A stretch of 64,000 bases of DNA from a virus: positions 1 to 64,000 of the IMG/VR virus record IMGVR_UViG_3300020055_000003, one strand, 5' to 3'. Shown piece by piece: positions 1 to 64,000 of the stretch (position 1 is the stretch's first letter; the number at the start of each line of letters is the position of its first letter). A program made the position numbers and the translations under genes. The notes beneath the pieces are model-generated. The model searched no databases and had not been told where the DNA came from. It worked only from the letters and a program-made list of their open reading frames with translations.

Positions 1-558
1 CTTGTTGGAAACACTACTGGATCAACCACTCAGGCTAAGTTTGCTAATACTAAGTCAATGTATTTTGATGGAAGCGGTGATTATGTAAGTATTGCAAGCA
101 ATCCGGCATTTGGTTTTGGCACTGGTGATTTTACAATAGAGTTTTGGACTTATTGGGGTGGTACATTAAATACAGGAAATGGTGGCGCTTTTGTAGGACT
201 CAGATCAGCTGTGGCAGCAGAGGCACTCGTTGTCTACTTAAGCACATCAGGTGAAATTATGTTTTATGATGGTCCTGCAAATGTAGAGGTTGGTTCTGGA
301 GTTACTATAACCCAAGAATGGACACATATTGCCCTTACTAGAGAGAGCGGATTATGGAGAATATTTGTTAATGGAACACTCGGCGCAACAAGAAATAGCA
401 GTACCGATTTAGGTAGTTCGAAGCCTTGCCGAATAGGTCAAGCCGTAAATGGTACGACAACTTCGTATCACGGATATATTCAAGATTTAAGAGTCACTAA
501 AGGTCTTGCAAGATACACCGCAAACTTTACACCGCCAACAGAACCACTAAAAGGATAA
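1..558 (+). CDS. LamG/concanavalin-A-like tail protein, 3' part
   Basis: The frame is open to the first base, so the N terminus lies outside the window. The visible part is a single LamG-type jelly-roll domain: it opens with AKFANTKSMYFDGSGDYVSI and ends YIQDLRVTKGLARYT...PLKG, the usual start and end of this fold in marine phage tail and fibre proteins. The role is probably glycan or surface binding at the virion tail (family knowledge). A second protein with the same AKFANTKSMYF start and a similar C-terminal ending lies on the minus strand at the right end of the window, so the two are paralogous modules. A late-type promoter follows before gp13. Confidence 0.75.
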   Translation, partial: LVGNTTGSTTQAKFANTKSMYFDGSGDYVSIASNPAFGFGTGDFTIEFWTYWGGTLNTGNGGAFVGLRSAVAAEALVVYLSTSGEIMFYDGPANVEVGSGVTITQEWTHIALTRESGLWRIFVNGTLGATRNSSTDLGSSKPCRIGQAVNGTTTSYHGYIQDLRVTKGLARYTANFTPPTEPLKG

Positions 559-569
559 ACTCAAAAACA

Positions 570-577
570 TATAAATA
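570..577 (+). promoter_or_regulatory. T4-like late promoter (TATAAATA) before gp13
   Basis: TATAAATA lies 24 bases before the gp13 start, followed by an AGAGAGG ribosome site. It matches the T4-type late promoter element read by the gp55 sigma factor, which is itself encoded in this window. Confidence 0.7.
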
Positions 578-600
578 GTCATATCAAAGAGAGGTATGAC

Positions 601-1347
601 ATGGCCGTAGTTACATCCAGAACAGAATTCAAATCTTATTGTCTAAGAAAATTGGGTTCTCCCGTAATTCAAATAAATGTAGCAGATGAACAGGTAGAAG
701 ATAGAATTGATGATGCATTGGAGTATTATCAAGATTATCACTATGATGCAGTTGAAGATACATATCTTGCACATCAAATTACTCAGACGGATATGGATAA
801 TAAATACATTCCTATCAATAATAATATTATTGGTATCAAACAAGTAATTCCTTTATTTCAATCGGAAAATAGTTCAACAAATATGTTTGATATTAGATAT
901 CAACTTTTCTTGAATGATGTTTATGATTTACAAAGTGCAGAAATGTTGACTTATCAACTAACACAAGATCATCTTCAAATGGTAAATGAAATCATTACTG
1001 GAAGAGTTCCAATTCGTTATAATAGACATGTGAATAAATTATATCTTGATATTGATTGGACTGCTGCTGTTAGTGTAGGAGAAAATATTATCATAGAAGC
1101 AACAAGAGTTATAGACCCAGACACATATACTGATGTATGGAATGATAGATGGCTTAAAAGGTATGCAACTGCTCTTATTAAAAAACAATGGGGAGAAAAT
1201 CTAACAAAATACGAAGGTGTTCAATTGCCTGGCGGAATTACTTTCAATGGTAGTAGAATTTTAGATGAAGCAAATCAAGAAATTGAAAAGTTGGAACAGG
1301 AAATGTCTTTAAGTTACGAGCTTCCAGTAGATATCATGGTAGGATAA
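601..1347 (+). CDS. 13: Neck protein gp13
   Basis: 248 residues. The N-terminal segment (SYCLRKLGSPVIQINVADEQ followed by VEDRIDDALEYYQDYH) is typical of gp13 of marine T4-like phages. In T4, gp13 and gp14 form the neck that completes the DNA-filled head and makes it able to join a tail. It is shorter than T4 gp13 (about 309 residues), as is usual in marine relatives. It sits first in the 13-14-15-16-17 order, 1 nt before gp14, and is served by a TATAAATA late promoter. Assignment rests on sequence flavour and synteny. Confidence 0.85.
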   Translation: MAVVTSRTEFKSYCLRKLGSPVIQINVADEQVEDRIDDALEYYQDYHYDAVEDTYLAHQITQTDMDNKYIPINNNIIGIKQVIPLFQSENSSTNMFDIRYQLFLNDVYDLQSAEMLTYQLTQDHLQMVNEIITGRVPIRYNRHVNKLYLDIDWTAAVSVGENIIIEATRVIDPDTYTDVWNDRWLKRYATALIKKQWGENLTKYEGVQLPGGITFNGSRILDEANQEIEKLEQEMSLSYELPVDIMVG

Positions 1348-1348
1348 G

Positions 1349-1999
1349 ATGGCAACTAATCCTTATATAAACACTATCAACTTTACGGCTGAACAGGATT
1401 TGATTGGAAATCTAGTAATAGAATCGATTCAAATGCATGGACAAGATTTTATATATGTTCCAAGACAGATTGTAAATGAAGATACAATATTTAATGAAGA
1501 TACATTGAGTTCGTTCACTGAAACACATACTATAGAAATGCATATAGAAAGTGTTGATGGGTTTGAAGGTGAGGGTGATATGTTATCTAAATTTGGATTG
1601 GAAGTTAGAGATCAGCTAATTACAACTGTTTCGATAAGTAGATTTACTGAAGTCACATCAACTGAAAGACCAAAAGTTGGAGATTTATTATATTTTCCCA
1701 TAACAGATAAAGTTTTTGAAATTAAGTTTGTCGAAGATGAGGTTCCATTTTTTCAACTTGGAAAAATGCATGTATATCGATTAACATGTGAATTATTCTC
1801 ATGGGCAAGAGAAACAATCAATACTGGAATAAACGAAATTGATAATAACTTTATTGCGCCCGCACAACCGGCAGCTGCGGTTGATAGTACAGTAGATAAT
1901 TCACCAGATCCAGACACGCAACTTATTCCATTGTCTCCACAAACAGTCGATGGTGTCATTGACTTTACGAAAACAAATCCATTTAGTGAGGATTACTAA
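1349..1999 (+). CDS. 14: Neck protein gp14
   Basis: 216 residues, between gp13 and gp15 as in T4 (T4 gp14 is about 256 residues). It is predicted to form the neck/head-completion complex with gp13. The C-terminal 40 residues are rich in Pro, Ala, Asp and Ser (around PAQPAAAVDSTVDNSPDPD) and look like a flexible tail. Its stop codon overlaps the gp15 start by one base, suggesting translational coupling. No catalytic motif is visible; the call depends mainly on position and general resemblance. Confidence 0.8.
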   Translation: MATNPYINTINFTAEQDLIGNLVIESIQMHGQDFIYVPRQIVNEDTIFNEDTLSSFTETHTIEMHIESVDGFEGEGDMLSKFGLEVRDQLITTVSISRFTEVTSTERPKVGDLLYFPITDKVFEIKFVEDEVPFFQLGKMHVYRLTCELFSWARETINTGINEIDNNFIAPAQPAAAVDSTVDNSPDPDTQLIPLSPQTVDGVIDFTKTNPFSEDY

Positions 2000-2763
2000 T
2001 GTTAGGTAATGCACATTTTTATAGAAGCACAATTAGAAATTATGTGATTGCATTTGGTTCTATATTCAACGATATAGATATAGAAAAAACTGACGCGAAT
2101 GGAAATGTTTTACAAGTTATTAGAGTTCCTATCTCATATGGGCCGACAGAAAAATATCTTTCAAGAATTAATAAAATAACTACAACTGGAGATCCAGCAA
2201 TTGTTCTACCAAGAATGAGTTTTGAAATTTCTGGTTTTAATTATGCAGCGGATAGAAAATTACCAAAAATTAAAAAATTATCAAAACAAAATTCCTCTGA
2301 TGCAGATAAGAAGAATCTTGTGTATCAACCAGTTCCATATGATATTGGATTTACACTTTCTATTATGACAAAAAATGCGGATGACGCAATGCAAATTGTG
2401 GAACAAATTCTTCCATATTTTACTCCATCATTTATTATTCCAATTAAAGAAGCAAATGAACTAGGTATCGTAAGAGATACAGCTCTTACATTAGAGTCTG
2501 TAGATTATTCTGATGATTATGAAGGCGACTATATATCTAGAAGAGCTCTCATTTGGACATTAGGATTTAATATGTCTGGTTATCTATATGGATTACCAAG
2601 AGAACAAAAAATTATTAGAACTGCAACTACAAATGTAAAAGGATTGCCAGATCAGACTACACAGTTTTCTAAAAGTACAATTACTACAGACCCAATTGAT
2701 GCGCGGAGTACAGACAATTATACTTTCATAGAAACTTATGATGATTACTTTGGGGATGAATAA
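1999..2763 (+). CDS. 15: Tail sheath stabiliser / tail terminator gp15
   Basis: 254 residues, close to T4 gp15 (about 272). The N-terminal pattern (YRSTIRNYVIAFGSIFNDI followed by VPISYGPTEKYL) is characteristic of gp15 of T4-like phages. gp15 caps the tail and sheath and joins them to the neck. The reading overlaps gp14 and gp16 by one base each (TAATG junctions), so the 13-16 block is probably translated as a coupled unit under late control. Confidence 0.87.
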   Translation: MLGNAHFYRSTIRNYVIAFGSIFNDIDIEKTDANGNVLQVIRVPISYGPTEKYLSRINKITTTGDPAIVLPRMSFEISGFNYAADRKLPKIKKLSKQNSSDADKKNLVYQPVPYDIGFTLSIMTKNADDAMQIVEQILPYFTPSFIIPIKEANELGIVRDTALTLESVDYSDDYEGDYISRRALIWTLGFNMSGYLYGLPREQKIIRTATTNVKGLPDQTTQFSKSTITTDPIDARSTDNYTFIETYDDYFGDE

Positions 2764-3221
2764 TGAAAAAGACATTGAATGATAAATTAAGTGATTATTT
2801 AGAAATAGAAAATAAAATTGAAGAACAATCTAAAGAAATAATCGAAAAACAAAAAAGTAATATTGAACAATATTCTACAAGAGATCAAAGAAGTCAGGAT
2901 TTGTTTGATGATTATAACGATCATAGAGATACATTGAAAGACTTGGTTTCTATGGGACAAGAGAGTTTAGCCAGTTTGATTCAATTAGCAAAAGAGAGCG
3001 AACATCCAAGAGCATATGAGGTTGCGGGACAACTGATGAAAACAACTGGCGAGTTAACAAAAGACTTGATCGAATTACAACTCACTATGAATAAAATTGA
3101 AAACACAAAAGATGGCGGAAAACCCGCCAAGGTCACAAACAATGCTATTTTTGTTGGAAACACAAACGACTTGTTAGAGACTCTAAGAGGAAAAAATAGA
3201 GAAGAAAAATCTGATGAGTAG
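2763..3221 (+). CDS. 16: Small terminase subunit gp16
   Basis: 152 residues, highly charged and mostly helical, with a long predicted coiled coil in the first 60 residues (many Glu, Lys and Gln). T4 gp16 (about 164 residues) forms a ring that binds DNA ends and stimulates the gp17 motor during late genome packaging. It lies directly upstream of gp17 and overlaps it by 8 nt. No enzymatic motif is expected or seen. Confidence 0.85.
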   Translation: MKKTLNDKLSDYLEIENKIEEQSKEIIEKQKSNIEQYSTRDQRSQDLFDDYNDHRDTLKDLVSMGQESLASLIQLAKESEHPRAYEVAGQLMKTTGELTKDLIELQLTMNKIENTKDGGKPAKVTNNAIFVGNTNDLLETLRGKNREEKSDE

Positions 3222-4842
3222 TGACATTTATTTAAACAATCCAAATTTAAAGGCTGTTGGAGTAGAAATAGATTGGAGTGAAGAACAGGCAGCAGAATAT
3301 GTAAAATGTATGGAAGATCCTGTGCATTTTGTAAAAACATATATGAAAATTGTGAATGTTGATAAAGGACTTGTAAATTTTGAGTTATATCCATTCCAAG
3401 AAAAAATGATACGTTCTTTCAATGAAAACCGTTTTACTATCTGTAAGATTGGTAGACAGTCTGGAAAATCAATTACATGTATTGCATTTTTCTTACACTA
3501 TATTCTTTTTAATAAAGATGTGTCGGTTGCATTGCTTGCAAACAAATTGGCTACTGCAAGGGAATTGTTGAGTAGACTGCAAAGAGCATATGAAAATTTA
3601 CCTCATTGGTTGCAACAGGGAGTGATGGTTTGGAACAAGGGCTCTATTGAATTAGAAAATGGAGCAAAGGTTTTGGCAGCTGCCACATCTTCAAGTGCAA
3701 TTCGGGGTGGTTCGTATAACATTCTTTTCTTAGACGAATTCGCATTTGTTCCAAATGAAATTGCCGAAGAGTTTTTTAATTCTGTGTATCCTACAATTTC
3801 ATCTGGACAATCTACAAAGGTTATTATTGTTTCTACTCCACAAGGAATGAATCACTTTTATAAATTATGGGTAGACGCAGAAGAAGGAAGAAATACATAT
3901 AATCCAATATCTGTTCATTGGAGTGAAGTTCCTGGCCGAGATGAAAAGTGGAAACAAACTACAATTAAAAATACAAGTCCAGAACAGTTTAGACAAGAAT
4001 TTGATACGGAATTTTTAGGCAGCACAAACACATTAATAAATGTGACGAAATTGAAAAATATGCCATATAAAAATCCAAGAAAAGTTGGAGAAAATGGAAA
4101 CTTAAAAATATATGGATTTCCGAAAGAAGGAAAAACTTATTTTTGTACAGTTGATGTTTCAAGAGGAAAGGGTGGAGATTATTCTGCATTTTCTATTTTT
4201 GATGCTTCCGAAGTTCCATATACACAGGTTGTAACTTATAGATCTAATAATGTCCCTCCATTAGTTTATCCAACTATTATAAGAAGAGTTGCTCAAATGT
4301 ATAATGAGGCTTATATATTAATAGAGGTAAATGATGTTGGCCAACAAGTGAGTGACATCTTATATCACGATATGGAATATGAGAATCTAATAAGTATTAA
4401 CAGCGATACAAGAAAAGGACAAAGTATAAGTTCTGGATTTTCAGGAAGAACAACAACTATGGGAATTCGCACAACCAAGGCTACAAAGAAAATTGGTTGT
4501 ATGAATATGAAAAGTTTAATAGAAGAAGATAAATTAATCATAAAAGATTTTGATACTATCAATGAATTGACATCTTTTGTTTCTAAAGGTCATAAATATG
4601 AAGCAGAGACAGGAAAATTTGATGATTTGGTAGACACCTTAATTTTGTTTTCGTGGATGACAACCGATAGTTTTTTCAAAGAACTATGTGACTTAGATAC
4701 TAGACAAGAAATATACGAAGAAAGATTAAGACACTTAGAAGAGAATATGTTACCATTTGGATTTATTTCATCATCAAATTCCGCTGATATTTTTGTGGAT
4801 GATGATGGAGATGTATGGACTACAGATGGCATGAATGTGTAA
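3214..4842 (+). CDS. 17: Large terminase subunit gp17 (packaging ATPase/nuclease)
   Basis: 542 residues. The Walker A variant GRQSGKS lies at about residues 80-86 and the Walker B/catalytic Glu is in LFLDEFAFV at about 170. The C-terminal RNase H-like nuclease shows its acidic residues in TVDVSRGKGGDYS, LIEVND and FDDLVDTL. It packages DNA into the prohead through the portal and cuts concatemers. It is somewhat shorter than T4 gp17 (about 610). The ATG lies inside the end of gp16. All expected active-site residues are present. Confidence 0.96.
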   Translation: MSSDIYLNNPNLKAVGVEIDWSEEQAAEYVKCMEDPVHFVKTYMKIVNVDKGLVNFELYPFQEKMIRSFNENRFTICKIGRQSGKSITCIAFFLHYILFNKDVSVALLANKLATARELLSRLQRAYENLPHWLQQGVMVWNKGSIELENGAKVLAAATSSSAIRGGSYNILFLDEFAFVPNEIAEEFFNSVYPTISSGQSTKVIIVSTPQGMNHFYKLWVDAEEGRNTYNPISVHWSEVPGRDEKWKQTTIKNTSPEQFRQEFDTEFLGSTNTLINVTKLKNMPYKNPRKVGENGNLKIYGFPKEGKTYFCTVDVSRGKGGDYSAFSIFDASEVPYTQVVTYRSNNVPPLVYPTIIRRVAQMYNEAYILIEVNDVGQQVSDILYHDMEYENLISINSDTRKGQSISSGFSGRTTTMGIRTTKATKKIGCMNMKSLIEEDKLIIKDFDTINELTSFVSKGHKYEAETGKFDDLVDTLILFSWMTTDSFFKELCDLDTRQEIYEERLRHLEENMLPFGFISSSNSADIFVDDDGDVWTTDGMNV

Positions 4843-4863
4843 TTGTGGTGAGTTTAATGTTTT

Positions 4864-4871
4864 TATAAATA
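4864..4871 (+). promoter_or_regulatory. Late promoter (TATAAATA) before tail sheath gene
   Basis: TATAAATA is followed by AAATAG in the 71-base gap between gp17 and gp18, with an AAGGAGAT ribosome site just before the gp18 ATG. Consistent with strong late expression of the sheath protein. Confidence 0.72.
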
Positions 4872-4913
4872 AATAGAAAATAACTTTATAATTTAATCAA
4901 AGGAGATAAAAAA

Positions 4914-7900
4914 ATGGCATTCCAAGTAAGTCCTGGCGTTAACATTTCTGAAATTGATGCATCTACTAGCGTTCCAGCCTTAGTTACTAACATTGGTGCT
5001 ATGGTTGGGAGATTTTCTAAAGGACCAGTTGGTCAAATCACAGAAGTCTCCAGCGAAGAAGAATTGGTGACAATTTTTGGCAAACCAAACAATGCAAATT
5101 ATAAATCATGGTTTACGGCTGCGAATTTCTTAACATACTCAAACTCTTTAAAAATAGTTAGAGTTGCAAATGATTCAGCAGTAGCACAAGCTAATAAGGC
5201 TCTAAATGCAGTATCAGGTAAAGTTACAGTTTCTTCTGCGACAGCAGGAACACAAACAGCAACAGGTACAGCAGAGTCATCAACTACAATATATGGTTCA
5301 TCTGCACAAACATTTACTGCTGCAATCACAGGTTCAGTTCAGTCATTTGACCTTTTTGATGGGGTAAATGATGGTACTAACGATCAATATTTACTTCCTC
5401 GTTTGGATAATACAAGCGCATTGGTTACTGCAAATGGTTCAGCGGCCGGCACAGACACAAATATAAGAGACTTGATTGCATCTGATGTAACGGTTTCTGT
5501 TAGAGGTGTTGGAGAAACATCTGGCGGTCTAGTTCCAGCATCGAGATATGCTTTAGCTACTGGTACAAATTCTGGTGATGTTACTAAAATCACACTTCAG
5601 GAAGTTATTGGTGATAATTCTAACTCCGGCCCTTGGTATATTCATGCTCAAGCAAACGCAGCATGGAAAACAGATGGAACAGGATATGCAACAGGTGGGT
5701 TCTTCTATCCACTATATACAAGAATGACTGATGCAAACGCAGCTGATTCTGCAGCGGGCGGTACTGGTTCTTCACACGGCCATTACTTCTCAAAATATGC
5801 TAGTGCGTTTGACTCAAGTTCAATTGCAGCTAACACTATCACACTAACAAATGCAAATCATGGATTTGCACAAGGAGATGTTGTAATCTTTAAAGAAGGA
5901 ACAGCAGGTGATACTTTAGGACTTACAGATGGAACATCATATTATGTTGCAAGTGTAAGCGGTGCTGCTGTAACACTATCTGAAACATATACATATTCTA
6001 CTAATACAGCTGGCGCAGAAATCGCTCTTTCAGCTGGCGCACAAGCAGACCATATGTTACATAAAGTATTTTATATGCCAGACCTTTCTACTTTGGCTGT
6101 ACACGAAGGAGCTGCTGCACCAGCAGACACAAATATTCTTCTTTGGGCAAACAATAATGACGAAGTAGTTATTGCTGTAGCACTACAACAATCACACTTG
6201 ATGGATACAGCGCCTGGTTCATATGCAGTTCAAAATGGACTCGTAACAGCAACTAACAGTGTTGATGGTGCATATTCGGCATCTGACTTTACAGTTTCAG
6301 CAAATAGTACGACTATTACATTTACATCAAATGCACCAGCAACTGGAGAAACAGTAACAGTTATAGTCCCTGCGAGAAGATCGTTTCCATTGTCTCCAGC
6401 AGTAAATTCAACAACAGGACAAACTCTAGAAGTTGATGTTGCTGGAACTGCACAAGTTTCTGGAACCGATTTCACACTATCAGCTGATGGTGCAACGGTA
6501 ACTTTCTCAACTGCCCCAGCAGACGCGGCCGCGATTACTTTCACAATCAGAAACGCAGCTGCTAATTCATTCTCATATACTGGAGCAACTCTCTATATCA
6601 AAAATGATGATGATTTTGATAATAATTTTGGGTTTGGTGCGGCAGTTGCAAATGGTCATGAATTTGCAGCGAAACATCCAGGCACATGGGCAAATGGCAT
6701 GAAAGTGTATATTGTAGATGAAACTACATATACAAACTTTAAAACCACAAATCCTGCAATTGCCTCTGCACTCAAAGGTGTACCAAGAGCAAATGACATG
6801 ACAATTGATTTGACAGCATCAAATCCAGTGGGAACCCCAGATAACGAAAAACTCACACAAGGAATTTCGTTGGTCGTAACAATGACTGACCCACAAACTG
6901 GAACTGAAAGAGTTGTTGAAACTATCGAAGAGATGTCAAAGGCAGCAAATGGTAAAACAGAAGTTGGTGAAAATCGTTACTATGTAAATGTTATCAACTC
7001 CTCATCAAATTGGGTAAAAATTCTTAATCATCCAATTGCAAATGGTGATTGGGGCGGTGATATTGTTGTAAGTAATGGAGGCAGTGTTGCTTCTAAGAGA
7101 TCATTTGCAACATTGGCGACTTCTGGAAACACAGATGGAACTGAACTGTTCATTTCTCGCCCATTTGGTGGTGGACAAGATGGTATTACTCCAACTGTTC
7201 AACAGTTTCAAGCCGGATATGACATGTATGCAGACGCAGAAAATGTAGACGTAGGTTTCATTTTACAGGGCGAAATGGCAGATGTAGCAGATAGTTTGGC
7301 TGCAGCGCAAGGTGCAGTTGGACACATCATTGATATCGCAATCTCAAGAAAAGATGCAATCGCATGTATTTCTCCTAGAGAAACAGATGTTGCCGCTGAT
7401 AGAGATGCGATGTCTAGTGACAATACTATTGCATTCTTCCAAGGTGTTAAATCAAGCAACTATGCATTCGCAGACTCAAACTACAAATATATGAGTGATA
7501 AATTTAATAATACATATAGATATGTTCCATTCAATGGAGATACTGCTGGATTGATGGTTAGAAGTGAATTGGAAAGAGATGCTTGGTATTCTCCAGCCGG
7601 ATTTAATCGCGGTGTATATAGAGGCGTAGTAAAAACTATGCAAAATCAAACAAAAGCAGACAGAGATGCGCTTTATTCAGCAGCAATTAACCCTGTTGTT
7701 AGTTTTGCTGGACAAGGAACTGTTCTGTTTGGTGACAAAACCTTCACACAAAAACCATCTGCATTTAGTAGAATTAATGTTAGAAGATTGTTTATTGTTC
7801 TTGAGAAATCTATTGCAACTGCTGCTAAATTCACTCTATTCGAATTCAACGACGAATTCACAAGATCTCAGTTTACATCTCTTATCGAACCATTCTTGAG

Positions 7901-8099
7901 AGATGTACAAGGTCGCCGTGGAATTTATGATTTTAAAGTTGTCTGTGACGCAACAAACAACACAAGTGAAGTGATAGATAGAAACGAATTTATTGGAGAC
8001 ATCTTTATTCAGCCTGCAAGATCAATCAACTTTATCCAACTCAACTTTGTTGCAGTTAGGACAGGCGTTGATTTCAATGAAATTGTTGGTGCAGTTTAA
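4914..8099 (+). CDS. 18: Tail sheath protein gp18, enlarged
   Basis: 1061 residues against about 659 in T4. The conserved core is recognisable at the N terminus (SPGVNISEID, then GRFSKGPVGQI) and over the last 400 residues, which include ERDAWYSPAGFNRGV, INVRRLFIVLEKSI and IQPARSINFIQLNFVAVRTG. The middle, roughly residues 100-650, is Ala/Thr/Ser/Gly-rich and contains a β-rich module (TLTNANHGFAQGDVVIF) of the type found in marine phage structural proteins, plus Ig-like repeats. These extra domains should project from the contractile sheath. A late promoter and a strong ribosome site lie upstream; gp19 follows after 29 nt. Confidence 0.93.
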   Translation: MAFQVSPGVNISEIDASTSVPALVTNIGAMVGRFSKGPVGQITEVSSEEELVTIFGKPNNANYKSWFTAANFLTYSNSLKIVRVANDSAVAQANKALNAVSGKVTVSSATAGTQTATGTAESSTTIYGSSAQTFTAAITGSVQSFDLFDGVNDGTNDQYLLPRLDNTSALVTANGSAAGTDTNIRDLIASDVTVSVRGVGETSGGLVPASRYALATGTNSGDVTKITLQEVIGDNSNSGPWYIHAQANAAWKTDGTGYATGGFFYPLYTRMTDANAADSAAGGTGSSHGHYFSKYASAFDSSSIAANTITLTNANHGFAQGDVVIFKEGTAGDTLGLTDGTSYYVASVSGAAVTLSETYTYSTNTAGAEIALSAGAQADHMLHKVFYMPDLSTLAVHEGAAAPADTNILLWANNNDEVVIAVALQQSHLMDTAPGSYAVQNGLVTATNSVDGAYSASDFTVSANSTTITFTSNAPATGETVTVIVPARRSFPLSPAVNSTTGQTLEVDVAGTAQVSGTDFTLSADGATVTFSTAPADAAAITFTIRNAAANSFSYTGATLYIKNDDDFDNNFGFGAAVANGHEFAAKHPGTWANGMKVYIVDETTYTNFKTTNPAIASALKGVPRANDMTIDLTASNPVGTPDNEKLTQGISLVVTMTDPQTGTERVVETIEEMSKAANGKTEVGENRYYVNVINSSSNWVKILNHPIANGDWGGDIVVSNGGSVASKRSFATLATSGNTDGTELFISRPFGGGQDGITPTVQQFQAGYDMYADAENVDVGFILQGEMADVADSLAAAQGAVGHIIDIAISRKDAIACISPRETDVAADRDAMSSDNTIAFFQGVKSSNYAFADSNYKYMSDKFNNTYRYVPFNGDTAGLMVRSELERDAWYSPAGFNRGVYRGVVKTMQNQTKADRDALYSAAINPVVSFAGQGTVLFGDKTFTQKPSAFSRINVRRLFIVLEKSIATAAKFTLFEFNDEFTRSQFTSLIEPFLRDVQGRRGIYDFKVVCDATNNTSEVIDRNEFIGDIFIQPARSINFIQLNFVAVRTGVDFNEIVGAV

Positions 8100-8107
8100 T
8101 ATAAATA
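8100..8107 (+). promoter_or_regulatory. Late promoter (TATAAATA) before tail tube gene
   Basis: TATAAATA overlaps the last base of the gp18 stop and precedes an ATAGGAG ribosome site for gp19. It would give the tube gene its own late start in addition to read-through from gp18. Confidence 0.68.
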
Positions 8108-8128
8108 GATTAAAATAGGAGATAATAA

Positions 8129-8665
8129 ATGGCATTCAACATAGAAACATTCAAATCAAATTTTGGGGATGGTGGTGCAAGACCCAATCTATTCAGAGTA
8201 CAGCTTACTATGCCAACTGGCGTAACACCATTACCAGACAATGCCGCGTTTCTTGTTCGTTCCGCACAAGTTCCTTCGTCCACCATTGCACAGGTGGACG
8301 TGCCATACTATGGTAGACAGGTAAGAGTGGCTGGAAATAGAACTTTCGAACCGTGGACGGTGACAATTCTAAATAGAGAAGATTTCAATGTAAGAAATCG
8401 TCTTGAACAGTGGATGAACAATATCAATTCACACAATGGAAACACAACCACATATGCTGGCCAGGGATATAAAAGTGATGCTATTGTAGAACACTTTGGT
8501 AAAGCTGGAGAAGGTGACATTATTGCAAGATATGAATTTAGAGGTTTATTCCCAACAGAATTATCATCAATTGAATTATCATGGGATACAAATGATGTTG
8601 TAGAAGAATTTACATGTACTTTTGCCTACGATTATTGGCAACACAGCGGCGTAGTAAGTTCTTAA
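8129..8665 (+). CDS. 19: Tail tube protein gp19
   Basis: 178 residues, near T4 gp19 (about 163). The sequence has the usual features of the family: an early GGARPNLFRVQLTMP stretch, PYYGRQVRVAGNRTFEPW in the middle, and a C-terminal EEFTCTFAYDYWQ. It polymerises into the inner tube of the contractile tail. It follows the sheath gene, as in T4. Confidence 0.93.
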   Translation: MAFNIETFKSNFGDGGARPNLFRVQLTMPTGVTPLPDNAAFLVRSAQVPSSTIAQVDVPYYGRQVRVAGNRTFEPWTVTILNREDFNVRNRLEQWMNNINSHNGNTTTYAGQGYKSDAIVEHFGKAGEGDIIARYEFRGLFPTELSSIELSWDTNDVVEEFTCTFAYDYWQHSGVVSS

Positions 8666-8693
8666 GCAACTCAACTAGTTATTGGAATATAGT

Positions 8694-10190
8694 ATGGAAG
8701 TGAAATTATTTGGGTTTACCCTATTAAAAACAGCAGAGCAATCAAAAGAATCTAAGTCATTCATACCCCCAGAGAGTATGAATGACGATGGTTCTTTGCA
8801 TGTTTCTACAAATTTTTATACAACTACATATAATTTGGAAAATAATGCAAAAAGTGACGCAGAATTAATCGATAGATATAGAGATATGTCTATCCATCCT
8901 GAAGTTGAAATTGCAATTGATGATATTGTATCAGAAGCAATTGTCAATGAAGCAGATCAAAATCCAGTAAAATTATTAACTAAAAATGTAAATCAACCAG
9001 CTTCTGTTAAGAAGGCTCTTGTCGAAGAATTTGACAATGTTCTTTCTTTATTAAATTTCAACAGAGCTGGTTATGATATTTTTAGAAATTGGTATATTGA
9101 CGGTAGAATTTATTTTCATATAATTATCAATCAATCTAAACCAAAAGATGGTATTATAGAACTCAGAAAAATTGATCCTAGAAAGATCAAAAAAGTAAAA
9201 CATATAGAAAAAGACGAAAAAACTCAAGGAAAATTGGTTAAATCTGTCTCAGAATATTATGTTTACAACGAAAAAGGCCTTTCCAACGGCGACAAAACTA
9301 CTGGAATTCCCATTTCCCCAGACTCAATAGCACATGTAAACTCTGGCCTAAGAGATGCCAGACGACAATATGTTATTGGTCATTTACACAAAGCAATCAA
9401 AGCCCTCAATCAATTACAAATGGTGGAAGATTCTGTAGTAATTTACAGATGGACACGAGCACCAGAAAGAAGAGTTTTCTATATTGATGTAGGAAATCTT
9501 CCAAAAGTTAAGGCTGAACAATATATTGCAGACATTATGAATCGTTATAAAACTAAAGTTGCATATGATGCTGCAACTGGTGAAGTAAAAGACGATAGAC
9601 GCCATATGTCTATGCTTGAAGATTTTTGGTTTCCACGCAGAGAGGGCGGTAGAGGTACAGAGATCGAAACTTTACCAGGCGGTTCTAATTTAGGTGAAAT
9701 GGATGATGTTGTCTATTTTCAGAAAAAACTTTATAAATCTCTAAATGTTCCTATTTCTAGATTAGAACCAGAACAGTCTCTTGCATTGGGCCGTGCTACA
9801 GAAATAAATAGAGATGAATACAAATTTAATAGATTTATTGTAAGATTAAGAAACCAATTCAGTGAACTATTTCTTGACCTTTTGAAAAAACAAATGATAT
9901 TGAAAGGTATTGTTACTTCAGAAGAATGGAAAGCAATATCTCAACAAGTTATCTTTGACTTTACACAAGACTCTTATTATTCAGAAATTAAAAATACTGA
10001 AATGATAAGAGACAGAGTTGCTTTGTTATCCGAAATGACAGATTATATGGGTAAATATTACTCTCATACTTGGGTACAAAGAAATATTCTAAAGTTTAGT
10101 GATGATGAAATAAATAATATGAGAAAAGAAATTCTTGCTGAGCAAGAAGATGAAATTTTTGGAAAAAATGAAAACGAAGAGGGCTTTTAA
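8694..10190 (+). CDS. 20: Portal protein gp20
   Basis: About 498 residues, close to T4 gp20 (about 524). Typical gp20 segments are PEVEIAIDDIVSEAIV, the YRWTRAPERRVFYIDVGNLP block and a later SRLEPEQSLALGRATEINRD segment. The portal ring at the head vertex nucleates prohead assembly and is the channel for gp17-driven packaging. I start at the ATG at 8694 because TTGGA upstream can act as the ribosome site; a TTG start at 8682 would add only four residues. Confidence 0.95.
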   Translation: MEVKLFGFTLLKTAEQSKESKSFIPPESMNDDGSLHVSTNFYTTTYNLENNAKSDAELIDRYRDMSIHPEVEIAIDDIVSEAIVNEADQNPVKLLTKNVNQPASVKKALVEEFDNVLSLLNFNRAGYDIFRNWYIDGRIYFHIIINQSKPKDGIIELRKIDPRKIKKVKHIEKDEKTQGKLVKSVSEYYVYNEKGLSNGDKTTGIPISPDSIAHVNSGLRDARRQYVIGHLHKAIKALNQLQMVEDSVVIYRWTRAPERRVFYIDVGNLPKVKAEQYIADIMNRYKTKVAYDAATGEVKDDRRHMSMLEDFWFPRREGGRGTEIETLPGGSNLGEMDDVVYFQKKLYKSLNVPISRLEPEQSLALGRATEINRDEYKFNRFIVRLRNQFSELFLDLLKKQMILKGIVTSEEWKAISQQVIFDFTQDSYYSEIKNTEMIRDRVALLSEMTDYMGKYYSHTWVQRNILKFSDDEINNMRKEILAEQEDEIFGKNENEEGF

Positions 10191-10192
10191 AA

Positions 10193-10432
10193 ATGAGCGA
10201 AGAAAATATAAATAATAAATATCTAGATATAGTAGACAATTCTATTTTAGGAAATGGTACTGCAGCTGCAGATGCAATCAATTCTATTTTGAAGGACAAA
10301 ATTGCCACAGAAATAGATGATTATAAAAAAGAGTTTGCAAACTCCATGTTTAATGGAGAACAGGAAACAGATGTTGATTCGGAAGAAGAAGTAGAAGCCG
10401 AAACACCAGAAGAAGAAACAGAAGAGGCATAG
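10193..10432 (+). CDS. 67: Prohead core protein gp67-like
   Basis: 79 residues, ending in a very acidic tail of about 25 residues (EEEVEAETPEEETEEA). T4 gp67 is a small acidic internal core protein encoded right after the portal gene; position, size and charge fit. It is probably cleaved by gp21 during head maturation (family knowledge). Sequence alone would not be enough; the call relies on synteny. Confidence 0.7.
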   Translation: MSEENINNKYLDIVDNSILGNGTAAADAINSILKDKIATEIDDYKKEFANSMFNGEQETDVDSEEEVEAETPEEETEEA

Positions 10433-10436
10433 AAAA

Positions 10437-10703
10437 ATGTTAAGTTTTGAAGAATATCTTTCACAAGACCTTGATGAAGCAATCAAGAGAAAGGTTGTAG
10501 TTCGTGGTGGCAAAAGAAAGATTAAATTCAAAACTAACAGAGATGGCTATAAAGTCGTAGGAAACAAAGAAGTAAGAATTAGTCCTACGGATGCTAAAAA
10601 AATGAGTATTAGAAATACTAGATCTGCAAGAAAAAGAAAAGGTAAAGTAAATATCTCTAATATTCGTAGAGCAAGATCAATGACAAAAAGGACGGGTCTA
10701 TGA
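10437..10703 (+). CDS. 68: Prohead core protein gp68-like, very basic
   Basis: 88 residues, strongly basic (runs such as RKRKGKVNISNIRRARS near the C terminus). It lies between gp67-like and gp21, the place of gp68 in T4. It has the opposite charge to its acidic neighbour gp67, so the two could pair in the scaffold. It overlaps the gp21 start by 4 nt (ATGA). No known domain is visible; the gp68 label is positional. Confidence 0.6.
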   Translation: MLSFEEYLSQDLDEAIKRKVVVRGGKRKIKFKTNRDGYKVVGNKEVRISPTDAKKMSIRNTRSARKRKGKVNISNIRRARSMTKRTGL

Positions 10704-11338
10704 TGAAACTCATAACAGAAGTAGTAGAAGAAATCTTAGTAGAACAAAAAGGAAAAGACCTTTTTATCGAAGGCGTTTTCCTTCAATCAAATATAAAAAA
10801 TAGAAATGGTAGAGAATACCCTTCCGAAGTCATGGATAGAGAAGTTGCAAGATATAATGAAAAATATATTGCAAAAAATAGAGCCTTTGGTGAATTAGGA
10901 CATCCAGAAGGCCCTACAATTAATTTAGAGAGAGTTTCGCACATGATAAAATCTCTTACCAAAGAAGGCAATAACTATGTTGGTAAGGCAAAAATCATGA
11001 CTGAAACTCCATATGGTGCTATTGTGTCAAACCTAATTAAAGAGGGTGCATCATTAGGTGTTTCTTCTAGGGGTATGGGTAGTGTTAAGCAATCAGGTGG
11101 AAGGAATATAGTACAAGACGATTTTTATTTGGCCACAGCAGCCGATATTGTTGCGGACCCAAGCGCTCCAGATGCGTTTGTGAACGGTATCATGGAAGGA
11201 AAAGAGTGGGTCTGGAATAACGGAATTGTTCAAGAAAAATCAATTGCTGAGTATCATAGAAAGATGCAAGAGGCAAAACAAAGAGAGCTCGAAGAAGTAA
11301 AAATCAACTTGTTTAAAAATTTCATGTCAAAATTGTAA
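10700..11338 (+). CDS. 21: Prohead maturation protease gp21
   Basis: 212 residues, matching T4 gp21 (about 212). Family motifs are present: NGREYPSEVMDREV near residue 35, the catalytic His in FGELGHPEG, and the catalytic Ser in LGVSSRGMGS. This serine protease digests the scaffold and trims gp23 after prohead assembly. The start overlaps the gp68-like stop; the scaffold gene follows after a late promoter. Confidence 0.95.
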   Translation: MMKLITEVVEEILVEQKGKDLFIEGVFLQSNIKNRNGREYPSEVMDREVARYNEKYIAKNRAFGELGHPEGPTINLERVSHMIKSLTKEGNNYVGKAKIMTETPYGAIVSNLIKEGASLGVSSRGMGSVKQSGGRNIVQDDFYLATAADIVADPSAPDAFVNGIMEGKEWVWNNGIVQEKSIAEYHRKMQEAKQRELEEVKINLFKNFMSKL

Positions 11339-11342
11339 TTAT

Positions 11343-11350
11343 TATAAATA
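11343..11350 (+). promoter_or_regulatory. Late promoter (TATAAATA) before scaffold gene
   Basis: TATAAATA followed by a second AATATAAAT lies in the 43-base gap between gp21 and gp22, with a GTAGGAG ribosome site after it. Confidence 0.7.
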
Positions 11351-11381
11351 AATATAAATTAAACTCGTAGGAGAATCAAAA

Positions 11382-12446
11382 ATGGAAAATTTAGAAAATA
11401 AAGAGATTGTTGACGAAACGAAAGTTGAAGAAGCAATCGAAGAAAAAGTTGAAGTTGTTGAAGAAGAAGCAGTTGAAGAAATTGCTGAAGAAACAACTGA
11501 TGAAGTAGAAGTTTCTGAAGAATCTGAAGAAACAAGTGAAGCTCCATTGGAAGAAATGGACCACAGTAAAAAGAAAAAAATGAACGCTTCTAAAGATAAA
11601 GATATGGAAGATGAAAATAATGAAGATGATGCAGATGATGACGAAGAAGTGGTAGAAAAAAAGAAAAAAATGAACGCTTCTTATAAAGTTAAAGCAGAAG
11701 ATGTTGACGTTAAAGAGGATGTCGATGCAATGCTACAGGGACAAGACCTTTCTGAAGAGTTTCAGAATCAAGTAACAACAATCTTTGAGGCCGCCGTAGT
11801 TTCAAAAGTCAACGAAAAGTTGGAAGAAATTTATGCAGACTACGAAACTGAGCTTCAGGAAAATGTTGCAGAAATTAGACAAGAACTGTCTGAAAAAGTT
11901 GATGAGTATCTTTCATATGTCGCAAAAGAGTATGTTGCTGAAAACAAACTTGCGGTAGAAAATAAACTCAAGCTTGAGATTATGGAAAATTTCATGAGTG
12001 GTCTGAAAAAGGTCTTTGAGGAAAATTATGTTGATGTTCCAGAAGAAAAAGTCGATCTTTACGGTGAAGCTTTGGAAACTTTGGAAGAAAAAGAACAAAA
12101 ATTGAATGAGCAATTTGAAAAGAATATCAAGTTGTCTAAAAAACTTGAAGATCTTGAAAAAGAAATTATCTTGAAAGATGTAACTGAAGGACTTACTGTT
12201 TCTCAAGCAGAAAAAGTACGTTCTTTGAGCGAAAGCCTTGAATTCACTACCAAGGAAGATATGATGGAAAAAGTTACATTGATCAAGGACAATTATTTTC
12301 CATCTGAAACAATTGTAGAAAGCGCAGTATTAGATGAAAGTGCATTAGAAACTTCAGTTGAAGATTCTCCAGTGGTTCAAGAGGAAAATAAATTTCAATC
12401 TGTGATGGATGTTTATGCTAGAGCACTAAATAGACCTAAAGATTAA
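11382..12446 (+). CDS. 22: Prohead scaffold protein gp22
   Basis: 354 residues, larger than T4 gp22 (about 269). The first 110 residues are extremely acidic (Glu/Val repeats), broken by two copies of a KKKKMNAS motif about 30 residues apart. The rest is long α-helix/coiled coil rich in Glu, Lys and Leu. It forms the inner core around which gp23 assembles and is destroyed by gp21. Position between gp21 and gp23 makes the call firm. The acidic repeats and KKKKMNAS copies are not part of the T4 protein I know. Confidence 0.88.
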   Translation: MENLENKEIVDETKVEEAIEEKVEVVEEEAVEEIAEETTDEVEVSEESEETSEAPLEEMDHSKKKKMNASKDKDMEDENNEDDADDDEEVVEKKKKMNASYKVKAEDVDVKEDVDAMLQGQDLSEEFQNQVTTIFEAAVVSKVNEKLEEIYADYETELQENVAEIRQELSEKVDEYLSYVAKEYVAENKLAVENKLKLEIMENFMSGLKKVFEENYVDVPEEKVDLYGEALETLEEKEQKLNEQFEKNIKLSKKLEDLEKEIILKDVTEGLTVSQAEKVRSLSESLEFTTKEDMMEKVTLIKDNYFPSETIVESAVLDESALETSVEDSPVVQEENKFQSVMDVYARALNRPKD

Positions 12447-12451
12447 AATTT

Positions 12452-12459
12452 TATAAATA
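12452..12459 (+). promoter_or_regulatory. Late promoter (TATAAATA) before major capsid gene
   Basis: TATAAATA followed by TAATATAGTATAG lies in the 53-base gap before gp23, with a strong TAAGGAG site just upstream of the ATG. Consistent with very high late expression. Confidence 0.75.
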
Positions 12460-12499
12460 TAATATAGTATAGCAAATAAAATCTACTAAGGAGAAAAAA

Positions 12500-13891
12500 A
12501 TGCACGACTTTAATGCAATCCAAATTCAGGAGTTGAAAGAAAAGTGGAAGCCTGTGCTTGAGCATCCTGATCAAGCTGAAATCAAGGACCCATATAGAAA
12601 AGCGGTTACTGCCGTTCTTCTCGAAAATACAGAAAGAGCTACAAGAGAAGAAAACGCTCTTGGAACACAAACCATGGCATCTCTCAACGAGACTAACGTG
12701 GCTCCTACTGCACCAGACAGCGGAAACCTAACATATTCTGATCCAGTAATCATTTCCATGATTCGCAGAACTATGCCAAACCTTATGGCATATGACCTTG
12801 TAGGTGTTCAGCCAATGACAGGCCCAACAGGTTTGATTTTCGCAATGAAATCGCGTTATACAAATCAGACTGGAACAGAAGCTCTCTTCGATGAAGCTGA
12901 CACAACATTTTCTGGAACAGGCACACACGCCGGTACAGATCCATTCGCAGGTTCTTCACTTGGTGTAAACGCAGGCGGAGAAGCATTTGTAGAATCAGCA
13001 AATGGTTCACAAACAGGTGCAGCTGGTTCAACAGCAGCTGGTGAAGGCCTTGGAAAGGGTGTTGATCAGGGAATGGGCACTAACGGACATTTCAACGAAA
13101 TGGCATTCTCAATCGATAGAGTATCGGTAACTGCGAAAACCAGAGCGTTGAAAGCAGAGTACACAACTGAACTCTCACAAGACTTGAGAGCGGTACACGG
13201 TCTTGACGCAGAGTCAGAACTCTCAACAATTCTCTCCACAGAGATTACTGCTGAGATTAACCGTGAAGTACTTAGAAATCTTTACGACCAAGCAAAATTG
13301 GGTTGTGCGGCACAAACAACAAACAAAGGTATCTTTGATTTGACAACTGATGCTGATGGCCGTTGGAGTGTTGAGAACTTTAAAGCTCTTATGTTCCAAA
13401 TCGAAAAAGAAGCAAACGTAATTGCAAAAGAAACACGTAGAGGAAAAGGTAACGTAATCGTATGTTCTTCTGATGTTGCTTCTGCTCTTGCAATGTCTGG
13501 TCTTCTTGACTATAACCCACAAATGGACACAGCACTTAATGTTGATGACACAGGACAAACATTCGCCGGTGTACTCAACAAAAAGTTCAAAGTGTACATT
13601 GACCCATACTTCTCATCCGCTGGTGCATATGACTTCGCAATGGTTGGATACAGAGGTTCTTCACCATTTGATGCTGGTTACTTCTATTGCCCATATGTTC
13701 CAATGCAAATGGTTCGTGCAGTTGGTGAGAATACATTCCAGCCAAAAATCGGGTTCAAAACTCGTTATGGAATGGTTAAAAACCCATTTGCTGGTGCGGC
13801 TCGTACTCCTGCTGCGGATGGCGCTTTCCCAACAGACGGCAACCAGTACTACAGATTGTTCCGCGTGGACAACATCAACTCTGCTGCTTAA
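12500..13891 (+). CDS. 23: Major capsid protein gp23
   Basis: 463 residues. It contains the segments used for marine T4-like surveys: PNLMAYDLVGVQPMTGPTGL, the MAFSIDRVSVTAKTRALKAE region, and later YIDPYFSS and VGYRGSSPFDAGYFYCPYVP. The N-terminal ~60 residues (up to about LGTQTMASLNE) resemble the propeptide removed by gp21. It builds the capsid hexamers and, since no gp24 gene is seen beside it, possibly the pentamers too, as proposed for cyanophages. A strong terminator follows directly. Confidence 0.97.
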   Translation: MHDFNAIQIQELKEKWKPVLEHPDQAEIKDPYRKAVTAVLLENTERATREENALGTQTMASLNETNVAPTAPDSGNLTYSDPVIISMIRRTMPNLMAYDLVGVQPMTGPTGLIFAMKSRYTNQTGTEALFDEADTTFSGTGTHAGTDPFAGSSLGVNAGGEAFVESANGSQTGAAGSTAAGEGLGKGVDQGMGTNGHFNEMAFSIDRVSVTAKTRALKAEYTTELSQDLRAVHGLDAESELSTILSTEITAEINREVLRNLYDQAKLGCAAQTTNKGIFDLTTDADGRWSVENFKALMFQIEKEANVIAKETRRGKGNVIVCSSDVASALAMSGLLDYNPQMDTALNVDDTGQTFAGVLNKKFKVYIDPYFSSAGAYDFAMVGYRGSSPFDAGYFYCPYVPMQMVRAVGENTFQPKIGFKTRYGMVKNPFAGAARTPAADGAFPTDGNQYYRLFRVDNINSAA

Positions 13892-13922
13892 TAAAAACAA
13901 TAAAAAAAGAAAAGCAGAATAT

Positions 13923-13948
13923 GGGGGGCTCAATGCCCCCCTTTTTTT
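13923..13948 (+). terminator. Rho-independent terminator after gp23
   Basis: A perfect 7-bp stem GGGGGGC/GCCCCCC with a 5-base TCAAT loop is followed by seven T residues. It sits 31 bases after the gp23 stop and ends the head-gene transcript. Confidence 0.93.
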
Positions 13949-13951
13949 ATT

Positions 13952-13959
13952 CCTAAATA
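13952..13959 (+). promoter_or_regulatory. Probable late promoter (CCTAAATA) before gp3
   Basis: CCTAAATAG lies just after the gp23 terminator and 24 bases before the gp3 start. It deviates from TATAAATA in the first two bases but has the right position to restart late transcription. An AAGGAG ribosome site follows. Confidence 0.45.
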
Positions 13960-13983
13960 GTAAGATAATAAGGAGATTTCGCA

Positions 13984-14499
13984 GTGGATGTAGATACTCA
14001 AAATGTAAATTACCTCAATACACAGAACTTTAGTTTTTCTACAAATATGTGTCCATCACTAGAGGACTATGTTCAATCTGTAAGTATTCCTGGCGTGACT
14101 TTAGGCGAAGCAATAGTGGAAACGCCATTTATTAAACGTCCAGAGCCTGGAGATAAATTAATTTTCTCTGTTATGTCAATTGGATTTTTAGTAGACGAAG
14201 AAATGAAAAATTGGAAAGAAGTTTATAATTGGTTACTTGCATTAGGATTTCCAGACAATTTTCAACAATATGGAAACTTTACTAATGCAAGAAGATTAGA
14301 ACTTGGAAAATCTGTTTTTTCAGATTTAGTATTAATTGTTTATAACAACCAAAATACACCAGTTTTAAAATTCACATTCAAAGATGCATTTCCTATAGCC
14401 ATAGGAGATATTCCACTATCTTCTACAGAAACAGCAAGTATTGCGCCTCTGACAACAGCAGATTTTATGTTTAGGAGTTATTCGGTAGAAAACTTATAA
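13984..14499 (+). CDS. 3: Tail tube terminator / tail completion protein gp3
   Basis: 171 residues; T4 gp3 is about 176. The central part (EPGDKLIFSVMSIGFLVDEE then MKNWKEVYNWLLALGFPDN) has the tail-tube-like fold signature common to T4 tube-end proteins. In marine T4-like phages gp3 lies between gp23 and uvsY, exactly as here. It would cap the tail tube at the head-proximal end. Confusion with another tube-like baseplate protein is possible on sequence alone. Confidence 0.68.
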   Translation: MDVDTQNVNYLNTQNFSFSTNMCPSLEDYVQSVSIPGVTLGEAIVETPFIKRPEPGDKLIFSVMSIGFLVDEEMKNWKEVYNWLLALGFPDNFQQYGNFTNARRLELGKSVFSDLVLIVYNNQNTPVLKFTFKDAFPIAIGDIPLSSTETASIAPLTTADFMFRSYSVENL

Positions 14500-14516
14500 T
14501 ATTATTGGAGAACATT

Positions 14517-14972
14517 ATGGAAGAAAAATATTCAGTGAAATTGGCTGAGTTGACACAGGAATCCGAAAAAGATATAAAAATAGATTACCTGAAATTAGCA
14601 GATGAAATTGTTCACAATCAGAATTTGATTGGGAAGTGGATGACTCATCAACAAGTATACGAAATAAAATATCAGTTTTTAGAGATAGAACACAAAAAGC
14701 TTTTGGCAATAAAGACAAAGTACTATACAGGAAAAATGTCGGAAGATGAAATTGTGGCAAGAGGATGGGAAATTGAAGGAACAAAAATATTAAAATCTGA
14801 TTTGAATATCTGGATAGATGATGACGAAGAAATTATTAAATCTAAAAAAAATCTATTGATATTAAAACAGATAATAACTTTGATTGATAAAACCATTGAT
14901 ATTTTGATAGATCAAAAGAAATGGACTATCAAAAATTTTATTGATTATAAGAAATGGTTAGAAGGTAATTAA
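14517..14972 (+). CDS. uvsY: Recombination mediator UvsY
   Basis: 151 residues from the ATG at 14517 (a TTG at 14505 would lie inside the TTGGAGA ribosome site). T4 UvsY is about 137 residues. The protein is mostly helical and charged, with segments typical of UvsY (DYLKLADEIVHNQNLIGKWM, then KIDLNIWIDDDEE-like acidic loop). UvsY helps UvsX displace single-strand-binding protein in recombination-dependent replication. Its stop overlaps the uvsW ATG (TAATG). Confidence 0.8.
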   Translation: MEEKYSVKLAELTQESEKDIKIDYLKLADEIVHNQNLIGKWMTHQQVYEIKYQFLEIEHKKLLAIKTKYYTGKMSEDEIVARGWEIEGTKILKSDLNIWIDDDEEIIKSKKNLLILKQIITLIDKTIDILIDQKKWTIKNFIDYKKWLEGN

Positions 14973-16462
14973 TGAGCAAGTTTTATGTTCACAAACTAAA
15001 CGAAGTGTATGTTCAAGTAGATTCCCCAGAACTTTTTATGTTGAAAGAACTGGTGGACTACTTTACCTTTAAGGTGCCTGGCGCTGAGTTTATGCCCGCA
15101 TATAAGAATAAATATTGGGATGGAAAGATAAGACTTTTCAATCCTACTAATTGTAAGTTATACTTAGGCCTTGTTGAACAACTAAAATATTTTTGCGAAA
15201 AAAATGATTATGAAATAGAATATGATGAAGATTTACAAGATCAAAATTTTTCACCAAAAGATTTGGAAGCACTTGCAAAATTCATTAATCCACATAGTCA
15301 AGGAAAAAAAATTGAATATAGAGATTATCAGTTAGATGCAATCTATCATGCAATCAAAAAAAATAGAACATTACTTCTTTCCCCGACAGCTTCTGGTAAA
15401 TCACTCATCATTTATACTTTGGTAAGATTCTATAACATGCACCCAGAAGTAAAAGGAAAAAAAATTCTAATCATAGTTCCAACCACTTCACTAGTTTCGC
15501 AGATGTATGGTGATTTTGCCGATTATGGATGGGATGTAAATAAGTATTGTCATAAGATATTTGCTGGCCAAGAAAAATATACAGATAAAAAGGTAGTGAT
15601 ATCTACTTGGCAATCGATATACAAAATGCCGAGAGATTATTGGGATCAATTTGGAGTAGTGATTGGCGATGAATGTCACTTATTTAAAGCAAACTCTCTT
15701 AACAAAATCATGGATAGATTAACAGAGTGTAGATTTAGATTTGGAACAACAGGAACATTAGATGGAACAAAAACTCATAAACTTATTCTTACAGGAATGT
15801 TTGGAGATGCAAAACAAGTCACATCTACAAGAAAGCTAATTGATAACAAAACTCTCGCAGATTTTAAAATACAATGTCTGGTACTAAAATATCCTATGGA
15901 GACATGTAAAGAAATCAAAAAACTGAAATATGCTGATGAGGTAGAATGGATTGTAACAAATCCTAGAAGAAATGAATTTATAAAAGACTTGACATTAAAT
16001 CTAAAAGGTAATACACTAGTTCTTTACAATTTTGTAGAAAAACATGGAATACCTATGTACAAATTAATAAAGAATTCTGTAGAAGAAAATAGAAAAGTAT
16101 TTTTTGTTTCTGGCTCAGTAAATGCAGAAATAAGAGAACAAATTAGAGCAACAACGGAAAAAGAAGATAATGCAATTATTATTGCATCTTATGGTACATT
16201 CTCTACTGGTGTAAACATTCGTAATTTGCACAATGTTGTTTTCACATCTCCGTCAAAGAGTAGAATACGAAACTTGCAGTCTATAGGAAGAGGCCTCAGA
16301 AAAGGAAATAATAAAACATCAGCAGTCTTATATGATATAGCTGACGATTTTCGTTATAAGAATTATATGAATTTTGCAATACGCCATTTTTACGAACGTA
16401 TAAATATCTATAATGAAGAAAAGTTTTCGTTTAAAATAAATGAAATCAAATTATTTGGTTAG
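14972..16462 (+). CDS. uvsW: ATP-dependent helicase UvsW
   Basis: 496 residues, the size of T4 UvsW (about 503). Superfamily 2 helicase motifs are complete: motif I SPTASGKSL near residue 137, motif II GDECHLF, motif III FGTTGTL, and motif VI QSIGRGLRKGN near the end. An N-terminal double-strand DNA-binding domain precedes them. In T4 it unwinds R-loops and branched DNA at the switch from origin- to recombination-dependent replication. It is one of the core genes between uvsY and gp55. Confidence 0.95.
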   Translation: MSKFYVHKLNEVYVQVDSPELFMLKELVDYFTFKVPGAEFMPAYKNKYWDGKIRLFNPTNCKLYLGLVEQLKYFCEKNDYEIEYDEDLQDQNFSPKDLEALAKFINPHSQGKKIEYRDYQLDAIYHAIKKNRTLLLSPTASGKSLIIYTLVRFYNMHPEVKGKKILIIVPTTSLVSQMYGDFADYGWDVNKYCHKIFAGQEKYTDKKVVISTWQSIYKMPRDYWDQFGVVIGDECHLFKANSLNKIMDRLTECRFRFGTTGTLDGTKTHKLILTGMFGDAKQVTSTRKLIDNKTLADFKIQCLVLKYPMETCKEIKKLKYADEVEWIVTNPRRNEFIKDLTLNLKGNTLVLYNFVEKHGIPMYKLIKNSVEENRKVFFVSGSVNAEIREQIRATTEKEDNAIIIASYGTFSTGVNIRNLHNVVFTSPSKSRIRNLQSIGRGLRKGNNKTSAVLYDIADDFRYKNYMNFAIRHFYERINIYNEEKFSFKINEIKLFG

Positions 16463-16469
16463 GAAACTC

Positions 16470-16871
16470 ATGCACGATTTCAAAATAGTCAGGCTATCAA
16501 CAAAAGAAGTAATTATTTGTAAGACAAATTCTAAAAATGCGTCTGCAAGTTCAATTATTTTGGAAGATCCGTTTGAAATAAAATCGTTCATGAATCCTCA
16601 AACTGGAGACTTTAATTCAACTCTCATAGATTGGTTACAATATAGTGATGATACTATAGTAGAAGTTGCCGCGTACAATGTCATTGCAATGAATACACCT
16701 TCCCCAGAAATTATTGACCATTATGAAATGATTTTAAGAAGAAAGGCTGCAGCTGCAAATTCTGAACTCAATGAAACTGAAGGGCCTGGATTAGAAGATG
16801 TTGATGAAGAACATGAACATACTATTGAAGAACTTATGAGAATGATAAACGGTAATAAAGTCTATCATTAA
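16470..16871 (+). CDS. Sm-like fold conserved phage protein
   Basis: 133 residues from the ATG at 16470, which has an AGGAAA site right after the uvsW stop. The N-terminal 80 residues have the rhythm of an Sm/LSm-type β-barrel (FKIVRLSTKEVIICKTN, then ILEDPFEIKSF), followed by a helical acidic tail (LEDVDEEHEHTIEELMRMI). It is the unnamed protein found between uvsW and gp55 in marine T4-like phages. RNA binding or assembly as a ring is a guess; no function is known to me. Confidence 0.55.
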   Translation: MHDFKIVRLSTKEVIICKTNSKNASASSIILEDPFEIKSFMNPQTGDFNSTLIDWLQYSDDTIVEVAAYNVIAMNTPSPEIIDHYEMILRRKAAAANSELNETEGPGLEDVDEEHEHTIEELMRMINGNKVYH

Positions 16872-16908
16872 GGGTCTACATACCCAGTATAACAGTAGAA
16901 TCAACTTG

Positions 16909-16943
16909 TGTCAATAGAAAAAAAAATTTATTTTCTATTGACA
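16909..16943. repeat. Perfect 13-bp inverted repeat overlapping the gp55 promoter
   Basis: TGTCAATAGAAAA (16909-16921) and its exact complement TTTTCTATTGACA (16931-16943) are separated by nine A/T bases. The right arm ends with the TTGACA -35 box of the gp55 promoter. It could be an upstream terminator hairpin or an operator. Confidence 0.85.
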
Positions 16944-16967
16944 AGAAACACTTTTTTATGGTATTAT
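16938..16967 (+). promoter_or_regulatory. Sigma70-type promoter before gp55
   Basis: TTGACA, an 18-base spacer and TATTAT lie 30 bases upstream of the gp55 start. It would make the late sigma factor an early/middle gene read by host polymerase, as the T4 regulatory logic needs. Confidence 0.8.
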
Positions 16968-16996
16968 CTTTGTAATTGTATAAGGAATTATTATGT

Positions 16997-17548
16997 ATGG
17001 CTAAGAAAAGCACTAGAAATCATTATGTAGATAACAAAAAGTTGTTGGAAGAGATGACAAAATATAAGGATGCCGTCAACCTTGCCGCTGAGCAGGACAC
17101 AGAGCGCCCAAGAGTTCCAAATTATATTGGTGAGTGTATTATGAAGATTGCACAGCATCTCTCTTATAAACCCAATTTTATCAACTATACATATAAAGAA
17201 GAAATGATATCAGATGGTATTGAAAATTGTCTATTGTATATTGATAATTTTAATCCAGAAAAATCAAAAAATCCATTCGCATATTTTACTCAGATTATTT
17301 ACTATGCTTTCATTCGAAGGATTCAAAAAGAAAAGAAACAGACTTATGTAAAATATAAGGCATTGGAAAATCAAGAATTGATTGATGAAATTATGCAAGG
17401 ACCAAATGGTAGTCCTATGAAAAATAATTTCTTAGAATTTATTCACAATAATATGGATGATTTTCTTGCAGACTTTGAAGAAACCCAAAGAAAGAAAAAA
17501 CAAAAAGCCAAGGAAAAGAGAGAAGGTAAGGAATCTGAAACTTCATGA
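16997..17548 (+). CDS. 55: Late-transcription sigma factor gp55
   Basis: 183 residues, like T4 gp55 (about 185). The sigma-like region is visible as NPFAYFTQIIYYAFIRRIQK around residues 90-110, which corresponds to the conserved region 2 segment that contacts core polymerase and the promoter -10. I start at the ATG at 16997 (MAKKST); the longer frame would need a TTG upstream. gp55 directs host RNA polymerase to TATAAATA late promoters, several of which occur in this window. The stop overlaps gp47 by 4 nt. Confidence 0.92.
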   Translation: MAKKSTRNHYVDNKKLLEEMTKYKDAVNLAAEQDTERPRVPNYIGECIMKIAQHLSYKPNFINYTYKEEMISDGIENCLLYIDNFNPEKSKNPFAYFTQIIYYAFIRRIQKEKKQTYVKYKALENQELIDEIMQGPNGSPMKNNFLEFIHNNMDDFLADFEETQRKKKQKAKEKREGKESETS

Positions 17549-18567
17549 AAATTGCACTGATTACGGACACTCACTTCGGCGCTAGAGGTGACTCCACACT
17601 TTTCCATGACTATTTTATGGAATTTTATGATAATGTATTTTTTCCTTACTTGGAAAAGAATAATATTAAGACTGTAATTCATCTTGGAGATGTTACAGAC
17701 CGAAGAAAGTTTATCAACTATAATATTCTTGATGGCTTACGAAGTGGATTTATAAAGAAGATTAAAGACTATGACTCTTATTTTATTATTGGTAATCATG
17801 ATGTGTATTATAAAAACACAAATCGTATTAACTCTATGGAGCAACTTTTCGGGGATGATTTCAAGACTTATACAACGGCCACTACTCTTAATTTTGATGG
17901 GACTGACATTTGTTTTATTCCTTGGATAAATTCTGAGAATTATGATGAAACTCTAAAACACATAAAGAAAACCAAAGCAAAAATTGCGTTAGGACATTTA
18001 GAACTGAATGGTTTTGAAATGATGCGTGGTATCAAGTGTGAAGCTGGTATGTCTATTGAACACTTTAAAAAATTTGATTTGACTTGTTCTGGACATTTCC
18101 ATCATAAAAGCAATCAAGGAGAAATTCATTATTTGGGAGCCCCATATGAATTATTTTGGAATGATTGTGATGATCCTAAAGGATTTCATATTTTAGATAC
18201 GGGCTCAATGGAATTGCAGTTTGTTCAAAACCCACATCAAATGTTTCATAAGATTTATTATGATGAAAATAAAAAATATGATTTGTCAAAATATGAAAAC
18301 AAATATGTAAAAATTATTGTTAAAAATAAAAGATCTCAATATAAGTTCGATACATTTGTTGACTCTTTATATAAGAAAGATGTTGCTGATTTATCTATTG
18401 TCGATGAAACAGATTTTCAGTTTGAAGAACAAAGTGATGTAGACACTACAAAAGACACTATGTCTCTTCTTACAAGTTATATCGATAATTATGAGATTGA
18501 TGTTGACAAGAACAAACTAAAACAGATTATGCAAGATTTATATGTCTCTGCTTTGAGAGGTGATTGA
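17545..18567 (+). CDS. 47: Recombination endonuclease subunit gp47 (Mre11-like)
   Basis: 340 residues, the T4 size. Metallophosphoesterase motifs are all present: DTHFGARGD near residue 8, HLGDVTDRR, IGNHDVYY, and later LGHLELNG and CSGHFHHKS. With gp46 it forms the nuclease/ATPase that resects DNA ends and helps degrade host DNA. It starts with ATGA overlapping the gp55 stop and ends overlapping the gp46 start. Confidence 0.96.
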   Translation: MKIALITDTHFGARGDSTLFHDYFMEFYDNVFFPYLEKNNIKTVIHLGDVTDRRKFINYNILDGLRSGFIKKIKDYDSYFIIGNHDVYYKNTNRINSMEQLFGDDFKTYTTATTLNFDGTDICFIPWINSENYDETLKHIKKTKAKIALGHLELNGFEMMRGIKCEAGMSIEHFKKFDLTCSGHFHHKSNQGEIHYLGAPYELFWNDCDDPKGFHILDTGSMELQFVQNPHQMFHKIYYDENKKYDLSKYENKYVKIIVKNKRSQYKFDTFVDSLYKKDVADLSIVDETDFQFEEQSDVDTTKDTMSLLTSYIDNYEIDVDKNKLKQIMQDLYVSALRGD

Positions 18568-20282
18568 TGATTGAGTTTAAAACTATTAAATGGAAGAACT
18601 TTCTTTCCACTGGTAATTATTTTACAGAAGTGCAACTAAACCGTTCATCTTCTACTCTTATTGTTGGTGAGAATGGAGCAGGAAAATCTACCATTTTGGA
18701 TGCATTGACATTTGGTTTGTTTGGAAAATCTTTTAGAAAAATTAATAAACCACAGCTTATAAACTCTATAAACAATAAAGATGCTTTGATTGAGATTACC
18801 TTTAAAATTGGTAAGAATGATTACTTGGTGCGCCGCGGTATCAAACCCAATATTTTTGAAATATGGGTAAATGGTAAAATGTTAGACCAAGATTCAAAAA
18901 TTCGTGATAGCCAGATTTATTTGGAAGAAAACATTCTCAAACTGAATTATAAGTCATTTACTCAAACTGTTATTTTGGGTAGTGCTACTTTTGTTCCTTT
19001 CATGCAACTTTCTGCAATCGATAGAAGAGAAATTATTGAAGATATTTTGGATATAAAAATCTTTTCTGCAATGAATGAAATTCTAAAAGCAAAAATGGCT
19101 GCATTGAAAGAAACAATGACAGAAAATGAAAAAAACCGTGAAGTCCAAGATTATAAGATTGAACTTCAAGAAAGAAATATTGAAGATGCAAAGACGACAA
19201 AGAAAACTGCGATTAATACTTTTAAGAAAAAGATAAAAGAAAAGAAGGCTGAACAGAAACAGTGTATTGACAAAAATACAGAATTGCATGAACAAATATC
19301 AAATTTATTGGAAAAGATTATACATGAAAGTAAAATATCTGATAGAAAGAAAAAACTTGAACGTCTAGAAACTAAACTCTCAAATAATGCAGAAAAAATA
19401 CAAAACGACATCTCATGGTTTGAAGGCAATGATGTTTGTCCATCATGCCAACAAGATATTAATGAAGATCATAAGAATTGTATTGTGGAAGAGAAGGATA
19501 AGAAAAAGGAAGAAGTTTTGACAGCTGTTCAATCTTTGTCTGATGAATTGATTGAGATTGATTCTGAATTACATTATATTGAAGAAACCAAAACATCTAT
19601 CACAAATCTTAATAATGTAGTTAGTTCTAATAATGATAAACATCAATATCTACAAAAAAATATTGATGAACTTGAGGCTGAAATAGAAGATGCGGAAAAT
19701 AATAATACAAGCGTTTCTAAATTAGAAAAGGAATTAAAAGAGTTTAAAAAGATTTCCAAAGAGTTGGACAATGAACGCAAAACTCTTTCCGAAACAAAAA
19801 ACTATCATGTGGTTGCATCACAGTTTTTGAAGGACACTGGTGTAAAAACTTCTATTATAAAATACTATTTGCCAATAATGAACAAGTTAGTAAATAAGTA
19901 TCTACAAGAAATGGATTTCTATATTAACTTCACAATGGATGAAAAGTTTAATGAGAATATTAAATCCAGAGGCAGAGAAGGATTTACATATAGTTCTTTT
20001 AGTGAAGGAGAGAAGATGAGAATTGACCTTGCTCTCTTGTTTACTTGGAGAGAGATTGCTCGAATGAAGAACAGTGTCAACACAAATCTTCTGATTCTTG
20101 ATGAGGTGTTTGATAGTTCTTTGGATGCGACTGGTACAGACGAGTTTTTGAAGTTGTTGAACACATTAGGCGGCAACAATGTCTTTGTGATTTCACATAA
20201 AGGAGATATTCTATATGATAAGTTTCACAGTGTGATTAAATTTGAAAAAGTAAAAAACTTTAGCCAAATTGAAAAAAATTGA
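18567..20282 (+). CDS. 46: Recombination endonuclease subunit gp46 (Rad50-like)
   Basis: 571 residues (T4 gp46 about 560). SMC-type ATPase head with Walker A GENGAGKST near residue 36, long coiled coils, a zinc-hook CPSCQQD near the middle, the signature SFSEGEKMRID, and Walker B LLILDEVFDSSLD. Partner of gp47. I use the ATG at 18567 that overlaps the gp47 stop by one base. Eleven bases after its stop a new promoter starts the accessory operon. Confidence 0.96.
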   Translation: MIEFKTIKWKNFLSTGNYFTEVQLNRSSSTLIVGENGAGKSTILDALTFGLFGKSFRKINKPQLINSINNKDALIEITFKIGKNDYLVRRGIKPNIFEIWVNGKMLDQDSKIRDSQIYLEENILKLNYKSFTQTVILGSATFVPFMQLSAIDRREIIEDILDIKIFSAMNEILKAKMAALKETMTENEKNREVQDYKIELQERNIEDAKTTKKTAINTFKKKIKEKKAEQKQCIDKNTELHEQISNLLEKIIHESKISDRKKKLERLETKLSNNAEKIQNDISWFEGNDVCPSCQQDINEDHKNCIVEEKDKKKEEVLTAVQSLSDELIEIDSELHYIEETKTSITNLNNVVSSNNDKHQYLQKNIDELEAEIEDAENNNTSVSKLEKELKEFKKISKELDNERKTLSETKNYHVVASQFLKDTGVKTSIIKYYLPIMNKLVNKYLQEMDFYINFTMDEKFNENIKSRGREGFTYSSFSEGEKMRIDLALLFTWREIARMKNSVNTNLLILDEVFDSSLDATGTDEFLKLLNTLGGNNVFVISHKGDILYDKFHSVIKFEKVKNFSQIEKN

Positions 20283-20292
20283 AAAAAAACTA

Positions 20293-20322
20293 TTGACGAA
20301 CCATGCAGTAATGGTATATACT
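20293..20322 (+). promoter_or_regulatory. Sigma70-type promoter of the DNA-modification operon
   Basis: TTGACG with an 18-base spacer and TATACT (or 16 bases to TATATA) lies just after gp46 and 43 bases before the first operon ATG at 20365, which has an AGAGGA ribosome site. No other promoter or terminator is visible until 24508, so the four genes are likely read as one early/middle transcript. Confidence 0.75.
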
Positions 20323-20364
20323 GAGATAATACGTCACTCAAACTACATTAGAGGATTTTTTCAC

Positions 20365-21774
20365 ATGAATGAAGATGAAATAATTAATATTATCACAAAT
20401 AGTAGTTTTCAAGATTTACAAAAACTTAGGGTGGACTCTGACCACATATCACTTATTGAATTACCAGACATTTATGGTGCTCACCTATATTGCACTTTCA
20501 TAAATTCTGGAGAGACAATGGATAGATATTTTGGGTGGCATAAAGGTGAGTTTAATGGTACATACTATGGTTCGCCAGTTAAACATTCAAAAAAGTTCTG
20601 GTCAGATATGCGAAAGTATCCTAGTTTAACTTTATGTTTTAATGTTGGAACTCCAAGAGATATGAATGTGAGGGAGGGTAAAATACTGAAGGCTATCGAT
20701 GCAAAGTCTAATGAAAAGTTCTTCAATGAGAGCAATGGTGGTGGTGCATTAACTAAAGGTCAAAAATCAATTACTGCATTAGATAATATTGTTTATAACT
20801 TAGAAAAAAATGTATATCCAATTCAAAAAGTAGATAAACATAAACTCTATGCTATACAACCACACCAAGTAAGAGAAGTAATGGAAATACCTAATAAGGT
20901 GCAATCTATTCTTAATCATATACTAGATACAAAAGGTAGATGGTTGGATGGAAATTTTCATTACGTTTTAATTCTTAAAGATTTCTATGGTAAAGATAAA
21001 CATCTTAGGATAGGTAGTTTTCACACACTAAAAGCTTGTATGAAAACAGATTTTGTTGGTGAATTAGATGCTGTCTTTATACCGAAAAAAGATTGGATTA
21101 ATTTAGACGAAACTGAAATTAAAGATTTAGGACATACAGATAACAAAAGAGATGATAAGGTAAATGATTCTGTAAGTTTATCAGAGGCTATATCAAATGC
21201 CGTTTCTTTTATTAGAAATAATAATATTGAAGACCATAAAGACCAAAGTGTAAAAGATAAATTCATGCGTTGGGGATTTACTAAAACTGAATGGGAAGCA
21301 ACTATTAGAAAAACTTTACGAAATACACTAAATGATAGTAAAGCAAAAAATGCAATACCACCCAATCATATTAAAAAAAGCTGGACTGAAAAAGAAAAGT
21401 CTCAGATGATTGAAAGACATACAGACGAGAATACTTTTGTTTTTATTTTATCCACAGCTTGGTGGTCAAATAGATGGGTAGGTTTTGACGCACTAATGAA
21501 TATTGTAAAGAATGAGGAAGCATTTAAAAAAGATTATTGGAAAATATTCTGGTTAAATGAATCAGACACAGCGTTTTTAGATTGGAATAAGATAAAAACT
21601 AAAAAAGATGAAGAAGGTAATGTGGTTTTAAAACCAACAAGAAAAACTAATATTGAACATGATTTACAAATTTTGTTTTCAAAGTTTGCTGAAGATATTA
21701 GACCTATTCTTATTTTTGAAGATTTACCATATTCAGAACCTAACGAAATTAAAAATGATAAAAAAGTATCTTGA
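20365..21774 (+). CDS. GIY-YIG-like / ParB-like fusion protein
   Basis: 469 residues from the ATG after AGAGGA; the frame is open further upstream but runs through the promoter. Residues about 38-127 look like the GIY-YIG-type domain of phage homing endonucleases: YCTF...DRYFGWHKGEFNGTYYGS, a central RKYPSLTLCFNVGTPRD-like stretch, and a terminal FFNESNGGG that fits the usual FYN...GG ending. Residues about 155-300 resemble a ParB/sulfiredoxin-like domain (a PHQVRE start, then LRIGSFHTLKACMKTDFVGE and FIPKKDW). The C-terminal third is unassigned. It heads a four-gene operon and overlaps the next gene by 20 nt. Homing endonuclease, DNA-sequence recogniser or modification partner are all possible; domain calls are tentative. 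Confidence 0.5.
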   Translation: MNEDEIINIITNSSFQDLQKLRVDSDHISLIELPDIYGAHLYCTFINSGETMDRYFGWHKGEFNGTYYGSPVKHSKKFWSDMRKYPSLTLCFNVGTPRDMNVREGKILKAIDAKSNEKFFNESNGGGALTKGQKSITALDNIVYNLEKNVYPIQKVDKHKLYAIQPHQVREVMEIPNKVQSILNHILDTKGRWLDGNFHYVLILKDFYGKDKHLRIGSFHTLKACMKTDFVGELDAVFIPKKDWINLDETEIKDLGHTDNKRDDKVNDSVSLSEAISNAVSFIRNNNIEDHKDQSVKDKFMRWGFTKTEWEATIRKTLRNTLNDSKAKNAIPPNHIKKSWTEKEKSQMIERHTDENTFVFILSTAWWSNRWVGFDALMNIVKNEEAFKKDYWKIFWLNESDTAFLDWNKIKTKKDEEGNVVLKPTRKTNIEHDLQILFSKFAEDIRPILIFEDLPYSEPNEIKNDKKVS

Positions 21775-22615
21775 AAAACATATTAAAGATAATGTGTTAG
21801 ATGAAGAAGTTAGTTTACTATTAAGTGGTGGTCTTGATTCTATATCTGTTGGTATTTCTGCTGAACTAGTTGGGAAGAAAGTAAACGCATATAGTTTTTA
21901 TCTTGAAGGTGTTCCTTCATATGACTTTGCAATGGCTGCTAATATTGCATCACAAAGAGGTTGGAATTTTACTCCAGTAGTTGTTCCTACTACAAATCTT
22001 AATGAAGATTGGTTTAGATTAGTTGATTTGGGTTGTAGAAAGAAAACTCATTTTGAGTGTGTATTTCCTTTCCTATATGTTTATCCAAAAATAAAAGAAA
22101 AGTATGTTCTTACTGGTTGGGGGGCGGATGGATACTTTGGACCAAGTAAAAAAGCTATGATGCGATATTCTAGTTATAGAAATAAAAAAAACTATGTTAA
22201 ATATTGTAAAGAACACAATCAAAAAAGATTGAACTGGAACGAATTCAGACTTGAATATCTTGATGGAGACTGTGCTGGTTACAAAGAACACACAACCCTT
22301 GCGGAAAAACATGATAAGATACACATAGCACCATATAAAGATAGTAAAGATATTAGAAAAGAATTGATGAATAAGAGTTGGACAGAGTTAAATACACCCA
22401 GACAAAAAGAAATTATAAGAAAAGACTTTACAATACTAAAAAAGTATGGTAATATAAAGCCACATATAAATTTACACCTCGGTTCTGGTATAGATAAATT
22501 GTTTGAAACTTTTTTGAAAGACTCGACAATTAATTTCAATAATAGAAAAAGAATAATGGATGTTTGTAAAGATTGGTATAAAAATCCGAATAGTTTGAGA
22601 AGGTATAATATATGA
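21755..22615 (+). CDS. Asparagine-synthetase-type PP-loop ligase without glutaminase domain
   Basis: 286 residues. The PP-loop SGGLDS is at residues 24-29, followed by the AsnB-like AYSFYLEG strand, and TGWGADGYFG aligns with the usual GxGADELFGG (the Glu after GAD is Gly here). It equals the C-terminal, carboxylate-adenylating half of asparagine synthetase B or β-lactam synthetase; the N-terminal glutamine-hydrolysing domain is absent, so ammonia or another amine would be the nucleophile. Start chosen at 21755 because a longer frame overlaps the previous gene by more than 100 nt. It ends in an ATGA overlap with the cytosine methyltransferase gene. Inferred role: amidation of a carboxylate on modified DNA; free aspartate amidation is the alternative. 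Confidence 0.72.
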   Translation: MIKKYLEKHIKDNVLDEEVSLLLSGGLDSISVGISAELVGKKVNAYSFYLEGVPSYDFAMAANIASQRGWNFTPVVVPTTNLNEDWFRLVDLGCRKKTHFECVFPFLYVYPKIKEKYVLTGWGADGYFGPSKKAMMRYSSYRNKKNYVKYCKEHNQKRLNWNEFRLEYLDGDCAGYKEHTTLAEKHDKIHIAPYKDSKDIRKELMNKSWTELNTPRQKEIIRKDFTILKKYGNIKPHINLHLGSGIDKLFETFLKDSTINFNNRKRIMDVCKDWYKNPNSLRRYNI

Positions 22616-23808
22616 GTTATACACCATATAATTTACAAGATGTTTATGATGCATCTGAACAGAACAAATTTAAAGTGATTTCAACTTTTGCCGGTGGTGG
22701 TGGATCTTCCACTGGCTATCGTCTTGCTGGTGGTAAGGTTCTTGCAGTAAATGAGTTTGTAGAAGAGGCATGTAATACCTATAAAGAAAACTATCCAGAG
22801 ACACCTATTCTGCCTGGCGATATTAAAGAATTGACTGGGCAACATTTCTTGGATGCAGCTGGAGTAAAAGTTGGGGAGATAGATATTCTGGATGGTTCTC
22901 CGCCATGTTCTGCGTTTTCTGTGGCAGGCAAACTATCTCATAATAGTATTGAAACTGAATACTTAGATTTTGATGGTAATGTTATGACACGCAAAGAAAG
23001 TGGTAAACATTCTGATGGATGGGGTCAAACTAAAAAGTATTCTGATGGAAAGATAGTTGAAAATATTGAAGATTTGTTTTTTGATTTTCTGAGAATTGCT
23101 GATGAAATAAAACCAAAAGTAATCATTGCAGAAAATGTTAAGGGATTGACTGTTGGAGAAGCAAAAAACTATCTTAATCAAATACTCAATAGATTCGAGG
23201 AAATTGGATATAATATTTCGTATCAAGTTTTGGATAGTAGATATTTTGGAGTTTCGCAGACTCGAACCAGATGTATTTTTATTGGAGTAAGACAGGACAT
23301 TGCCGATCAAGTTGGCTTGAACTTTATGACAATTCAAAATGTTTTTCCAACTCCAGATTTGAAAACAATTCCTCTGAAAGATGCTTTGATTGGTTTAGAA
23401 TATGATGATGAAGAAATTTCTTATCTTACTGAAAAGTTTTCTAATACTGCATATTGGAAACAAACTGGTAGTATAATGCCCGTTGATCCAGATAAAGTTC
23501 TAACAGGAGGCGATTATCACCCGAAAGGACACCACTTTAACTTGAAAAGAGTATCACAGTATGCTCCAGCACCGACCTTAACCGCTATGGGGAGTGCTGA
23601 TACTACTGCTGGTGCATTCCACTGGGCAGAACCTAGAAAGTTGACCCTCGGCGAGCTGAAGCGCATTATGTCACTTCCAGATGACTTTAAACTTACTGGA
23701 AAATGGAATCAAAAAGCAGAAAGAATTGGAAGGATGGTTCCGCCACTGATGATGAAAAGAATTGCAGAATCTGTATATAAAAATGTTTTGGAGAAATATA
23801 ATGGCTGA
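22612..23808 (+). CDS. Cytosine-C5 DNA methyltransferase with Arg in motif X (candidate carboxymethyltransferase)
   Basis: 398 residues with the full m5C methyltransferase motif set: motif I TFAGGGGSSTGYRLAGG (about 25-41), motif IV GSPPCSAFS with catalytic Cys99, motif VI ENVKGL, motif VIII QTRTR, and C-terminal motif IX/X. Motif X reads RIGRMVPP instead of the usual QIGNAVPP: the Asn that contacts the cofactor is Arg374. From memory, changing this Asn to Lys in M.MpeI (N374K) allows use of carboxy-SAM and gives 5-carboxymethylcytosine. The next gene encodes a carboxy-SAM synthase homologue and overlaps by 8 nt. The target-recognition region lies between motifs VIII and IX; specificity cannot be read. 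That it is a C5 enzyme is seen; the altered product is inferred. Confidence 0.88.
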   Translation: MSYTPYNLQDVYDASEQNKFKVISTFAGGGGSSTGYRLAGGKVLAVNEFVEEACNTYKENYPETPILPGDIKELTGQHFLDAAGVKVGEIDILDGSPPCSAFSVAGKLSHNSIETEYLDFDGNVMTRKESGKHSDGWGQTKKYSDGKIVENIEDLFFDFLRIADEIKPKVIIAENVKGLTVGEAKNYLNQILNRFEEIGYNISYQVLDSRYFGVSQTRTRCIFIGVRQDIADQVGLNFMTIQNVFPTPDLKTIPLKDALIGLEYDDEEISYLTEKFSNTAYWKQTGSIMPVDPDKVLTGGDYHPKGHHFNLKRVSQYAPAPTLTAMGSADTTAGAFHWAEPRKLTLGELKRIMSLPDDFKLTGKWNQKAERIGRMVPPLMMKRIAESVYKNVLEKYNG

Positions 23809-24499
23809 TTTCACATTTGCACACCGCGAAGAAGGTTTTGATGAACATATTGATAAAAGTATTAGAGGTTATGGAGATTTGTTGGATGATGTAATTTCTC
23901 TATCAAGATACTTTGTGGAAGATGGTACTAATGTTTATGATATTGGATGTTCAACTGGTAAACTGACTCAACGAATGTTGGAGGCAAATCAGGATTTTTG
24001 TTATGATGCAAATTATATTGGTATTGAAGTTGCAAATGGATTTTATGATGATATGATAAAAAGACAGGAGCATATCAGATCAATACACCCTTGGGTCCGT
24101 GTTGATTTTAGACATGAAGATGTAAGAGACACTGAATTTGAAAATGCCTCTTTAATTACTTCAATATTTACTTTGCAGTTTATGTCAAAAATTGATCGGC
24201 GATTTACTATTCAAAGAATTCATGATGGATTGAATGAAGGTGGCGGTTTTATTTTTGCAGAAAAAACTATTTGTCAAAATGCAAATTTTCAAGACATGCT
24301 CACATTTAATTATTATGATTTCAAAAGAAAATCTTTTGATACAGAAGATATTATGAATAAAGAAAGAACTCTTAGAAACATGTTGAAACCAAACACTTGG
24401 CAAGAAATAAATGAAATGATGTGGGACGCAGGTTTTGAAGATGTCCAACCTTTCTGGAGAAATCATATGTTTGTTGGAGCAATTGCCATAAAAAAATAA
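23801..24499 (+). CDS. cmoA: CmoA homologue, carboxy-S-adenosylmethionine synthase
   Basis: 232 residues (E. coli CmoA about 247). The match runs end to end: FDEHIDKSIRGYG for the FDE...RSVPGY start, VYDIGCSTGK (45-54) for VYDLGCSLG, the ENASLITSIFTLQF stretch (114-127) for ENASMVVLNFTLQF, GLNEGGGFIFAEK, DFKR (173-176), and Arg189 at the place where I put E. coli Arg199. CmoA converts SAM and prephenate to Cx-SAM, normally for CmoB to modify wobble uridine in tRNA. No CmoB is seen here; the upstream neighbour is a cytosine methyltransferase with a cofactor-pocket Arg. Prephenate would come from the host shikimate pathway. Family assignment is strong; the DNA-directed use is inference. Confidence 0.85.
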   Translation: MADFTFAHREEGFDEHIDKSIRGYGDLLDDVISLSRYFVEDGTNVYDIGCSTGKLTQRMLEANQDFCYDANYIGIEVANGFYDDMIKRQEHIRSIHPWVRVDFRHEDVRDTEFENASLITSIFTLQFMSKIDRRFTIQRIHDGLNEGGGFIFAEKTICQNANFQDMLTFNYYDFKRKSFDTEDIMNKERTLRNMLKPNTWQEINEMMWDAGFEDVQPFWRNHMFVGAIAIKK

Positions 24500-24507
24500 A
24501 AAGGCCC

Positions 24508-24536
24508 TTGACAAAACTGATTCGTTCCTGTAGCAT
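24508..24536 (+). promoter_or_regulatory. Sigma70-type promoter before the CobT-like gene
   Basis: TTGACA, a 17-base spacer and TAGCAT, followed by a leader with TGATGATTC and a GAAGGAA site before the ATG at 24575. The same arrangement (TTGACAAAA, 17 bases, TACCAT, then TGATGATTC) precedes the CobS-like gene, so the two genes seem co-regulated. Confidence 0.75.
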
Positions 24537-24574
24537 GTAAATATAAGTGATGATTCCTATGAAGGAAATATGTG

Positions 24575-26947
24575 ATGTCAAATGTTCTATTTACAAAGAA
24601 CTCCAAAAGTCTCCTAGCCAAACTGATGGCAGAAGAAGACCTTACGGTTCAACATCGTAAAGTTGAAACCGCGTTTTTTGACGTTGAAAAACGTCTATTA
24701 GTTGTACCAATTTGGAAAGATATGTCCGATAACCTTTATGACTTGTTTATGGGTCATGAAGTTGGACATGCTTTATATACTCCAGCGGATACAGAAGTTC
24801 TCCAAGAAGCAATCGACCGTTCCAACAAAGACTTTGTAAACGTAGTCGAAGATGCTCGTATTGAGAAAATGATGAAAATAAAATTCCCTGGCTTGCGGGC
24901 TCCTTTCTACAAAGGATATCAAGAGTTAAATGAGCGAGATTTCTTTGGGACAAATAATAAAGAAATTTCTACCTTTTCTTTCATTGACCGTATCAATCTG
25001 TTTTACAAATCTTCAATGAATGATTTTGAGTTTAACATGATATTTTCAGAAGAAGAAAAACCTCTTGTGAAGAAAGTTGGAAAAACAGAAACTTTCGAAG
25101 AAGTTGCAGCTGTTGCAGAAGAGATTTACAACTTCATCAAAGATAAAGTTCAAAATCGTCAAGAACAGAATTCCCAACAAAGTGGTGGTGAAGGTTCTGG
25201 TGAACAATCTCAAAATTCAGAAATGTCAGAACTAAAAGATGACAATTCACACTCTTCTTCATCTTCTCAAACTGAAACTGAAAATGAAGAAGAAAATCAA
25301 ACGGATGGTTCTGGTGATGGCGGTTCTTCTGATGATACAGGTGAAGATGAACAAAATTCACAAGAATCTGGTAGTTCTTCTAATTCTTCTGATGACGAAT
25401 CTGATGGAGAAAATGGAAAATCTTATACATCAGCTGAAGAAGAACAAAATGCAAATGATGTTGCATCATTGGGTGGTGGAAGTGGTTTCTCTGACCCTGA
25501 TGAATTTTCCTCTAAAACTGACAATTCAATGTCAGAAAATATGTCACAAATGATTGATCGTATGGCAGATAATATTGAATATTACACATTATCTGATTTA
25601 AATCTGAAAGATCATGTGATAAGTCATGATATGATTCATGATGCAATCGATGCGGCCAAAACTTATTTTTACAATAACTCAGATTGGACTAGTTTTGCAA
25701 AAAATAATGTAGACAAGATTTCTCTTTACAAAAAAGTATTGAGTGATAACAACGCTACTATAAACTATCTTGTAAAAGAATTTGAAATGAAAAAATCTGC
25801 ACAAGAATATGCAGCGAGTTATGAAACAAAATCTGGAAATCTGAATACCAGCAAAATTTGGAGTTACAAACTAAATGATGATATCTTCAAACGTAAATCG
25901 ATTACTCCAGAAGGCAAAAATCATGGCATGGTAATGATGGTCGATTGGTCGGGTTCTATGCACTCTATGTTATATAAGACCGTTGTTCAAACTGTTGTCC
26001 TTGCCACATTTTGTAAACGTGTTGGAATTCCTTTTGATGTTTACAATTTCTCTGATCAAAACCGAGATTATGATGATGGTAAAAAGTTGTTTGCCGATAA
26101 AAAGAACGGTGTTTATAACAATCGGACATTTATCTATAATAATGTTAAACTTCATCATGTTCTCAGCAGTTCAATGAAAAAATCAGAATTTATCAGGGCA
26201 TGTAACAACTATCTGTTTTTGGCTTGGGGATTGAACAATTGTTATGGATTGATGCGTTCTAACAAATTGCCTCATAATGTCGATCTTCAGCTTGGTGGAA
26301 CTCCTCTAAATCAAAGTTTGATGATTCTTGACAAAGTTGTTCATGAATTCAAACGGAAACATTCTGTAGAAAAAATGAACTTTGTTGTTTTGAGTGATGG
26401 TGCTGCCGGCGATACAATTGAGATAGTTGATGAAAATTCTGGTTGGCATCGTTCAGTTGCAGCAACCTGGCGGCATCATCCCAAAACTTCTGTGGTTTAT
26501 CATGAGCGTTCAAAAAAGACTTTCGTTCATCAACAAGGTTATCGTTCTAAAAATAAAAATGCAAAAAATCCTACTGAGTTTCTTGTCGAAACAATGAAAG
26601 AAGTTCATGGTGCAAAATCGATTGGATTTTACATTATAGACCGTACTTATGATCTAAATAACGCAATTCGGGCATATGTATTTCGGGATCGTGATGGATA
26701 CCATATGTATAATAACGAACTTTCAAAAGTTCGTTCAGAGTGTCGCAAAAATGGGTTTTATGCAGCAAAAGATTGTGGGTATGATGAATACTATATTCTT
26801 GATATGCGTACTCAAAATGAAGATAGTGAACTTGAAGTTGATGAAAATATGACAAAAGCAAAAATTGCCAAACAGTTTTCAAAATTCCAAGGTTCAAAGA
26901 AAACCAGTCGGCAAATGTTAAATAAATTTGTCGATATCGTGAAGTAA
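24575..26947 (+). CDS. cobT: CobT-like VWA protein with N-terminal HEXXH metallopeptidase motif
   Basis: About 790 residues. Residues 61-65 are HEVGH, followed by an EDAR(I)E segment about 40 residues on, as in zincin-like domains. A 110-residue Ser/Glu/Asp/Gly linker (about 195-310) follows. The C-terminal half is a von Willebrand A domain with MIDAS motif DWSGS (about residue 457), a Thr in LGGTPLN, and VVLSDG. Cobaltochelatase CobT has the acidic linker plus VWA, but not a metallopeptidase; the arrangement equally fits DUF2201-type VWA/peptidase partners of MoxR-like AAA+ proteins. A CobS-like AAA+ follows with a matching promoter. Start is ATG 24575; GTG at 24572 is the alternative. Confidence 0.75.
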   Translation: MSNVLFTKNSKSLLAKLMAEEDLTVQHRKVETAFFDVEKRLLVVPIWKDMSDNLYDLFMGHEVGHALYTPADTEVLQEAIDRSNKDFVNVVEDARIEKMMKIKFPGLRAPFYKGYQELNERDFFGTNNKEISTFSFIDRINLFYKSSMNDFEFNMIFSEEEKPLVKKVGKTETFEEVAAVAEEIYNFIKDKVQNRQEQNSQQSGGEGSGEQSQNSEMSELKDDNSHSSSSSQTETENEEENQTDGSGDGGSSDDTGEDEQNSQESGSSSNSSDDESDGENGKSYTSAEEEQNANDVASLGGGSGFSDPDEFSSKTDNSMSENMSQMIDRMADNIEYYTLSDLNLKDHVISHDMIHDAIDAAKTYFYNNSDWTSFAKNNVDKISLYKKVLSDNNATINYLVKEFEMKKSAQEYAASYETKSGNLNTSKIWSYKLNDDIFKRKSITPEGKNHGMVMMVDWSGSMHSMLYKTVVQTVVLATFCKRVGIPFDVYNFSDQNRDYDDGKKLFADKKNGVYNNRTFIYNNVKLHHVLSSSMKKSEFIRACNNYLFLAWGLNNCYGLMRSNKLPHNVDLQLGGTPLNQSLMILDKVVHEFKRKHSVEKMNFVVLSDGAAGDTIEIVDENSGWHRSVAATWRHHPKTSVVYHERSKKTFVHQQGYRSKNKNAKNPTEFLVETMKEVHGAKSIGFYIIDRTYDLNNAIRAYVFRDRDGYHMYNNELSKVRSECRKNGFYAAKDCGYDEYYILDMRTQNEDSELEVDENMTKAKIAKQFSKFQGSKKTSRQMLNKFVDIVK

Positions 26948-26956
26948 AAAATGAAA

Positions 26957-26975
26957 AGCCCTTGACAAAAGGGCT
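26957..26975 (+). terminator. Small hairpin enclosing the CobS promoter -35 box
   Basis: AGCCC and GGGCT form a 5-bp stem around a 9-base loop that is TTGACAAAA. The -35 box therefore sits in the loop. The hairpin follows the CobT-like stop and may weaken read-through; there is no T-tract. Confidence 0.4.
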
Positions 26976-26990
26976 ATCATTTGATACCAT
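26962..26990 (+). promoter_or_regulatory. Sigma70-type promoter before the CobS-like gene
   Basis: TTGACA, 17 bases, TACCAT; the leader shares TGATGATTC with the CobT promoter region. Confidence 0.72.
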
Positions 26991-27038
26991 AATAATGTAA
27001 TTGATGATTCGTGAAACCTTCCAAGTGGAGAATATATA

Positions 27039-28199
27039 ATGTGGAATAAAACGAAAAAAATTGAGTTTCTTACGAAACTCATGGCAGAAAGTGGTTCTGT
27101 TGTTTCCAAACAAGAAATCAAGTCGGCGGCTTCCGCTTTTGGTGAAGCAAGTCCACAATGGATGTGGAAACCAGAATTTCGAGCCGGACATGGTAAATAT
27201 GATATTTCAAAATATGCAATGAAACTCACTGGTAATGTAGTCCAGATGAAACCAGTTGCACAAACAGTGACTGCTGTTCCTACTACAGTAGTTTTGCCTG
27301 AACGTCATATCGATTCTCTCGTTCCAGAGAAAGATCCTAACTTTGTGAAATTTGGATTTTACAATGATTTGAAAACTATCCTTCAATCAAAAATGTTTTA
27401 TCCTGTTTTCATTACTGGTTTGTCTGGTAACGGTAAAACTTATGGAACACAACAACTTTGTGCCCAACTAAATCGTGAATGTATCACGGTTCCTATTACA
27501 ATCGAAACTGATGAATCTGACCTTCTTGGCGACAAAACTCTTGTTGATGGTAATGTTCTGTTTTCTCAGGGCCCTGTAATTGACGCAATGGAACGTGGCG
27601 CAGTTCTTATTCTTGATGAAGTTGACCTTGCATCAAATAAAATTATGTGTTTGCAATCCATTATTGATGGTAAAGGTGTTTACCTCAAAAAAGATAATCG
27701 GTTTGTAAAACCAGCTCCCGGCTTTACTGTGATTGCTACAGCAAACACAAAAGGTAAAGGTTCTGATGATGGACGTTTCATTGGTACTAATGTAATGAAC
27801 GAGGCGTTTCTTGAGCGTTTCAAAATTACATTTGAACAAGAATATCCCAATCAATCAGTTGAGAAAAAAATTCTCAGCAACCATCTGCAATCTTGCAAAG
27901 GTTCTGTTACTGATGAAGATGTGTCGGTGATTGAAAATCTTACGGTTTGGGCATCTGCCATTCGTAAAACCTTTGAAGAGGGTGGGATTGATGAAATCAT
28001 TTCGACTCGGCGTTTGGTTCACATTGTAGAAACATTCTCTATCTTTGGAAATGTTTTGAAGGCTGTTGAACTTTGTACAAATCGTTTTGATGATGATACG
28101 AAAGCATCATTTGTAGATCTATTTTCCAAAATTTATGGCGGAGAAGAAATCAATGAAACTGAAACTGAAGAAACATATGAAGAGGAAGTACCCTTTTGA
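27039..28199 (+). CDS. cobS: CobS-like AAA+ ATPase (MoxR type)
   Basis: 386 residues. Walker A GLSGNGKT near residue 130, Walker B AVLILDEVDLAS near 190, sensor-1 VIATANTKG, and the arginine-finger helix ending in FLERF. N-terminal helical segment SAASAFGEASPQWMWKPEFR resembles the substrate part of phage CobS proteins. CobS genes are common in cyanomyophages; their role is debated (cobalt insertion with host CobN versus chaperone-like work with a VWA partner). Here a VWA partner is encoded directly upstream, which supports a two-protein AAA+/VWA machine. Confidence 0.88.
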   Translation: MWNKTKKIEFLTKLMAESGSVVSKQEIKSAASAFGEASPQWMWKPEFRAGHGKYDISKYAMKLTGNVVQMKPVAQTVTAVPTTVVLPERHIDSLVPEKDPNFVKFGFYNDLKTILQSKMFYPVFITGLSGNGKTYGTQQLCAQLNRECITVPITIETDESDLLGDKTLVDGNVLFSQGPVIDAMERGAVLILDEVDLASNKIMCLQSIIDGKGVYLKKDNRFVKPAPGFTVIATANTKGKGSDDGRFIGTNVMNEAFLERFKITFEQEYPNQSVEKKILSNHLQSCKGSVTDEDVSVIENLTVWASAIRKTFEEGGIDEIISTRRLVHIVETFSIFGNVLKAVELCTNRFDDDTKASFVDLFSKIYGGEEINETETEETYEEEVPF

Positions 28200-28501
28200 T
28201 AGACTATAAATTCAATGAAGATGTATTGCTCGAAGAAGTTCGAGCATACATTGATAAGACCTACGAAGGTCATTATTCTAAAAACACATACCAATCAACT
28301 GAAGTAATCATGGGCAGAGGACATGGTGAAGGTTTTTGTATGGGCAATATAGACAAATACTCTAATCGATATGGTAAAAAAGGTTCCACAGAAGATTGGA
28401 GAAAAGACTTGCTTAAAATCATTCATTATGGTATACTGGCTTTATATAATCATGATATGACTTATGGAGAAAATGATGAGCATCAATCTGAAACATTCTG
28501 A
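28196..28501 (+). CDS. DUF3310-like small protein
   Basis: 101 residues, starting with TTG at 28196 inside the end of cobS; a GAGGAAG site 9 bases upstream supports this unusual start. The segment FCMGNIDKYSNRYGKKGSTED followed by a helix resembles DUF3310 proteins, a family of small phage proteins linked to nucleotide metabolism but without a proven activity. It lies before the small ORF and clamp gene. Confidence 0.6.
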   Translation: MIDYKFNEDVLLEEVRAYIDKTYEGHYSKNTYQSTEVIMGRGHGEGFCMGNIDKYSNRYGKKGSTEDWRKDLLKIIHYGILALYNHDMTYGENDEHQSETF

Positions 28502-28637
28502 TAACTTGGATCGAGACTATAAAAAACTCAGCAAGGGCAGAAAAGAATATGTCAAAAAAATGGCATCAAAACAAAAACAAACTATTTCTAATTACTTGAA
28601 TTCTAAATATGGAGAAATTGAAAATGAAATTGAGTGA
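28473..28637 (+). CDS. Small basic protein upstream of gp45
   Basis: 54 residues, ATG at 28473 (tandem ATGATG), overlapping the end of the preceding gene by 29 nt and the gp45 start by 14 nt. It is basic and helical (DYKKLSKGRKEYVKKMASKQ). The reading is tightly fitted between two genes, and a short gene in this position is common in marine T4-like phages. No function recognised. Confidence 0.5.
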   Translation: MMSINLKHSDNLDRDYKKLSKGRKEYVKKMASKQKQTISNYLNSKYGEIENEIE

Positions 28638-29322
28638 GCAAACGCAAAATATATTGAAGAATTATTCGACTATTAATCAGTCAATTTACTTGAAAAAAGG
28701 AAGTCGATTATCCACTATTTCTGTTATGAGAAACATTTTATCAGCAACTGATGTAAGTGAAGAATTTCCAGTAGATTTTTGCATTTATGATTTGGGAAAA
28801 TTTCTAAATCTTTTGAAGATTTATCCAGAACTAGATTTTCATGATAAGTTTGTCATGATGAGCAATGGAGCAAAGACATATAAATTTATGGCTGCCGAAC
28901 CATCTATTATTGTCTATGTTGAGAATACCTTTGAATTAGAAGGAAGCGACAACAATCCAGAAGGATCGAAACCTTCGCCGGATTGGGATATTAATGTAAA
29001 GCTTCCAAATTCTACACTACATACTATCAATCAAGTGGCATCCATTTCTGGACTTCCTGATTATTCATTGTCAACAAAAGACGATGGAGTTGTTTATTTT
29101 TGTGCATTGGATAAAAAAGATGATACATCCAATGTTGCTGAAGAACCAGTTGGTGAATCAAATGCAACATTTAATATGTACTTCCGTTCAGAAAACCTAA
29201 AGCTAATCGAAGGTGATTATGATGTAGGGATTTCTAAAAATAAAATCTCAACTTTCCGACACCAGAAATTGCCAATTCAATATTGGATTACACTTGAACA
29301 AGATTCGACTTATGGGGAGTAA
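28624..29322 (+). CDS. 45: Sliding clamp gp45
   Basis: 232 residues (T4 gp45 about 228), starting at MKLSEQTQNILKN. The clamp fold is recognisable by family resemblance, with a C-terminal TFRHQKLPIQYWITLEQDS. It holds gp43 on DNA and also activates late transcription with gp55 and gp33 in T4. It precedes the clamp-loader genes in the usual order 45-44-62-regA. Confidence 0.94.
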   Translation: MKLSEQTQNILKNYSTINQSIYLKKGSRLSTISVMRNILSATDVSEEFPVDFCIYDLGKFLNLLKIYPELDFHDKFVMMSNGAKTYKFMAAEPSIIVYVENTFELEGSDNNPEGSKPSPDWDINVKLPNSTLHTINQVASISGLPDYSLSTKDDGVVYFCALDKKDDTSNVAEEPVGESNATFNMYFRSENLKLIEGDYDVGISKNKISTFRHQKLPIQYWITLEQDSTYGE

Positions 29323-29324
29323 GT

Positions 29325-30275
29325 ATGGACAATTTTTTATGGGTAGAAAAATATCGTCCATCCGATATCGATAATTGTATTCTAACTGATGAACTAAAAT
29401 CAACATTCAAAGAGTTTGTTGATACAGGAAGTTTACCCAATCTCCTATTGTCTGGCGGGCCAGGTGTTGGTAAAACAACTCTGGCTCGTGCCTTGTGCAA
29501 TGAGATGAAAATGGACTATATCTTAATCAACGGTTCCGAAGATAGTGGTATTGATGTTCTAAGAAATAAGATTCGAAACTATGCATCAACTGTAAGTTTT
29601 GATACTGGAAATAGTAAAGAATTTGGAAAGGTTATCATTTTAGACGAAGCGGATTATCTAAATCCACAATCAACTCAGCCCGCTCTGCGTGGATTCATTG
29701 AAGAGTTTTCTGGTAATTGTAGATTTATTCTTACATGCAATTTCAAGAATCGTATCATTGAACCACTGCATAGTAGATGTTCTCTTGTAGAATTTAAAAT
29801 CAAAAAATCCGACAAACCAAAATTGGCAGGAACTTTTTTCAATAGAGTAAAAACTATTCTTGATAAAGAAAATATTTCTTATAAAGAAAAGGTGGTTGTG
29901 GAACTTGTAATGAAACATTTTCCAGATTGGAGAAGAGTCTTAAATGAACTCCAGAGATATTCTGTTGGTGGTGAAATAGATGAAGGCCTTCTAACTGATG
30001 TGGGAGAGGTAAATATAAACAAACTCACATCGGCGATGAAGGATAAGAATTTCACAGAGATTAGAGGATGGACAACTCAGAACTTGGATAATGATCCAAA
30101 TACTTTATATAGAAAAATCTATGATGGACTGTATGAACACGCAGAACCATCTTCAATTCCTCAAGCAGTTGTGACTATTGCAGACTATTCATACAAGTCT
30201 GCATTTGTTGCCGATCAAGAAATAAATCTTGTGGCGTGTTTGACAGAGTTGATGATGGAGTGTGATTGGAAATGA
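29325..30275 (+). CDS. 44: Clamp loader large subunit gp44
   Basis: 316 residues, T4 size (about 319). AAA+ motifs: N-terminal LWVEKYRPSDIDNCIL, Walker A GGPGVGKTT near residue 45, Walker B VIILDEADYL, SRC arginine finger in LHSRCSLVEF. With gp62 it opens and loads the gp45 ring using ATP. Its stop overlaps the next ATG (ATGA). Confidence 0.96.
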   Translation: MDNFLWVEKYRPSDIDNCILTDELKSTFKEFVDTGSLPNLLLSGGPGVGKTTLARALCNEMKMDYILINGSEDSGIDVLRNKIRNYASTVSFDTGNSKEFGKVIILDEADYLNPQSTQPALRGFIEEFSGNCRFILTCNFKNRIIEPLHSRCSLVEFKIKKSDKPKLAGTFFNRVKTILDKENISYKEKVVVELVMKHFPDWRRVLNELQRYSVGGEIDEGLLTDVGEVNINKLTSAMKDKNFTEIRGWTTQNLDNDPNTLYRKIYDGLYEHAEPSSIPQAVVTIADYSYKSAFVADQEINLVACLTELMMECDWK

Positions 30276-30493
30276 TAAAACCAAATACATCATTCTATTT
30301 AAATGTGAGAGACATTGAAATTATTGAACAAGCTCTCAGGGCAAAAGCAGGCCGAAGAGGCCTTGCTATCGCTCAGGGAGAAACAAGCGATAAACTTAGA
30401 GAAGAGATGCATGAAATTCAAGATTTATTAGGAAGAATTCATGAACAAAAAACATGGTATCGGCCTCAAAAAGATATATATGTGAGTGGATAA
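30272..30493 (+). CDS. Conserved small protein between gp44 and gp62
   Basis: 73 residues from the ATG that overlaps the gp44 stop by 4 nt. Pattern: YLNVRDIEIIEQALRAKAGR then a helical LREEMHEIQDLLGRIHEQK. Small proteins of this kind sit in the same place in marine T4-like phages. It is probably a helical hairpin; no function known to me. Stop overlaps the gp62 start by one base. Confidence 0.7.
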   Translation: MIKPNTSFYLNVRDIEIIEQALRAKAGRRGLAIAQGETSDKLREEMHEIQDLLGRIHEQKTWYRPQKDIYVSG

Positions 30494-30879
30494 TGAGTTA
30501 CGATTTATTTAAAGATTATGTGCCAGCAATTTCTCATACTAAAAAGAGATTGATGGATTCTTTGGACGAAGAATGGGAAAAGAAGTATCAATCATTTTTG
30601 GTAAATAGAAACTTTTCTAATTATCACGATACTATTATGTATGCAAATGAAATGAATATGCGTCCTCATATGGACAAAAAAATGCAATTTGATTATTTAC
30701 TAAATAGTATACGTCCAAGGAAAAGATTTTCGCCTTGGCATAAAAAGTCTATTCATAATGATTTTAATCATGTAAAAGAATATTATGGATATAATAATAA
30801 AAAAACAGAGGAAGCTCTTAATATCCTCTCAAGCGAACAGATTGATGAAATTAAGAGCAAACTGAATAAAGGCGGATAA
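30493..30879 (+). CDS. 62: Clamp loader small subunit gp62
   Basis: 128 residues, short compared with T4 gp62 (about 187) but typical for marine T4-like phages. It begins MSYDLFKDYVPAISHTKKRL and includes IRPRKRFSPWHK. Start at 30493 directly at the previous stop. It completes the gp44 clamp-loading complex. Assignment by position between gp44 and regA and by overall resemblance. Confidence 0.8.
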   Translation: MSYDLFKDYVPAISHTKKRLMDSLDEEWEKKYQSFLVNRNFSNYHDTIMYANEMNMRPHMDKKMQFDYLLNSIRPRKRFSPWHKKSIHNDFNHVKEYYGYNNKKTEEALNILSSEQIDEIKSKLNKGG

Positions 30880-30881
30880 TT

Positions 30882-31271
30882 ATGTCGATTTTAGAATCAC
30901 TAGTAGAAGTCACTCTTAGCGATCAAGAGGACTTCTTAAAAATAAGAGAAACACTCACTAGAATTGGTGTTGCATCTAAAAAAGATAAAAAACTTTATCA
31001 ATCTTGTCACATTCTTCACAAACAGGGTAAATACTACATTGTTCATTTCAAAGAGCTATTTAAGCTTGATGGAAAATCATCTGATTTTTCAGAAAATGAT
31101 AGAGCAAGAAGAAATACAATCGTTAACCTTTTAAAAGAATGGGGATTGATTAATATTATCAAAGAAGATGAACATGTTGATGCACCAATTTCACAGATAA
31201 AAATTCTCTCTCATAAAGAAAAAGATGATTGGGAATTAGTACCTAAATATAATATTGGAAGAAAGAAATAA
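30882..31271 (+). CDS. regA: Translational repressor RegA
   Basis: 129 residues (T4 RegA about 122). It carries the family pattern: DFLKIRETLTRIGVASKK, SCHILHKQGKYYIVHFKELF, RRNTIVNLLKEWGLI. RegA binds AU-rich ribosome sites of early mRNAs and represses their translation. It overlaps the next ATG by one base. Confidence 0.94.
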   Translation: MSILESLVEVTLSDQEDFLKIRETLTRIGVASKKDKKLYQSCHILHKQGKYYIVHFKELFKLDGKSSDFSENDRARRNTIVNLLKEWGLINIIKEDEHVDAPISQIKILSHKEKDDWELVPKYNIGRKK

Positions 31272-31645
31272 TGACTAACTTCGAAAAAGTGAAAGAATTT
31301 ATGGAAACATACGGGCAAGAAGTGTTAACTGATGCTCGTTTTCCAGATGCAAATACTATCGCACTTAGAAATGAGTTGATAGAAGAAGAACTAAATGAAC
31401 TGAAACAAGCCTCGCTTGAGGATGAAGAATTGGTTGATGTTGCAGATGCACTAACTGACTTATTATATGTCGTTTATGGAGCTGGACATGCATATGGAAT
31501 TGATTTAGATAGATGTTTTGAAGAAGTACATCGTTCTAACATGTCTAAATTAGGCGAAGATGGAAAGCCAATTTACAGAGAAGATGGAAAAGTACTCAAG
31601 GGCCCAAATTTTTTTGACCCTGATTTGAGAAAAATTGTTTTTTGA
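31271..31645 (+). CDS. mazG: MazG-like nucleotide pyrophosphohydrolase
   Basis: 124 residues. The MazG metal-binding signature is visible as LIEEELNELKQ near residue 37 followed by DEELVDVADALTDLLYVVYG, with the two helix pairs of all-α NTP pyrophosphatases. Marine phages carry MazG widely; hydrolysis of dNTPs or of alarmones has been suggested. Located in the regA-hsp20 stretch, as in cyanophages. Confidence 0.88.
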   Translation: MTNFEKVKEFMETYGQEVLTDARFPDANTIALRNELIEEELNELKQASLEDEELVDVADALTDLLYVVYGAGHAYGIDLDRCFEEVHRSNMSKLGEDGKPIYREDGKVLKGPNFFDPDLRKIVF

Positions 31646-31664
31646 TTATATATAGTATAGGATC

Positions 31665-31697
31665 GTGGATTCCTTCACGCTTTGCGGTAAAATCCAC
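31665..31697 (+). promoter_or_regulatory. Stem-loop in the hsp20 leader
   Basis: GTGGATT (31665-31671) and AATCCAC (31691-31697) form a 7-bp stem with a 19-base loop. It lies in the 105-base leader between mazG and hsp20, after an AT-rich TATATATAGTATAGG stretch (31647-31661) that may be a promoter -10 region. A thermosensor-like or processing role is possible but unproven. Confidence 0.45.
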
Positions 31698-31750
31698 TTG
31701 GTGCTCATTAGAGGCCAATTTCAAAACCTTGCTTAATAGGAGGAAAAAAC

Positions 31751-32209
31751 ATGGTTACGAAATTTAAAACTTTAGACCCTTTTATGCGTTATAGTGTCGG
31801 GTTCGATAGATTGTTTAATGAACTTGAGAATTTGTCTCAAACAACAACGCAAAACTATCCCCCATACAATGTAGTAAAAGTAAACGATTCTGATTATCGT
31901 ATTGAAATTGCTGTATCGGGATTTTCTGAAGATGAACTTGATGTTGAAGTTAAAGAAGATACTCTTACAGTAACAGGTACAGTAACAGAACGCGAAGAAT
32001 CTAACTACTTGCATAAGGGAATTTCGTCTAGAAATTTTGCTAGAACATTCACTCTCAATCCAGACATTGTTGTGAATGATGCGAAACTTTCTAATGGAAT
32101 GCTTGTAATCGAATTGGAACATGTAATTCCAGAAGAAAAACAGCCTAGAAAGATTGAGATTAATCGATCAATTGGCAAAAAGGGAAAGAAAACTCTTTTA
32201 GTTGAATAA
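31751..32209 (+). CDS. hsp20: Small heat shock protein Hsp20
   Basis: 152 residues. α-crystallin domain: YRIEIAVSGFSEDELDVEVK, LTVTGTVTERE, the YLHKGISSRNFARTF strand and the C-terminal LSNGMLVIELEH. The N-terminal GFDRLFNELENLSQ is typical of bacterial IbpA-like proteins. It acts as an ATP-independent holdase chaperone. Common in marine T4-like phages. Strong AGGAGG ribosome site 7 bases before the ATG. Confidence 0.95.
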   Translation: MVTKFKTLDPFMRYSVGFDRLFNELENLSQTTTQNYPPYNVVKVNDSDYRIEIAVSGFSEDELDVEVKEDTLTVTGTVTEREESNYLHKGISSRNFARTFTLNPDIVVNDAKLSNGMLVIELEHVIPEEKQPRKIEINRSIGKKGKKTLLVE

Positions 32210-32218
32210 TAAATTATC

Positions 32219-32237
32219 GGGGAGCATTTTGCTCCCC
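32219..32237 (+). terminator. GC-rich hairpin after hsp20
   Basis: GGGGAGC and GCTCCCC with an ATTTT loop make a perfect 7-bp stem, 10 bases after the hsp20 stop. No T-tract follows, so it may be an RNA-processing or stability element or a weak terminator. Confidence 0.6.
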
Positions 32238-32257
32238 AACTAACCAAGGATAGAAAA

Positions 32258-32443
32258 ATGGAAACTCATGATCAGCTAACTATTGAATTGGAACAATATA
32301 AAATAGAAAACGAGAAGTTTAAAAATGGAAATAAATCTGCCGGAGTTCGGGCAAGAAAACATTTGAATGAACTTGTAAAACTTTGCAAAACACGCCGAAT
32401 GGAAATTCAAGATGAAAAGGAATGGATTGTAAAGGGAACATAA
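32258..32443 (+). CDS. Histone H1-like small protein
   Basis: 61 residues. The core FKNGNKSAGVRARKHLNELV followed by KLCKTRRMEIQ matches the conserved segment of bacterial Hc1-type histone H1-like proteins, which have a short helical pair with a GN.SAG.RARK.L turn. These proteins bind DNA nonspecifically. It follows hsp20 with only 48 bases between; the hairpin sits in that gap. Confidence 0.6.
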   Translation: METHDQLTIELEQYKIENEKFKNGNKSAGVRARKHLNELVKLCKTRRMEIQDEKEWIVKGT

Positions 32444-32446
32444 ATT

Positions 32447-32791
32447 ATGTCAGATAATGAAAATCAGGTGAATGAAGAACCTATCGAAGAGCCAATTCTA
32501 TATCGGACTAGTTCAAATGGTAAAGATATTAGATTCAATCCAGGCCTTCCGCACGATAAACTGATGCAAGAACTTTTAAACAATAGACAAATTGTAGAGG
32601 CAAGTCCTCATATTGTTCAGAAAGTTTTGAACATGGAATGGAAATGGTTTGAACGCAGAGTAATTAAATGGTTAGGAGATACGGAGTATTCTAGAAAGTT
32701 GCAGCAATCTCTGAGAAACCATATTAAAAATGAGAAAAAATGGGTTGAGCGTGGTGCAAAAGCCGAAGAAGTTCAAAAATATCAAGGATAA
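32447..32791 (+). CDS. Hypothetical phage protein
   Basis: 114 residues. Acidic N terminus (about 20 residues), then SSNGKDIRFNPGLPHDKLMQ and a helical basic C terminus (KWFERRVIKWLGDTEYSRKL). No known domain recognised. Three bases after the histone-like gene, so likely co-transcribed. Confidence 0.6.
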   Translation: MSDNENQVNEEPIEEPILYRTSSNGKDIRFNPGLPHDKLMQELLNNRQIVEASPHIVQKVLNMEWKWFERRVIKWLGDTEYSRKLQQSLRNHIKNEKKWVERGAKAEEVQKYQG

Positions 32792-32806
32792 CATAGGAGT
32801 GATATA

Positions 32807-33085
32807 ATGAAATTAGATTATACAAGCAGTTTAAAATTACGAGCATTAATTCGTAAATATGAATTTGAAAGAGATGCAGCAATTGCAAATCTTCAAGTAT
32901 ATTTCGAAAATGGTGCTGGTGTAGGGGATCATGGAGATACTATTGGATCTATGGATGATTTAGTTACGCAGTTGAATGAAGCGGAAACTAAACTAAAAAC
33001 TATTATTGCTTATTTTGCAAATGTTCCACAATCACAACCAGTACCAGTTTCTACAGAAGAAGCACCATCAACAGATGGCAATTAA
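32807..33085 (+). CDS. Hypothetical small helical protein
   Basis: 92 residues, with an AGGAGTGAT ribosome site. Predominantly helical (LKLRALIRKYEFERDAAIANL and a second helix from DDLVTQLNEAETKLK), ending in a Pro/Ser/Thr-rich tail. Possibly a helical hairpin oligomer. No family recognised. Overlaps the next gene by 11 nt. Confidence 0.6.
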   Translation: MKLDYTSSLKLRALIRKYEFERDAAIANLQVYFENGAGVGDHGDTIGSMDDLVTQLNEAETKLKTIIAYFANVPQSQPVPVSTEEAPSTDGN

Positions 33086-33422
33086 GGTAGTCAGACTTCT
33101 ATCTGGCGAAGAATTGATGGGAGATATTGAAGATAAAGGCGAAGGTAAGTATTTCTTAAAAAATGCTTGTCAAATTGTCACTTCATATGCAGATACAACA
33201 ACAGCAACAGCAAGAGTTGGTCTGTCTCCCTTCATGCCTTATACAAAATCGTCTGATGGAATAGAATTAGAAAAAGCATATATTGGATTTATTGTTGATC
33301 CTGTAAATGAACTAACTACGGAATATAATAAAGTATTTGGTAGTGGTTTAGTTCTTCCCCCAAGCAAACCAACACTTACTACATCTCCGCCCCGCGGCAA
33401 TCATGGTTTTGTAAAAATATAA
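33075..33422 (+). CDS. Sm-like fold protein
   Basis: 115 residues from the ATG at 33075 (AIKVVRLLSGEELMGDIEDK). The strand order KVVRLLSGEELMGDIED, KYFLKNACQIV and a later YIGFIVDPVNEL resembles small Sm/LSm-type barrels of marine phages; the protein after uvsW shows the same KIVRLS... opening. Pro/Thr-rich C-terminal tail. Function unknown. It ends right before the DNA polymerase promoter. Confidence 0.5.
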   Translation: MAIKVVRLLSGEELMGDIEDKGEGKYFLKNACQIVTSYADTTTATARVGLSPFMPYTKSSDGIELEKAYIGFIVDPVNELTTEYNKVFGSGLVLPPSKPTLTTSPPRGNHGFVKI

Positions 33423-33427
33423 AAACC

Positions 33428-33456
33428 TTGACAATTTGAATTTTATAGTATATATT
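33428..33456 (+). promoter_or_regulatory. Sigma70-type promoter of DNA polymerase gene
   Basis: TTGACA, 17 bases and TATATT, 11 bases before the gp43 ATG, so the transcript would have almost no leader: the start of transcription would lie within a few bases of the start codon. A GAGG lies at 33460-33463. Confidence 0.78.
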
Positions 33457-33466
33457 ATGAGGTATT

Positions 33467-35998
33467 ATGCGTTTTTATACTAATGTACAAAATATTGGAA
33501 ACAAAATTCTTGTTAGAGAATATAACAATGGTGAACGAAAAAAATTAAGGTTAGATTATAAACCATCTTTATTTTTTGAAACAAAAGACAGAACATCAAA
33601 ATATAAATCTCTTGATGGAAAAAATCTAAAAAAAGTAACATTTTCGGCCATTAACGAAGCAAGAAGTAAGATGCGAGAAGTCGAAGGACTGTCTCCTATT
33701 TACGGAATGACGCCTTTTATCTATCCATTTATATCTGATACTTATAATGATATGGAATTTGATATTGATAAAATCAATATCGCAACACTTGATATTGAGG
33801 TTGAATGTGAACAGGGATTTCCAGAACCAGCAGCTGCGGCTGAACGAGTGAATGCTATTACTTTAAAATATAATGGACTTTATACAGTTCTTGGTCTTGG
33901 AGATTGGGAACATAAAACTCCAGAAGTCGAACATCTGAATATCAAATATTACAAATGTACAAGTGAAATGGAACTTCTACGTTCATTTCTGAATTTGTGG
34001 GAGTCTGCTGATATTGATATTGTAACTGGATGGAATGTAAACTCTTTCGATATATTATATCTTGTAAATAGAATTACTAAAATCTTGGGCGAAGAACAGA
34101 TGAAACGTCTGTCACCTTGGCGTTCTGTAAACAAAGTTCAAAAAAATATTAGAGGACAACTTACAGAACATGTTCAGCTACTTGGATTAAACATTATTGA
34201 TTATCTTGACTTGTATAGAAAATTTACATATGTCACCAGAGAATCTTATCGATTAGACCATATTGCATTTGTTGAACTTGGCCAAAGAAAACTTGACCAC
34301 TCTGAATTTTCATCGATGCATCTATTTTATAAGATGGACTATCAGAAATATATAGATTATAACATCATTGATGTTGAACTTGTCGATAGACTTGAAGATA
34401 AACTAAAATTGTTGGAACTTCTCATTACTATTGCATATCAGGCAAAGGTTAATTATGATGAAGTTTTTTCTCCAATCAAAACATGGGACTCGATTGCGTT
34501 TAATCTTCTAAGACGAAACAAGATAGTAATTCCACCAAAAACAATAAGTCAAAAGACTGAGGCCTATGCCGGTGCATATGTAAAAGATCCAATTGTTGGA
34601 ATGCATGATTGGGTCATGTCTTTTGATTTGAATAGTTTGTATCCACATCTTATCATGCAATATAATATCTCACCAGAAACATTAGTTGAAACAGATCGTG
34701 TTGATACAAATGTAAATACTTTGTTAGAGAAAGGAACGGACACAGAAGCATGTCAACAATATGGATATTCTCTCACACCAAATGGCGTTCTTTATGATAA
34801 TTCAAAAAAAGGATTTCTTCCAAAATTGATGCAAGGTATGTATGATGACCGTGTACAATATAAGAAAGAAATGTTAAAATGTAAACAGAGAAAGATTGAC
34901 GGCGACGGCGATCCAGTGGAATTAGATAAGAAAATCGCCGCACTAAACAACAAACAAATGGCAGCAAAAATTCTTCTCAATTCAGCTTATGGTGCGTTAG
35001 GAAATCAATATTTTAGATATTTTGATATTAGACAGGCTGAGTCGATTACTTTATCTGGTCAACTAAGTATTCGTTGGATTGAGAAAAAAGTAAACGAATA
35101 CATGAACAAGGTATTAGGAAATGAAGAACAGAAAGAATATGTCATTGCAAGCGATACAGATTCGATATATGTTGTTTTTGGTGACTTGGTACAAAGAGTG
35201 TTTGGAAAAGGAGATTCGATATCGGAGAGTGATGGTGGTATACAAACCGAGCGAGTGGTATCATTTCTTGATAGAGTTGCTCAGGAGAAATTGGAACCTT
35301 TTATTGATAAGGCTTATAAAGAACTTGCTGAATATATGAATGCATATGACCAAAAGATGGTAATGGCTAGAGAGGTGATTGCATCAAAGGGTTTGTGGAC
35401 TGCGAAGAAGAGATATATCTTAAATGTTCATGATAACGAAGGAGTCAGATATAAAACCCCAGAACTAAAAATTATGGGTATTGAGGCTGTTCGTTCTTCA
35501 ACTCCGGCTGCGTGTAGAGATAAACTAAGAGAATCCTTTAAAGTTATAATGAAGGGTGATAATGATGAGTTGATTGAGTTTATTGATAAATTTAGAGAAG
35601 AATTTAAAACAATGGATGTACCAGACATTTCTTTTCCAAGAAGTGTTAATGGCCTAAAGAAATACTTTGATTCGAAAGATTTATATACAAAAGGCACACC
35701 AATTCATGTGAAAGGTGTGATTCATTATAATAATTTGGTGCAAAAACACAAACTTGGAATGTCTTATCCTTTAATTAAGGAAGGCGAAAAGATTAAGTTT
35801 GTATATTTGAAAGAGCCAAATCCGATAGGAAACAATACAATTGCAATTCAAGATTCTTTACCAGAAGAATTTGACTTGCATCGATATATTGACTACAACA
35901 AACAATTTGAAAAGGCGTTTCTTGACCCTATTCAAACTATCACAGACACAATTGGTTGGAAAACTGAAAAAATATTTACAATTGATGACTTTTTTTAA
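33467..35998 (+). CDS. 43: DNA polymerase gp43 (family B)
   Basis: 843 residues (T4 gp43 about 898). Exonuclease motifs: I TLDIEVE, II TGWNVNSFDI, III YNIIDVELVD. Polymerase motifs: A FDLNSLYPHLI, B KILLNSAYGALGN, C ASDTDSIYV. All catalytic Asp/Glu residues are present. C terminus ends in a short aromatic IDDFF, a clamp-binding type tail. Followed after 12 bases by uvsX. Confidence 0.98.
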   Translation: MRFYTNVQNIGNKILVREYNNGERKKLRLDYKPSLFFETKDRTSKYKSLDGKNLKKVTFSAINEARSKMREVEGLSPIYGMTPFIYPFISDTYNDMEFDIDKINIATLDIEVECEQGFPEPAAAAERVNAITLKYNGLYTVLGLGDWEHKTPEVEHLNIKYYKCTSEMELLRSFLNLWESADIDIVTGWNVNSFDILYLVNRITKILGEEQMKRLSPWRSVNKVQKNIRGQLTEHVQLLGLNIIDYLDLYRKFTYVTRESYRLDHIAFVELGQRKLDHSEFSSMHLFYKMDYQKYIDYNIIDVELVDRLEDKLKLLELLITIAYQAKVNYDEVFSPIKTWDSIAFNLLRRNKIVIPPKTISQKTEAYAGAYVKDPIVGMHDWVMSFDLNSLYPHLIMQYNISPETLVETDRVDTNVNTLLEKGTDTEACQQYGYSLTPNGVLYDNSKKGFLPKLMQGMYDDRVQYKKEMLKCKQRKIDGDGDPVELDKKIAALNNKQMAAKILLNSAYGALGNQYFRYFDIRQAESITLSGQLSIRWIEKKVNEYMNKVLGNEEQKEYVIASDTDSIYVVFGDLVQRVFGKGDSISESDGGIQTERVVSFLDRVAQEKLEPFIDKAYKELAEYMNAYDQKMVMAREVIASKGLWTAKKRYILNVHDNEGVRYKTPELKIMGIEAVRSSTPAACRDKLRESFKVIMKGDNDELIEFIDKFREEFKTMDVPDISFPRSVNGLKKYFDSKDLYTKGTPIHVKGVIHYNNLVQKHKLGMSYPLIKEGEKIKFVYLKEPNPIGNNTIAIQDSLPEEFDLHRYIDYNKQFEKAFLDPIQTITDTIGWKTEKIFTIDDFF

Positions 35999-36010
35999 TA
36001 GGAGAATAAT

Positions 36011-37030
36011 ATGACATCTGGACTAATGAGTAAGTTAAGAAAGAATACGTCTTTCAAAGATGGAAGAGTTAATACTTTATCAGAATCGCCGTTTTTACAT
36101 GAAAAGGATAATATTCCTACAAATATTCCAGCAATGAATGTTGCATTTTCTGGATCACTGGAAAAAGGATTTACTTCTGGTTTGACAATGATTGCAGGTC
36201 CAAGTAAACACTTTAAAACGGCATTTGGTTTGATTATGATGAAATCGTATCTAGACAAATATCCAGATGCGGTTGCTCTTTTTTATGACAGTGAATTTGG
36301 AACTCCACAGAACTATTTTGATGTATTTGAAATTGATACCACAAGAGTAGTTCACATTCCAGTTACTGATTTGGAAGAATTGAAATTTGATATGGTTTCT
36401 CAGCTAAAAGAAATAGAAACAGAAGATAAACTTTTTATCATGGTTGATTCTGTAGGAAACCTTGCATCGAAAAAAGAAGTAGAAGATGCGGAGAATCAAA
36501 AGTCTGCCGCTGATATGACAAGAGCAAAACAATTCAAATCTTTGTTTAGAATGGTAACACCACATCTAACAATGAAAGATATTCCAATGGTTGCAATTAA
36601 CCACACATATGACTCACAGGGGTTATATCCAACTAAGGTTGTATCTGGTGGCACTGGAATGTATTATAGTGCTGATACTATTTGGATTATTGGTAGACAA
36701 CAAGACAAGGTTGGTACAGAAATTCAAGGATATCATTTCGTAATCAATGTAGAGAAATCTAGATTTGTAAAAGAAAAATCTAAAATTCCAATTTCAGTTT
36801 CATGGGAAAATGGTATAGATAAAACTTCAGGTCTTCTTGACATGGCGGTAGATTATGGTGTAATATCCAAATCAGGTGGATGGTATCAGATGGTTGATCC
36901 AGAAACTGGAGAAGTAGACGATAAAAAGTTTCGTGAAAAAGAAACACATAATATGGAATTTTGGGAAACTTTATTACAAGATTCTAAATTTGATGGATTT
37001 TTGAAAAAGAAATATAGAGTAGGTAACTAA
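36011..37030 (+). CDS. uvsX: RecA-like recombinase UvsX
   Basis: 339 residues (T4 UvsX about 391). Walker A GPSKHFKT near residue 69, the polymerisation/catalytic region YDSEFGTPQNYF, Walker B LFIMVDSVGNL, and L2-like INHTYDSQGLYPTKVVSGG. It catalyses strand invasion for recombination-dependent replication, together with UvsY encoded at 14517. Confidence 0.96.
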   Translation: MTSGLMSKLRKNTSFKDGRVNTLSESPFLHEKDNIPTNIPAMNVAFSGSLEKGFTSGLTMIAGPSKHFKTAFGLIMMKSYLDKYPDAVALFYDSEFGTPQNYFDVFEIDTTRVVHIPVTDLEELKFDMVSQLKEIETEDKLFIMVDSVGNLASKKEVEDAENQKSAADMTRAKQFKSLFRMVTPHLTMKDIPMVAINHTYDSQGLYPTKVVSGGTGMYYSADTIWIIGRQQDKVGTEIQGYHFVINVEKSRFVKEKSKIPISVSWENGIDKTSGLLDMAVDYGVISKSGGWYQMVDPETGEVDDKKFREKETHNMEFWETLLQDSKFDGFLKKKYRVGN

Positions 37031-37356
37031 TGGCAATTTGGGCTTCTGATTTTATATATCAACAGAGAATGCAGATTTGTAATTCTTGTGAAGAGTTTGT
37101 AAAAACATTAAAGGTATGTAAATCTTGTGGATGTTTTATGCCTGCCAAAGCTAAAATTGCTAATCTAAGATGTCCAAAAGACAAATGGACAGAAGTTTAT
37201 GGAACAGAAGATCAAGAACCAAAAACTTTGTCTTTACATAAAGGCTCAGATGATATAGAGAAAAAGAAAGAGTCTTTATTAAGACAGGCACAACATTTAA
37301 AAGATGAGTCCGATAGGTTGTTTAGAGAGGCTAAAAAATTAGATGGAACTAACTGA
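37030..37356 (+). CDS. Zinc-ribbon small protein
   Basis: 108 residues with cysteines in CNSC (residues 15-18), CKSCGC (29-34) and RCP (46-48): a likely zinc ribbon. The C-terminal half is a charged helix (RQAQHLKDESDRLFREAKKL). It sits between uvsX and gp41, where marine T4-like phages have a protein with the same cysteine pattern. DNA binding is likely; function unknown. Overlaps both neighbours. Confidence 0.7.
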   Translation: MAIWASDFIYQQRMQICNSCEEFVKTLKVCKSCGCFMPAKAKIANLRCPKDKWTEVYGTEDQEPKTLSLHKGSDDIEKKKESLLRQAQHLKDESDRLFREAKKLDGTN

Positions 37357-38728
37357 ACAAGTTGTTATGAATTGTTTGTTTTCGGATGATGCTTATGTAA
37401 GAAAGGCATTGCCGTTTATAGAACGAGAATATTTTCAAACCGAATCCAATAAAATTATTTTTGATATGATTAAGAATCATATCGAAAAATATAATGATTT
37501 GCCTACCAAAGAATCTTTATTGATTTCTTTAGACGATATAAATGTTTCTGAAAATATTTACACAGAATGTTCTCAGTTTATAAATTATCTCCATAATCAA
37601 AGAGATGAACATAGAAATAGTGAATGGCAATTGGATGCAACTGAAAAGTGGTGTCAAGATAGAGCTATATATAATGCGGTGATGAAATCTATCAATATCA
37701 TTAATGAAGATTCTCCAGAAAAAGGAAACATGCCAAAGATTTTGAGTGAGGCTCTTGCAGTTTCATTTGATAGTAATATTGGTCATGATTTTATTGATGA
37801 TTGGGAAGAACGATTTGACTTTTATCAGAGAGTTGAAGAAAAAATTCCATTTCATCTTGATATGTTAAATCGTATCACGAAGGGTGGACTTCCAAAGAAA
37901 ACATTGAATGTTGCACTTGCTGGAACTGGTGTTGGTAAATCTCTGTTTATGTGTGATTGTGCAGCAAACCATCTTCTAATGGGATATGATGTTTTGTATA
38001 TTACATGTGAAATGGCAGAAGAAAAGATTGCAGAAAGAATTGATGCAAATCTTTTAAACACCAGCATTCAAGATGTTTCTGCAATGGCAAGAGGTACATT
38101 TGATAAAAAGATTGATCGAATCAAGAAAAAGACAACTGGTAAAATGATTATCAAAGAGTATCCAACAGCTGTCGCAAATGCAAATCATTTCAGACACTTG
38201 TTGAATGAGTTATCTTTGAAGAAGAATTTTAGACCAAAAGTTATCTATATTGATTACCTAAATATATGTGCATCTGCAAGAATTAAACCTGGCGCTGGTG
38301 CAAACTCATATACATTGATAAAATCAATTGCAGAAGAACTAAGAGGTCTTGCTGTTGAAAATGATGTGCCTATTGTGACTGCAACACAGACGACCAGAGG
38401 TGGTTATGCAAACAGTGATGTTGATTTGACTGACACATCTGAGAGTTTTGGTTTGCCTGCTACAGCAGATTTGATGTTTGCTCTAATATCAACAGAAGAA
38501 CTTGAAGATATGGGACAGATATTGATTAAACAATTGAAGAATCGATATAATGATCCAAATGAAAATAAAAGATTTGTTGTTGGAATTGATAGACCAAAAA
38601 TGAGGTTGTATGATGTTGAAGATGACGCACAGGATGAATTAATACAGGAAAGAACTGATAATACTTATAGAGAAACATTCTCTAATAAATCTAGCAAAAA
38701 GATAGGAAAAGTGGAGATTAAACTATGA
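37343..38728 (+). CDS. 41: Replicative DNA helicase gp41 (DnaB-like)
   Basis: 461 residues (T4 gp41 about 475). Walker A AGTGVGKSLF near residue 193, Walker B VIYIDYLNI, and DnaB-type ATQTTRGGYANSDVDLTDTS. N-terminal helical domain as in the hexameric helicases. It works with the gp61 primase encoded at 51760. The ATG overlaps the zinc-ribbon gene. Confidence 0.95.
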   Translation: MELTEQVVMNCLFSDDAYVRKALPFIEREYFQTESNKIIFDMIKNHIEKYNDLPTKESLLISLDDINVSENIYTECSQFINYLHNQRDEHRNSEWQLDATEKWCQDRAIYNAVMKSINIINEDSPEKGNMPKILSEALAVSFDSNIGHDFIDDWEERFDFYQRVEEKIPFHLDMLNRITKGGLPKKTLNVALAGTGVGKSLFMCDCAANHLLMGYDVLYITCEMAEEKIAERIDANLLNTSIQDVSAMARGTFDKKIDRIKKKTTGKMIIKEYPTAVANANHFRHLLNELSLKKNFRPKVIYIDYLNICASARIKPGAGANSYTLIKSIAEELRGLAVENDVPIVTATQTTRGGYANSDVDLTDTSESFGLPATADLMFALISTEELEDMGQILIKQLKNRYNDPNENKRFVVGIDRPKMRLYDVEDDAQDELIQERTDNTYRETFSNKSSKKIGKVEIKL

Positions 38729-39357
38729 CGGACGAAAAAGAAGTAGTAAATTTTGAGGTAGACCAAGAAACTTTTAGAGTTAAACCACCAGATGGTAACA
38801 TGGCTTGGATTTCTGTATGGGACAATGTTTTGTCAGCAGAAAAGTGTGAAGAAATTATTGAAGAGTTTGAAAAGGCTTCTGAATATCATAAGAAAACAGA
38901 ACATCCAGAATATAGAAGTTTTACTGAATTGAATTTTTTTGATCCAGCACTTCTTTCTGCAAATCCGAAGTTTGAAGAACTATCAATGGAACTTTTAGGG
39001 AAAGTTTCCGAATATGTTGAGAGTTATAGACAACACAATAATATCGCATTTTTTCCTCAACAATGTCATAATGAAGAAGTGAGAATGAAAAAATATTTTG
39101 CTGGTTCTGAGGATGATTTCAAGTATCATGCGGATGTTGGTGATTATGCTTCTGCAAGAAGATTTCTTGTGTGCTTCTTTTATCTCAATACTGTAGAGGA
39201 AGGGGGAGAGACCGTATTTCCTGATTACAATACAAGTATCTCACCAGTACAGGGCAGACTCGCAGTGTTTCCGCCTTTTTGGACGCATCCACACCAAGCT
39301 CAGCCCGCTGTATCCAATGATAAGTACATTGTAGGTACATATCTACACTACATGTAA
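38725..39357 (+). CDS. 2-oxoglutarate/Fe(II) dioxygenase, prolyl-4-hydroxylase type
   Basis: 210 residues. Iron ligands visible as YHADVG (HxD) and a distal His in FWTHPHQA, with the 2-oxoglutarate-binding basic residue in SNDKYIVGTYLHY. The conserved VEEGGETVFPDYN segment lies between. Double-stranded β-helix fold of the P4H family. Such genes are usual in marine T4-like phages; the substrate is unknown (protein proline or another residue). Overlaps gp41 by 4 nt. Confidence 0.92.
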   Translation: MTDEKEVVNFEVDQETFRVKPPDGNMAWISVWDNVLSAEKCEEIIEEFEKASEYHKKTEHPEYRSFTELNFFDPALLSANPKFEELSMELLGKVSEYVESYRQHNNIAFFPQQCHNEEVRMKKYFAGSEDDFKYHADVGDYASARRFLVCFFYLNTVEEGGETVFPDYNTSISPVQGRLAVFPPFWTHPHQAQPAVSNDKYIVGTYLHYM

Positions 39358-39360
39358 AAT

Positions 39361-39368
39361 TATAAATA
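39361..39368 (+). promoter_or_regulatory. Late promoter (TATAAATA) of the 39-50 kb block
   Basis: TATAAATAG lies three bases after the oxygenase stop and 39 bases before the next ATG. It indicates that the nucleotidyltransferase/kinase-like genes downstream are made late, like virion genes. Confidence 0.7.
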
Positions 39369-39406
39369 GTGGTATTAACTCAATATATAAAGGGTAATTC
39401 CATTTC

Positions 39407-40735
39407 ATGGCTTATAATTATAGACCAAAATCATCCCAAGATATAAAAGATCTTGGGGTGGTAATGAGTAAAGAAAAAGTTTTGGTTTCATTATTCGAAG
39501 AAATGAAATCGAACTTTGGAAAATCTTTTGATGAATTTATTACAATAGAGACAGGTAGCGCAGGATTCGGAAACGCAAAGATTCTTAATGATTTTAAGAA
39601 TATGGTCGATATAAATTCATATAAGAAAAAATATATAGGAATATCTCTTAAATTTGGAAATGGATCTAATCCAAGTAGTAATGCTCCTACTACTCAACAA
39701 CAAGAATTAATTACTCTTAAAATATTTGAAGAATTATTATCTAGTAAAACAAAAAATTACAAGAAATTCGACCAATTGCTTCCGACACTCTTAGAAATAT
39801 ATCCCAATCTTCCATATGAAAAGTCTTGGTATAATTCGTTTGAATTGCAATTTAATCAAATCGAAAAAGAAACCAAACTACCCAATAGTACATTTGATGT
39901 TTATAATCGTGATGGTGGATTTATGGATTATATATCAAAATTAGTAAATAGTAAGTTTGATATTGCAAAGAAAGATTCGTGGAATCCTGCTGATATATGG
40001 CTTTTAAGGTCGTCTGCTTATAAAAAATACGAAGCGATGTTAAATGAAGCGGTTAGTATTCAAGAGTGTAATGCCATATTAGTTTCTGCGTATAATAATA
40101 CAGACATTGTTGGTATTTCTTTGAAAAAGAATGATGGAAAAAAATTAAATTATGATTTAATAAATTTAAAATCTTCTACTAAAGAAAGTTCTGTAGACTA
40201 TTCAAAGTTTCTTTTAAATATTCCATATAATGAAAAAACAAAGTCTTTTACTTCGGTTACTAGTCAATTAGAAGTAAAATACCAAAACAAAACTTATCGT
40301 ATGGGAGTAAAAAGCAATCAGGCTCAAATTGGAAACATCACATATGAGTTTGTTGGAACTGGAGCTGCTGCGTTTTTAGGAAAAGTTCCAAAAGATATGT
40401 TGAAACTTGAATTAAAAAAAGATGGATACTTGATGCCAGAACACACTCATTATATGAAGTTTGATAGGAAAGATTTTGAAAATAAAATATCGGTTATAAA
40501 AAGAAATAAAACACTTTTTACAATTGATGGAAATTTAGATAAATTTGTAGACCAACTTGAAGAATCTTGGTCAAAAGGAAGAAGTAAAGATAATGTTGTT
40601 ATATCTCAAATCGTATGTTTTGCATATATTATAGCAAATTTATCATTATCTAGAAGAAAAGAGTTTATAAGGGATTTATTTTTTATGGCACAGAAAAAAG
40701 GCCCAATGTTCGGCCCATTTGGAAAGTTATACTAA
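39407..40735 (+). CDS. Hypothetical protein with a possible PD-(D/E)XK-like core
   Basis: 442 residues. First of a late operon; overlaps the next ATG by one base. Around residues 190-250, a SWNPADIWLL segment followed some 50 residues later by IVGISLKKN resembles the D...(S/E)xK half-motifs of restriction-endonuclease-like folds. The rest is unassigned. If it is a nuclease, its late expression is unusual; a virion or host-takeover protein is equally possible. Confidence 0.4.
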   Translation: MAYNYRPKSSQDIKDLGVVMSKEKVLVSLFEEMKSNFGKSFDEFITIETGSAGFGNAKILNDFKNMVDINSYKKKYIGISLKFGNGSNPSSNAPTTQQQELITLKIFEELLSSKTKNYKKFDQLLPTLLEIYPNLPYEKSWYNSFELQFNQIEKETKLPNSTFDVYNRDGGFMDYISKLVNSKFDIAKKDSWNPADIWLLRSSAYKKYEAMLNEAVSIQECNAILVSAYNNTDIVGISLKKNDGKKLNYDLINLKSSTKESSVDYSKFLLNIPYNEKTKSFTSVTSQLEVKYQNKTYRMGVKSNQAQIGNITYEFVGTGAAAFLGKVPKDMLKLELKKDGYLMPEHTHYMKFDRKDFENKISVIKRNKTLFTIDGNLDKFVDQLEESWSKGRSKDNVVISQIVCFAYIIANLSLSRRKEFIRDLFFMAQKKGPMFGPFGKLY

Positions 40736-41991
40736 TGAAAAGTTTTAGAACACATTTAAACGAATCAAAAGAAGGTAAAAATTTACACCTAGAACATCTT
40801 GAAGATGAAATTATTAATAATGGTATTAATGGTGCAAGAGGCGCAGTAAACTTTTTAAGAGCCCTTAGAGATATGTTATCTGGTTCTGCTACTTCTAAGA
40901 TCAATATGACCGTAAAGTGGGACGGAGCTCCAGCAATTTTTGCTGGTACTGATCCTTCCGATGGTAAGTTTTTTGTCGCAAAAAAGTCTGTATTTAATGC
41001 AGTGCCATTGTTGTATAAAAGCATAGATGAAATTGAAACAACTTCCGACTTGTCGCCAAACCTAAAGTCAAAATTTAAAGTTGCATTTTCAGAGTTTTCC
41101 AAGTTGGGAATCAAAGATGTTATTCAGGGCGACCTGATGTATACTGATGAAAGAGAAGAAAAAACTTTGGATGGCAAAACTTATATTACATTTCAACCAA
41201 ATACATTAGTATATGCTGTTCAAAAAGACTCTTCTATTGGAAAAGAAATTTCTGCATCTAAGGTTGGTGTTGTTTGGCATACAACATATAAAGGAAAAGA
41301 TTTGCAAGGAATGACAGCTTCATTTGGAGTTAATATTTCTGGGCTCAAGAAAACATCTTCAGTTTGGATGGATGATGCAACATTTAAAGATGTTTCTGGG
41401 ACTGCTAAGTTTACTGCATCTGAATTGAAAACTCTTAATGGACAACTCTCATCTGTCGGTAGAAAATTCAAAAAAATCAAAGCAAATGAATTTAATTCAT
41501 TTTTAGAAATTCAGAATAAAACATTGGTGAAAGGATTGTCTGGTGCAAGTTTCAAAACTTTCTTGAATGCATACATCAGAGAAGGAAAGAATATTTCGAC
41601 AAAAAATTTGAAAAACTTTGATTATTCAATGTATGTCAAAAATTATTTTGATAATAAGATAATTTCCAAATTGAAAACAGAAAAATCACGTCAAATAAAA
41701 GAAGAATTAAGAGATGAATTGGTCAAAAAACTAATCAAGTTAGATTCGGTTGTATATGCGATAGTTGACTTTATGGAAGAAATGATTGCAGCTAAAACTC
41801 TAATCGTAAATAAACTAAATAGTATTAAACAAATGACGGATATTTTTGTTAGAACTGATAATGGTTATAAAGTAACAAATCCAGAGGGATATGTTGCAAT
41901 TGACCACACTGGAACTAATGCTGTGAAACTTGTAGATAGAATGGAATTTAGTTATAACAACTTTACCGCAGCAAAGGCATGGGACAAGTAA
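40735..41991 (+). CDS. Divergent covalent nucleotidyltransferase (ligase-like)
   Basis: 418 residues. Residues 61-64 are KWDG, the KxDG nucleotidyl-lysine motif of ATP-dependent DNA/RNA ligases (TVKWDGAPAIFAG). A later IQGDLMYT could be motif III and VGVVWHTTYKGK motif IV, but motif IV lacks its usual Glu and motif V is not obvious. N terminus MKSFRTHLNE is a short leader shared with other late proteins in this region (43385 begins MKSFRQF). It lies 0 bases before a P-loop kinase-like gene. Nick/RNA repair, or a degenerate structural homologue, are both possible. Confidence 0.5.
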   Translation: MKSFRTHLNESKEGKNLHLEHLEDEIINNGINGARGAVNFLRALRDMLSGSATSKINMTVKWDGAPAIFAGTDPSDGKFFVAKKSVFNAVPLLYKSIDEIETTSDLSPNLKSKFKVAFSEFSKLGIKDVIQGDLMYTDEREEKTLDGKTYITFQPNTLVYAVQKDSSIGKEISASKVGVVWHTTYKGKDLQGMTASFGVNISGLKKTSSVWMDDATFKDVSGTAKFTASELKTLNGQLSSVGRKFKKIKANEFNSFLEIQNKTLVKGLSGASFKTFLNAYIREGKNISTKNLKNFDYSMYVKNYFDNKIISKLKTEKSRQIKEELRDELVKKLIKLDSVVYAIVDFMEEMIAAKTLIVNKLNSIKQMTDIFVRTDNGYKVTNPEGYVAIDHTGTNAVKLVDRMEFSYNNFTAAKAWDK

Positions 41992-43095
41992 ATGGACATA
42001 ATAAGAATTATAGAAAGACTTAGATTGGAAGAAGGTGTTAACGATCCTTCTATTTTTAAAGCAGTATTTCTTGCCGGCGGGCCCGGTTCAGGAAAATCTT
42101 TTATTGTGGGAAAAACTGCACTTACTTCTCTTGGAATGAGAGTTGTAAATTCAGACCCAGCGTTTGAAAAGGCACTTGCAAAGGCTGGACTTGAAATGAC
42201 ACCAGACGATATTTGGTCTGATGCTGGTCAGACTGCCAGAGTTCGAGCAAAAAAAGTAACATCCAAACAACAATCTCTCTATGTACAGGGTAGATTGGGA
42301 TTGGTTATTGATGGTACGGGAAAAGATTATGAAAAGATTGCAAAACAAAAAGCTCAGTTAGAAAAACTTGGTTATGAAACTGCAATGATTTTTGTAAACA
42401 CAAATTTAGAAACGGCCGTTGCTAGAGATGCCGCGAGAAGCAGGACGCTTGGTGCCGCCGAAGTTGGTAAGATGTGGAAAGGAGTTCAAGATAACATTGG
42501 AAAGTTCCAAAGAGCATTCAAATCAAAAATGTTCATTGTTGATAATTCTGATGGCGCAGATTTTGAAAGAGATGTTATGGCAACATATAGAGCAATTTCA
42601 TCATGGGCAAAGAAAACTCCTGAAAATAAAGCTGCTCAAAAATGGATTTCTGGACAAAAGGCAAAAAGAAATATTAAAGAAGAAACTTTAGAGGAACAAA
42701 AGTTTTCGGACAAAGAAATCAAAATGGCTATAGGCGTTGCATCTGATAAGCGTTATAAAGATGGTAATATGACAGGCGCAGTTAAAGCAATTGATAAAAT
42801 CAAAAAAGGTTTATCTGACCACCCACAAGTTAGGGCTGTTTTGCGGAGACAAAATGAAAATATTTCTGAAGAAAGAGATTTTGTGGGCGAGACTGCCGAA
42901 ATGATGATGCGCGACATGATAATCATGCAAAACAAATTAGATGAACTTATAGATGCAATGGAAGAAGAGATGGGAAGACCTCAGATAGAGAAATTTGAAA
43001 TCGAACCTTGGATTGTATCTAAAATTACAAAAGCCAAAGATTACATCGATTCCGTGTATGATTATAGTATAATGGATGATCTGGATTTTGAATGA
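41992..43095 (+). CDS. P-loop kinase (zeta-toxin-like) with C-terminal extension
   Basis: 367 residues. Walker A LAGGPGSGKS at residues 28-36, VVNSDPAFE as in zeta/polynucleotide kinases, and VIDGTGKDYEKI as Walker B region; a lid with RDAARSRTLG. The C-terminal 130 residues end in EPWIVSKITKAKDYIDSVYD, a motif recurrent in marine T4-like phage proteins. Substrate unknown. The ligase-like gene immediately upstream suggests a kinase/ligase pair. Overlaps the next gene by 4 nt. Confidence 0.7.
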   Translation: MDIIRIIERLRLEEGVNDPSIFKAVFLAGGPGSGKSFIVGKTALTSLGMRVVNSDPAFEKALAKAGLEMTPDDIWSDAGQTARVRAKKVTSKQQSLYVQGRLGLVIDGTGKDYEKIAKQKAQLEKLGYETAMIFVNTNLETAVARDAARSRTLGAAEVGKMWKGVQDNIGKFQRAFKSKMFIVDNSDGADFERDVMATYRAISSWAKKTPENKAAQKWISGQKAKRNIKEETLEEQKFSDKEIKMAIGVASDKRYKDGNMTGAVKAIDKIKKGLSDHPQVRAVLRRQNENISEERDFVGETAEMMMRDMIIMQNKLDELIDAMEEEMGRPQIEKFEIEPWIVSKITKAKDYIDSVYDYSIMDDLDFE

Positions 43096-43388
43096 TGCAA
43101 AGCTTTGCTCAATTTTTGGACGAAGGAATTAAATTCAAGTTAATCCGTGGCAAAGACATGGATGTTTTAAAGATGTGGAATAAGGGCGATAACAAATGGG
43201 TAGAATTAAGAGGCAAGCCTGGTTTTGAAACCAGATATGACCCTAAAGACCCATTACATAAAGCAATAACTGCGTTAGGAAAATCTGCTAACATATCAGA
43301 TTTTATGAATGGAGATGAAGTAAGTATTAATCCAAAACATCCAGACGCTAAGAAGGCGTTGAAAACAATACAGGGTTTGATGAAATGA
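43092..43388 (+). CDS. Hypothetical small late protein
   Basis: 98 residues. Begins MMQSFAQFLDEGIKFKLIRG, similar in style to the MKSF... N termini of its neighbours. Rest shows a GNxxWVELRGKPGFETRYD stretch. No known domain. Overlaps both neighbours by 4 nt, so translationally coupled. Confidence 0.6.
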   Translation: MMQSFAQFLDEGIKFKLIRGKDMDVLKMWNKGDNKWVELRGKPGFETRYDPKDPLHKAITALGKSANISDFMNGDEVSINPKHPDAKKALKTIQGLMK

Positions 43389-43921
43389 AAAGTTTTAGAC
43401 AGTTTCAAAATATTGAAGAGATGGTAGAATATCATGTTATTAGTGAAATTCCATTATTAGATAATGTATTTCGTTTAGGATCGAATGCATTTTTTGAAAC
43501 TTTTAATATTGCAAGAAAAATGTATGAAGAAGGAAAACTAGAATTCGATTCATATGATATAGAAATTCTTGAAACAGATATTGGAAAGTGGGAATTGTTT
43601 GAAAATGAACATGTCCCGCTCGATTGTCCTTTTTTGGTTGAGGAAGAAAAAGATGTAGAATTAAATTCTCCCAAAAGAGGCGGTAACAAGAAATACTATG
43701 TTTATGTGAAAAATGAAAAGGGAAATGTTATAAAGGTTGAGTTTGGAGATACAACTGGATTGACTGCAAAAATTAATAACAAAGAAGCTGCTAGAAATTT
43801 TGCAGCAAGACATAATTGCGATCAGAAAAACGACAAAACAAAACCTGGCTACTGGGCATGTAGATTGCCTAGATATGCAAAACAACTTGGATTGAGTGGA
43901 GGCGGAAGCTATTTTTGGTGA
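43385..43921 (+). CDS. Conserved late protein of unknown function
   Basis: 178 residues beginning MKSFRQF. The C-terminal half (KRGGNKKYYVYVKNEKGNV, then AARNFAARHNC and GYWACRLPRYAKQLGL) is a recurrent module in large marine phages and is probably a compact domain with conserved Cys/Trp. Possible virion protein; function unknown. Confidence 0.6.
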   Translation: MKSFRQFQNIEEMVEYHVISEIPLLDNVFRLGSNAFFETFNIARKMYEEGKLEFDSYDIEILETDIGKWELFENEHVPLDCPFLVEEEKDVELNSPKRGGNKKYYVYVKNEKGNVIKVEFGDTTGLTAKINNKEAARNFAARHNCDQKNDKTKPGYWACRLPRYAKQLGLSGGGSYFW

Positions 43922-43925
43922 TACT

Positions 43926-44201
43926 ATGAGACCTTATATGGAATGGATGGAAGAAGAAAGCTGTATTTTAAGAGAATTTAATGAGGATGTAGATAGTGAA
44001 GAATTGGTTTGGCATAGAGACAAAAATGATAGACTAGTTCGTATTATGGAATCTGATGGATGGTTTTTTCAATTTGAAGATGAATTTCCTTTTGAGTTAT
44101 TGAAAGGAATGTGGTTGAAGATAGATAACCACAGATATCATAGAGTAATAAAAGGCGATAACAATGGGAGTTTATTAATCAAAATTTACGAAGGGGGATA
44201 G
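43926..44201 (+). CDS. Cupin-like small protein
   Basis: 91 residues from the ATG at 43926. The pattern WMEEESCILREF, ELVWHRDKNDRLV, DGWFFQFEDEFPFELLKGMW and HRYHRVIKG fits a one-domain cupin β-barrel with candidate metal His residues (WH near 32, HRYH near 75). Small cupin-like proteins of this kind are frequent in T4-like phages. Activity unknown. Confidence 0.55.
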   Translation: MRPYMEWMEEESCILREFNEDVDSEELVWHRDKNDRLVRIMESDGWFFQFEDEFPFELLKGMWLKIDNHRYHRVIKGDNNGSLLIKIYEGG

Positions 44202-44202
44202 A

Positions 44203-44424
44203 ATGTTTCATCAGTTGCTTGATATTCATTTATCTAATATAAAAAAGTTTGATGATGTAATGAATACCAATTATTTACAAGAATATAAAAAAATAATGTG
44301 GCATGCCCTGAATGAATTTGAAAAACCGTTGATGAGTGCTGTTTTTACAAATGGTAGACAGTGGAGAAAACTCAAAGACCAATTTTTGTATGTGCCAGAG
44401 GAAGGAACTAAAAATGACAGATGA
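44203..44424 (+). CDS. Hypothetical small protein
   Basis: 73 residues (FHQLLDIHLSNIKKFDDVMN, then WHALNEFEKPLM). Helical, no domain recognised. Follows the cupin-like gene by one base and overlaps the next by 11 nt. Confidence 0.55.
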   Translation: MFHQLLDIHLSNIKKFDDVMNTNYLQEYKKIMWHALNEFEKPLMSAVFTNGRQWRKLKDQFLYVPEEGTKNDR

Positions 44425-44794
44425 CATAGATTTTGGATTTACTGCCGTTGACGAAGAAGAGCTGAGAAGTATTGCACCTTCTCCGGCATCTAATGAAGTG
44501 TCAGAAAAACTTGAAAGCACTGGAGAAGGACTCAAGTTATTAGAATATAAAATGGACAATTTAGTTGATAAACTTGGTGAAATGTTAGACGAAGTTGAAA
44601 CGGTGAAGGAATTTTATAATAACGAAAAAGTAATTGTAAATTCTAAGTTGAAAGATGTTGAAAATCTAATTTTACCTCTACTAAATAATTTGATGAAAAA
44701 TAAAGAAAAAGAGTATATTTACTGGCCAAACCGCGAAGCAATTATCACTCAACAAATAAATCGTATAACGAATATAACAAGAGCAGAAGAATGA
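44414..44794 (+). CDS. Hypothetical coiled-coil protein
   Basis: 126 residues from ATG 44414. Acidic start (DDIDFGFTAVDEEELRSI) and a long helix/coiled coil (LLEYKMDNLVDKLGEMLDEV), ending YWPNREAIITQQINRI. The YWPNR segment recurs in marine T4-like phages. Unknown function; overlaps the next start by 4 nt. Confidence 0.6.
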   Translation: MTDDIDFGFTAVDEEELRSIAPSPASNEVSEKLESTGEGLKLLEYKMDNLVDKLGEMLDEVETVKEFYNNEKVIVNSKLKDVENLILPLLNNLMKNKEKEYIYWPNREAIITQQINRITNITRAEE

Positions 44795-47256
44795 AAGATA
44801 CTGTAGTTTTTACATTTGGTAGATTTAATCCACCAACAACTGGACATGAAAAACTAATAGAGAAAGTTGCTGCCGTCGCAAGAAGCGAAAAGGCGGATTT
44901 TATGGTATTTCCAAGTCAATCTACAAATCCTAAAAAAGACCCTCTAGATTTTAGAACAAAAGTTTCTTATATGAAGAAAATGTTTCCAAAATATTCTAAG
45001 AATATCATGTCCAATAAAGATGCAAAATCTGCTTTTAATATCGTTCCTATGCTATATAAGATGGGATATGAAAGATGTATTATGGTTGTAGGTGGCGATA
45101 GAGTTTCAGAATTTGAAACAATATTGAATAAGTACAATGGTGTTTCTGGTAGTCATGGTTTCTATGAGTTTGAAAATGGAGTTGAAATTGTTTCTGCCGG
45201 AGAAAGAGATGAAAATGCTACTGATGTAAGTGGTATGTCTGCATCTAAAATGAGAGCAGCTGCAGCTGCTAATAGATACGAAGATGAAAAGATTGGTGGA
45301 AAAATTCTTCAAGGATTCAAGAGTGGACTTCCAAGTAAATTTGAAAGAACGCATGGAAAGAAACTCTTTGCAGACCTAAGAAAAGCAATGAACCTCAGCG
45401 AAGAAATGATCGAATTTCTTAATTCCGTTGGAGATGATTTGCTAGAGTTTATGCAAACAGATTATATGGGATATGTAGACGATGCAACTGATAACAACCT
45501 GTACAACGAGATATATGAAGAATTTTTTGCGGAAAGAAAGGTTGCTCAGGACAAAGATATCGAAGATAGAGAAGGTACACAACCTAAAAAATACTACGCA
45601 AAAGATGCAGACGGCGATGAAATGTCAAAGTCAACAAAACAAGCTCGCGCAAGACATTTCGCAAAATATGGAAAAAAATCAGACGATTCAGACAGTTCTT
45701 ACAAACCAGCACCTGGCGATGCGAATGCAAAAACAAAACCCTCAAAATACACCAACCTATATCATAAAATGTATGGAGAGGATGTATCTCAAAAACAAAT
45801 AGACGATTTGGAAAAATTTGCAGATAGAATGCTTGCAAAATATGATATTGATATTACATTTACAAGACATTTTGTTGATAGAATGAATGACAATAGAAAC
45901 GATCCAGAGATCAAAGTTGCAGAACTTCAAAAGTTTTTCAAAAAGATTCAGAAGAAAAAAGGTTCTCAGATCAAGGCGAACCCCGATATCGAAGCAGTTC
46001 TCAAAGACATGTCAACTAACTTAAATCTGCCTGTAGTTATCAACTATAAGAATGGTGAGTTTGAAGTTGTACATAAAACAATCATGCGTAAGAAAAACTT
46101 CTCTACATCAAGTAAAGAATTAAAATACGAAGAGGTAGATATGAATATTGAAGAAAAACTTAACGAAATATCTAACATGCGCCGTTTGAAGCTTGTCAGC
46201 AAAATTAAGAATTCTGGTGTTGTAAAACAGGGTTCTATGTCTAAGGATAATAAAAAAGAAGCAGCAAATCCAGCTCAACAAGCTGCCATTGCTATTGCAA
46301 AGAAAAAATCGGGAAAATACGATGATGATGGAAATCTTAAAGAATTGACATCAGCAGAAAAAAAACTTATTGATAAAATGTATGACAAAAAAGGTAACTT
46401 GACGCCATTGGGTAAAAAAGTTATGGAATATGGTAAGAAAAATGAAAAACTAGGCAAAGATGCTGATGCTGGTGATTACATCGATGATTTTAGAAAATCA
46501 GATGCTCCGCAATTCAAAGGTAAGTCCGATGAAAAAATAAGACAAATGGCGGTTGCCGCATATCTTAAAGCAAAAGAAAAAAATGAAACTGTTGATGAAA
46601 AAATTGCAACCAATAAAGAAAGAATGAATATGGCTGCTCTTGATGCGTTAAAAAAATTGATTGCATCAAAAGGTGATAAACAGTCTTTAAAATCATATGT
46701 ATATACTATCGCTAAATCTTTCAGTGGAGTGTCGGGTAAAGATTTAGAGACTCTTTATAGAAATTCTATTAAAGAACAAGTTGAACTTGATGAAGAAAGA
46801 TGGAAATATAAGGGCGACACAAATTACAAAGTAGGTGGTAATCTAAGATATGATGATAAGTTAGATTACAAACTTTCAAAGGCAGATGCTGATATTTTAA
46901 ACAAATACATGAAACAAGCTAAAAATGATGCAGCACGTAGTAAAGTGTGGAATATGTTCTGGGATTCAAAAGAAACAGGTAATACGGCCAAGGGCCCAGA
47001 AAAAGCGATCAAATTTGCCAAAAATTCTATCAAAGAAGAACTAGATGAACAAATCGAGGGACTTAAAAAGAAAGCAGAAAAGTCGGGTATTTCATATGGT
47101 ATTCTAAAAAAGGTATATGACAGAGGTATGGCTGCTTGGAAAACAGGACATAGGCCAGGAACTACTCCACAACAGTGGGCATTTGCTAGAGTCAATTCAT
47201 TTATCACTGGCGGTGGCGCACGGAAGTCGGATGCAGACCTTTGGGCTGAAAGATAG
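44791..47256 (+). CDS. Nucleotidyltransferase (HIGH family) fused to a long virion-type region
   Basis: 821 residues. The first 180 residues are an NMN-adenylyltransferase/cytidylyltransferase-like domain: FTFGRFNPPTTGHEKLIEKV (residues 7-26), GGDRVSEFE, and GMSASKMRAAA at the usual ISSTxxR position. The rest (residues about 200-821) is lysine-rich, with segments typical of marine T4-like head/internal proteins (SMSKDNKKEAANPAQQAAI, AWKTGHRPGTTPQQWAFARV near the end). Enzyme domain could act in NAD metabolism; fusion to a long basic part and late expression suggest a packaged enzyme. No internal stop or frameshift. Confidence 0.7.
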   Translation: MKDTVVFTFGRFNPPTTGHEKLIEKVAAVARSEKADFMVFPSQSTNPKKDPLDFRTKVSYMKKMFPKYSKNIMSNKDAKSAFNIVPMLYKMGYERCIMVVGGDRVSEFETILNKYNGVSGSHGFYEFENGVEIVSAGERDENATDVSGMSASKMRAAAAANRYEDEKIGGKILQGFKSGLPSKFERTHGKKLFADLRKAMNLSEEMIEFLNSVGDDLLEFMQTDYMGYVDDATDNNLYNEIYEEFFAERKVAQDKDIEDREGTQPKKYYAKDADGDEMSKSTKQARARHFAKYGKKSDDSDSSYKPAPGDANAKTKPSKYTNLYHKMYGEDVSQKQIDDLEKFADRMLAKYDIDITFTRHFVDRMNDNRNDPEIKVAELQKFFKKIQKKKGSQIKANPDIEAVLKDMSTNLNLPVVINYKNGEFEVVHKTIMRKKNFSTSSKELKYEEVDMNIEEKLNEISNMRRLKLVSKIKNSGVVKQGSMSKDNKKEAANPAQQAAIAIAKKKSGKYDDDGNLKELTSAEKKLIDKMYDKKGNLTPLGKKVMEYGKKNEKLGKDADAGDYIDDFRKSDAPQFKGKSDEKIRQMAVAAYLKAKEKNETVDEKIATNKERMNMAALDALKKLIASKGDKQSLKSYVYTIAKSFSGVSGKDLETLYRNSIKEQVELDEERWKYKGDTNYKVGGNLRYDDKLDYKLSKADADILNKYMKQAKNDAARSKVWNMFWDSKETGNTAKGPEKAIKFAKNSIKEELDEQIEGLKKKAEKSGISYGILKKVYDRGMAAWKTGHRPGTTPQQWAFARVNSFITGGGARKSDADLWAER

Positions 47257-47263
47257 ATAAATA
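47256..47263 (+). promoter_or_regulatory. Probable late promoter (GATAAATA)
   Basis: GATAAATAG overlaps the end of the nucleotidyltransferase gene and lies 23 bases before the next ATG; one base off TATAAATA. Confidence 0.55.
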
Positions 47264-47285
47264 GTAAAAAAACTGGAGAACTCTC

Positions 47286-49244
47286 ATGACTAATAGGAAA
47301 AATATTCCCGAAGAAATTTTAGACGATGATGTAGCAGATTTCATCGGCGCAGCTTCTGCTGCGAAGGCGGCAGGAAAAAAGAAATTTAAATTTGGTGATA
47401 AAGAATATCCTGTCACAATTTCTGATAAAATTGCAAAGACTGTTAATAAAGAAGCCGTTGTTGGTATTATGCAAAACAAGGACGATGAAAAGGTTTCCAA
47501 GGGTTCACAAAAAATGGGAAGTGCAAAAAATGAATCTTTAGATGGAAGAACTAAAGCATTTAAAGAAAAATTGCAAAAGCTTTCCTATTCAGAGAAGAAA
47601 AAAGATGACCTAGAAAACGAGAAGAATTTTGATGGCCGCGGCAAAGAGTTCAAAGAAAAACTAGTCAAACTTGGATATAAAAAGCCTACTATGGAAGAAA
47701 GACTTCTAGAAAAAATGGGCAAATCTTCAACTGGTTATGATTTGTATCACAAAGATTTTTCATCTGCAATGAAACATGCATACGAATTTGCAAAGAAAAA
47801 ATATGGTATTGATATTGATCCAAAAGAAATTGATGATAAAGTTGCCACTGGGCCTCGCAAACCAACATCTGGTAAAACCAATTCTTATCGTTTACTTGAT
47901 AAAGATGGTAAAAAAGCAGTTCAAATTCAAGTATACAATATGGACAATAAGAAATATGAATTGAATATGTATAAAGAGGAAAAGGAATTTGAACCTCATA
48001 TGATGTACGACCCAAAAACTGGTAAAGGTTATAAAGCCGAAAAACCAGAAGATCATGAACGTATGTCTAAGATGGGATATACTCATGAAAAACCAAAAAT
48101 GGAAGAATTTCATTTACATGAAGCATCAATTCAAATGGTAGCAAGAGATCTCGAATCATATGCTAAAAAAGATAAAAAGGGTATGGATTATGATGATTTC
48201 ATGAAAGCAGCAAAAATGATGAAAGATAATCAATTGAAAGCTTTGATTTCATTTGTGAATGATTTGGACACAGAACCAAGAGAAAAAATCCTCATGATTG
48301 TTAAGAATGTTCTTGGTAAGAAAACTGCTGAGAAAATGTTTGGGGTAAGATTTTTTGATAGTAAAATTAATGAGATTAAAGAAATGAAACAGCCCTTCGT
48401 AGTTGTTGATACTGCTGATGGTAACAAAGTCGTAGGTATGGCTTCTGATGAAAAGGGAGCAAAATCAATTATTTCCACTTCTCAACTTCCACCAATGAAA
48501 ATTAAAGACAAGAAAACTTTGAAGATTGTAAAGACAAGCAAAAAACAAGATATTGGATTTCCTGTGAAAGAAGATCAAGAGGTCGATGAAGTCTCTCAAG
48601 ATACTTTACGTAATTATCATGGTAAAGCAGGTGCTCAACTTAATAAATTAAGAGATAAAAATGCTAAAGGAAAGTTAACTTTTGCTGATCTTAAAAAGGG
48701 CCAAAACAGAGCAAAAGGTCTTAATAGAGCTGCTAATAAGATGGAAGAGATTGAACTAAAAGAATTTGAAACAGAGATTGATTTACAAGAAAAACTTTCT
48801 CCAGCCCAAATCAAAAAATTAAAAAGTGAATTTGAAGACCTGAGAGGAAAGAAAATCTCTGCACAGTCAGGAATGAAACTTTCCAAAGCTTTGGACAAAT
48901 TGGACAAGGAACAAACGATTGCTCTTGTTAATTTAGATTTGCCATTCGTTTCTACTCTTGCTGTTAGCAAACTAATGATGAATTTTAACATGTCTCCAAG
49001 CGAAGTCAATAAAATAATTGATGGAAAAGATGAATCATTTGATCCAAAACTCAAAGAAGAACTAAAAATTAAAGAATTGATTGAAAGTTCTGATAAAAAA
49101 GATGCAGAGGAAATGAAAGAAATTGTTCTTGCAATGAACCCTAAATATAATAAAAAACAGGTTCAAAAAGAAGTTGAAAAAATGGCGATGGAGAAATATG
49201 GAAATTCCTCTCGCGCTAAAAAGATTGCTAGCTACGTTAAATAA
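47286..49244 (+). CDS. Large lysine-rich presumed virion protein
   Basis: 652 residues, Lys/Glu/Asp-rich. It has an internal duplication near residues 80-135 (DGRTKAFKEKLQKLSY and DGRGKEFKEKLVKLGY). Further segments: HKDFSSAMKHAYEFAKKKYG, EEFHLHEASIQMV, VDEVSQDTLRNYHGKAG and ENRAANKMEEIEL-type repeats, the latter two known to me from marine phage head proteins. No enzyme motif. Late promoter upstream. Probably an internal or decorating head protein. Confidence 0.5.
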   Translation: MTNRKNIPEEILDDDVADFIGAASAAKAAGKKKFKFGDKEYPVTISDKIAKTVNKEAVVGIMQNKDDEKVSKGSQKMGSAKNESLDGRTKAFKEKLQKLSYSEKKKDDLENEKNFDGRGKEFKEKLVKLGYKKPTMEERLLEKMGKSSTGYDLYHKDFSSAMKHAYEFAKKKYGIDIDPKEIDDKVATGPRKPTSGKTNSYRLLDKDGKKAVQIQVYNMDNKKYELNMYKEEKEFEPHMMYDPKTGKGYKAEKPEDHERMSKMGYTHEKPKMEEFHLHEASIQMVARDLESYAKKDKKGMDYDDFMKAAKMMKDNQLKALISFVNDLDTEPREKILMIVKNVLGKKTAEKMFGVRFFDSKINEIKEMKQPFVVVDTADGNKVVGMASDEKGAKSIISTSQLPPMKIKDKKTLKIVKTSKKQDIGFPVKEDQEVDEVSQDTLRNYHGKAGAQLNKLRDKNAKGKLTFADLKKGQNRAKGLNRAANKMEEIELKEFETEIDLQEKLSPAQIKKLKSEFEDLRGKKISAQSGMKLSKALDKLDKEQTIALVNLDLPFVSTLAVSKLMMNFNMSPSEVNKIIDGKDESFDPKLKEELKIKELIESSDKKDAEEMKEIVLAMNPKYNKKQVQKEVEKMAMEKYGNSSRAKKIASYVK

Positions 49245-49254
49245 GGAGAAAAAA

Positions 49255-49572
49255 ATGGATTTACCAAGTTGGGCAAGGCCAAAAAACTGGATGAAGAATG
49301 CAGTTGCAACTAATCGCGGTTGGGTCAACGAAAAAACTGGAGAGATGTATAAAAAGCACTCAAATTTGAAAGACAAAATTGATGCACTTGCGCCTGCAAA
49401 ACCAGCACCAAAACCAAAACCAAAACCAACATCAGCACCGAAAGATGAAGGTGTAGATCTTTCAAGTATGACAAAGGACGAATTGGAAGAGTTGGGTAGA
49501 GAACATGGAATTGAGTTGGACAAGAGAAAAACTAAAAAGGATTTAGTTGCTGAAATCAAAGACGTAATATAA
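49255..49572 (+). CDS. Small protein with Pro/Lys linker and HeH/LEM-type DNA-binding helix pair
   Basis: 105 residues, starting at the ATG after TAAGGAGA. Domains: WARPKNWMKNAVATNRGWVN followed by KTGEMYKK (a basic β element), an APKPKPKPTSAPK linker, then LSSMTKDELEELGREHGIEL...KTKKDLVAEI, the pattern of HeH/LEM or SAP-like helix-extended-helix domains. Could bind DNA inside the head. Confidence 0.65.
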   Translation: MDLPSWARPKNWMKNAVATNRGWVNEKTGEMYKKHSNLKDKIDALAPAKPAPKPKPKPTSAPKDEGVDLSSMTKDELEELGREHGIELDKRKTKKDLVAEIKDVI

Positions 49573-49592
49573 TATTATAAAGAACAATAATA

Positions 49593-49988
49593 ATGGATCA
49601 CTTTGAAATTTTGAATGAAAACAATGTTTTCAATTATCAGATGAAATCTTATGATAATCCTCAGTGTCATAGCATGGAAGAGTTTCTTGACGATATGAAA
49701 CGTATCAAATATGTCAAGAGACTCTTTCACAAATATCACACTAAAGGTTTATTAAAAGAGAGATTGATAATAAATCATCTGGTAATTTTGTTTAATGTTT
49801 TGGGAAATGTTCCGTGTAGTAGAATTTTATTTTTGAAAATTGACAAAAATCAACACTACATCTTAGCAAGTTTTTTGCACTTTTTACACAAACTTCCAAA
49901 AGAAGTAAAAGGAATTGAGGGTAGAACTATAAATTTAGAAGAAATTGTTCTTGATAAATATATATTAGAAACATTAGGAAAAATTTAA
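49593..49988 (+). CDS. Conserved T4-like phage protein, unknown function
   Basis: 131 residues. Segments FLDDMKRIKYVKRLFHKYHT, INHLVILFNVLGNVPCSRIL and LASFLHFLHKLPKEV recur in marine T4-like phages at this position next to structural genes. Helical; no catalytic motif seen. Confidence 0.65.
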   Translation: MDHFEILNENNVFNYQMKSYDNPQCHSMEEFLDDMKRIKYVKRLFHKYHTKGLLKERLIINHLVILFNVLGNVPCSRILFLKIDKNQHYILASFLHFLHKLPKEVKGIEGRTINLEEIVLDKYILETLGKI

Positions 49989-49989
49989 G

Positions 49990-50652
49990 ATGGCCTCAGT
50001 ATTTAATGCATATCTAGCATATCAATTTATAAAAATTCTCACTACGCCGTGGGAAGAAACTGAAGCATATAAAAACGGCGTGGTTGATGCATCTGGAAAA
50101 CAACTTAAAAAATCTGGTGATTTAAAAACGGATGCAGAAAAAAAATCTTTCACCATTTTTCATAAAATCATTTTCAATTTAAAAAGAATTCTTTCAAAGT
50201 TTCCAGGCGGAAAATCTAGAATTGCATCTTACGCAGCTGCTATGGCACTTCTTAGAGAAAATAATGAAAATCTAAAAGAAGAAGATTTAAATCTTCTTGA
50301 AAATCTTCTTATAGATTATATCAATAAACAAGAGGAAGAATTATATGAAAGTGGTATTCTTATCGAAGAGATGGGGTCGGGAGGAATAGCTAATTCGGTT
50401 GGTGATGGTTCGAAGTTAGGAAACTTTATAAACAATCCATATAAATTTTCTGGTATGCAAATTTTCAAAGTCGATCCAGATAGTTTTGATAAATTTATGA
50501 AAGGTAAGAAAAAGTATTCTCGTTGGGATAATTTTATTCGCAGAGAAGATGCTTTACATATAAGAAAATATATAAAGAACAACCCAACTAAAAGAGTTGT
50601 GTTGCAGGATTCACAAAACGGTTCTATGATTATCTTACACAGAGATTTGTAA
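49990..50652 (+). CDS. Conserved late phage protein, unknown function
   Basis: 220 residues. N-terminal VFNAYLAYQFIKILTTPWEE followed by KNGVVDASGKQLKK, a central IASYAAAMALLRENN, and a C-terminal KYSRWDNFIRREDALHIRKY. It resembles a family seen in large marine myoviruses just before the spanin genes; a virion protein is likely. Stop overlaps the next ATG. Confidence 0.55.
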   Translation: MASVFNAYLAYQFIKILTTPWEETEAYKNGVVDASGKQLKKSGDLKTDAEKKSFTIFHKIIFNLKRILSKFPGGKSRIASYAAAMALLRENNENLKEEDLNLLENLLIDYINKQEEELYESGILIEEMGSGGIANSVGDGSKLGNFINNPYKFSGMQIFKVDPDSFDKFMKGKKKYSRWDNFIRREDALHIRKYIKNNPTKRVVLQDSQNGSMIILHRDL

Positions 50653-51044
50653 TGTTTGGTATTTTCAGTACAGCAAAAATAGCGGTAGTAGTTGTCGCTC
50701 TCACAGTAGCCGGCGGGGGCTATTGGTATGTACAAAAACTACAAACTCAGGTAAAAACTCTAGAGGCAAACCAAGTTATCTTGAGTGGTGCTATGGAGTC
50801 AAAAGATTCAGAAATTGCAAGATTGAATGCAGATATTAAAGAAGTAAAAGAAATCAATAATCGAATTTCTACAGAAAGTAAAGTCTTGAACGGACAAGTC
50901 GATGAACTTAGGAGAAAACTTTCAGAACACGATTTGGGGTTCTTGGCAGAAAACAAACCTGGCCTTGTAGAAAAAATAATAAATAATGATATACAAAATA
51001 CTTTGAAAAGTGATTTAGAAGATATTATGGAAACAGAAAAATGA
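50652..51044 (+). CDS. Inner-membrane spanin-like protein (Rz type)
   Basis: 130 residues. One N-terminal membrane segment (about residues 8-27, AKIAVVVVALTVAGGGYWYV) with a short cytoplasmic start, followed by a coiled-coil periplasmic part (residues 30-95). This is the architecture of i-spanins. The overlapping next gene encodes a small lipoprotein, the usual o-spanin partner; together they fuse inner and outer membranes at lysis of a Gram-negative host. Confidence 0.7.
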   Translation: MFGIFSTAKIAVVVVALTVAGGGYWYVQKLQTQVKTLEANQVILSGAMESKDSEIARLNADIKEVKEINNRISTESKVLNGQVDELRRKLSEHDLGFLAENKPGLVEKIINNDIQNTLKSDLEDIMETEK

Positions 51045-51391
51045 ATAAATATATACAATTGACTCTTATATTATTTATTGGCTTGAGTATCACAGGATGT
51101 AGTAGTACACAGGAAAAGATTGTTACTGAAGAAGTTCTAGTAAACAAAGTTCCTCTTGATCTTGAAATGCCAAAACCAGTGACATGGCAAAATTTTGAAT
51201 TTGTTGTGGTTACTCCTGATAACTATCAGGAAACTGTTGATAAATTGAAATCCGGCGGTAAGAGTATTGCGCTGTTTGCATTAGATGAAGATTCTTATAA
51301 GAATTTATCTATTGTAGTAAATGATATGAAAAGATATATGGGTGAACAGAAAATTATAATTTTAGAATATAAAAAATATTATGAACAATAA
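51041..51391 (+). CDS. Outer-membrane spanin-like lipoprotein (Rz1 type)
   Basis: 116 residues. Signal peptide with lipobox LSITGC (Cys20) followed by SS. Overlaps the i-spanin candidate by 4 nt, as many Rz/Rz1 pairs do. It is longer than lambda Rz1 and not Pro-rich, so partner function rests on architecture and position. Confidence 0.65.
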   Translation: MNKYIQLTLILFIGLSITGCSSTQEKIVTEEVLVNKVPLDLEMPKPVTWQNFEFVVVTPDNYQETVDKLKSGGKSIALFALDEDSYKNLSIVVNDMKRYMGEQKIIILEYKKYYEQ

Positions 51392-51414
51392 TAAAAATAA
51401 TAAGGCGCAAACTA

Positions 51415-51696
51415 ATGACCGATTATGATTCTAGATTAGAAAGAATAGAAAGCAAGATTGATCAACTTGCAGATGCAATGATATCTATGGCTCGGGCCGA
51501 AGAAAAAATGACTGCTTTACGAACCGACCATGAAAAAATGTATGAAAGAATAAACAAACTTTCTATAAAAATGGATGAATTAGATCGGATGGCGCGAGAA
51601 AACGCAAGAACAACTGCTATATTTTTGAAGGCATTTTGGATAGTTTTTGCTGCAGCTGTATCATCTGTCGCAGCACATTTTTATCTCTGGCAATAG
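51415..51696 (+). CDS. Holin-like / XhlA-type membrane protein
   Basis: 93 residues. A coiled coil (residues 4-65: DSRLERIESKIDQLADAM...) followed by one C-terminal membrane helix (about 68-90, FLKAFWIVFAAAVSSVAAHF) ending in YLWQ. This layout is that of haemolysin XhlA-like phage proteins that work with lysis systems. It follows the two spanin-like genes. No endolysin gene is visible in the window. Confidence 0.6.
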   Translation: MTDYDSRLERIESKIDQLADAMISMARAEEKMTALRTDHEKMYERINKLSIKMDELDRMARENARTTAIFLKAFWIVFAAAVSSVAAHFYLWQ

Positions 51697-51704
51697 AATA
51701 ATTA

Positions 51705-51733
51705 TTGACAACCCCTAAAAAATAGTATAATAT
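51705..51733 (+). promoter_or_regulatory. Sigma70-type promoter before primase gene
   Basis: TTGACA with TATAATAT 15-17 bases downstream, 27 bases before the gp61 ATG. Starts the 51.7-57 kb early block. Confidence 0.75.
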
Positions 51734-51759
51734 GAACTTTACTTACATGTGGAGTTGTG

Positions 51760-52782
51760 ATGATATATATTGATCGAGCATACATTCAGAGATTATCCCC
51801 ACAATTAGAAGGTTTCGTACAGAAGAAAAATAATCTGTACAACTTCCGTTGTCCTATCTGTGGCGATTCTCAGAAAAAAACCTACAAGATGCGTGGGTTT
51901 ATTTACGAAAAAAAGAATAGTTTTAGATATATGTGTCATAATTGTGGCGCAAGTATGTCTTTTGCTAATTTCATAAAAGAACAAAATCATTCTTTATATG
52001 AAGAATATGTAATGGAAAAGTGGAAAGAAGGACAAAACAAATCTGGCCCTACTCAAAATCTTCAAAACACAGAAAAAGATGTTAAGTATGATTTTGACTT
52101 CAAGCCTAAATTTTCTACGAAATGTGTTTTTGAATATGGAGAGAAAATATCCGATTTGCATCCAACACACCCATCTAGAATGTATTGTGAGAAAAGAAAA
52201 CTTCCAAAACTAGATGTATTGTATCATACACCAGATTTCAAATTTGTAGTAGATAAGGTGGCAAAAGGATATAATATTCCTAAAAATGAAAAAAGAATAG
52301 TCATTCCATTCTTTAATGAGAAATGTGAACTGATTGCCTTACAAGGAAGGAGTATGGACCCTAAAAATCCTATGCGATATATCACCATTAAGGTAAAAGA
52401 TGTCCCAAAAGTATATGGATTGGATAGAATTGATCCAGCAAAAACTACATATGTAACAGAAGGCCCTTTTGATTCTCTTTTTCTTGATAACTGTCTTGCT
52501 ATGGCAGGTAGTGATGTAGATAAAAAATATTTCAAATCATTTTCGGATATTGTTTTTATATACGATAATGAACCAAGAAACAAAGAGATAGTGAAGAAAA
52601 TGGAACGGACTATTGACTCAGGATTTTCTATTTTTATATGGCCAAAAAATATTAAAGAAAAAGATATTAATGATGTAATATTGTCTGGAATGGACACTTT
52701 AGAATTACAATCACTTATAAGTATAAACACCTACAAAGACCTACAAGCAAAACTCACTTTTTCTGCTTGGAAAAAATGTTAA
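51760..52782 (+). CDS. 61: DNA primase gp61
   Basis: 340 residues (T4 gp61 about 342). N-terminal zinc ribbon FRCPICGDSQKK...FRYMCHNCGAS, then TOPRIM-type core with TEGPFDSLF and FIYDNEP. It makes RNA primers with gp41. I start at ATG 51760, which has GGAG six bases upstream; GTG at 51757 is the alternative. Confidence 0.95.
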   Translation: MIYIDRAYIQRLSPQLEGFVQKKNNLYNFRCPICGDSQKKTYKMRGFIYEKKNSFRYMCHNCGASMSFANFIKEQNHSLYEEYVMEKWKEGQNKSGPTQNLQNTEKDVKYDFDFKPKFSTKCVFEYGEKISDLHPTHPSRMYCEKRKLPKLDVLYHTPDFKFVVDKVAKGYNIPKNEKRIVIPFFNEKCELIALQGRSMDPKNPMRYITIKVKDVPKVYGLDRIDPAKTTYVTEGPFDSLFLDNCLAMAGSDVDKKYFKSFSDIVFIYDNEPRNKEIVKKMERTIDSGFSIFIWPKNIKEKDINDVILSGMDTLELQSLISINTYKDLQAKLTFSAWKKC

Positions 52783-52817
52783 TTACCACCAAAAAATATC
52801 AAAAAAGAGGATAAGCT

Positions 52818-55043
52818 ATGTTGAAATTAGTCAATACACAAAAAGATTTGGATGCAAGAAAAATTATGTCTCAGGCAAAATTTTATGAGTCATATTCTAG
52901 ATGGATGGAAGATGAAGGAAGATATGAATCTTGGGATGAATCTGTAAAACGTGTAATGGATATGCACAGAGCATATTACAGTGACAAAATTTCTCCAGAA
53001 CTTAATCTATTAATTGATGAAGCAGAATCTCTTTATAAATTACAATACACATTAGGCGCACAAAGAGCGCTTCAGTTTGGTGGTGAACAACTTCTGAAAC
53101 ATCAAATGCGTATGTATAACTGCACTTCTTCTTATGCAGATCGTGCTGCGTATTTCCAAGAGTTGTTTTACATTCTTCTTTGTGGTGCTGGAGCAGGATT
53201 TTCTGTACAGAAACATCATGTCGCAAAACTACCTGCTATAGCAGAGAGAAAGAAACAAGCGAAAGGTTGGAAAGTAGAAGATTCTATAGAAGGCTGGGCA
53301 GATGCTCTAGGGGTGCTAATGTCCTCTTATTTTGTAGGTGGTGGAACTTTTCCAGATTTCGAAGGGCGTAGAGTATATTTTGACTTGTCAGAGATTAGAC
53401 CTCAAGGTGCAGAGATTTCTGGTGGATTTAAGGCGCCAGGCCCAGAACCACTCAGGAAAGCATTAGATAAGATTGAACATCTTGTGCAATCTTTAATTCT
53501 CAGCGGCGAAACTACTCTCAGGCCAATTCATGTATATGATATTTCAATGCACGCTGCCGACGCGGTTCTGGCCGGTGGAGTTAGACGTTCTGCGACCATT
53601 GCATTGTTTTCGCATGATGATGAAGAGATGACCAAGGCTAAAACTGGAAATTGGTTTGTCGAAAATCCACAAAGAGGACGTAGCAACAATTCAGCAGTTT
53701 TAGTGAGAAGTGAAGTTACGAAAGAACAGTTTAAAGAATTGATGCAACCAATTAAAGAATTTGGTGAGCCTGGTTTTTATTTTGTAGACAATAAAGAACA
53801 TACCACAAACCCATGTGTAGAAATTGGAATGTATCCTCAAATTGATGGAATATCTGGATGGCAGGGTTGTAATTTGACAGAAATCAATGGTGGCAAGTGT
53901 GTTTCCAAAGAAGAATTTTTTAAGGCGTGTCGTGCCGCCTCTATTCTTGGAACACTTCAAGCCGGTTACACAGATTTCAAATATATATCAGAAGATTCTA
54001 AAAGAATTTTTGAGAGAGAAGCCTTGTTGGGAGTTTCTATCACAGGATGGATGAACAATCCAGAGATTCTTTTAGATGCAGATATTCAACGAGAAGGAGC
54101 AGAAATTGTTAAAAGAGTTAATAAAGAAGTTGCTGCGCTTATTGGAATTAACCAAGCCGCGCGTACTACTTGTGTAAAACCATCTGGTAATGCATCTGTT
54201 CTTCTGCAAACTGCCTCTGGTATTCATGCAGAACATTCACCAAAGTATATTCGTCATGTACAGATGAATAAAGACGCTGAAGTTGCACAACTGATTGCAC
54301 AGACAAATCCATACATGGTCGAAGAGTCTGTCTGGTCAAGTAGTAGAACTGATTACTGTATCGGTTTCCCTGTCATCTCTCCAAAAGGTTCTCTTTACAA
54401 AGAAGATCTATTTGGAACCGATTTGTTGAAAAAAGTTCAACTCGTTCAACAGAATTGGGTCGAAGCGGGAACTAATGTAGATTTGTGTGCAGACCCAACA
54501 GTTCGTCATAATGTTTCTAATACAGTAACTGTTGCATCGCATATGTGGAATGAGGTAGAAGATTTTCTTTATGAAAATAAAGACTACTTTGCTGGAGTTT
54601 CTTTCTTATCTGGCATGGGAGATAAGGATTTTCATCAAGCTCCAATGACAGAAGTATTAGATGAAACAGAAATTGTGAATAAGTACGGAAGAGGCGCAAT
54701 GTTTGCTGCTGGATTGATTGTTGATACTAGAAAGGGGTTTAACAATCTATGGGAAGCATGTTCAATTGCACAAATGCCAATTGAACACCAAGGAGAGATT
54801 TCTGATCTTCGAGCTGAATGGATTCGTAGGTTTAAGAAATTTGCTGATAATTACTTTTATGGTGATATGAAAGATGCAGAATATTGTTTGAAGGATGTTT
54901 TCTTGTTGCATAAATGGACAAAAATTCAACAGAATTTGACACATATAGATTTTAATACGCAACTCGAAACTAAAAAATTCACAGACATTGATACTATGGG
55001 CGCGATTGCGTGTCAAGGTGGTGCCTGTGAAATAACCTTTTGA
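52818..55043 (+). CDS. nrdJ: Class II (B12-dependent) ribonucleotide reductase NrdJ
   Basis: 741 residues, the size of the monomeric Lactobacillus leichmannii-type enzyme (739). Key cysteines visible: MYNCTSS (residue ~99), NPCVE with the catalytic Cys/Glu, GCNLTEI, and the C-terminal pair CQGGAC that re-reduces the active site. Converts NTPs to dNTPs with adenosylcobalamin, so dNTP supply depends on host B12. A CobS/CobT-like pair occurs in the same genome. Good ribosome site GAGGATAAGCT before the ATG. Confidence 0.93.
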   Translation: MLKLVNTQKDLDARKIMSQAKFYESYSRWMEDEGRYESWDESVKRVMDMHRAYYSDKISPELNLLIDEAESLYKLQYTLGAQRALQFGGEQLLKHQMRMYNCTSSYADRAAYFQELFYILLCGAGAGFSVQKHHVAKLPAIAERKKQAKGWKVEDSIEGWADALGVLMSSYFVGGGTFPDFEGRRVYFDLSEIRPQGAEISGGFKAPGPEPLRKALDKIEHLVQSLILSGETTLRPIHVYDISMHAADAVLAGGVRRSATIALFSHDDEEMTKAKTGNWFVENPQRGRSNNSAVLVRSEVTKEQFKELMQPIKEFGEPGFYFVDNKEHTTNPCVEIGMYPQIDGISGWQGCNLTEINGGKCVSKEEFFKACRAASILGTLQAGYTDFKYISEDSKRIFEREALLGVSITGWMNNPEILLDADIQREGAEIVKRVNKEVAALIGINQAARTTCVKPSGNASVLLQTASGIHAEHSPKYIRHVQMNKDAEVAQLIAQTNPYMVEESVWSSSRTDYCIGFPVISPKGSLYKEDLFGTDLLKKVQLVQQNWVEAGTNVDLCADPTVRHNVSNTVTVASHMWNEVEDFLYENKDYFAGVSFLSGMGDKDFHQAPMTEVLDETEIVNKYGRGAMFAAGLIVDTRKGFNNLWEACSIAQMPIEHQGEISDLRAEWIRRFKKFADNYFYGDMKDAEYCLKDVFLLHKWTKIQQNLTHIDFNTQLETKKFTDIDTMGAIACQGGACEITF

Positions 55044-55091
55044 AAAAATACATAATTCTAAATAATAAAATATTTCAAAAGGGAGTAGTAA

Positions 55092-55256
55092 ATGGAGCAT
55101 ATTGGATGTACAGAATGTGCAGCGGAATTTTCCGTAGAAACTCATAATGAAGAAGTTGTAAGGTTTTGTCCCATCTGTGGAGAGGCTCTTGAAGATTGTA
55201 TAAATATAATCAAAGAGTTCGACATGGAAGAGGATGAAGAGTGGTTAGAAGAATAG
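55092..55256 (+). CDS. Zinc-ribbon mini protein
   Basis: 54 residues with CTEC (6-9) and CPIC (26-29), a four-Cys zinc ribbon, then an acidic helix ending in EEDEEWLEE. GGGAG ribosome site. It overlaps the RuvC-like gene by 16 nt. Function unknown; possibly a nucleic-acid or polymerase accessory. Confidence 0.65.
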   Translation: MEHIGCTECAAEFSVETHNEEVVRFCPICGEALEDCINIIKEFDMEEDEEWLEE

Positions 55257-55801
55257 GTGGTATTGATTACAGCTTAACTTGCCCATCAGTGTGCATATAT
55301 ACAGGAGAGAAAGAAGATTTTAGTTTTGAAAAATGCTTAATCTTCTTTCTTTCAAATACAAAAAAATACGAAGATTTTCAATATAAAAATATTGAAGGTT
55401 CGCAACAAATTCAAAATTGGCAGACAGCAGAGGAAAGATATGATTTTATCTCAGACTGGGCCTTAGACATTTTCATACATCATAATATCGAAGAAATAGT
55501 CTTAGAGGACTATAGTTACGGATCGAAAGGAAAAGTGTTTCATATTGCCGAAAACACTGGAATTTTGAAGTGGAAACTGTGGAATTCAGAACTAGAATAT
55601 CATGTAGTGCCTCCGACAGTGATAAAGAAGTTTGCCACTGGTAAAGGTAATGCTAATAAAGAAATGATGTACGAATCATTTTTAGAAGAAACTAATGTAA
55701 ATTTGAACGAAAGTTTAGAAATAAAATCAGAAAAAATAGGAAACCCTGTTTCAGATATTGTAGATTCTTATTATATTTGTAAATTAGCCCTTGACTTATA
55801 G
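55241..55801 (+). CDS. RuvC-like Holliday junction resolvase
   Basis: 186 residues from GTG 55241. RNase H-like fold with IGGIDYSLTCP (first Asp), IVLEDYSYGSKG (Glu), a VVPPTVIKKFATGKGNANKE stretch, and PVSDIVDSYYICK (last Asp). It would resolve recombination branches before packaging, the job T4 gives to gp49, which is unrelated in fold. GTG start chosen because an ATG is lacking before the first motif. Confidence 0.8.
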   Translation: MVRRIGGIDYSLTCPSVCIYTGEKEDFSFEKCLIFFLSNTKKYEDFQYKNIEGSQQIQNWQTAEERYDFISDWALDIFIHHNIEEIVLEDYSYGSKGKVFHIAENTGILKWKLWNSELEYHVVPPTVIKKFATGKGNANKEMMYESFLEETNVNLNESLEIKSEKIGNPVSDIVDSYYICKLALDL

Positions 55802-55819
55802 ACCTATAGTTGTTATATT
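55791..55819 (+). promoter_or_regulatory. Sigma70-type promoter
   Basis: TTGACT, 17 bases, TATATT; overlaps the end of the RuvC-like gene and lies 29 bases before the next ATG. Confidence 0.75.
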
Positions 55820-55847
55820 ATATGTGTATTAACAAATGGTAAATTCA

Positions 55848-56408
55848 ATGAACATTTTTGTACTAGATGAAAATCCAACTGTAGCCGCACAACTTCAATG
55901 CGACAAACATGTAGTAAAGATGATTGTCGAATCGGCACAAATGCTTTCCACGGCGCATAGAATGTTGGATGGTAAACATGAGAAACGACCATCTATCTCA
56001 GGAAAACGCATGGTCGACTATTGGGTTCATCCTAACCCAAACCTAGAGAAAACTCTTTACAAGGCTGTACACTTCACTCATCCCTGCACAGAGTGGACCA
56101 CCGAGTCTCTTGCAAATTATATCTGGCATTACAACCATTGGGTGGCTCTATGTGACGAATACACATACAGATATGGAAAAATACATTCTACCGATGAATT
56201 ATTGCGAGAGGTTTTGATCACACCTCCAATAAACATTGCAGAAGATGGACTCACTCCATTCAAACTTGCAATGAAAGATTCTCCTCAATGTCAATTTCCA
56301 GATGATCCTGTAAAGTCTTATCAGTTATTTTACCAAACAAAGCAAGAAAGGTTCAATATGGTATGGAGTAAACGGAACATTCCAGAATGGTTTCAAAAAA
56401 CTCCTTGA
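55848..56408 (+). CDS. Conserved phage protein, unknown function
   Basis: 186 residues from MNIFVLDENPTVAAQ; the frame has an in-frame ATG four codons earlier. Segments DKHVVKMIVESAQMLSTAHR, HPNPNLEKTLYKAV and LANYIWHYNHWVALCDEY recur in many phages. Helical and His/Trp-rich; sometimes loosely called pyrimidine-dimer-glycosylase-like, but I see no DenV signature. Early gene by its promoter. Confidence 0.65.
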   Translation: MNIFVLDENPTVAAQLQCDKHVVKMIVESAQMLSTAHRMLDGKHEKRPSISGKRMVDYWVHPNPNLEKTLYKAVHFTHPCTEWTTESLANYIWHYNHWVALCDEYTYRYGKIHSTDELLREVLITPPINIAEDGLTPFKLAMKDSPQCQFPDDPVKSYQLFYQTKQERFNMVWSKRNIPEWFQKTP

Positions 56409-56434
56409 CAGACTAGAATGAAATATGTTATAAG
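56405..56434 (+). promoter_or_regulatory. Sigma70-type promoter before RNase H gene
   Basis: TTGACA with 18 bases to TATAAG (17 to TTATAA), 34 bases before the next ATG and overlapping the stop of the preceding gene. Confidence 0.7.
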
Positions 56435-56467
56435 TAATAGTATGTAAAACAAAATAGAGACAAAATT

Positions 56468-57370
56468 ATGATTTTGATAGATCTAAGTCAAGTTATCATT
56501 TCTAATCTCATGACTCAGGTAGGCCCCAATACTGAAGATATTGATGATGGCTTGATTCGACACATGATACTGAATAGTATTCTAAGAATTAAGAAAAAGT
56601 TTTCAGCAGAGTATGGAAATATCGTAATCTGTTGTGATAACAAAAATTATTGGAGAAAGGACATTTATCCATACTATAAATTCTCTCGCAAAAAAGAGAG
56701 AGAAGATTCTGGTATTGATTGGAGTCTTATCTTCAACACAATGAATGAAGTAAAGACAGACCTCAAGGAAGTCTTTCCTTACAAAATCATTGAACATGAC
56801 CGTGTTGAAGCGGATGATATTATTGCAACCTTGACTCAGGCTTTTGCTCCTTATGAGAAAATCTTGATTATGTCTAGTGATAAAGACTTCAAACAACTGC
56901 AAAAATATCCCAATGTTTCTCAATATAGTCCTATGCAAAAAAGATATCTCGTAGAGAAAAATCCTCAAAGATATTTAAGAGAGCATATTATTCGTGGTGA
57001 TAAATCAGATGGAATACCTAACTTTTTGAGTGATGATGAAGTTTTTATAGAAAATCGTAGACAAAAACCCATCACAAAGAAAAACTTAGGAGATTGGCTT
57101 GATATGAGTCGTTGTCCAGAAGATTTCTGTGATGCAAATATGTTGAAACGATGGAAGAGAAACGAAGCACTTGTTGATCTTACATTGGTTCCAGAAGATA
57201 TCAGAACTAAAATACTTGAAAAATTTGAAAATGAACCAGAAGGAGATATGAAAAAGGTATTCAATTATTTTATCAAGAACCGTATGATGATGTTGATGGA
57301 AGAAATTGACGGATTCAAAGAAAGTAAATATAAAACCTATCATGAAGAAGATGTTATGAGGACAGCATGA
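56468..57370 (+). CDS. rnh: RNase H / 5'-3' exonuclease (FEN family)
   Basis: 300 residues (T4 RNase H about 305). Acidic metal-binding residues seen in ILIDLSQ, ICCDNKNYWR, RVEADDIIATL, MSSDKDFKQL and the H3TH region HIIRGDKSDGIPN. Removes RNA primers and flaps of lagging-strand DNA. Overlaps the next gene by 4 nt. Confidence 0.93.
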   Translation: MILIDLSQVIISNLMTQVGPNTEDIDDGLIRHMILNSILRIKKKFSAEYGNIVICCDNKNYWRKDIYPYYKFSRKKEREDSGIDWSLIFNTMNEVKTDLKEVFPYKIIEHDRVEADDIIATLTQAFAPYEKILIMSSDKDFKQLQKYPNVSQYSPMQKRYLVEKNPQRYLREHIIRGDKSDGIPNFLSDDEVFIENRRQKPITKKNLGDWLDMSRCPEDFCDANMLKRWKRNEALVDLTLVPEDIRTKILEKFENEPEGDMKKVFNYFIKNRMMMLMEEIDGFKESKYKTYHEEDVMRTA

Positions 57371-57564
57371 AAGAGAAATCCAAAAATTACAAGTGTTACT
57401 CAAAGGTAACACCAATCGTCTTTGAAAACCATTGTTATGGTTTTGAAGTAAAGGTAACTGAGGTGAACAGTAAATGGTCAAGAGATGGTCGTTCAATTGT
57501 AACCAAAAAGTTTTTTATCGATGAAACTAAAGCCACAGAGTTTGCAGAAAGCGTTAGAGTGTAA
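57367..57564 (+). CDS. Small hypothetical protein
   Basis: 65 residues (KNYKCYSKVTPIVFENHCYG, then SIVTKKFFIDETKATEF). Predicted β-rich; no family recognised. ATGA overlap with the RNase H stop. Confidence 0.6.
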   Translation: MKEKSKNYKCYSKVTPIVFENHCYGFEVKVTEVNSKWSRDGRSIVTKKFFIDETKATEFAESVRV

Positions 57565-57596
57565 TCAACGATTCCGTGGCGGAAATAGAGGAAAAA

Positions 57597-58091
57597 ATGA
57601 AAAGATTATTCGCTATATTAACAATGTCAATCCTATCAACAGCTGCATATGCTCAGAGTTATGCAGAAGGAACGATTGTTGATGTACAAACAATCTATGG
57701 TTCTAATTCTTATAATGTTCCAAAAAGAATTTGTAGTGATGTAGATGTTCCTGTTTATCGAAATGGCAATAATTCAAATAATATTATCACTGGTGCTATT
57801 ATTGGTGGTGTTATTGGACATCAATTTGGTAAGGGGGATCAGAGAAAAGATAATAGAAATGCTGGTGCAATTATTGGTGGATTGATTGGAAGTCAAAATC
57901 AGAATGGAAATGTTGTGCAATATCGCAGAGAAACGCAATGTAGAACTGAGTATCAGCGTCAAGAAGAAAGTTTTATTTCACATTATGTTGTTGTAATTAA
58001 TGTGCATGGTAACACTATTCGTCAACAAACAGGAATTGCATATAATGTAGGAGATACGGTAAGATTGAGAGTTTCTTATTCTCTAAATTAA
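57597..58091 (+). CDS. Secreted glycine-zipper protein (17-kDa surface antigen type)
   Basis: 164 residues from the ATG after GAGGAAAA. Signal peptide (residues 1-19, cleavage likely after AAYAQ or before QSYAEG). Then two glycine-zipper repeats: ITGAIIGGVIGHQFGKG and NAGAIIGGLIGSQNQNG, as in Rick_17kDa/OmpA-like surface antigens, and a β-rich C terminus. It should act in the host periplasm/outer membrane. A virally carried host-envelope gene; possible roles are superinfection exclusion or envelope change. Confidence 0.75.
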   Translation: MKRLFAILTMSILSTAAYAQSYAEGTIVDVQTIYGSNSYNVPKRICSDVDVPVYRNGNNSNNIITGAIIGGVIGHQFGKGDQRKDNRNAGAIIGGLIGSQNQNGNVVQYRRETQCRTEYQRQEESFISHYVVVINVHGNTIRQQTGIAYNVGDTVRLRVSYSLN

Positions 58092-58107
58092 TTGAAAAAA
58101 ACTTAGC

Positions 58108-58132
58108 TCGGGCCCTTGACTTTTGGGCCCGA
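58108..58132. repeat. 8-bp inverted repeat holding the -35 box of the next promoter
   Basis: TCGGGCCC and GGGCCCGA pair perfectly around a 9-base loop TTGACTTTT, so the -35 element TTGACT is the loop. It follows the glycine-zipper gene by 16 bases. Confidence 0.85.
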
Positions 58133-58144
58133 ATCACTTATATT
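58116..58144 (+). promoter_or_regulatory. Sigma70-type promoter in hairpin
   Basis: TTGACT, 17 bases, TATATT; 33 bases before the next ATG. Confidence 0.78.
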
Positions 58145-58177
58145 ATATATGTAAGTTAAGAAAAAGAGAGAAACAAT

Positions 58178-58516
58178 ATGATGAATACCGCCCTTGAAAA
58201 TCTTCTTGAAAACATCAAAACTGACTATTACAACTGGACAAGTCGTAATGGTACTAAAGAGTTGACTCATATCAATCTAGATATGATTGAAGAATTCAAC
58301 AACGGATTGTCATGGACAGTTGGTAGTAAATATATCAAAATTATCTCAAACGGTGGTGTCTGGGGATTTGTTGTCAACACTGAAAATGACAAAAAATTCC
58401 GCATGGGTGATATCTTGAAAGCTGCTGGTTGGAACGCTCCTGCTCGAAATGCGGCGCGTGGAAATGTCTTTGAAGATTATGATATTCGGTGGACTGGACC
58501 TAACTACTTGATATAG
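58178..58516 (+). CDS. Conserved small phage protein
   Basis: 112 residues. Pattern ALENLLENIKTDYYNWTSRN, YIKIISNGGVWGFVVNTEN, KFRMGDILKAAGWNAPARN and IRWTGPNYLI is common to many phages of different groups; probably a compact α/β protein made early. No activity known. Confidence 0.7.
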   Translation: MMNTALENLLENIKTDYYNWTSRNGTKELTHINLDMIEEFNNGLSWTVGSKYIKIISNGGVWGFVVNTENDKKFRMGDILKAAGWNAPARNAARGNVFEDYDIRWTGPNYLI

Positions 58517-58524
58517 GAGTTACT

Positions 58525-58773
58525 ATGGAAGATATGATTGTAAGTTCTCTAGGCTATACAAAAGCGCAACTCACTGTTGCGTTTGACAAACTTACAGAAG
58601 GAATGGATAACTGGAAAATGCCAATCAGTTCTACCATTCATATTTCTGATTGGAATGTGATGTGTGAAGCATGTGCGTTTTTCACAGGTTCCGAACTTTA
58701 TCAAACATACGACAATGGTGATGGGACCATGAATGTAAAAGCGGAGGGCTATTATAACGCAATTGGCCCTTGA
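58525..58773 (+). CDS. Small hypothetical protein
   Basis: 82 residues (EDMIVSSLGYTKAQLTVAFD, WNVMCEACAFFTGSELYQT). Follows the preceding gene by 8 bases with a TAGGAG site. No family recognised; the next promoter overlaps its 3' end. Confidence 0.55.
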   Translation: MEDMIVSSLGYTKAQLTVAFDKLTEGMDNWKMPISSTIHISDWNVMCEACAFFTGSELYQTYDNGDGTMNVKAEGYYNAIGP

Positions 58774-58800
58774 CAATTCAAACCGAATCGGTTATATTAT
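58769..58800 (+). repeat. Direct repeat copy 1, carrying a promoter
   Basis: CTTGACAATTCAAACCGAAT then C(G)GTTATATTA: a 31-base unit with one mismatch to the copy at 60116. It forms a TTGACA-N17-TATATT promoter for the endonuclease-like gene. The two copies flank exactly the restriction-modification-like pair. Confidence 0.88.
58770..58798 (+). promoter_or_regulatory. Sigma70-type promoter of the R-M-like pair
   Basis: TTGACA, 17 bases, TATATT, 28 bases before the ATG at 58826. Confidence 0.8.
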
Positions 58801-58825
58801 ACCCCTAACAAAAAGAGATGATCCC

Positions 58826-59386
58826 ATGCAACTAACATCTGAACAAATATACAATGTGGCAAACTCAGCCGTAATTCAAAACTACATTCAAGAAAATCTT
58901 TATGATCCTTGGATAGGTACTCCATTTGAGGGATATCGCTATATGGATAGTAAACAAAAAGGGGCGCTGGGCGAAATATATGTCAGCCTTCTTTTTGAGG
59001 CTTGTGGATATGATGTGGAATTTGCTGAAACTTCTACGGCTGGTCACGATAGAGTTATAAACGGAATTCGCACTGAGATTAAATTTTCTCTTGCACACAC
59101 CAACAACAAAAAAAGAATTCTAAAAGAAGATTGTTTTACTATGAATCATGTTGCTGTCGGTAAAGACTGGGAACGATTGATCTTCCTTGCGATTAACGGT
59201 GATCCCAACAAAGTTCGCGCCATGTATATGACGAAGAAAGAATTCAAGCAGGCACTTGATACTAGTGAATATTTCTCTCATCAACAAGGTGGCAAGAGCG
59301 GTGACAATGATGATTATATGATTGCATCTGGTAAAATCGTAAAACTAATGAACTCTGGATATATGAAGTCTCTTAGCGAATGGTAA
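58826..59386 (+). CDS. Restriction-endonuclease-like (PD-(D/E)XK) protein
   Basis: 186 residues from ATG 58826. PD-(D/E)XK core: KGALGEIYVSLLFEACGYDV gives the helix with Glu50; GHD(75)...GIRTE(84)IK(86) gives the catalytic D...ExK. A C-terminal KSGDNDDYMIASGKIVKLM follows. The length fits a small type II-like endonuclease. It overlaps the DNA methyltransferase gene by 7 nt and shares its promoter. No target can be deduced. A nuclease acting on host DNA or on competing phages, with self-DNA protected by the methylase, is the simplest idea. Confidence 0.6.
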   Translation: MQLTSEQIYNVANSAVIQNYIQENLYDPWIGTPFEGYRYMDSKQKGALGEIYVSLLFEACGYDVEFAETSTAGHDRVINGIRTEIKFSLAHTNNKKRILKEDCFTMNHVAVGKDWERLIFLAINGDPNKVRAMYMTKKEFKQALDTSEYFSHQQGGKSGDNDDYMIASGKIVKLMNSGYMKSLSEW

Positions 59387-60120
59387 AACTAGACTTATAT
59401 AATGGTGATTGTTTGGAAATCATGAAGACTATTGAAGACAATAGTGTTGACATGATTATGGCCGATCTACCATATGGCACCACAGCATGTAAATGGGATT
59501 CAATCATACCACTTGATGTGCTGTGGGAGCAATACAATCGTATTTGTAAGAAGAATGCTGCCATGGTGTTTACAGCAGCACAGCCTTTTACTACGATTCT
59601 TGCTGCCTCTAATATTAAGAATCTTCGTTATGAATGGATATGGGAGAAGCCTCAGGGTACTAATCCTATGAATGCAAAGATTATGCCTCTTAAATCGCAT
59701 GAGAATATTCTTGTATTCTACAGAGAGAAGCCTACATATAATCCACAAATGTGGTATAGCACTCCATATTCTGGTTATAAGAGTGATACTGCAACGATTG
59801 GTGAGGTTTATGGTAATGCAAAATCAAAGCATCGTGATAATCCAGATGGATCACGATATCCCAAAACAATCATCAAACATAAACAAGAGAAAGGATTTCA
59901 TCCAACTCAAAAGCCAGTTGGTCTTATGGAATATCTGATCAAGACTTATACAAATGAAGGAGATGTTGTTTTAGATAATACTATGGGGTCTGGTACAACT
60001 GGTGTTGCTGCGCAAAACCTTTGTCGTGGGTTTATTGGGATTGAAATGGACGAAAATTATTTCAACATCGCCAAAGAAAGAATTGAAAATAATTCTAATC
60101 TTTCTCGCTTTTTGTCTTGA
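59380..60120 (+). CDS. Amino-methyltransferase (N6-adenine or N4-cytosine), beta class
   Basis: 246 residues. Motif IV DLPYG (residues about 30-34; DPPY variant), a CKWDS region, target-recognition region in the middle, KPVGLMEYLI (motif X), and motif I DNTMGSGTTGVAA near the C terminus, followed by GIEMDENYFNIAKERI. This order (IV before I) is beta class. Overlaps the nuclease-like gene upstream. DLPYGTT...CKWD-type methylases are frequent in phages and prophages. Confidence 0.9.
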   Translation: MVKLDLYNGDCLEIMKTIEDNSVDMIMADLPYGTTACKWDSIIPLDVLWEQYNRICKKNAAMVFTAAQPFTTILAASNIKNLRYEWIWEKPQGTNPMNAKIMPLKSHENILVFYREKPTYNPQMWYSTPYSGYKSDTATIGEVYGNAKSKHRDNPDGSRYPKTIIKHKQEKGFHPTQKPVGLMEYLIKTYTNEGDVVLDNTMGSGTTGVAAQNLCRGFIGIEMDENYFNIAKERIENNSNLSRFLS

Positions 60121-60147
60121 CAATTCAAACCGAATCAGTTATATTAA
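60116..60147 (+). repeat. Direct repeat copy 2, carrying a promoter
   Basis: Second copy of the 31-base unit described at 58769 (CGAATCAGTT instead of CGAATCGGTT). It overlaps the end of the methyltransferase gene. Confidence 0.88.
60117..60145 (+). promoter_or_regulatory. Sigma70-type promoter of the HAD gene
   Basis: TTGACA, 17 bases, TATATT; 26 bases before the HAD-family ATG. Confidence 0.78.
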
Positions 60148-60170
60148 TAATGTAATAAGAAAGACTGTTA

Positions 60171-60755
60171 ATGATTGCTAAAAAAGAAAAAACAATACTA
60201 GTAGACTGCGATGGCGTTCTCCTTGATTGGGAGTACGCCTTTGATTGTTGGATGACTCGGCATGGATATGAAGTTGTCCAAGAAGGCGAATACAAAATGG
60301 ATTTGAAATATGGACTTGCACGGGCCGAAGCAAAACGGCTGGTACGAATGTTCAATGAATCTGCTTGGATTCGGAAATTGCCTCCTTTACGGGATGCGAT
60401 CAAATATGTGAAAAAACTTCATGAAGAACATGGTTATATTTTCCACGCAATTACTAGTTTGAGTAACGATCAATATAGTCAACATCTTCGGACTAAAAAC
60501 CTTCGGGAGTTGTTTGGAGATAGTGTCTTTGAACGGTATGTCTATCTTGACACTGGTGCTGACAAAGACGAAGCTCTTTTGGAATACTCTGGTTGTGGAT
60601 GTTTTTGGGTTGAAGATAAACCTGAGAACGCAGACCTTGGTTTGCGGATGGGTTTAGAAAGTCTTTTGGTTGCTCATGAACATAACTCTGGATACACTGG
60701 TAGTGCTCTTCGGGTTCAAAACTGGAAAGAAATCTATGGATTGATTACCGATTAA
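60171..60755 (+). CDS. HAD-superfamily phosphatase
   Basis: 194 residues. HAD motif I VDCDGVLLDW (Asp12, Asp14), motif II Thr/Ser in HAITSLSN, motif III Lys region around GADKDEALL, and motif IV WVEDKPENADLG. Similar phage HAD proteins act on nucleotides or sugar phosphates; 5'-nucleotidase-like activity is possible. The stop overlaps that of the converging tail-fibre gene by 4 bases, with no terminator between them. Confidence 0.85.
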   Translation: MIAKKEKTILVDCDGVLLDWEYAFDCWMTRHGYEVVQEGEYKMDLKYGLARAEAKRLVRMFNESAWIRKLPPLRDAIKYVKKLHEEHGYIFHAITSLSNDQYSQHLRTKNLRELFGDSVFERYVYLDTGADKDEALLEYSGCGCFWVEDKPENADLGLRMGLESLLVAHEHNSGYTGSALRVQNWKEIYGLITD

Positions 60756-62908
60756 CTCATTTCATATAACCAAATTTTTCCAACCCCTGTTACAATAAAT
60801 CTTGTTGTTCCAGGCAGTACGTGAATACCTGTGGCGAGATATCCAATGCCGGTATTTGTTATTGAAGATATTACCGAATCCCACGTATTGTTTGAATAAT
60901 TATAATTCCTAAGATTAATACTATCGTGGTCGGTATAAAGAAGTGTCAATTTTTGGTTTGTACTATCGTGAGAAATACAGGTAGCTGTAGTACATTCAAG
61001 AAGTCCTGTGTCTACTAACCCACTATCTCCTGAGTTCGCACTAAATCCTGCTGATTTCGACCCACCATAAGTAGCAGCATCAATGTTTGCTGACATATCT
61101 CTATAAAAAAGTTTATATTTTTCTGATGTTGCACTACCCGAATCCACTTCATTTGTAGTTACTATAAATGAATGAGGCCATTGGGAGTGTACTGATCTTG
61201 ATAAATCCCAAGAATTCGCAAAATCCTGACTAGTTCCACTTACTGTATTGAATTCACTCGTATAGGCGAAGTGTTGGTCTATTAAATTTCTGTCTAGAGA
61301 ATTGAAAGTATCAGTCGAAGATTGTTGATCATAATTGTCTACAACCCAGTGGCCAGTTCCGGCTGAAATATCCCAATCAAAAACTTCAATTTTGTGTCCT
61401 CTATATGTACCAGCGCTATGATGTTGATAAAATGACAGATAGTATGAACGTAATATATCACTTCCGCCAACACTGAGTTGATGTTGTGCTAATAATTGTC
61501 CACGTTTAGTGCTATGTGTTGGATGAGTATTATGATTTCTATCCCCAGAAGGCAAATTCGGTTGTTGTTTTGGGTGGTTACTTGATACAAACTTAAAATA
61601 AGTATCTGAAGTCACAGCCGATGTGTAGTACGTAGCATCATTGATGTATGATTCATTAAATTTTTTCATATAAAATTCTGTCGGCTGACCGCCACTATTG
61701 TAAGAGGTTCCTGGCACAACATTTAGATTGGACGAACGGGTTCCTGACTGATCTTTACCAACAAGTCCAATAACGTATTGAGAAGTATCCGGCGCCCCCA
61801 TATATCTTGTAGTACCTTGGTCGGGTGACGCAAGTGAACCATATGCAGTTGCGTGTGATTTATGACCTAAAGTTTCTGTACCACTCACCCAAATTATATG
61901 TTGGGGTGTACTATCGGGTGAAAACGAGGATCCGCTGTCTCCTATCATCATTGCATGATAGCCATATGGTTTAGTACCACCACTATCTGTGACTTTACCT
62001 ATACCTATTGTGCCATGTGTGTTAATTGACCAACCACCAGAGGCAGTTGGTGTATAATTACTGTTAGTTGGAGCTTCTGTGATTTGTGCAGCCCCCGTTA
62101 CTGCCCCCCAATCAACCGTTGGATAGAATATTGAAGGTTCGCCTGCGCTTCTATTTGAGTAACCACTAGTAATTACACGAGCTCTTGCTTCCTCTATTCT
62201 AGTAGGATATGCCAACAATCCAGAAGTTCTCATTCCACCACCACTATTAGTATATTCGTTGGTGACTTGAGAGGTTCCTTTTACGGCAACTAGAGAAAGA
62301 GATGAAACTGACTGTAATAAATCATAACTGGATTGTCCATATGAAGTGAATTCTAAACTCGCAAATGCAAGCGAGAAGTTTGCAGTTTTATTTACTGTAT
62401 TGACACCTTCTGTCGCAGAAAATGTTAAATCGAAAGTACCTTCGTCCGCTGGGTCATTTGTGCCTGGAGTAACTGTGAATTGATTTGTATTTGCACCAGT
62501 TCCTTGTTGAACTGTCGCAGTAGTACCAAGAGAACCAGATGTGACTGCATAACTCCAAGTTAAAGGTATTCCTTCTGGGTCTGAAGAAACGGCAGTAACA
62601 ACTGTAGGTGTTCCATCTACAGCAAGATCGTATGTTGCATCCACTCCAGTAATAGCTGTGGGACTTTCATTTACTAATGCAACACTATACCAACCATTTC
62701 CATCATGGATATAAAAATGTCGTGTACTAGATACAAATGCCATGTCGCCAGTTGTATTTCCAGTTGAAGGCAAATTACTTATCGTTGCATAAACAGTTAC
62801 GCCTCCGCCACCAATTTCACTAGTGGTGCCAGAAGAATCAATCTGGGTGTCCAGTGAACCACCTTCGGACATCAATTGTGATAATTTTCTTGCTCTAGAT
62901 GCAGGCAT
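60752..62908 (-). CDS. Tail-fibre/virion protein with Ig-like domain
   Basis: 718 residues. N-terminal helix (ASRARKLSQLMSEGG), a short β segment (YATISNLPSTGNTTGDMAF...HFYIHDGNGWYSV) typical of marine phage tail proteins, an Ig/cadherin-like domain (TYDLAVDGTPTVVTAVSSDP...FSATEGVNTVNKTANF), then a large β-rich C-terminal part with many Ser, Thr, Gly and Tyr. It probably forms or carries a host-binding fibre. Minus strand, one-base overlap with the thermonuclease gene. Divergent C-terminal domains are usual for receptor-binding proteins. Confidence 0.75.
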   Translation of the reverse strand: MPASRARKLSQLMSEGGSLDTQIDSSGTTSEIGGGGVTVYATISNLPSTGNTTGDMAFVSSTRHFYIHDGNGWYSVALVNESPTAITGVDATYDLAVDGTPTVVTAVSSDPEGIPLTWSYAVTSGSLGTTATVQQGTGANTNQFTVTPGTNDPADEGTFDLTFSATEGVNTVNKTANFSLAFASLEFTSYGQSSYDLLQSVSSLSLVAVKGTSQVTNEYTNSGGGMRTSGLLAYPTRIEEARARVITSGYSNRSAGEPSIFYPTVDWGAVTGAAQITEAPTNSNYTPTASGGWSINTHGTIGIGKVTDSGGTKPYGYHAMMIGDSGSSFSPDSTPQHIIWVSGTETLGHKSHATAYGSLASPDQGTTRYMGAPDTSQYVIGLVGKDQSGTRSSNLNVVPGTSYNSGGQPTEFYMKKFNESYINDATYYTSAVTSDTYFKFVSSNHPKQQPNLPSGDRNHNTHPTHSTKRGQLLAQHQLSVGGSDILRSYYLSFYQHHSAGTYRGHKIEVFDWDISAGTGHWVVDNYDQQSSTDTFNSLDRNLIDQHFAYTSEFNTVSGTSQDFANSWDLSRSVHSQWPHSFIVTTNEVDSGSATSEKYKLFYRDMSANIDAATYGGSKSAGFSANSGDSGLVDTGLLECTTATCISHDSTNQKLTLLYTDHDSINLRNYNYSNNTWDSVISSITNTGIGYLATGIHVLPGTTRFIVTGVGKIWLYEMS

Positions 62909-63348
62909 TAGATAAGACCTTTTTCTTTTAGTTTCTCTCTATTTATGAGATGCAATTCTACTAATTCTTCTTTACTTTGGCCTTTATATGGGACAGCATG
63001 ATGATTTTCTAACATTAGTGAAGTAATACTTCTTCGTGAAAAGTTATTTTTAGAGTCTTTGTATTCAATTTCAAAATCTCCAAGAATTCTTCCAAATTTT
63101 CCTGTCTTGTCTTTTTGTGTTTTGATAGTTTGAATGGAACCAATTGGAAGCAATTCTTTTAGATATTCTTTTGCGGCCAGTCCATAAACTTTTTCTTCTT
63201 CGTTTTTCGTTCTGGATTCTGGTGTATCAATACCCATAATACGCACTCTTTCTCTATGCATCCAAATTCCGAATCCTAAATCAATGTCCACGTCTACTGT
63301 ATCACCATCCACAATTCTTAAAATTTTACAATTATACTCATATGCCAT
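62908..63348 (-). CDS. Thermonuclease (staphylococcal-nuclease-like)
   Basis: 146 residues from the ATG at 63348, which has AAGGATAATATA upstream. SNase motifs: IVDGDTVDVDIDL (Asp), RVRIMGIDTPES (Arg, Asp), a GLAAKEYLKELL stretch, TGKFGRILGDFEI (Lys/Arg). Cleaves DNA/RNA in a Ca2+-dependent manner in the family. No signal peptide. It is encoded between two tail-protein genes, which is odd for a nuclease and points to a virion-associated or late-made enzyme. Confidence 0.88.
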   Translation of the reverse strand: MAYEYNCKILRIVDGDTVDVDIDLGFGIWMHRERVRIMGIDTPESRTKNEEEKVYGLAAKEYLKELLPIGSIQTIKTQKDKTGKFGRILGDFEIEYKDSKNNFSRRSITSLMLENHHAVPYKGQSKEELVELHLINREKLKEKGLI

Positions 63349-63352
63349 TATA

Positions 63353-64000
63353 TTATCCTTTAAACGGTGCTGTTGGTATGTTTGTAGTTTCATCTTCTGC
63401 ACTGTATCTTGCATAATTACTTATTCTTAGATCTTGAACATAACCATGATAAGGCCAATTAATACCTGTAGCACTAGAGTATTCACCTCCAATTATTATA
63501 TGGTCTTTATCATAAGTAGTTGTTTTAGTACCAGATTGAGTGCTTCGTACACCATCAATCCAAGCTCTAAAAACATTACTAGAATCTCTACACACCGCTA
63601 TATGATACCAAGTTCCTGTGCTCATAGCACCTGCTGCTCTAGAGAAGTTTATGTATCCACTATCATATATATCTACTCCAGTTCCGTTTGAATTAATTCT
63701 CATTTCAAGTTGATAATTTTCTAAACACCAAACATATCCAGAATTGAACGTACTTGTATTAACCCAGCATTCTATTGTCAATTCGCCTGGAAGATAAATT
63801 TGGCTGTAGTGTCTTATATGATTAGGATTTGAGCCGGGGAAATACATTGATTTTGTATTAGCAAACTTAGCTTCAGCTGATGAACCTGTTGCAGTGCCAA
63901 AAACTTTCATATTGCCTGTTTGAGCTTTATCTATAACAGATGCGTCTGTGCCTTTAACATGTAATACAGAATTTGTAGTGCTCTGTGGTGCTGTAGGTAC
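63353..64000 (-). CDS. LamG/concanavalin-A-like tail protein, 3' part
   Basis: The frame runs open through the right edge, so the N terminus is outside the window. The LamG domain starts AKFANTKSMYFPGSN and ends YVQDLRISNYARYS...PFKG. It shares the opening and the ending with the LamG protein at the left end of the window, but the middle differs (e.g. CLENYQLEMRINSNG here). Upstream visible part includes HVKGTDASVIDKAQTGNM. Tail or fibre surface protein. Four bases before the thermonuclease start. Confidence 0.75.
   Translation of the reverse strand, partial: VPTAPQSTTNSVLHVKGTDASVIDKAQTGNMKVFGTATGSSAEAKFANTKSMYFPGSNPNHIRHYSQIYLPGELTIECWVNTSTFNSGYVWCLENYQLEMRINSNGTGVDIYDSGYINFSRAAGAMSTGTWYHIAVCRDSSNVFRAWIDGVRSTQSGTKTTTYDKDHIIIGGEYSSATGINWPYHGYVQDLRISNYARYSAEDETTNIPTAPFKG

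What the first reader, a model, noticed from the sequence alone, without database searches (positions are those of the whole stretch)
20365..24499. Candidate natural DNA carboxymethylation-amidation pathway
Four overlapping genes under one promoter encode a GIY-YIG/ParB-like protein, an AsnB-type carboxylate-activating ligase, a C5-cytosine DNA methyltransferase and a CmoA-type Cx-SAM synthase. Overlaps (20, 4 and 8 nt) suggest one functional unit. Known biochemistry links the parts: CmoA makes carboxy-SAM from SAM and prephenate; a C5 methyltransferase able to accept it would make 5-carboxymethylcytosine; an Asn-synthetase-type ligase could then form an amide, by analogy with ncm5/mcm5 uridines in tRNA. 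Such a modification would shield phage DNA from restriction and CRISPR nucleases. The genes and motifs are seen; the pathway and final base are inferred. I cannot tell whether it has been described elsewhere.
Basis: partly seen in the sequence, partly recalled or inferred. Interest (0 to 1): 0.95.

Follow-up and report, generated by a model that had tools for sequence, protein, structure and literature searches.

The report
Phage cytosine-carboxymethylation cassette, variable nuclease slot
This phage carries a recently published gene set that attaches a carboxymethyl group, then an amine, to cytosines in its DNA, and its first gene, whose kind changes quickly between relatives, looks like a DNA-cutting enzyme that may attack DNA lacking the mark.

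Summary
The four overlapping genes at 20365-24499 are real (overlaps 20, 4, 8 nt). The inferred pathway was published in December 2025 for Synechococcus phage S-B43 (PMC12783734): CmoA makes Cx-SAM, CmoX carboxymethylates cytosine, CmoY adds glycine. The window proteins are 61%, 58% and 41% identical to those and keep the Cx-SAM-binding Arg, present in all 144 CmoX ORFs that reach that position. The core is a member of a known system; its final amine is unproven.

What I did not find in print is the first gene: a GIY-YIG-like domain with most catalytic residues conserved, then a ParB/Srx domain. In 118 loci (the window's own included) with an ORF just before the ligase, this slot holds GIY-YIG-ParB (22), DUF262-like-HNH resembling SspE (18), other families that I read as ParB-like, a type II R-M methyltransferase (3; restriction enzyme checked in one), or nothing extra (34). 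Slot content differs in 63 of 120 ligase pairs of at least 90% identity. I infer nucleases aimed at DNA lacking the phage's mark. This is untested; an accessory NTPase or homing endonuclease remain rivals.

The parts
20365..21774 (+). first gene of the cassette ('slot' gene, family F1): predicted GIY-YIG-like domain (aa ~36-135) + ParB/Srx domain (aa ~150-264) + C-terminal alpha/beta domain; 469 aa
   Evidence: AlphaFold2 model pLDDT 80.4, pTM 0.47; ParB fold Z 8.5 to 6sdk, rmsd 2.9 over 97; Seg-like/homing endonucleases among viral fold matches, e.g. rmsd 2.3 over 96 and 2.7 over 100 columns (aligned range not printed, N-terminal placement inferred); Y42, Y55, E104, N121 invariant in 19 sequences
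21755..22615 (+). CmoY-like ATP-dependent amide ligase, AsnB synthetase domain only, no glutaminase domain; 286 aa
   Evidence: Pfam Asn_synthase 1e-10 only; 41% identity to SpCmoY of S-B43 over 280 columns; profile hit to beta-lactam synthetase 1jgt 4.4e-6
22612..23808 (+). CmoX-like DNA cytosine C5-carboxymethyltransferase; SPPC at 96-99, Cx-SAM Arg at 374; 398 aa
   Evidence: 472.6 bits to solved SpCmoX 8yf3, against 76.8 for the next chain; 58% identity; residues
23801..24499 (+). CmoA-like carboxy-SAM synthase; 232 aa
   Evidence: 61% identity to SpCmoA; 7.7e-28 to 4gek, listed as tRNA (cmo5U34)-methyltransferase

Best explanation
The cassette makes hypermodified cytosine in the phage's own DNA. 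CmoA converts SAM and prephenate to carboxy-SAM; the CmoX homologue transfers the carboxymethyl group to C5 of cytosine in double-stranded DNA; the ligase adenylates the carboxylate and joins an amine, most likely glycine or another small amino acid, because it has no glutaminase domain to make ammonia. The mark shields the DNA from restriction. Shown elsewhere, for the S-B43 enzymes: all three reactions, HhaI resistance of carboxymethylated DNA, and the glycine amide in virion DNA. Inferred here from homology and residues: that these three proteins do the same. The first gene most likely encodes a nuclease whose ParB/Srx domain binds nucleotide and DNA and whose GIY-YIG domain cuts DNA lacking the mark (host or competing phage); this step is inference only (about 0.4). 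The confidence given is for the three-enzyme pathway.
For: Identity to S-B43 CmoA/CmoX/CmoY 61/58/41%. Of 47 PDB sequences matched, SpCmoX is far above all others. CmoA beside CmoX in 120 of 126. A serine hydroxymethyltransferase gene (PF00464, 1e-148 and 2.3e-142; makes glycine) sits just 5' of the ligase, or of the slot gene, in two related loci of 160. First gene.
Against: Nothing has been measured for this phage. Its ligase belongs to a group with a conserved insertion (window residues ~146-157) and His instead of Gln at 241, so its amine may differ from glycine; the paper also reports other ligase clusters with other active sites. The host, and so its prephenate supply, is unknown; no Photo_RC gene in the record. 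First gene: no significant Pfam or PHROG hit, no nuclease found by a profile of its N-terminal domain among solved-structure sequences, no GIY-YIG structure among the PDB fold rows shown, and no invariant Arg in its GIY-YIG region.
Confidence: 0.88

Rival explanations
1. Rival for the first gene: it is a non-cutting accessory of the modification machinery, a ParB/Srx NTPase that loads or regulates CmoX or the ligase, as DpdB (ParB-like ATPase for base insertion) or DndB may do in other DNA-modification systems.
For: ParB/Srx fold closest to nucleotide-bound ParB. DpdB and DndB precedents (passages of PMC12839542, and PMC10853773). Genes that I read as ParB-like, without a recognised nuclease domain, fill the same slot (families F3, F6, F9). 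Moraxella phage Mcat8 has ParB_N, CmoX and CmoA only.
Against: In family F1 seven of twelve invariant residues lie in the GIY-YIG region, odd for a non-catalytic part. SpCmoX and SpCmoY worked without a ParB partner (PMC12783734). At least 34 of 118 ligase loci have no slot gene. In F1 (15 of 22 members complete enough) slot distances do not track the ligase (Mantel r 0.11, p 0.15) or CmoX (0.04, p 0.33), whereas ligase-CmoX gives 0.75. A type II R-M methyltransferase family fills the slot in three loci.
Confidence: 0.3
2. Rival for the first gene: slot genes are homing-endonuclease-like selfish inserts next to the cassette, with no part in the modification biology.
For: GIY-YIG and HNH are common homing-endonuclease folds; viral fold matches include Seg-like homing endonucleases; weak PHROG 'homing endonuclease' hits in 6 of 19 F1 members, best 0.012; patchy, fast-changing distribution.
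Against: Fused ParB or DUF262-like domains, occupants without a recognised nuclease, and a type II R-M pair are not typical homing endonucleases. 21 of 22 F1 stop codons overlap the ligase start, by the start rule used in the call. The slot gene keeps its place before the ligase while the T4-type gene further upstream differs (gp43, gp44 or gp46). F1 members are very diverged (mean difference 0.73), not recent copies.
Confidence: 0.14
3. The final base is not the glycine amide: the ligase joins another amine, or the product remains 5-carboxymethylcytosine.
For: A conserved insertion (~146-157) and the H241/Q change separate the window's ligase group from SpCmoY; the paper reports ligase clusters with distinct pockets.
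Against: 33 residues are invariant across the 24 ligases aligned from both groups, SpCmoY included; no glutaminase domain; SHMT neighbour in two loci.
Confidence: 0.35
4. CmoX is an ordinary 5mC methyltransferase using SAM, and CmoA serves tRNA modification.
For: Both belong to methyltransferase superfamilies.
Against: R350-equivalent present; closest to SpCmoX, which accepted only Cx-SAM (PMC12783734); tight CmoA linkage. A relative without CmoA nearby (phage Melnitz) has Leu at that position.
Confidence: 0.04

Closest known systems
CmoA-CmoX-CmoY of Synechococcus phage S-B43 (MN018232; PMC12783734)
   Same: Three homologous enzymes, clustered with overlaps, 61/58/41% identity; SPPC and Arg conserved
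   Different: Order CmoA-CmoY-CmoX in S-B43, slot gene-CmoY-CmoX-CmoA here; S-B43 has CmoA, not a slot gene, directly before the ligase; the window ligase carries an insertion
Moraxella phage Mcat8 ParB_N, CmoX, CmoA genes (KR093632)
   Same: ParB-domain gene (PF02195, 1.2e-6) directly before a CmoX with the Arg and a CmoA-like gene (65 bits)
   Different: No ligase found there; small ParB domain that Pfam recognises; no nuclease domain seen
Methylophilales phage Melnitz C5-MTase / Tet_JBP / GIY-YIG-ParB genes (MZ577097)
   Same: The only records of 50,697 with a tblastn match (E <= 1e-3) to the window's first gene: four Melnitz isolates, the gene close to a C5-MTase
   Different: MTase has Leu for Arg; no CmoA among the annotated neighbours; a Tet_JBP oxygenase (3.6e-11) suggests a hydroxymethylcytosine route instead
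SspE / GmrSD (BrxU) modification-sensing nucleases
   Same: Relatives' slot family F2 has an invariant D-G-x-H-R motif, a ParB/DUF262-like part and an HNH part: HNH of Cas9 Z 9.1; SspE 6jiv Z 7.1, rmsd 2.8 over 115; BrxU among the matches, but with rmsd of 12 or more
   Different: Those are bacterial defence proteins; the window's own gene is GIY-YIG-ParB without the DGQ-R motif or HNH
DpdB / DndB ParB-superfamily proteins of DNA-modification systems (passages only)
   Same: ParB-superfamily protein encoded with DNA-modification genes
   Different: No fused GIY-YIG or HNH domain mentioned in the passages seen; cellular systems

Membership tests
CmoX (DNA cytosine C5-carboxymethyltransferase) | SPPC motif with catalytic Cys and R350 binding the Cx-SAM carboxylate | tested here: met
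   SPPC 96-99 and R374 in the window; of 148 ORFs, R in the 144 that reach the site; SPPC in 146, GTPC in 2 (L102, L103)
CmoX (DNA cytosine C5-carboxymethyltransferase) | Genomic linkage to CmoA | tested here: met
   Overlaps CmoA by 8 nt; 120 of 126 loci
CmoX (DNA cytosine C5-carboxymethyltransferase) | Uses Cx-SAM and not SAM; makes 5cxmC | not testable with these tools
   Needs enzyme assay
CmoA (Cx-SAM synthase) | Homology over full length to characterised CmoA | tested here: met
   61% to SpCmoA over 229 of 232 residues; 4gek 7.7e-28
CmoA (Cx-SAM synthase) | Prephenate-dependent carboxylation of SAM | not testable with these tools
   Needs enzyme assay
CmoY (AMP-forming amide ligase) | AsnB-type synthetase domain with SGG-DS motif, no glutaminase domain, linked to CmoX | tested here: met
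CmoY (AMP-forming amide ligase) | Glycine-binding pocket | tested here: inconclusive
   Shared invariants but an insertion and H241/Q; the pocket residues are given in a supplement that I could not read
ParB/Srx fold (first gene) | ParB/Srx fold | tested here: met
   25 best rows are ParB/Srx-type chains, Z 8.5 for 6sdk, rmsd 2.9 over 97 residues; 7bm8 probability 1.00, E 1.4e-3
GIY-YIG nuclease (first gene) | Fold and Tyr, Tyr, Glu, Asn active-site residues (set recalled) | tested here: met
   Y42, Y55, E104, N121 invariant, G57 18 of 19; Seg-like and other homing endonucleases among viral fold matches. Against: no hit to Pfam GIY-YIG
GIY-YIG nuclease (first gene) | Catalytic Arg (recalled from I-TevI) | tested here: inconclusive
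   No invariant Arg in the region across 19 sequences; invariant Tyr67 and Lys131 instead
SspE/GmrSD (first gene of the window) | DUF262 DGQ-R motif plus HNH/DUF1524 domain | tested here: not met
   Window protein has GSFH at the conserved ParB-domain His and a GIY-YIG region; no HNH or DUF262 hit. The features are seen in relatives' family F2
Homing endonuclease (first gene) | Cuts slot-less alleles of its neighbour | not testable with these tools
   Needs cleavage assay or crosses

The most novel reading that the evidence does not exclude
Hypermodification in these phages is one half of a phage-borne, restriction-modification-like weapon: the cassette marks the phage's own cytosines with a carboxymethyl amide, and an exchangeable slot gene (GIY-YIG-ParB, SspE/GmrSD-like DUF262-HNH, or a true type II R-M pair) destroys DNA without that mark, that is, host DNA or competing phages. 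Frequent swapping of the slot would reflect conflict between phages.
Probability: 0.38. Interest if true: 0.86.

Novelty: new variant of a known kind. Interest (0 to 1): 0.52.

Why it matters
The core was recovered from raw sequence and is a base-modification route known in print since December 2025. This uncultured phage record may already be among the paper's 5,615 CmoX sequences, which I could not check. The open point made testable is the ParB-domain gene that the paper left unexplained: in many of these relatives the gene before the ligase is a ParB- or DUF262-like fold joined to a nuclease domain, in a fast-changing slot. If such proteins read the phage's own mark, viral DNA hypermodification is not only camouflage but a self-mark for attacking other DNA, and a source of nucleases that tell carboxymethyl-amide cytosine from plain cytosine.

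Tried and rejected
Ordinary 5mC methyltransferase: rejected on the Arg, closeness to 8yf3 and CmoA linkage. Glutamine-dependent amidation by this protein alone: rejected, no glutaminase domain. A slot gene tied to one genomic neighbour: not supported, F1 and F2 occur downstream of gp43, gp44 and gp46 (8 of 22 and 5 of 18 had no such gene in reach). A slot gene co-inherited with the ligase: not supported by Mantel tests in F1; in F2 (11 of 18 members) ligase-CmoX gave only r 0.29, p 0.03 and CmoX-CmoA 0.13, p 0.25, so that sample says little. My early impression that ParB genes go with one ligase clade only was partly wrong: genes that I read as ParB-like also precede the other ligases and, in 10 of 22 ligase-less loci, CmoX (L035, L048, L051, L056, L062-L065, L073, L075); L014, L015, L017, L018 and L081 have gp46- or gp43-like ORFs there instead. 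Homology between slot families by profile comparison: not significant (best E 0.004, probability 8.8%), so 'ParB-like' for F3, F6, F9 and F19 rests on my reading of motifs. Pfam, PHROG and PADLOC scans of F1: nothing significant. Profile of the F1 N-domain against PDB sequences: no nuclease. PDB fold search showed no GIY-YIG structure among the rows printed. No PDB match of either model reached E 0.001. Promoter scan: not above shuffles. GC dinucleotide is not depleted in the window (observed/expected 1.03). Photo_RC search of the record: none, host unresolved.
Full report
OBSERVATION. Four ORFs on the + strand overlap by 20, 4 and 8 nt and all begin with ATG: 20365-21774, 21755-22615, 22612-23808, 23801-24499. 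Pfam identifies an asparagine-synthase domain (1e-10), a C5 cytosine methylase (4.8e-58) and a class I methyltransferase; PHROGs calls the last a tRNA methyltransferase (4e-61). The first ORF has no significant family hit. The record is a virus sequence of 203,815 bases with T4-like neighbours: sliding clamp and clamp loader downstream, and ORFs that I read as gp47/gp46 upstream. There is no promoter evidence beyond chance.

KNOWN PATHWAY. The search returned PMC12783734 (Nat Commun, 7 Dec 2025), of which I read the abstract, introduction, results, discussion and the start of methods and searched the main text for a few terms. For Synechococcus phage S-B43 it reports a phage CmoA making Cx-SAM, CmoX making 5-carboxymethylcytosine at GC motifs, CmoY ligating glycine to it, and the glycine amide in virion DNA. 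It also reports 5,615 CmoX candidates with 4,257 CmoA, 2,251 ligases and 1,660 PF02195 ParBc proteins, the last of unknown function. The sources include IMG/VR v4, so this record may be among them.

MEMBERSHIP. The window CmoA is 60.7% and CmoX 58.3% identical to those of S-B43 and the ligase 41%. CmoX scores 472.6 bits to the solved SpCmoX (8yf3) and 76.8 to the next chain, out of 47 sequences matched. The Arg that binds the Cx-SAM carboxylate is R374 here. In 148 CmoX ORFs of at least 300 aa from 138 loci (the window's own copy and S-B43 included), R is present in all 144 that reach the position, and 4 end before it; SPPC is present in 146, while L102 and L103 have GTPC. Among loci with at least 600 nt after CmoX, CmoA starts within 1.5 kb of the CmoX end in 120 of 126; of the 6 misses, 4 have CmoA elsewhere in the locus and 2 (L107, L216) have none. 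Hence the three-enzyme pathway is very likely the same. The ligase amine is less sure: 33 residues are invariant in the 24 ligases aligned from both groups, but the window's group has a conserved insertion around residues 146-157 and His241 where SpCmoY has Gln. In two related loci a serine hydroxymethyltransferase (1e-148 and 2.3e-142), which makes glycine, lies just 5' of the ligase (L094) or of the slot gene (L228), which favours glycine there.

FIRST GENE. An AlphaFold2 model from 19 sequences has mean pLDDT 80.4 and pTM 0.47, so domains are more reliable than their packing. Residues ~150-264 match ParB bound to CDP (6sdk, Z 8.5, rmsd 2.9 over 97), and the 25 best rows are ParB/Srx-type chains; the tool warns that a best Z of 7-8 is common, so the consistency of the rows matters more than the score. 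Foldseek's best PDB hit is ParB 7bm8 (E 1.4e-3). Viral fold matches include ParB proteins and homing endonucleases: A0A0F6R4V3 (rmsd 2.8 over 94 columns, E 2.7e-4), A0A0F6R536 (2.3 over 96), A0A7S5UY47 (2.7 over 100), and the SegE-like GIY-YIG protein A0A6J5NT98 (3.5 over 120); aligned ranges are not printed, so their placement on the N-terminal domain is inferred. Of 407 assessed columns 12 are invariant: Y42, Y55, Y67, E104, L108, N121, K131 in the GIY-YIG region; Q168, R170, H220, P240, N260 in the ParB region; none in the C-terminal part. The Tyr-Tyr-Glu-Asn set is that of GIY-YIG nucleases (recalled); no invariant Arg was seen. A profile of this domain found no nuclease among PDB sequences, and PHROG support is weak.

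THE SLOT. From 231 loci I kept 160 non-redundant ones; 138 have a ligase and 118 an ORF ending within 250 nt of its start. Of the 20 without one, 16 have the ligase at a contig start and 4 (L022, L102, L162, L169) have room but no ORF of 100 aa there; I left all 20 out of the counts. The 118 fall in 21 families: DNA polymerase gp43 (24), clamp loader (9) and a gp46-like protein (1), meaning no slot gene (34); GIY-YIG-ParB F1 (22, own copy included); F2 (18); F3 (12); F5 (6); F6 (5); F7 (3); F8 (3; a second AsnB-like protein); F9, F10, F11 and F12 (2 each; F10 is CmoA itself in other gene orders); and seven more single families, among them F14 (CmoX itself), F16 (SHMT), F19 and F20. F2, modelled from 16 sequences (pLDDT 82.4), matches Cas9-type HNH domains (Z 9.1) and SspE (6jiv Z 7.1, model residues 1-129, rmsd 2.8 over 115); BrxU of the GmrSD family is listed with Z 7.4 and 7.0 but rmsd 16 and 12. 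Its D-G-x-H-R residues and the HNH-region H415, N429 and N438 are invariant; L204 passes Pfam HNH (3.7e-6), and L058 has a PADLOC type II restriction-enzyme hit (5.7e-7). In L013 the slot protein is a type II methyltransferase (4.4e-43) preceded by a type II restriction enzyme (3.3e-15); L008 and L164 carry the same methyltransferase family, their restriction gene not scanned. F3, F6, F9 and F19 look ParB-like only by motifs that I read; profile comparison did not confirm it. In 10 of 22 ligase-less loci a ParB-like ORF, again by motif, lies directly before CmoX.

HOW THE SLOT BEHAVES. Ligases with 100% identity (L009, L012, L013) carry F3, F9 and F7; of 120 pairs with ligase identity of at least 90%, 63 differ in slot content, empty slots included (pairs are not independent). 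All 22 F1 rows lie in one supported ligase group of 48 rows (100/99), in which 42 of 43 assessable loci have a slot gene. By a sequence-motif definition of the narrower group it is 35 of 35, against 34 empty of 83 in the rest. In F1 (15 of 22 complete enough) slot distances do not correlate with ligase, CmoX or CmoA (r 0.11, 0.04, 0.03), whereas ligase-CmoX is 0.75 and CmoX-CmoA 0.57; in F2 (11 of 18) slot correlations are 0.11, 0.19 and -0.14, ligase-CmoX 0.29 (p 0.03) and CmoX-CmoA 0.13. F1 and F2 follow gp43, gp44 or gp46 in different phages. In 21 of 22 F1 loci the slot stop codon overlaps the ligase start, with the start taken by a simple rule. Searches started from single slot proteins, which reach close relatives only, found them beside a ligase in 5 of 5 loci for F1, 7 of 7 for F2 and 6 of 6 assessable of 7 for F3, with gene checks. 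In 50,697 phage records the window's first gene matched four Melnitz isolates, in Melnitz close to a C5-MTase with Leu at the Arg position and beside a Tet_JBP oxygenase; F1 of L036 and F2 of L128 matched none.

INTERPRETATION. Cassettes can lack this gene (at least 34 of 118), but in these limited searches the gene itself was seen only near cytosine-modification genes; it carries nuclease domains with conserved residues in two unrelated designs; and a type II R-M pair can take its place. I read it as an effector that needs the mark rather than a part needed to make it. The precedent is SspE, whose DUF262 domain senses phosphorothioate and whose C-terminal nuclease nicks invading DNA (passages of PMC9646914), and GmrSD, a ParB/Srx-fold GmrS with an HNH GmrD (passages of PMC4619093). 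The counter-precedent is DpdB, a ParB-like ATPase for base insertion (passages of PMC12839542), and DndB, for which several roles are discussed (passages of PMC10853773). No step of slot function has been tested.

NOVELTY. The pathway is known. 'GIY-YIG' does not occur in the main text of PMC12783734, and its one use of 'endonuclease' concerns protection from restriction; its supplements were not read. Searches listed no paper whose title or abstract start concerns nuclease genes in Cx-SAM cassettes (listings only; one search showed 15 of 33, 15 of 21; open-access library). The Melnitz paper mentions a type II DNA methylase for gene 5 (one passage).

Noticed in passing
L094:563-1708 and L228:3687-4874: Phage serine hydroxymethyltransferase (PF00464, 1e-148 and 2.3e-142) next to the CmoY/CmoX/CmoA genes; would supply glycine, the amine shown for SpCmoY.
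   Followed up: partly
L013:5682-7170: Type II restriction enzyme plus methyltransferase (PADLOC 3.3e-15, 4.4e-43) in the slot of a phage whose CmoX is 94% identical to the window's.
   Followed up: partly
L206:6807-9141 and nine more loci (L209, L211, L214, L220, L223, L225, L229-L231): Two tandem CmoX ORFs, each with the Arg and scoring 622-652 bits; 9 of these 10 loci have the DNA polymerase directly before the ligase, that is, an empty slot, and L229 starts too close to a contig end to tell. The pair may have different sequence specificities.
   Followed up: no
L027:5405-6295, L197:564-1583: A second AsnB-like protein precedes the CmoY ligase, possibly a second amide-forming step.
   Followed up: no
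L233:4010-8090 (phage Melnitz, MZ577097): C5-MTase with Leu in place of the CmoX Arg, Tet_JBP oxygenase, GIY-YIG-ParB protein and a P-loop kinase-like ORF in a row: candidate hydroxymethylcytosine hypermodification locus in a cultured phage.
   Followed up: partly
L102:3195-4127 and L103:3582-4745: Divergent CmoX-like ORFs (250 and 295 bits) with GTPC instead of SPPC but with the Arg, beside CmoA and ligase.
   Followed up: no
L003 (phage S-CRM01, NC_015569): CmoA and CmoX with no ligase gene annotated or detected nearby in a cultured cyanophage; its DNA should show whether bare 5-carboxymethylcytosine occurs.
   Followed up: no
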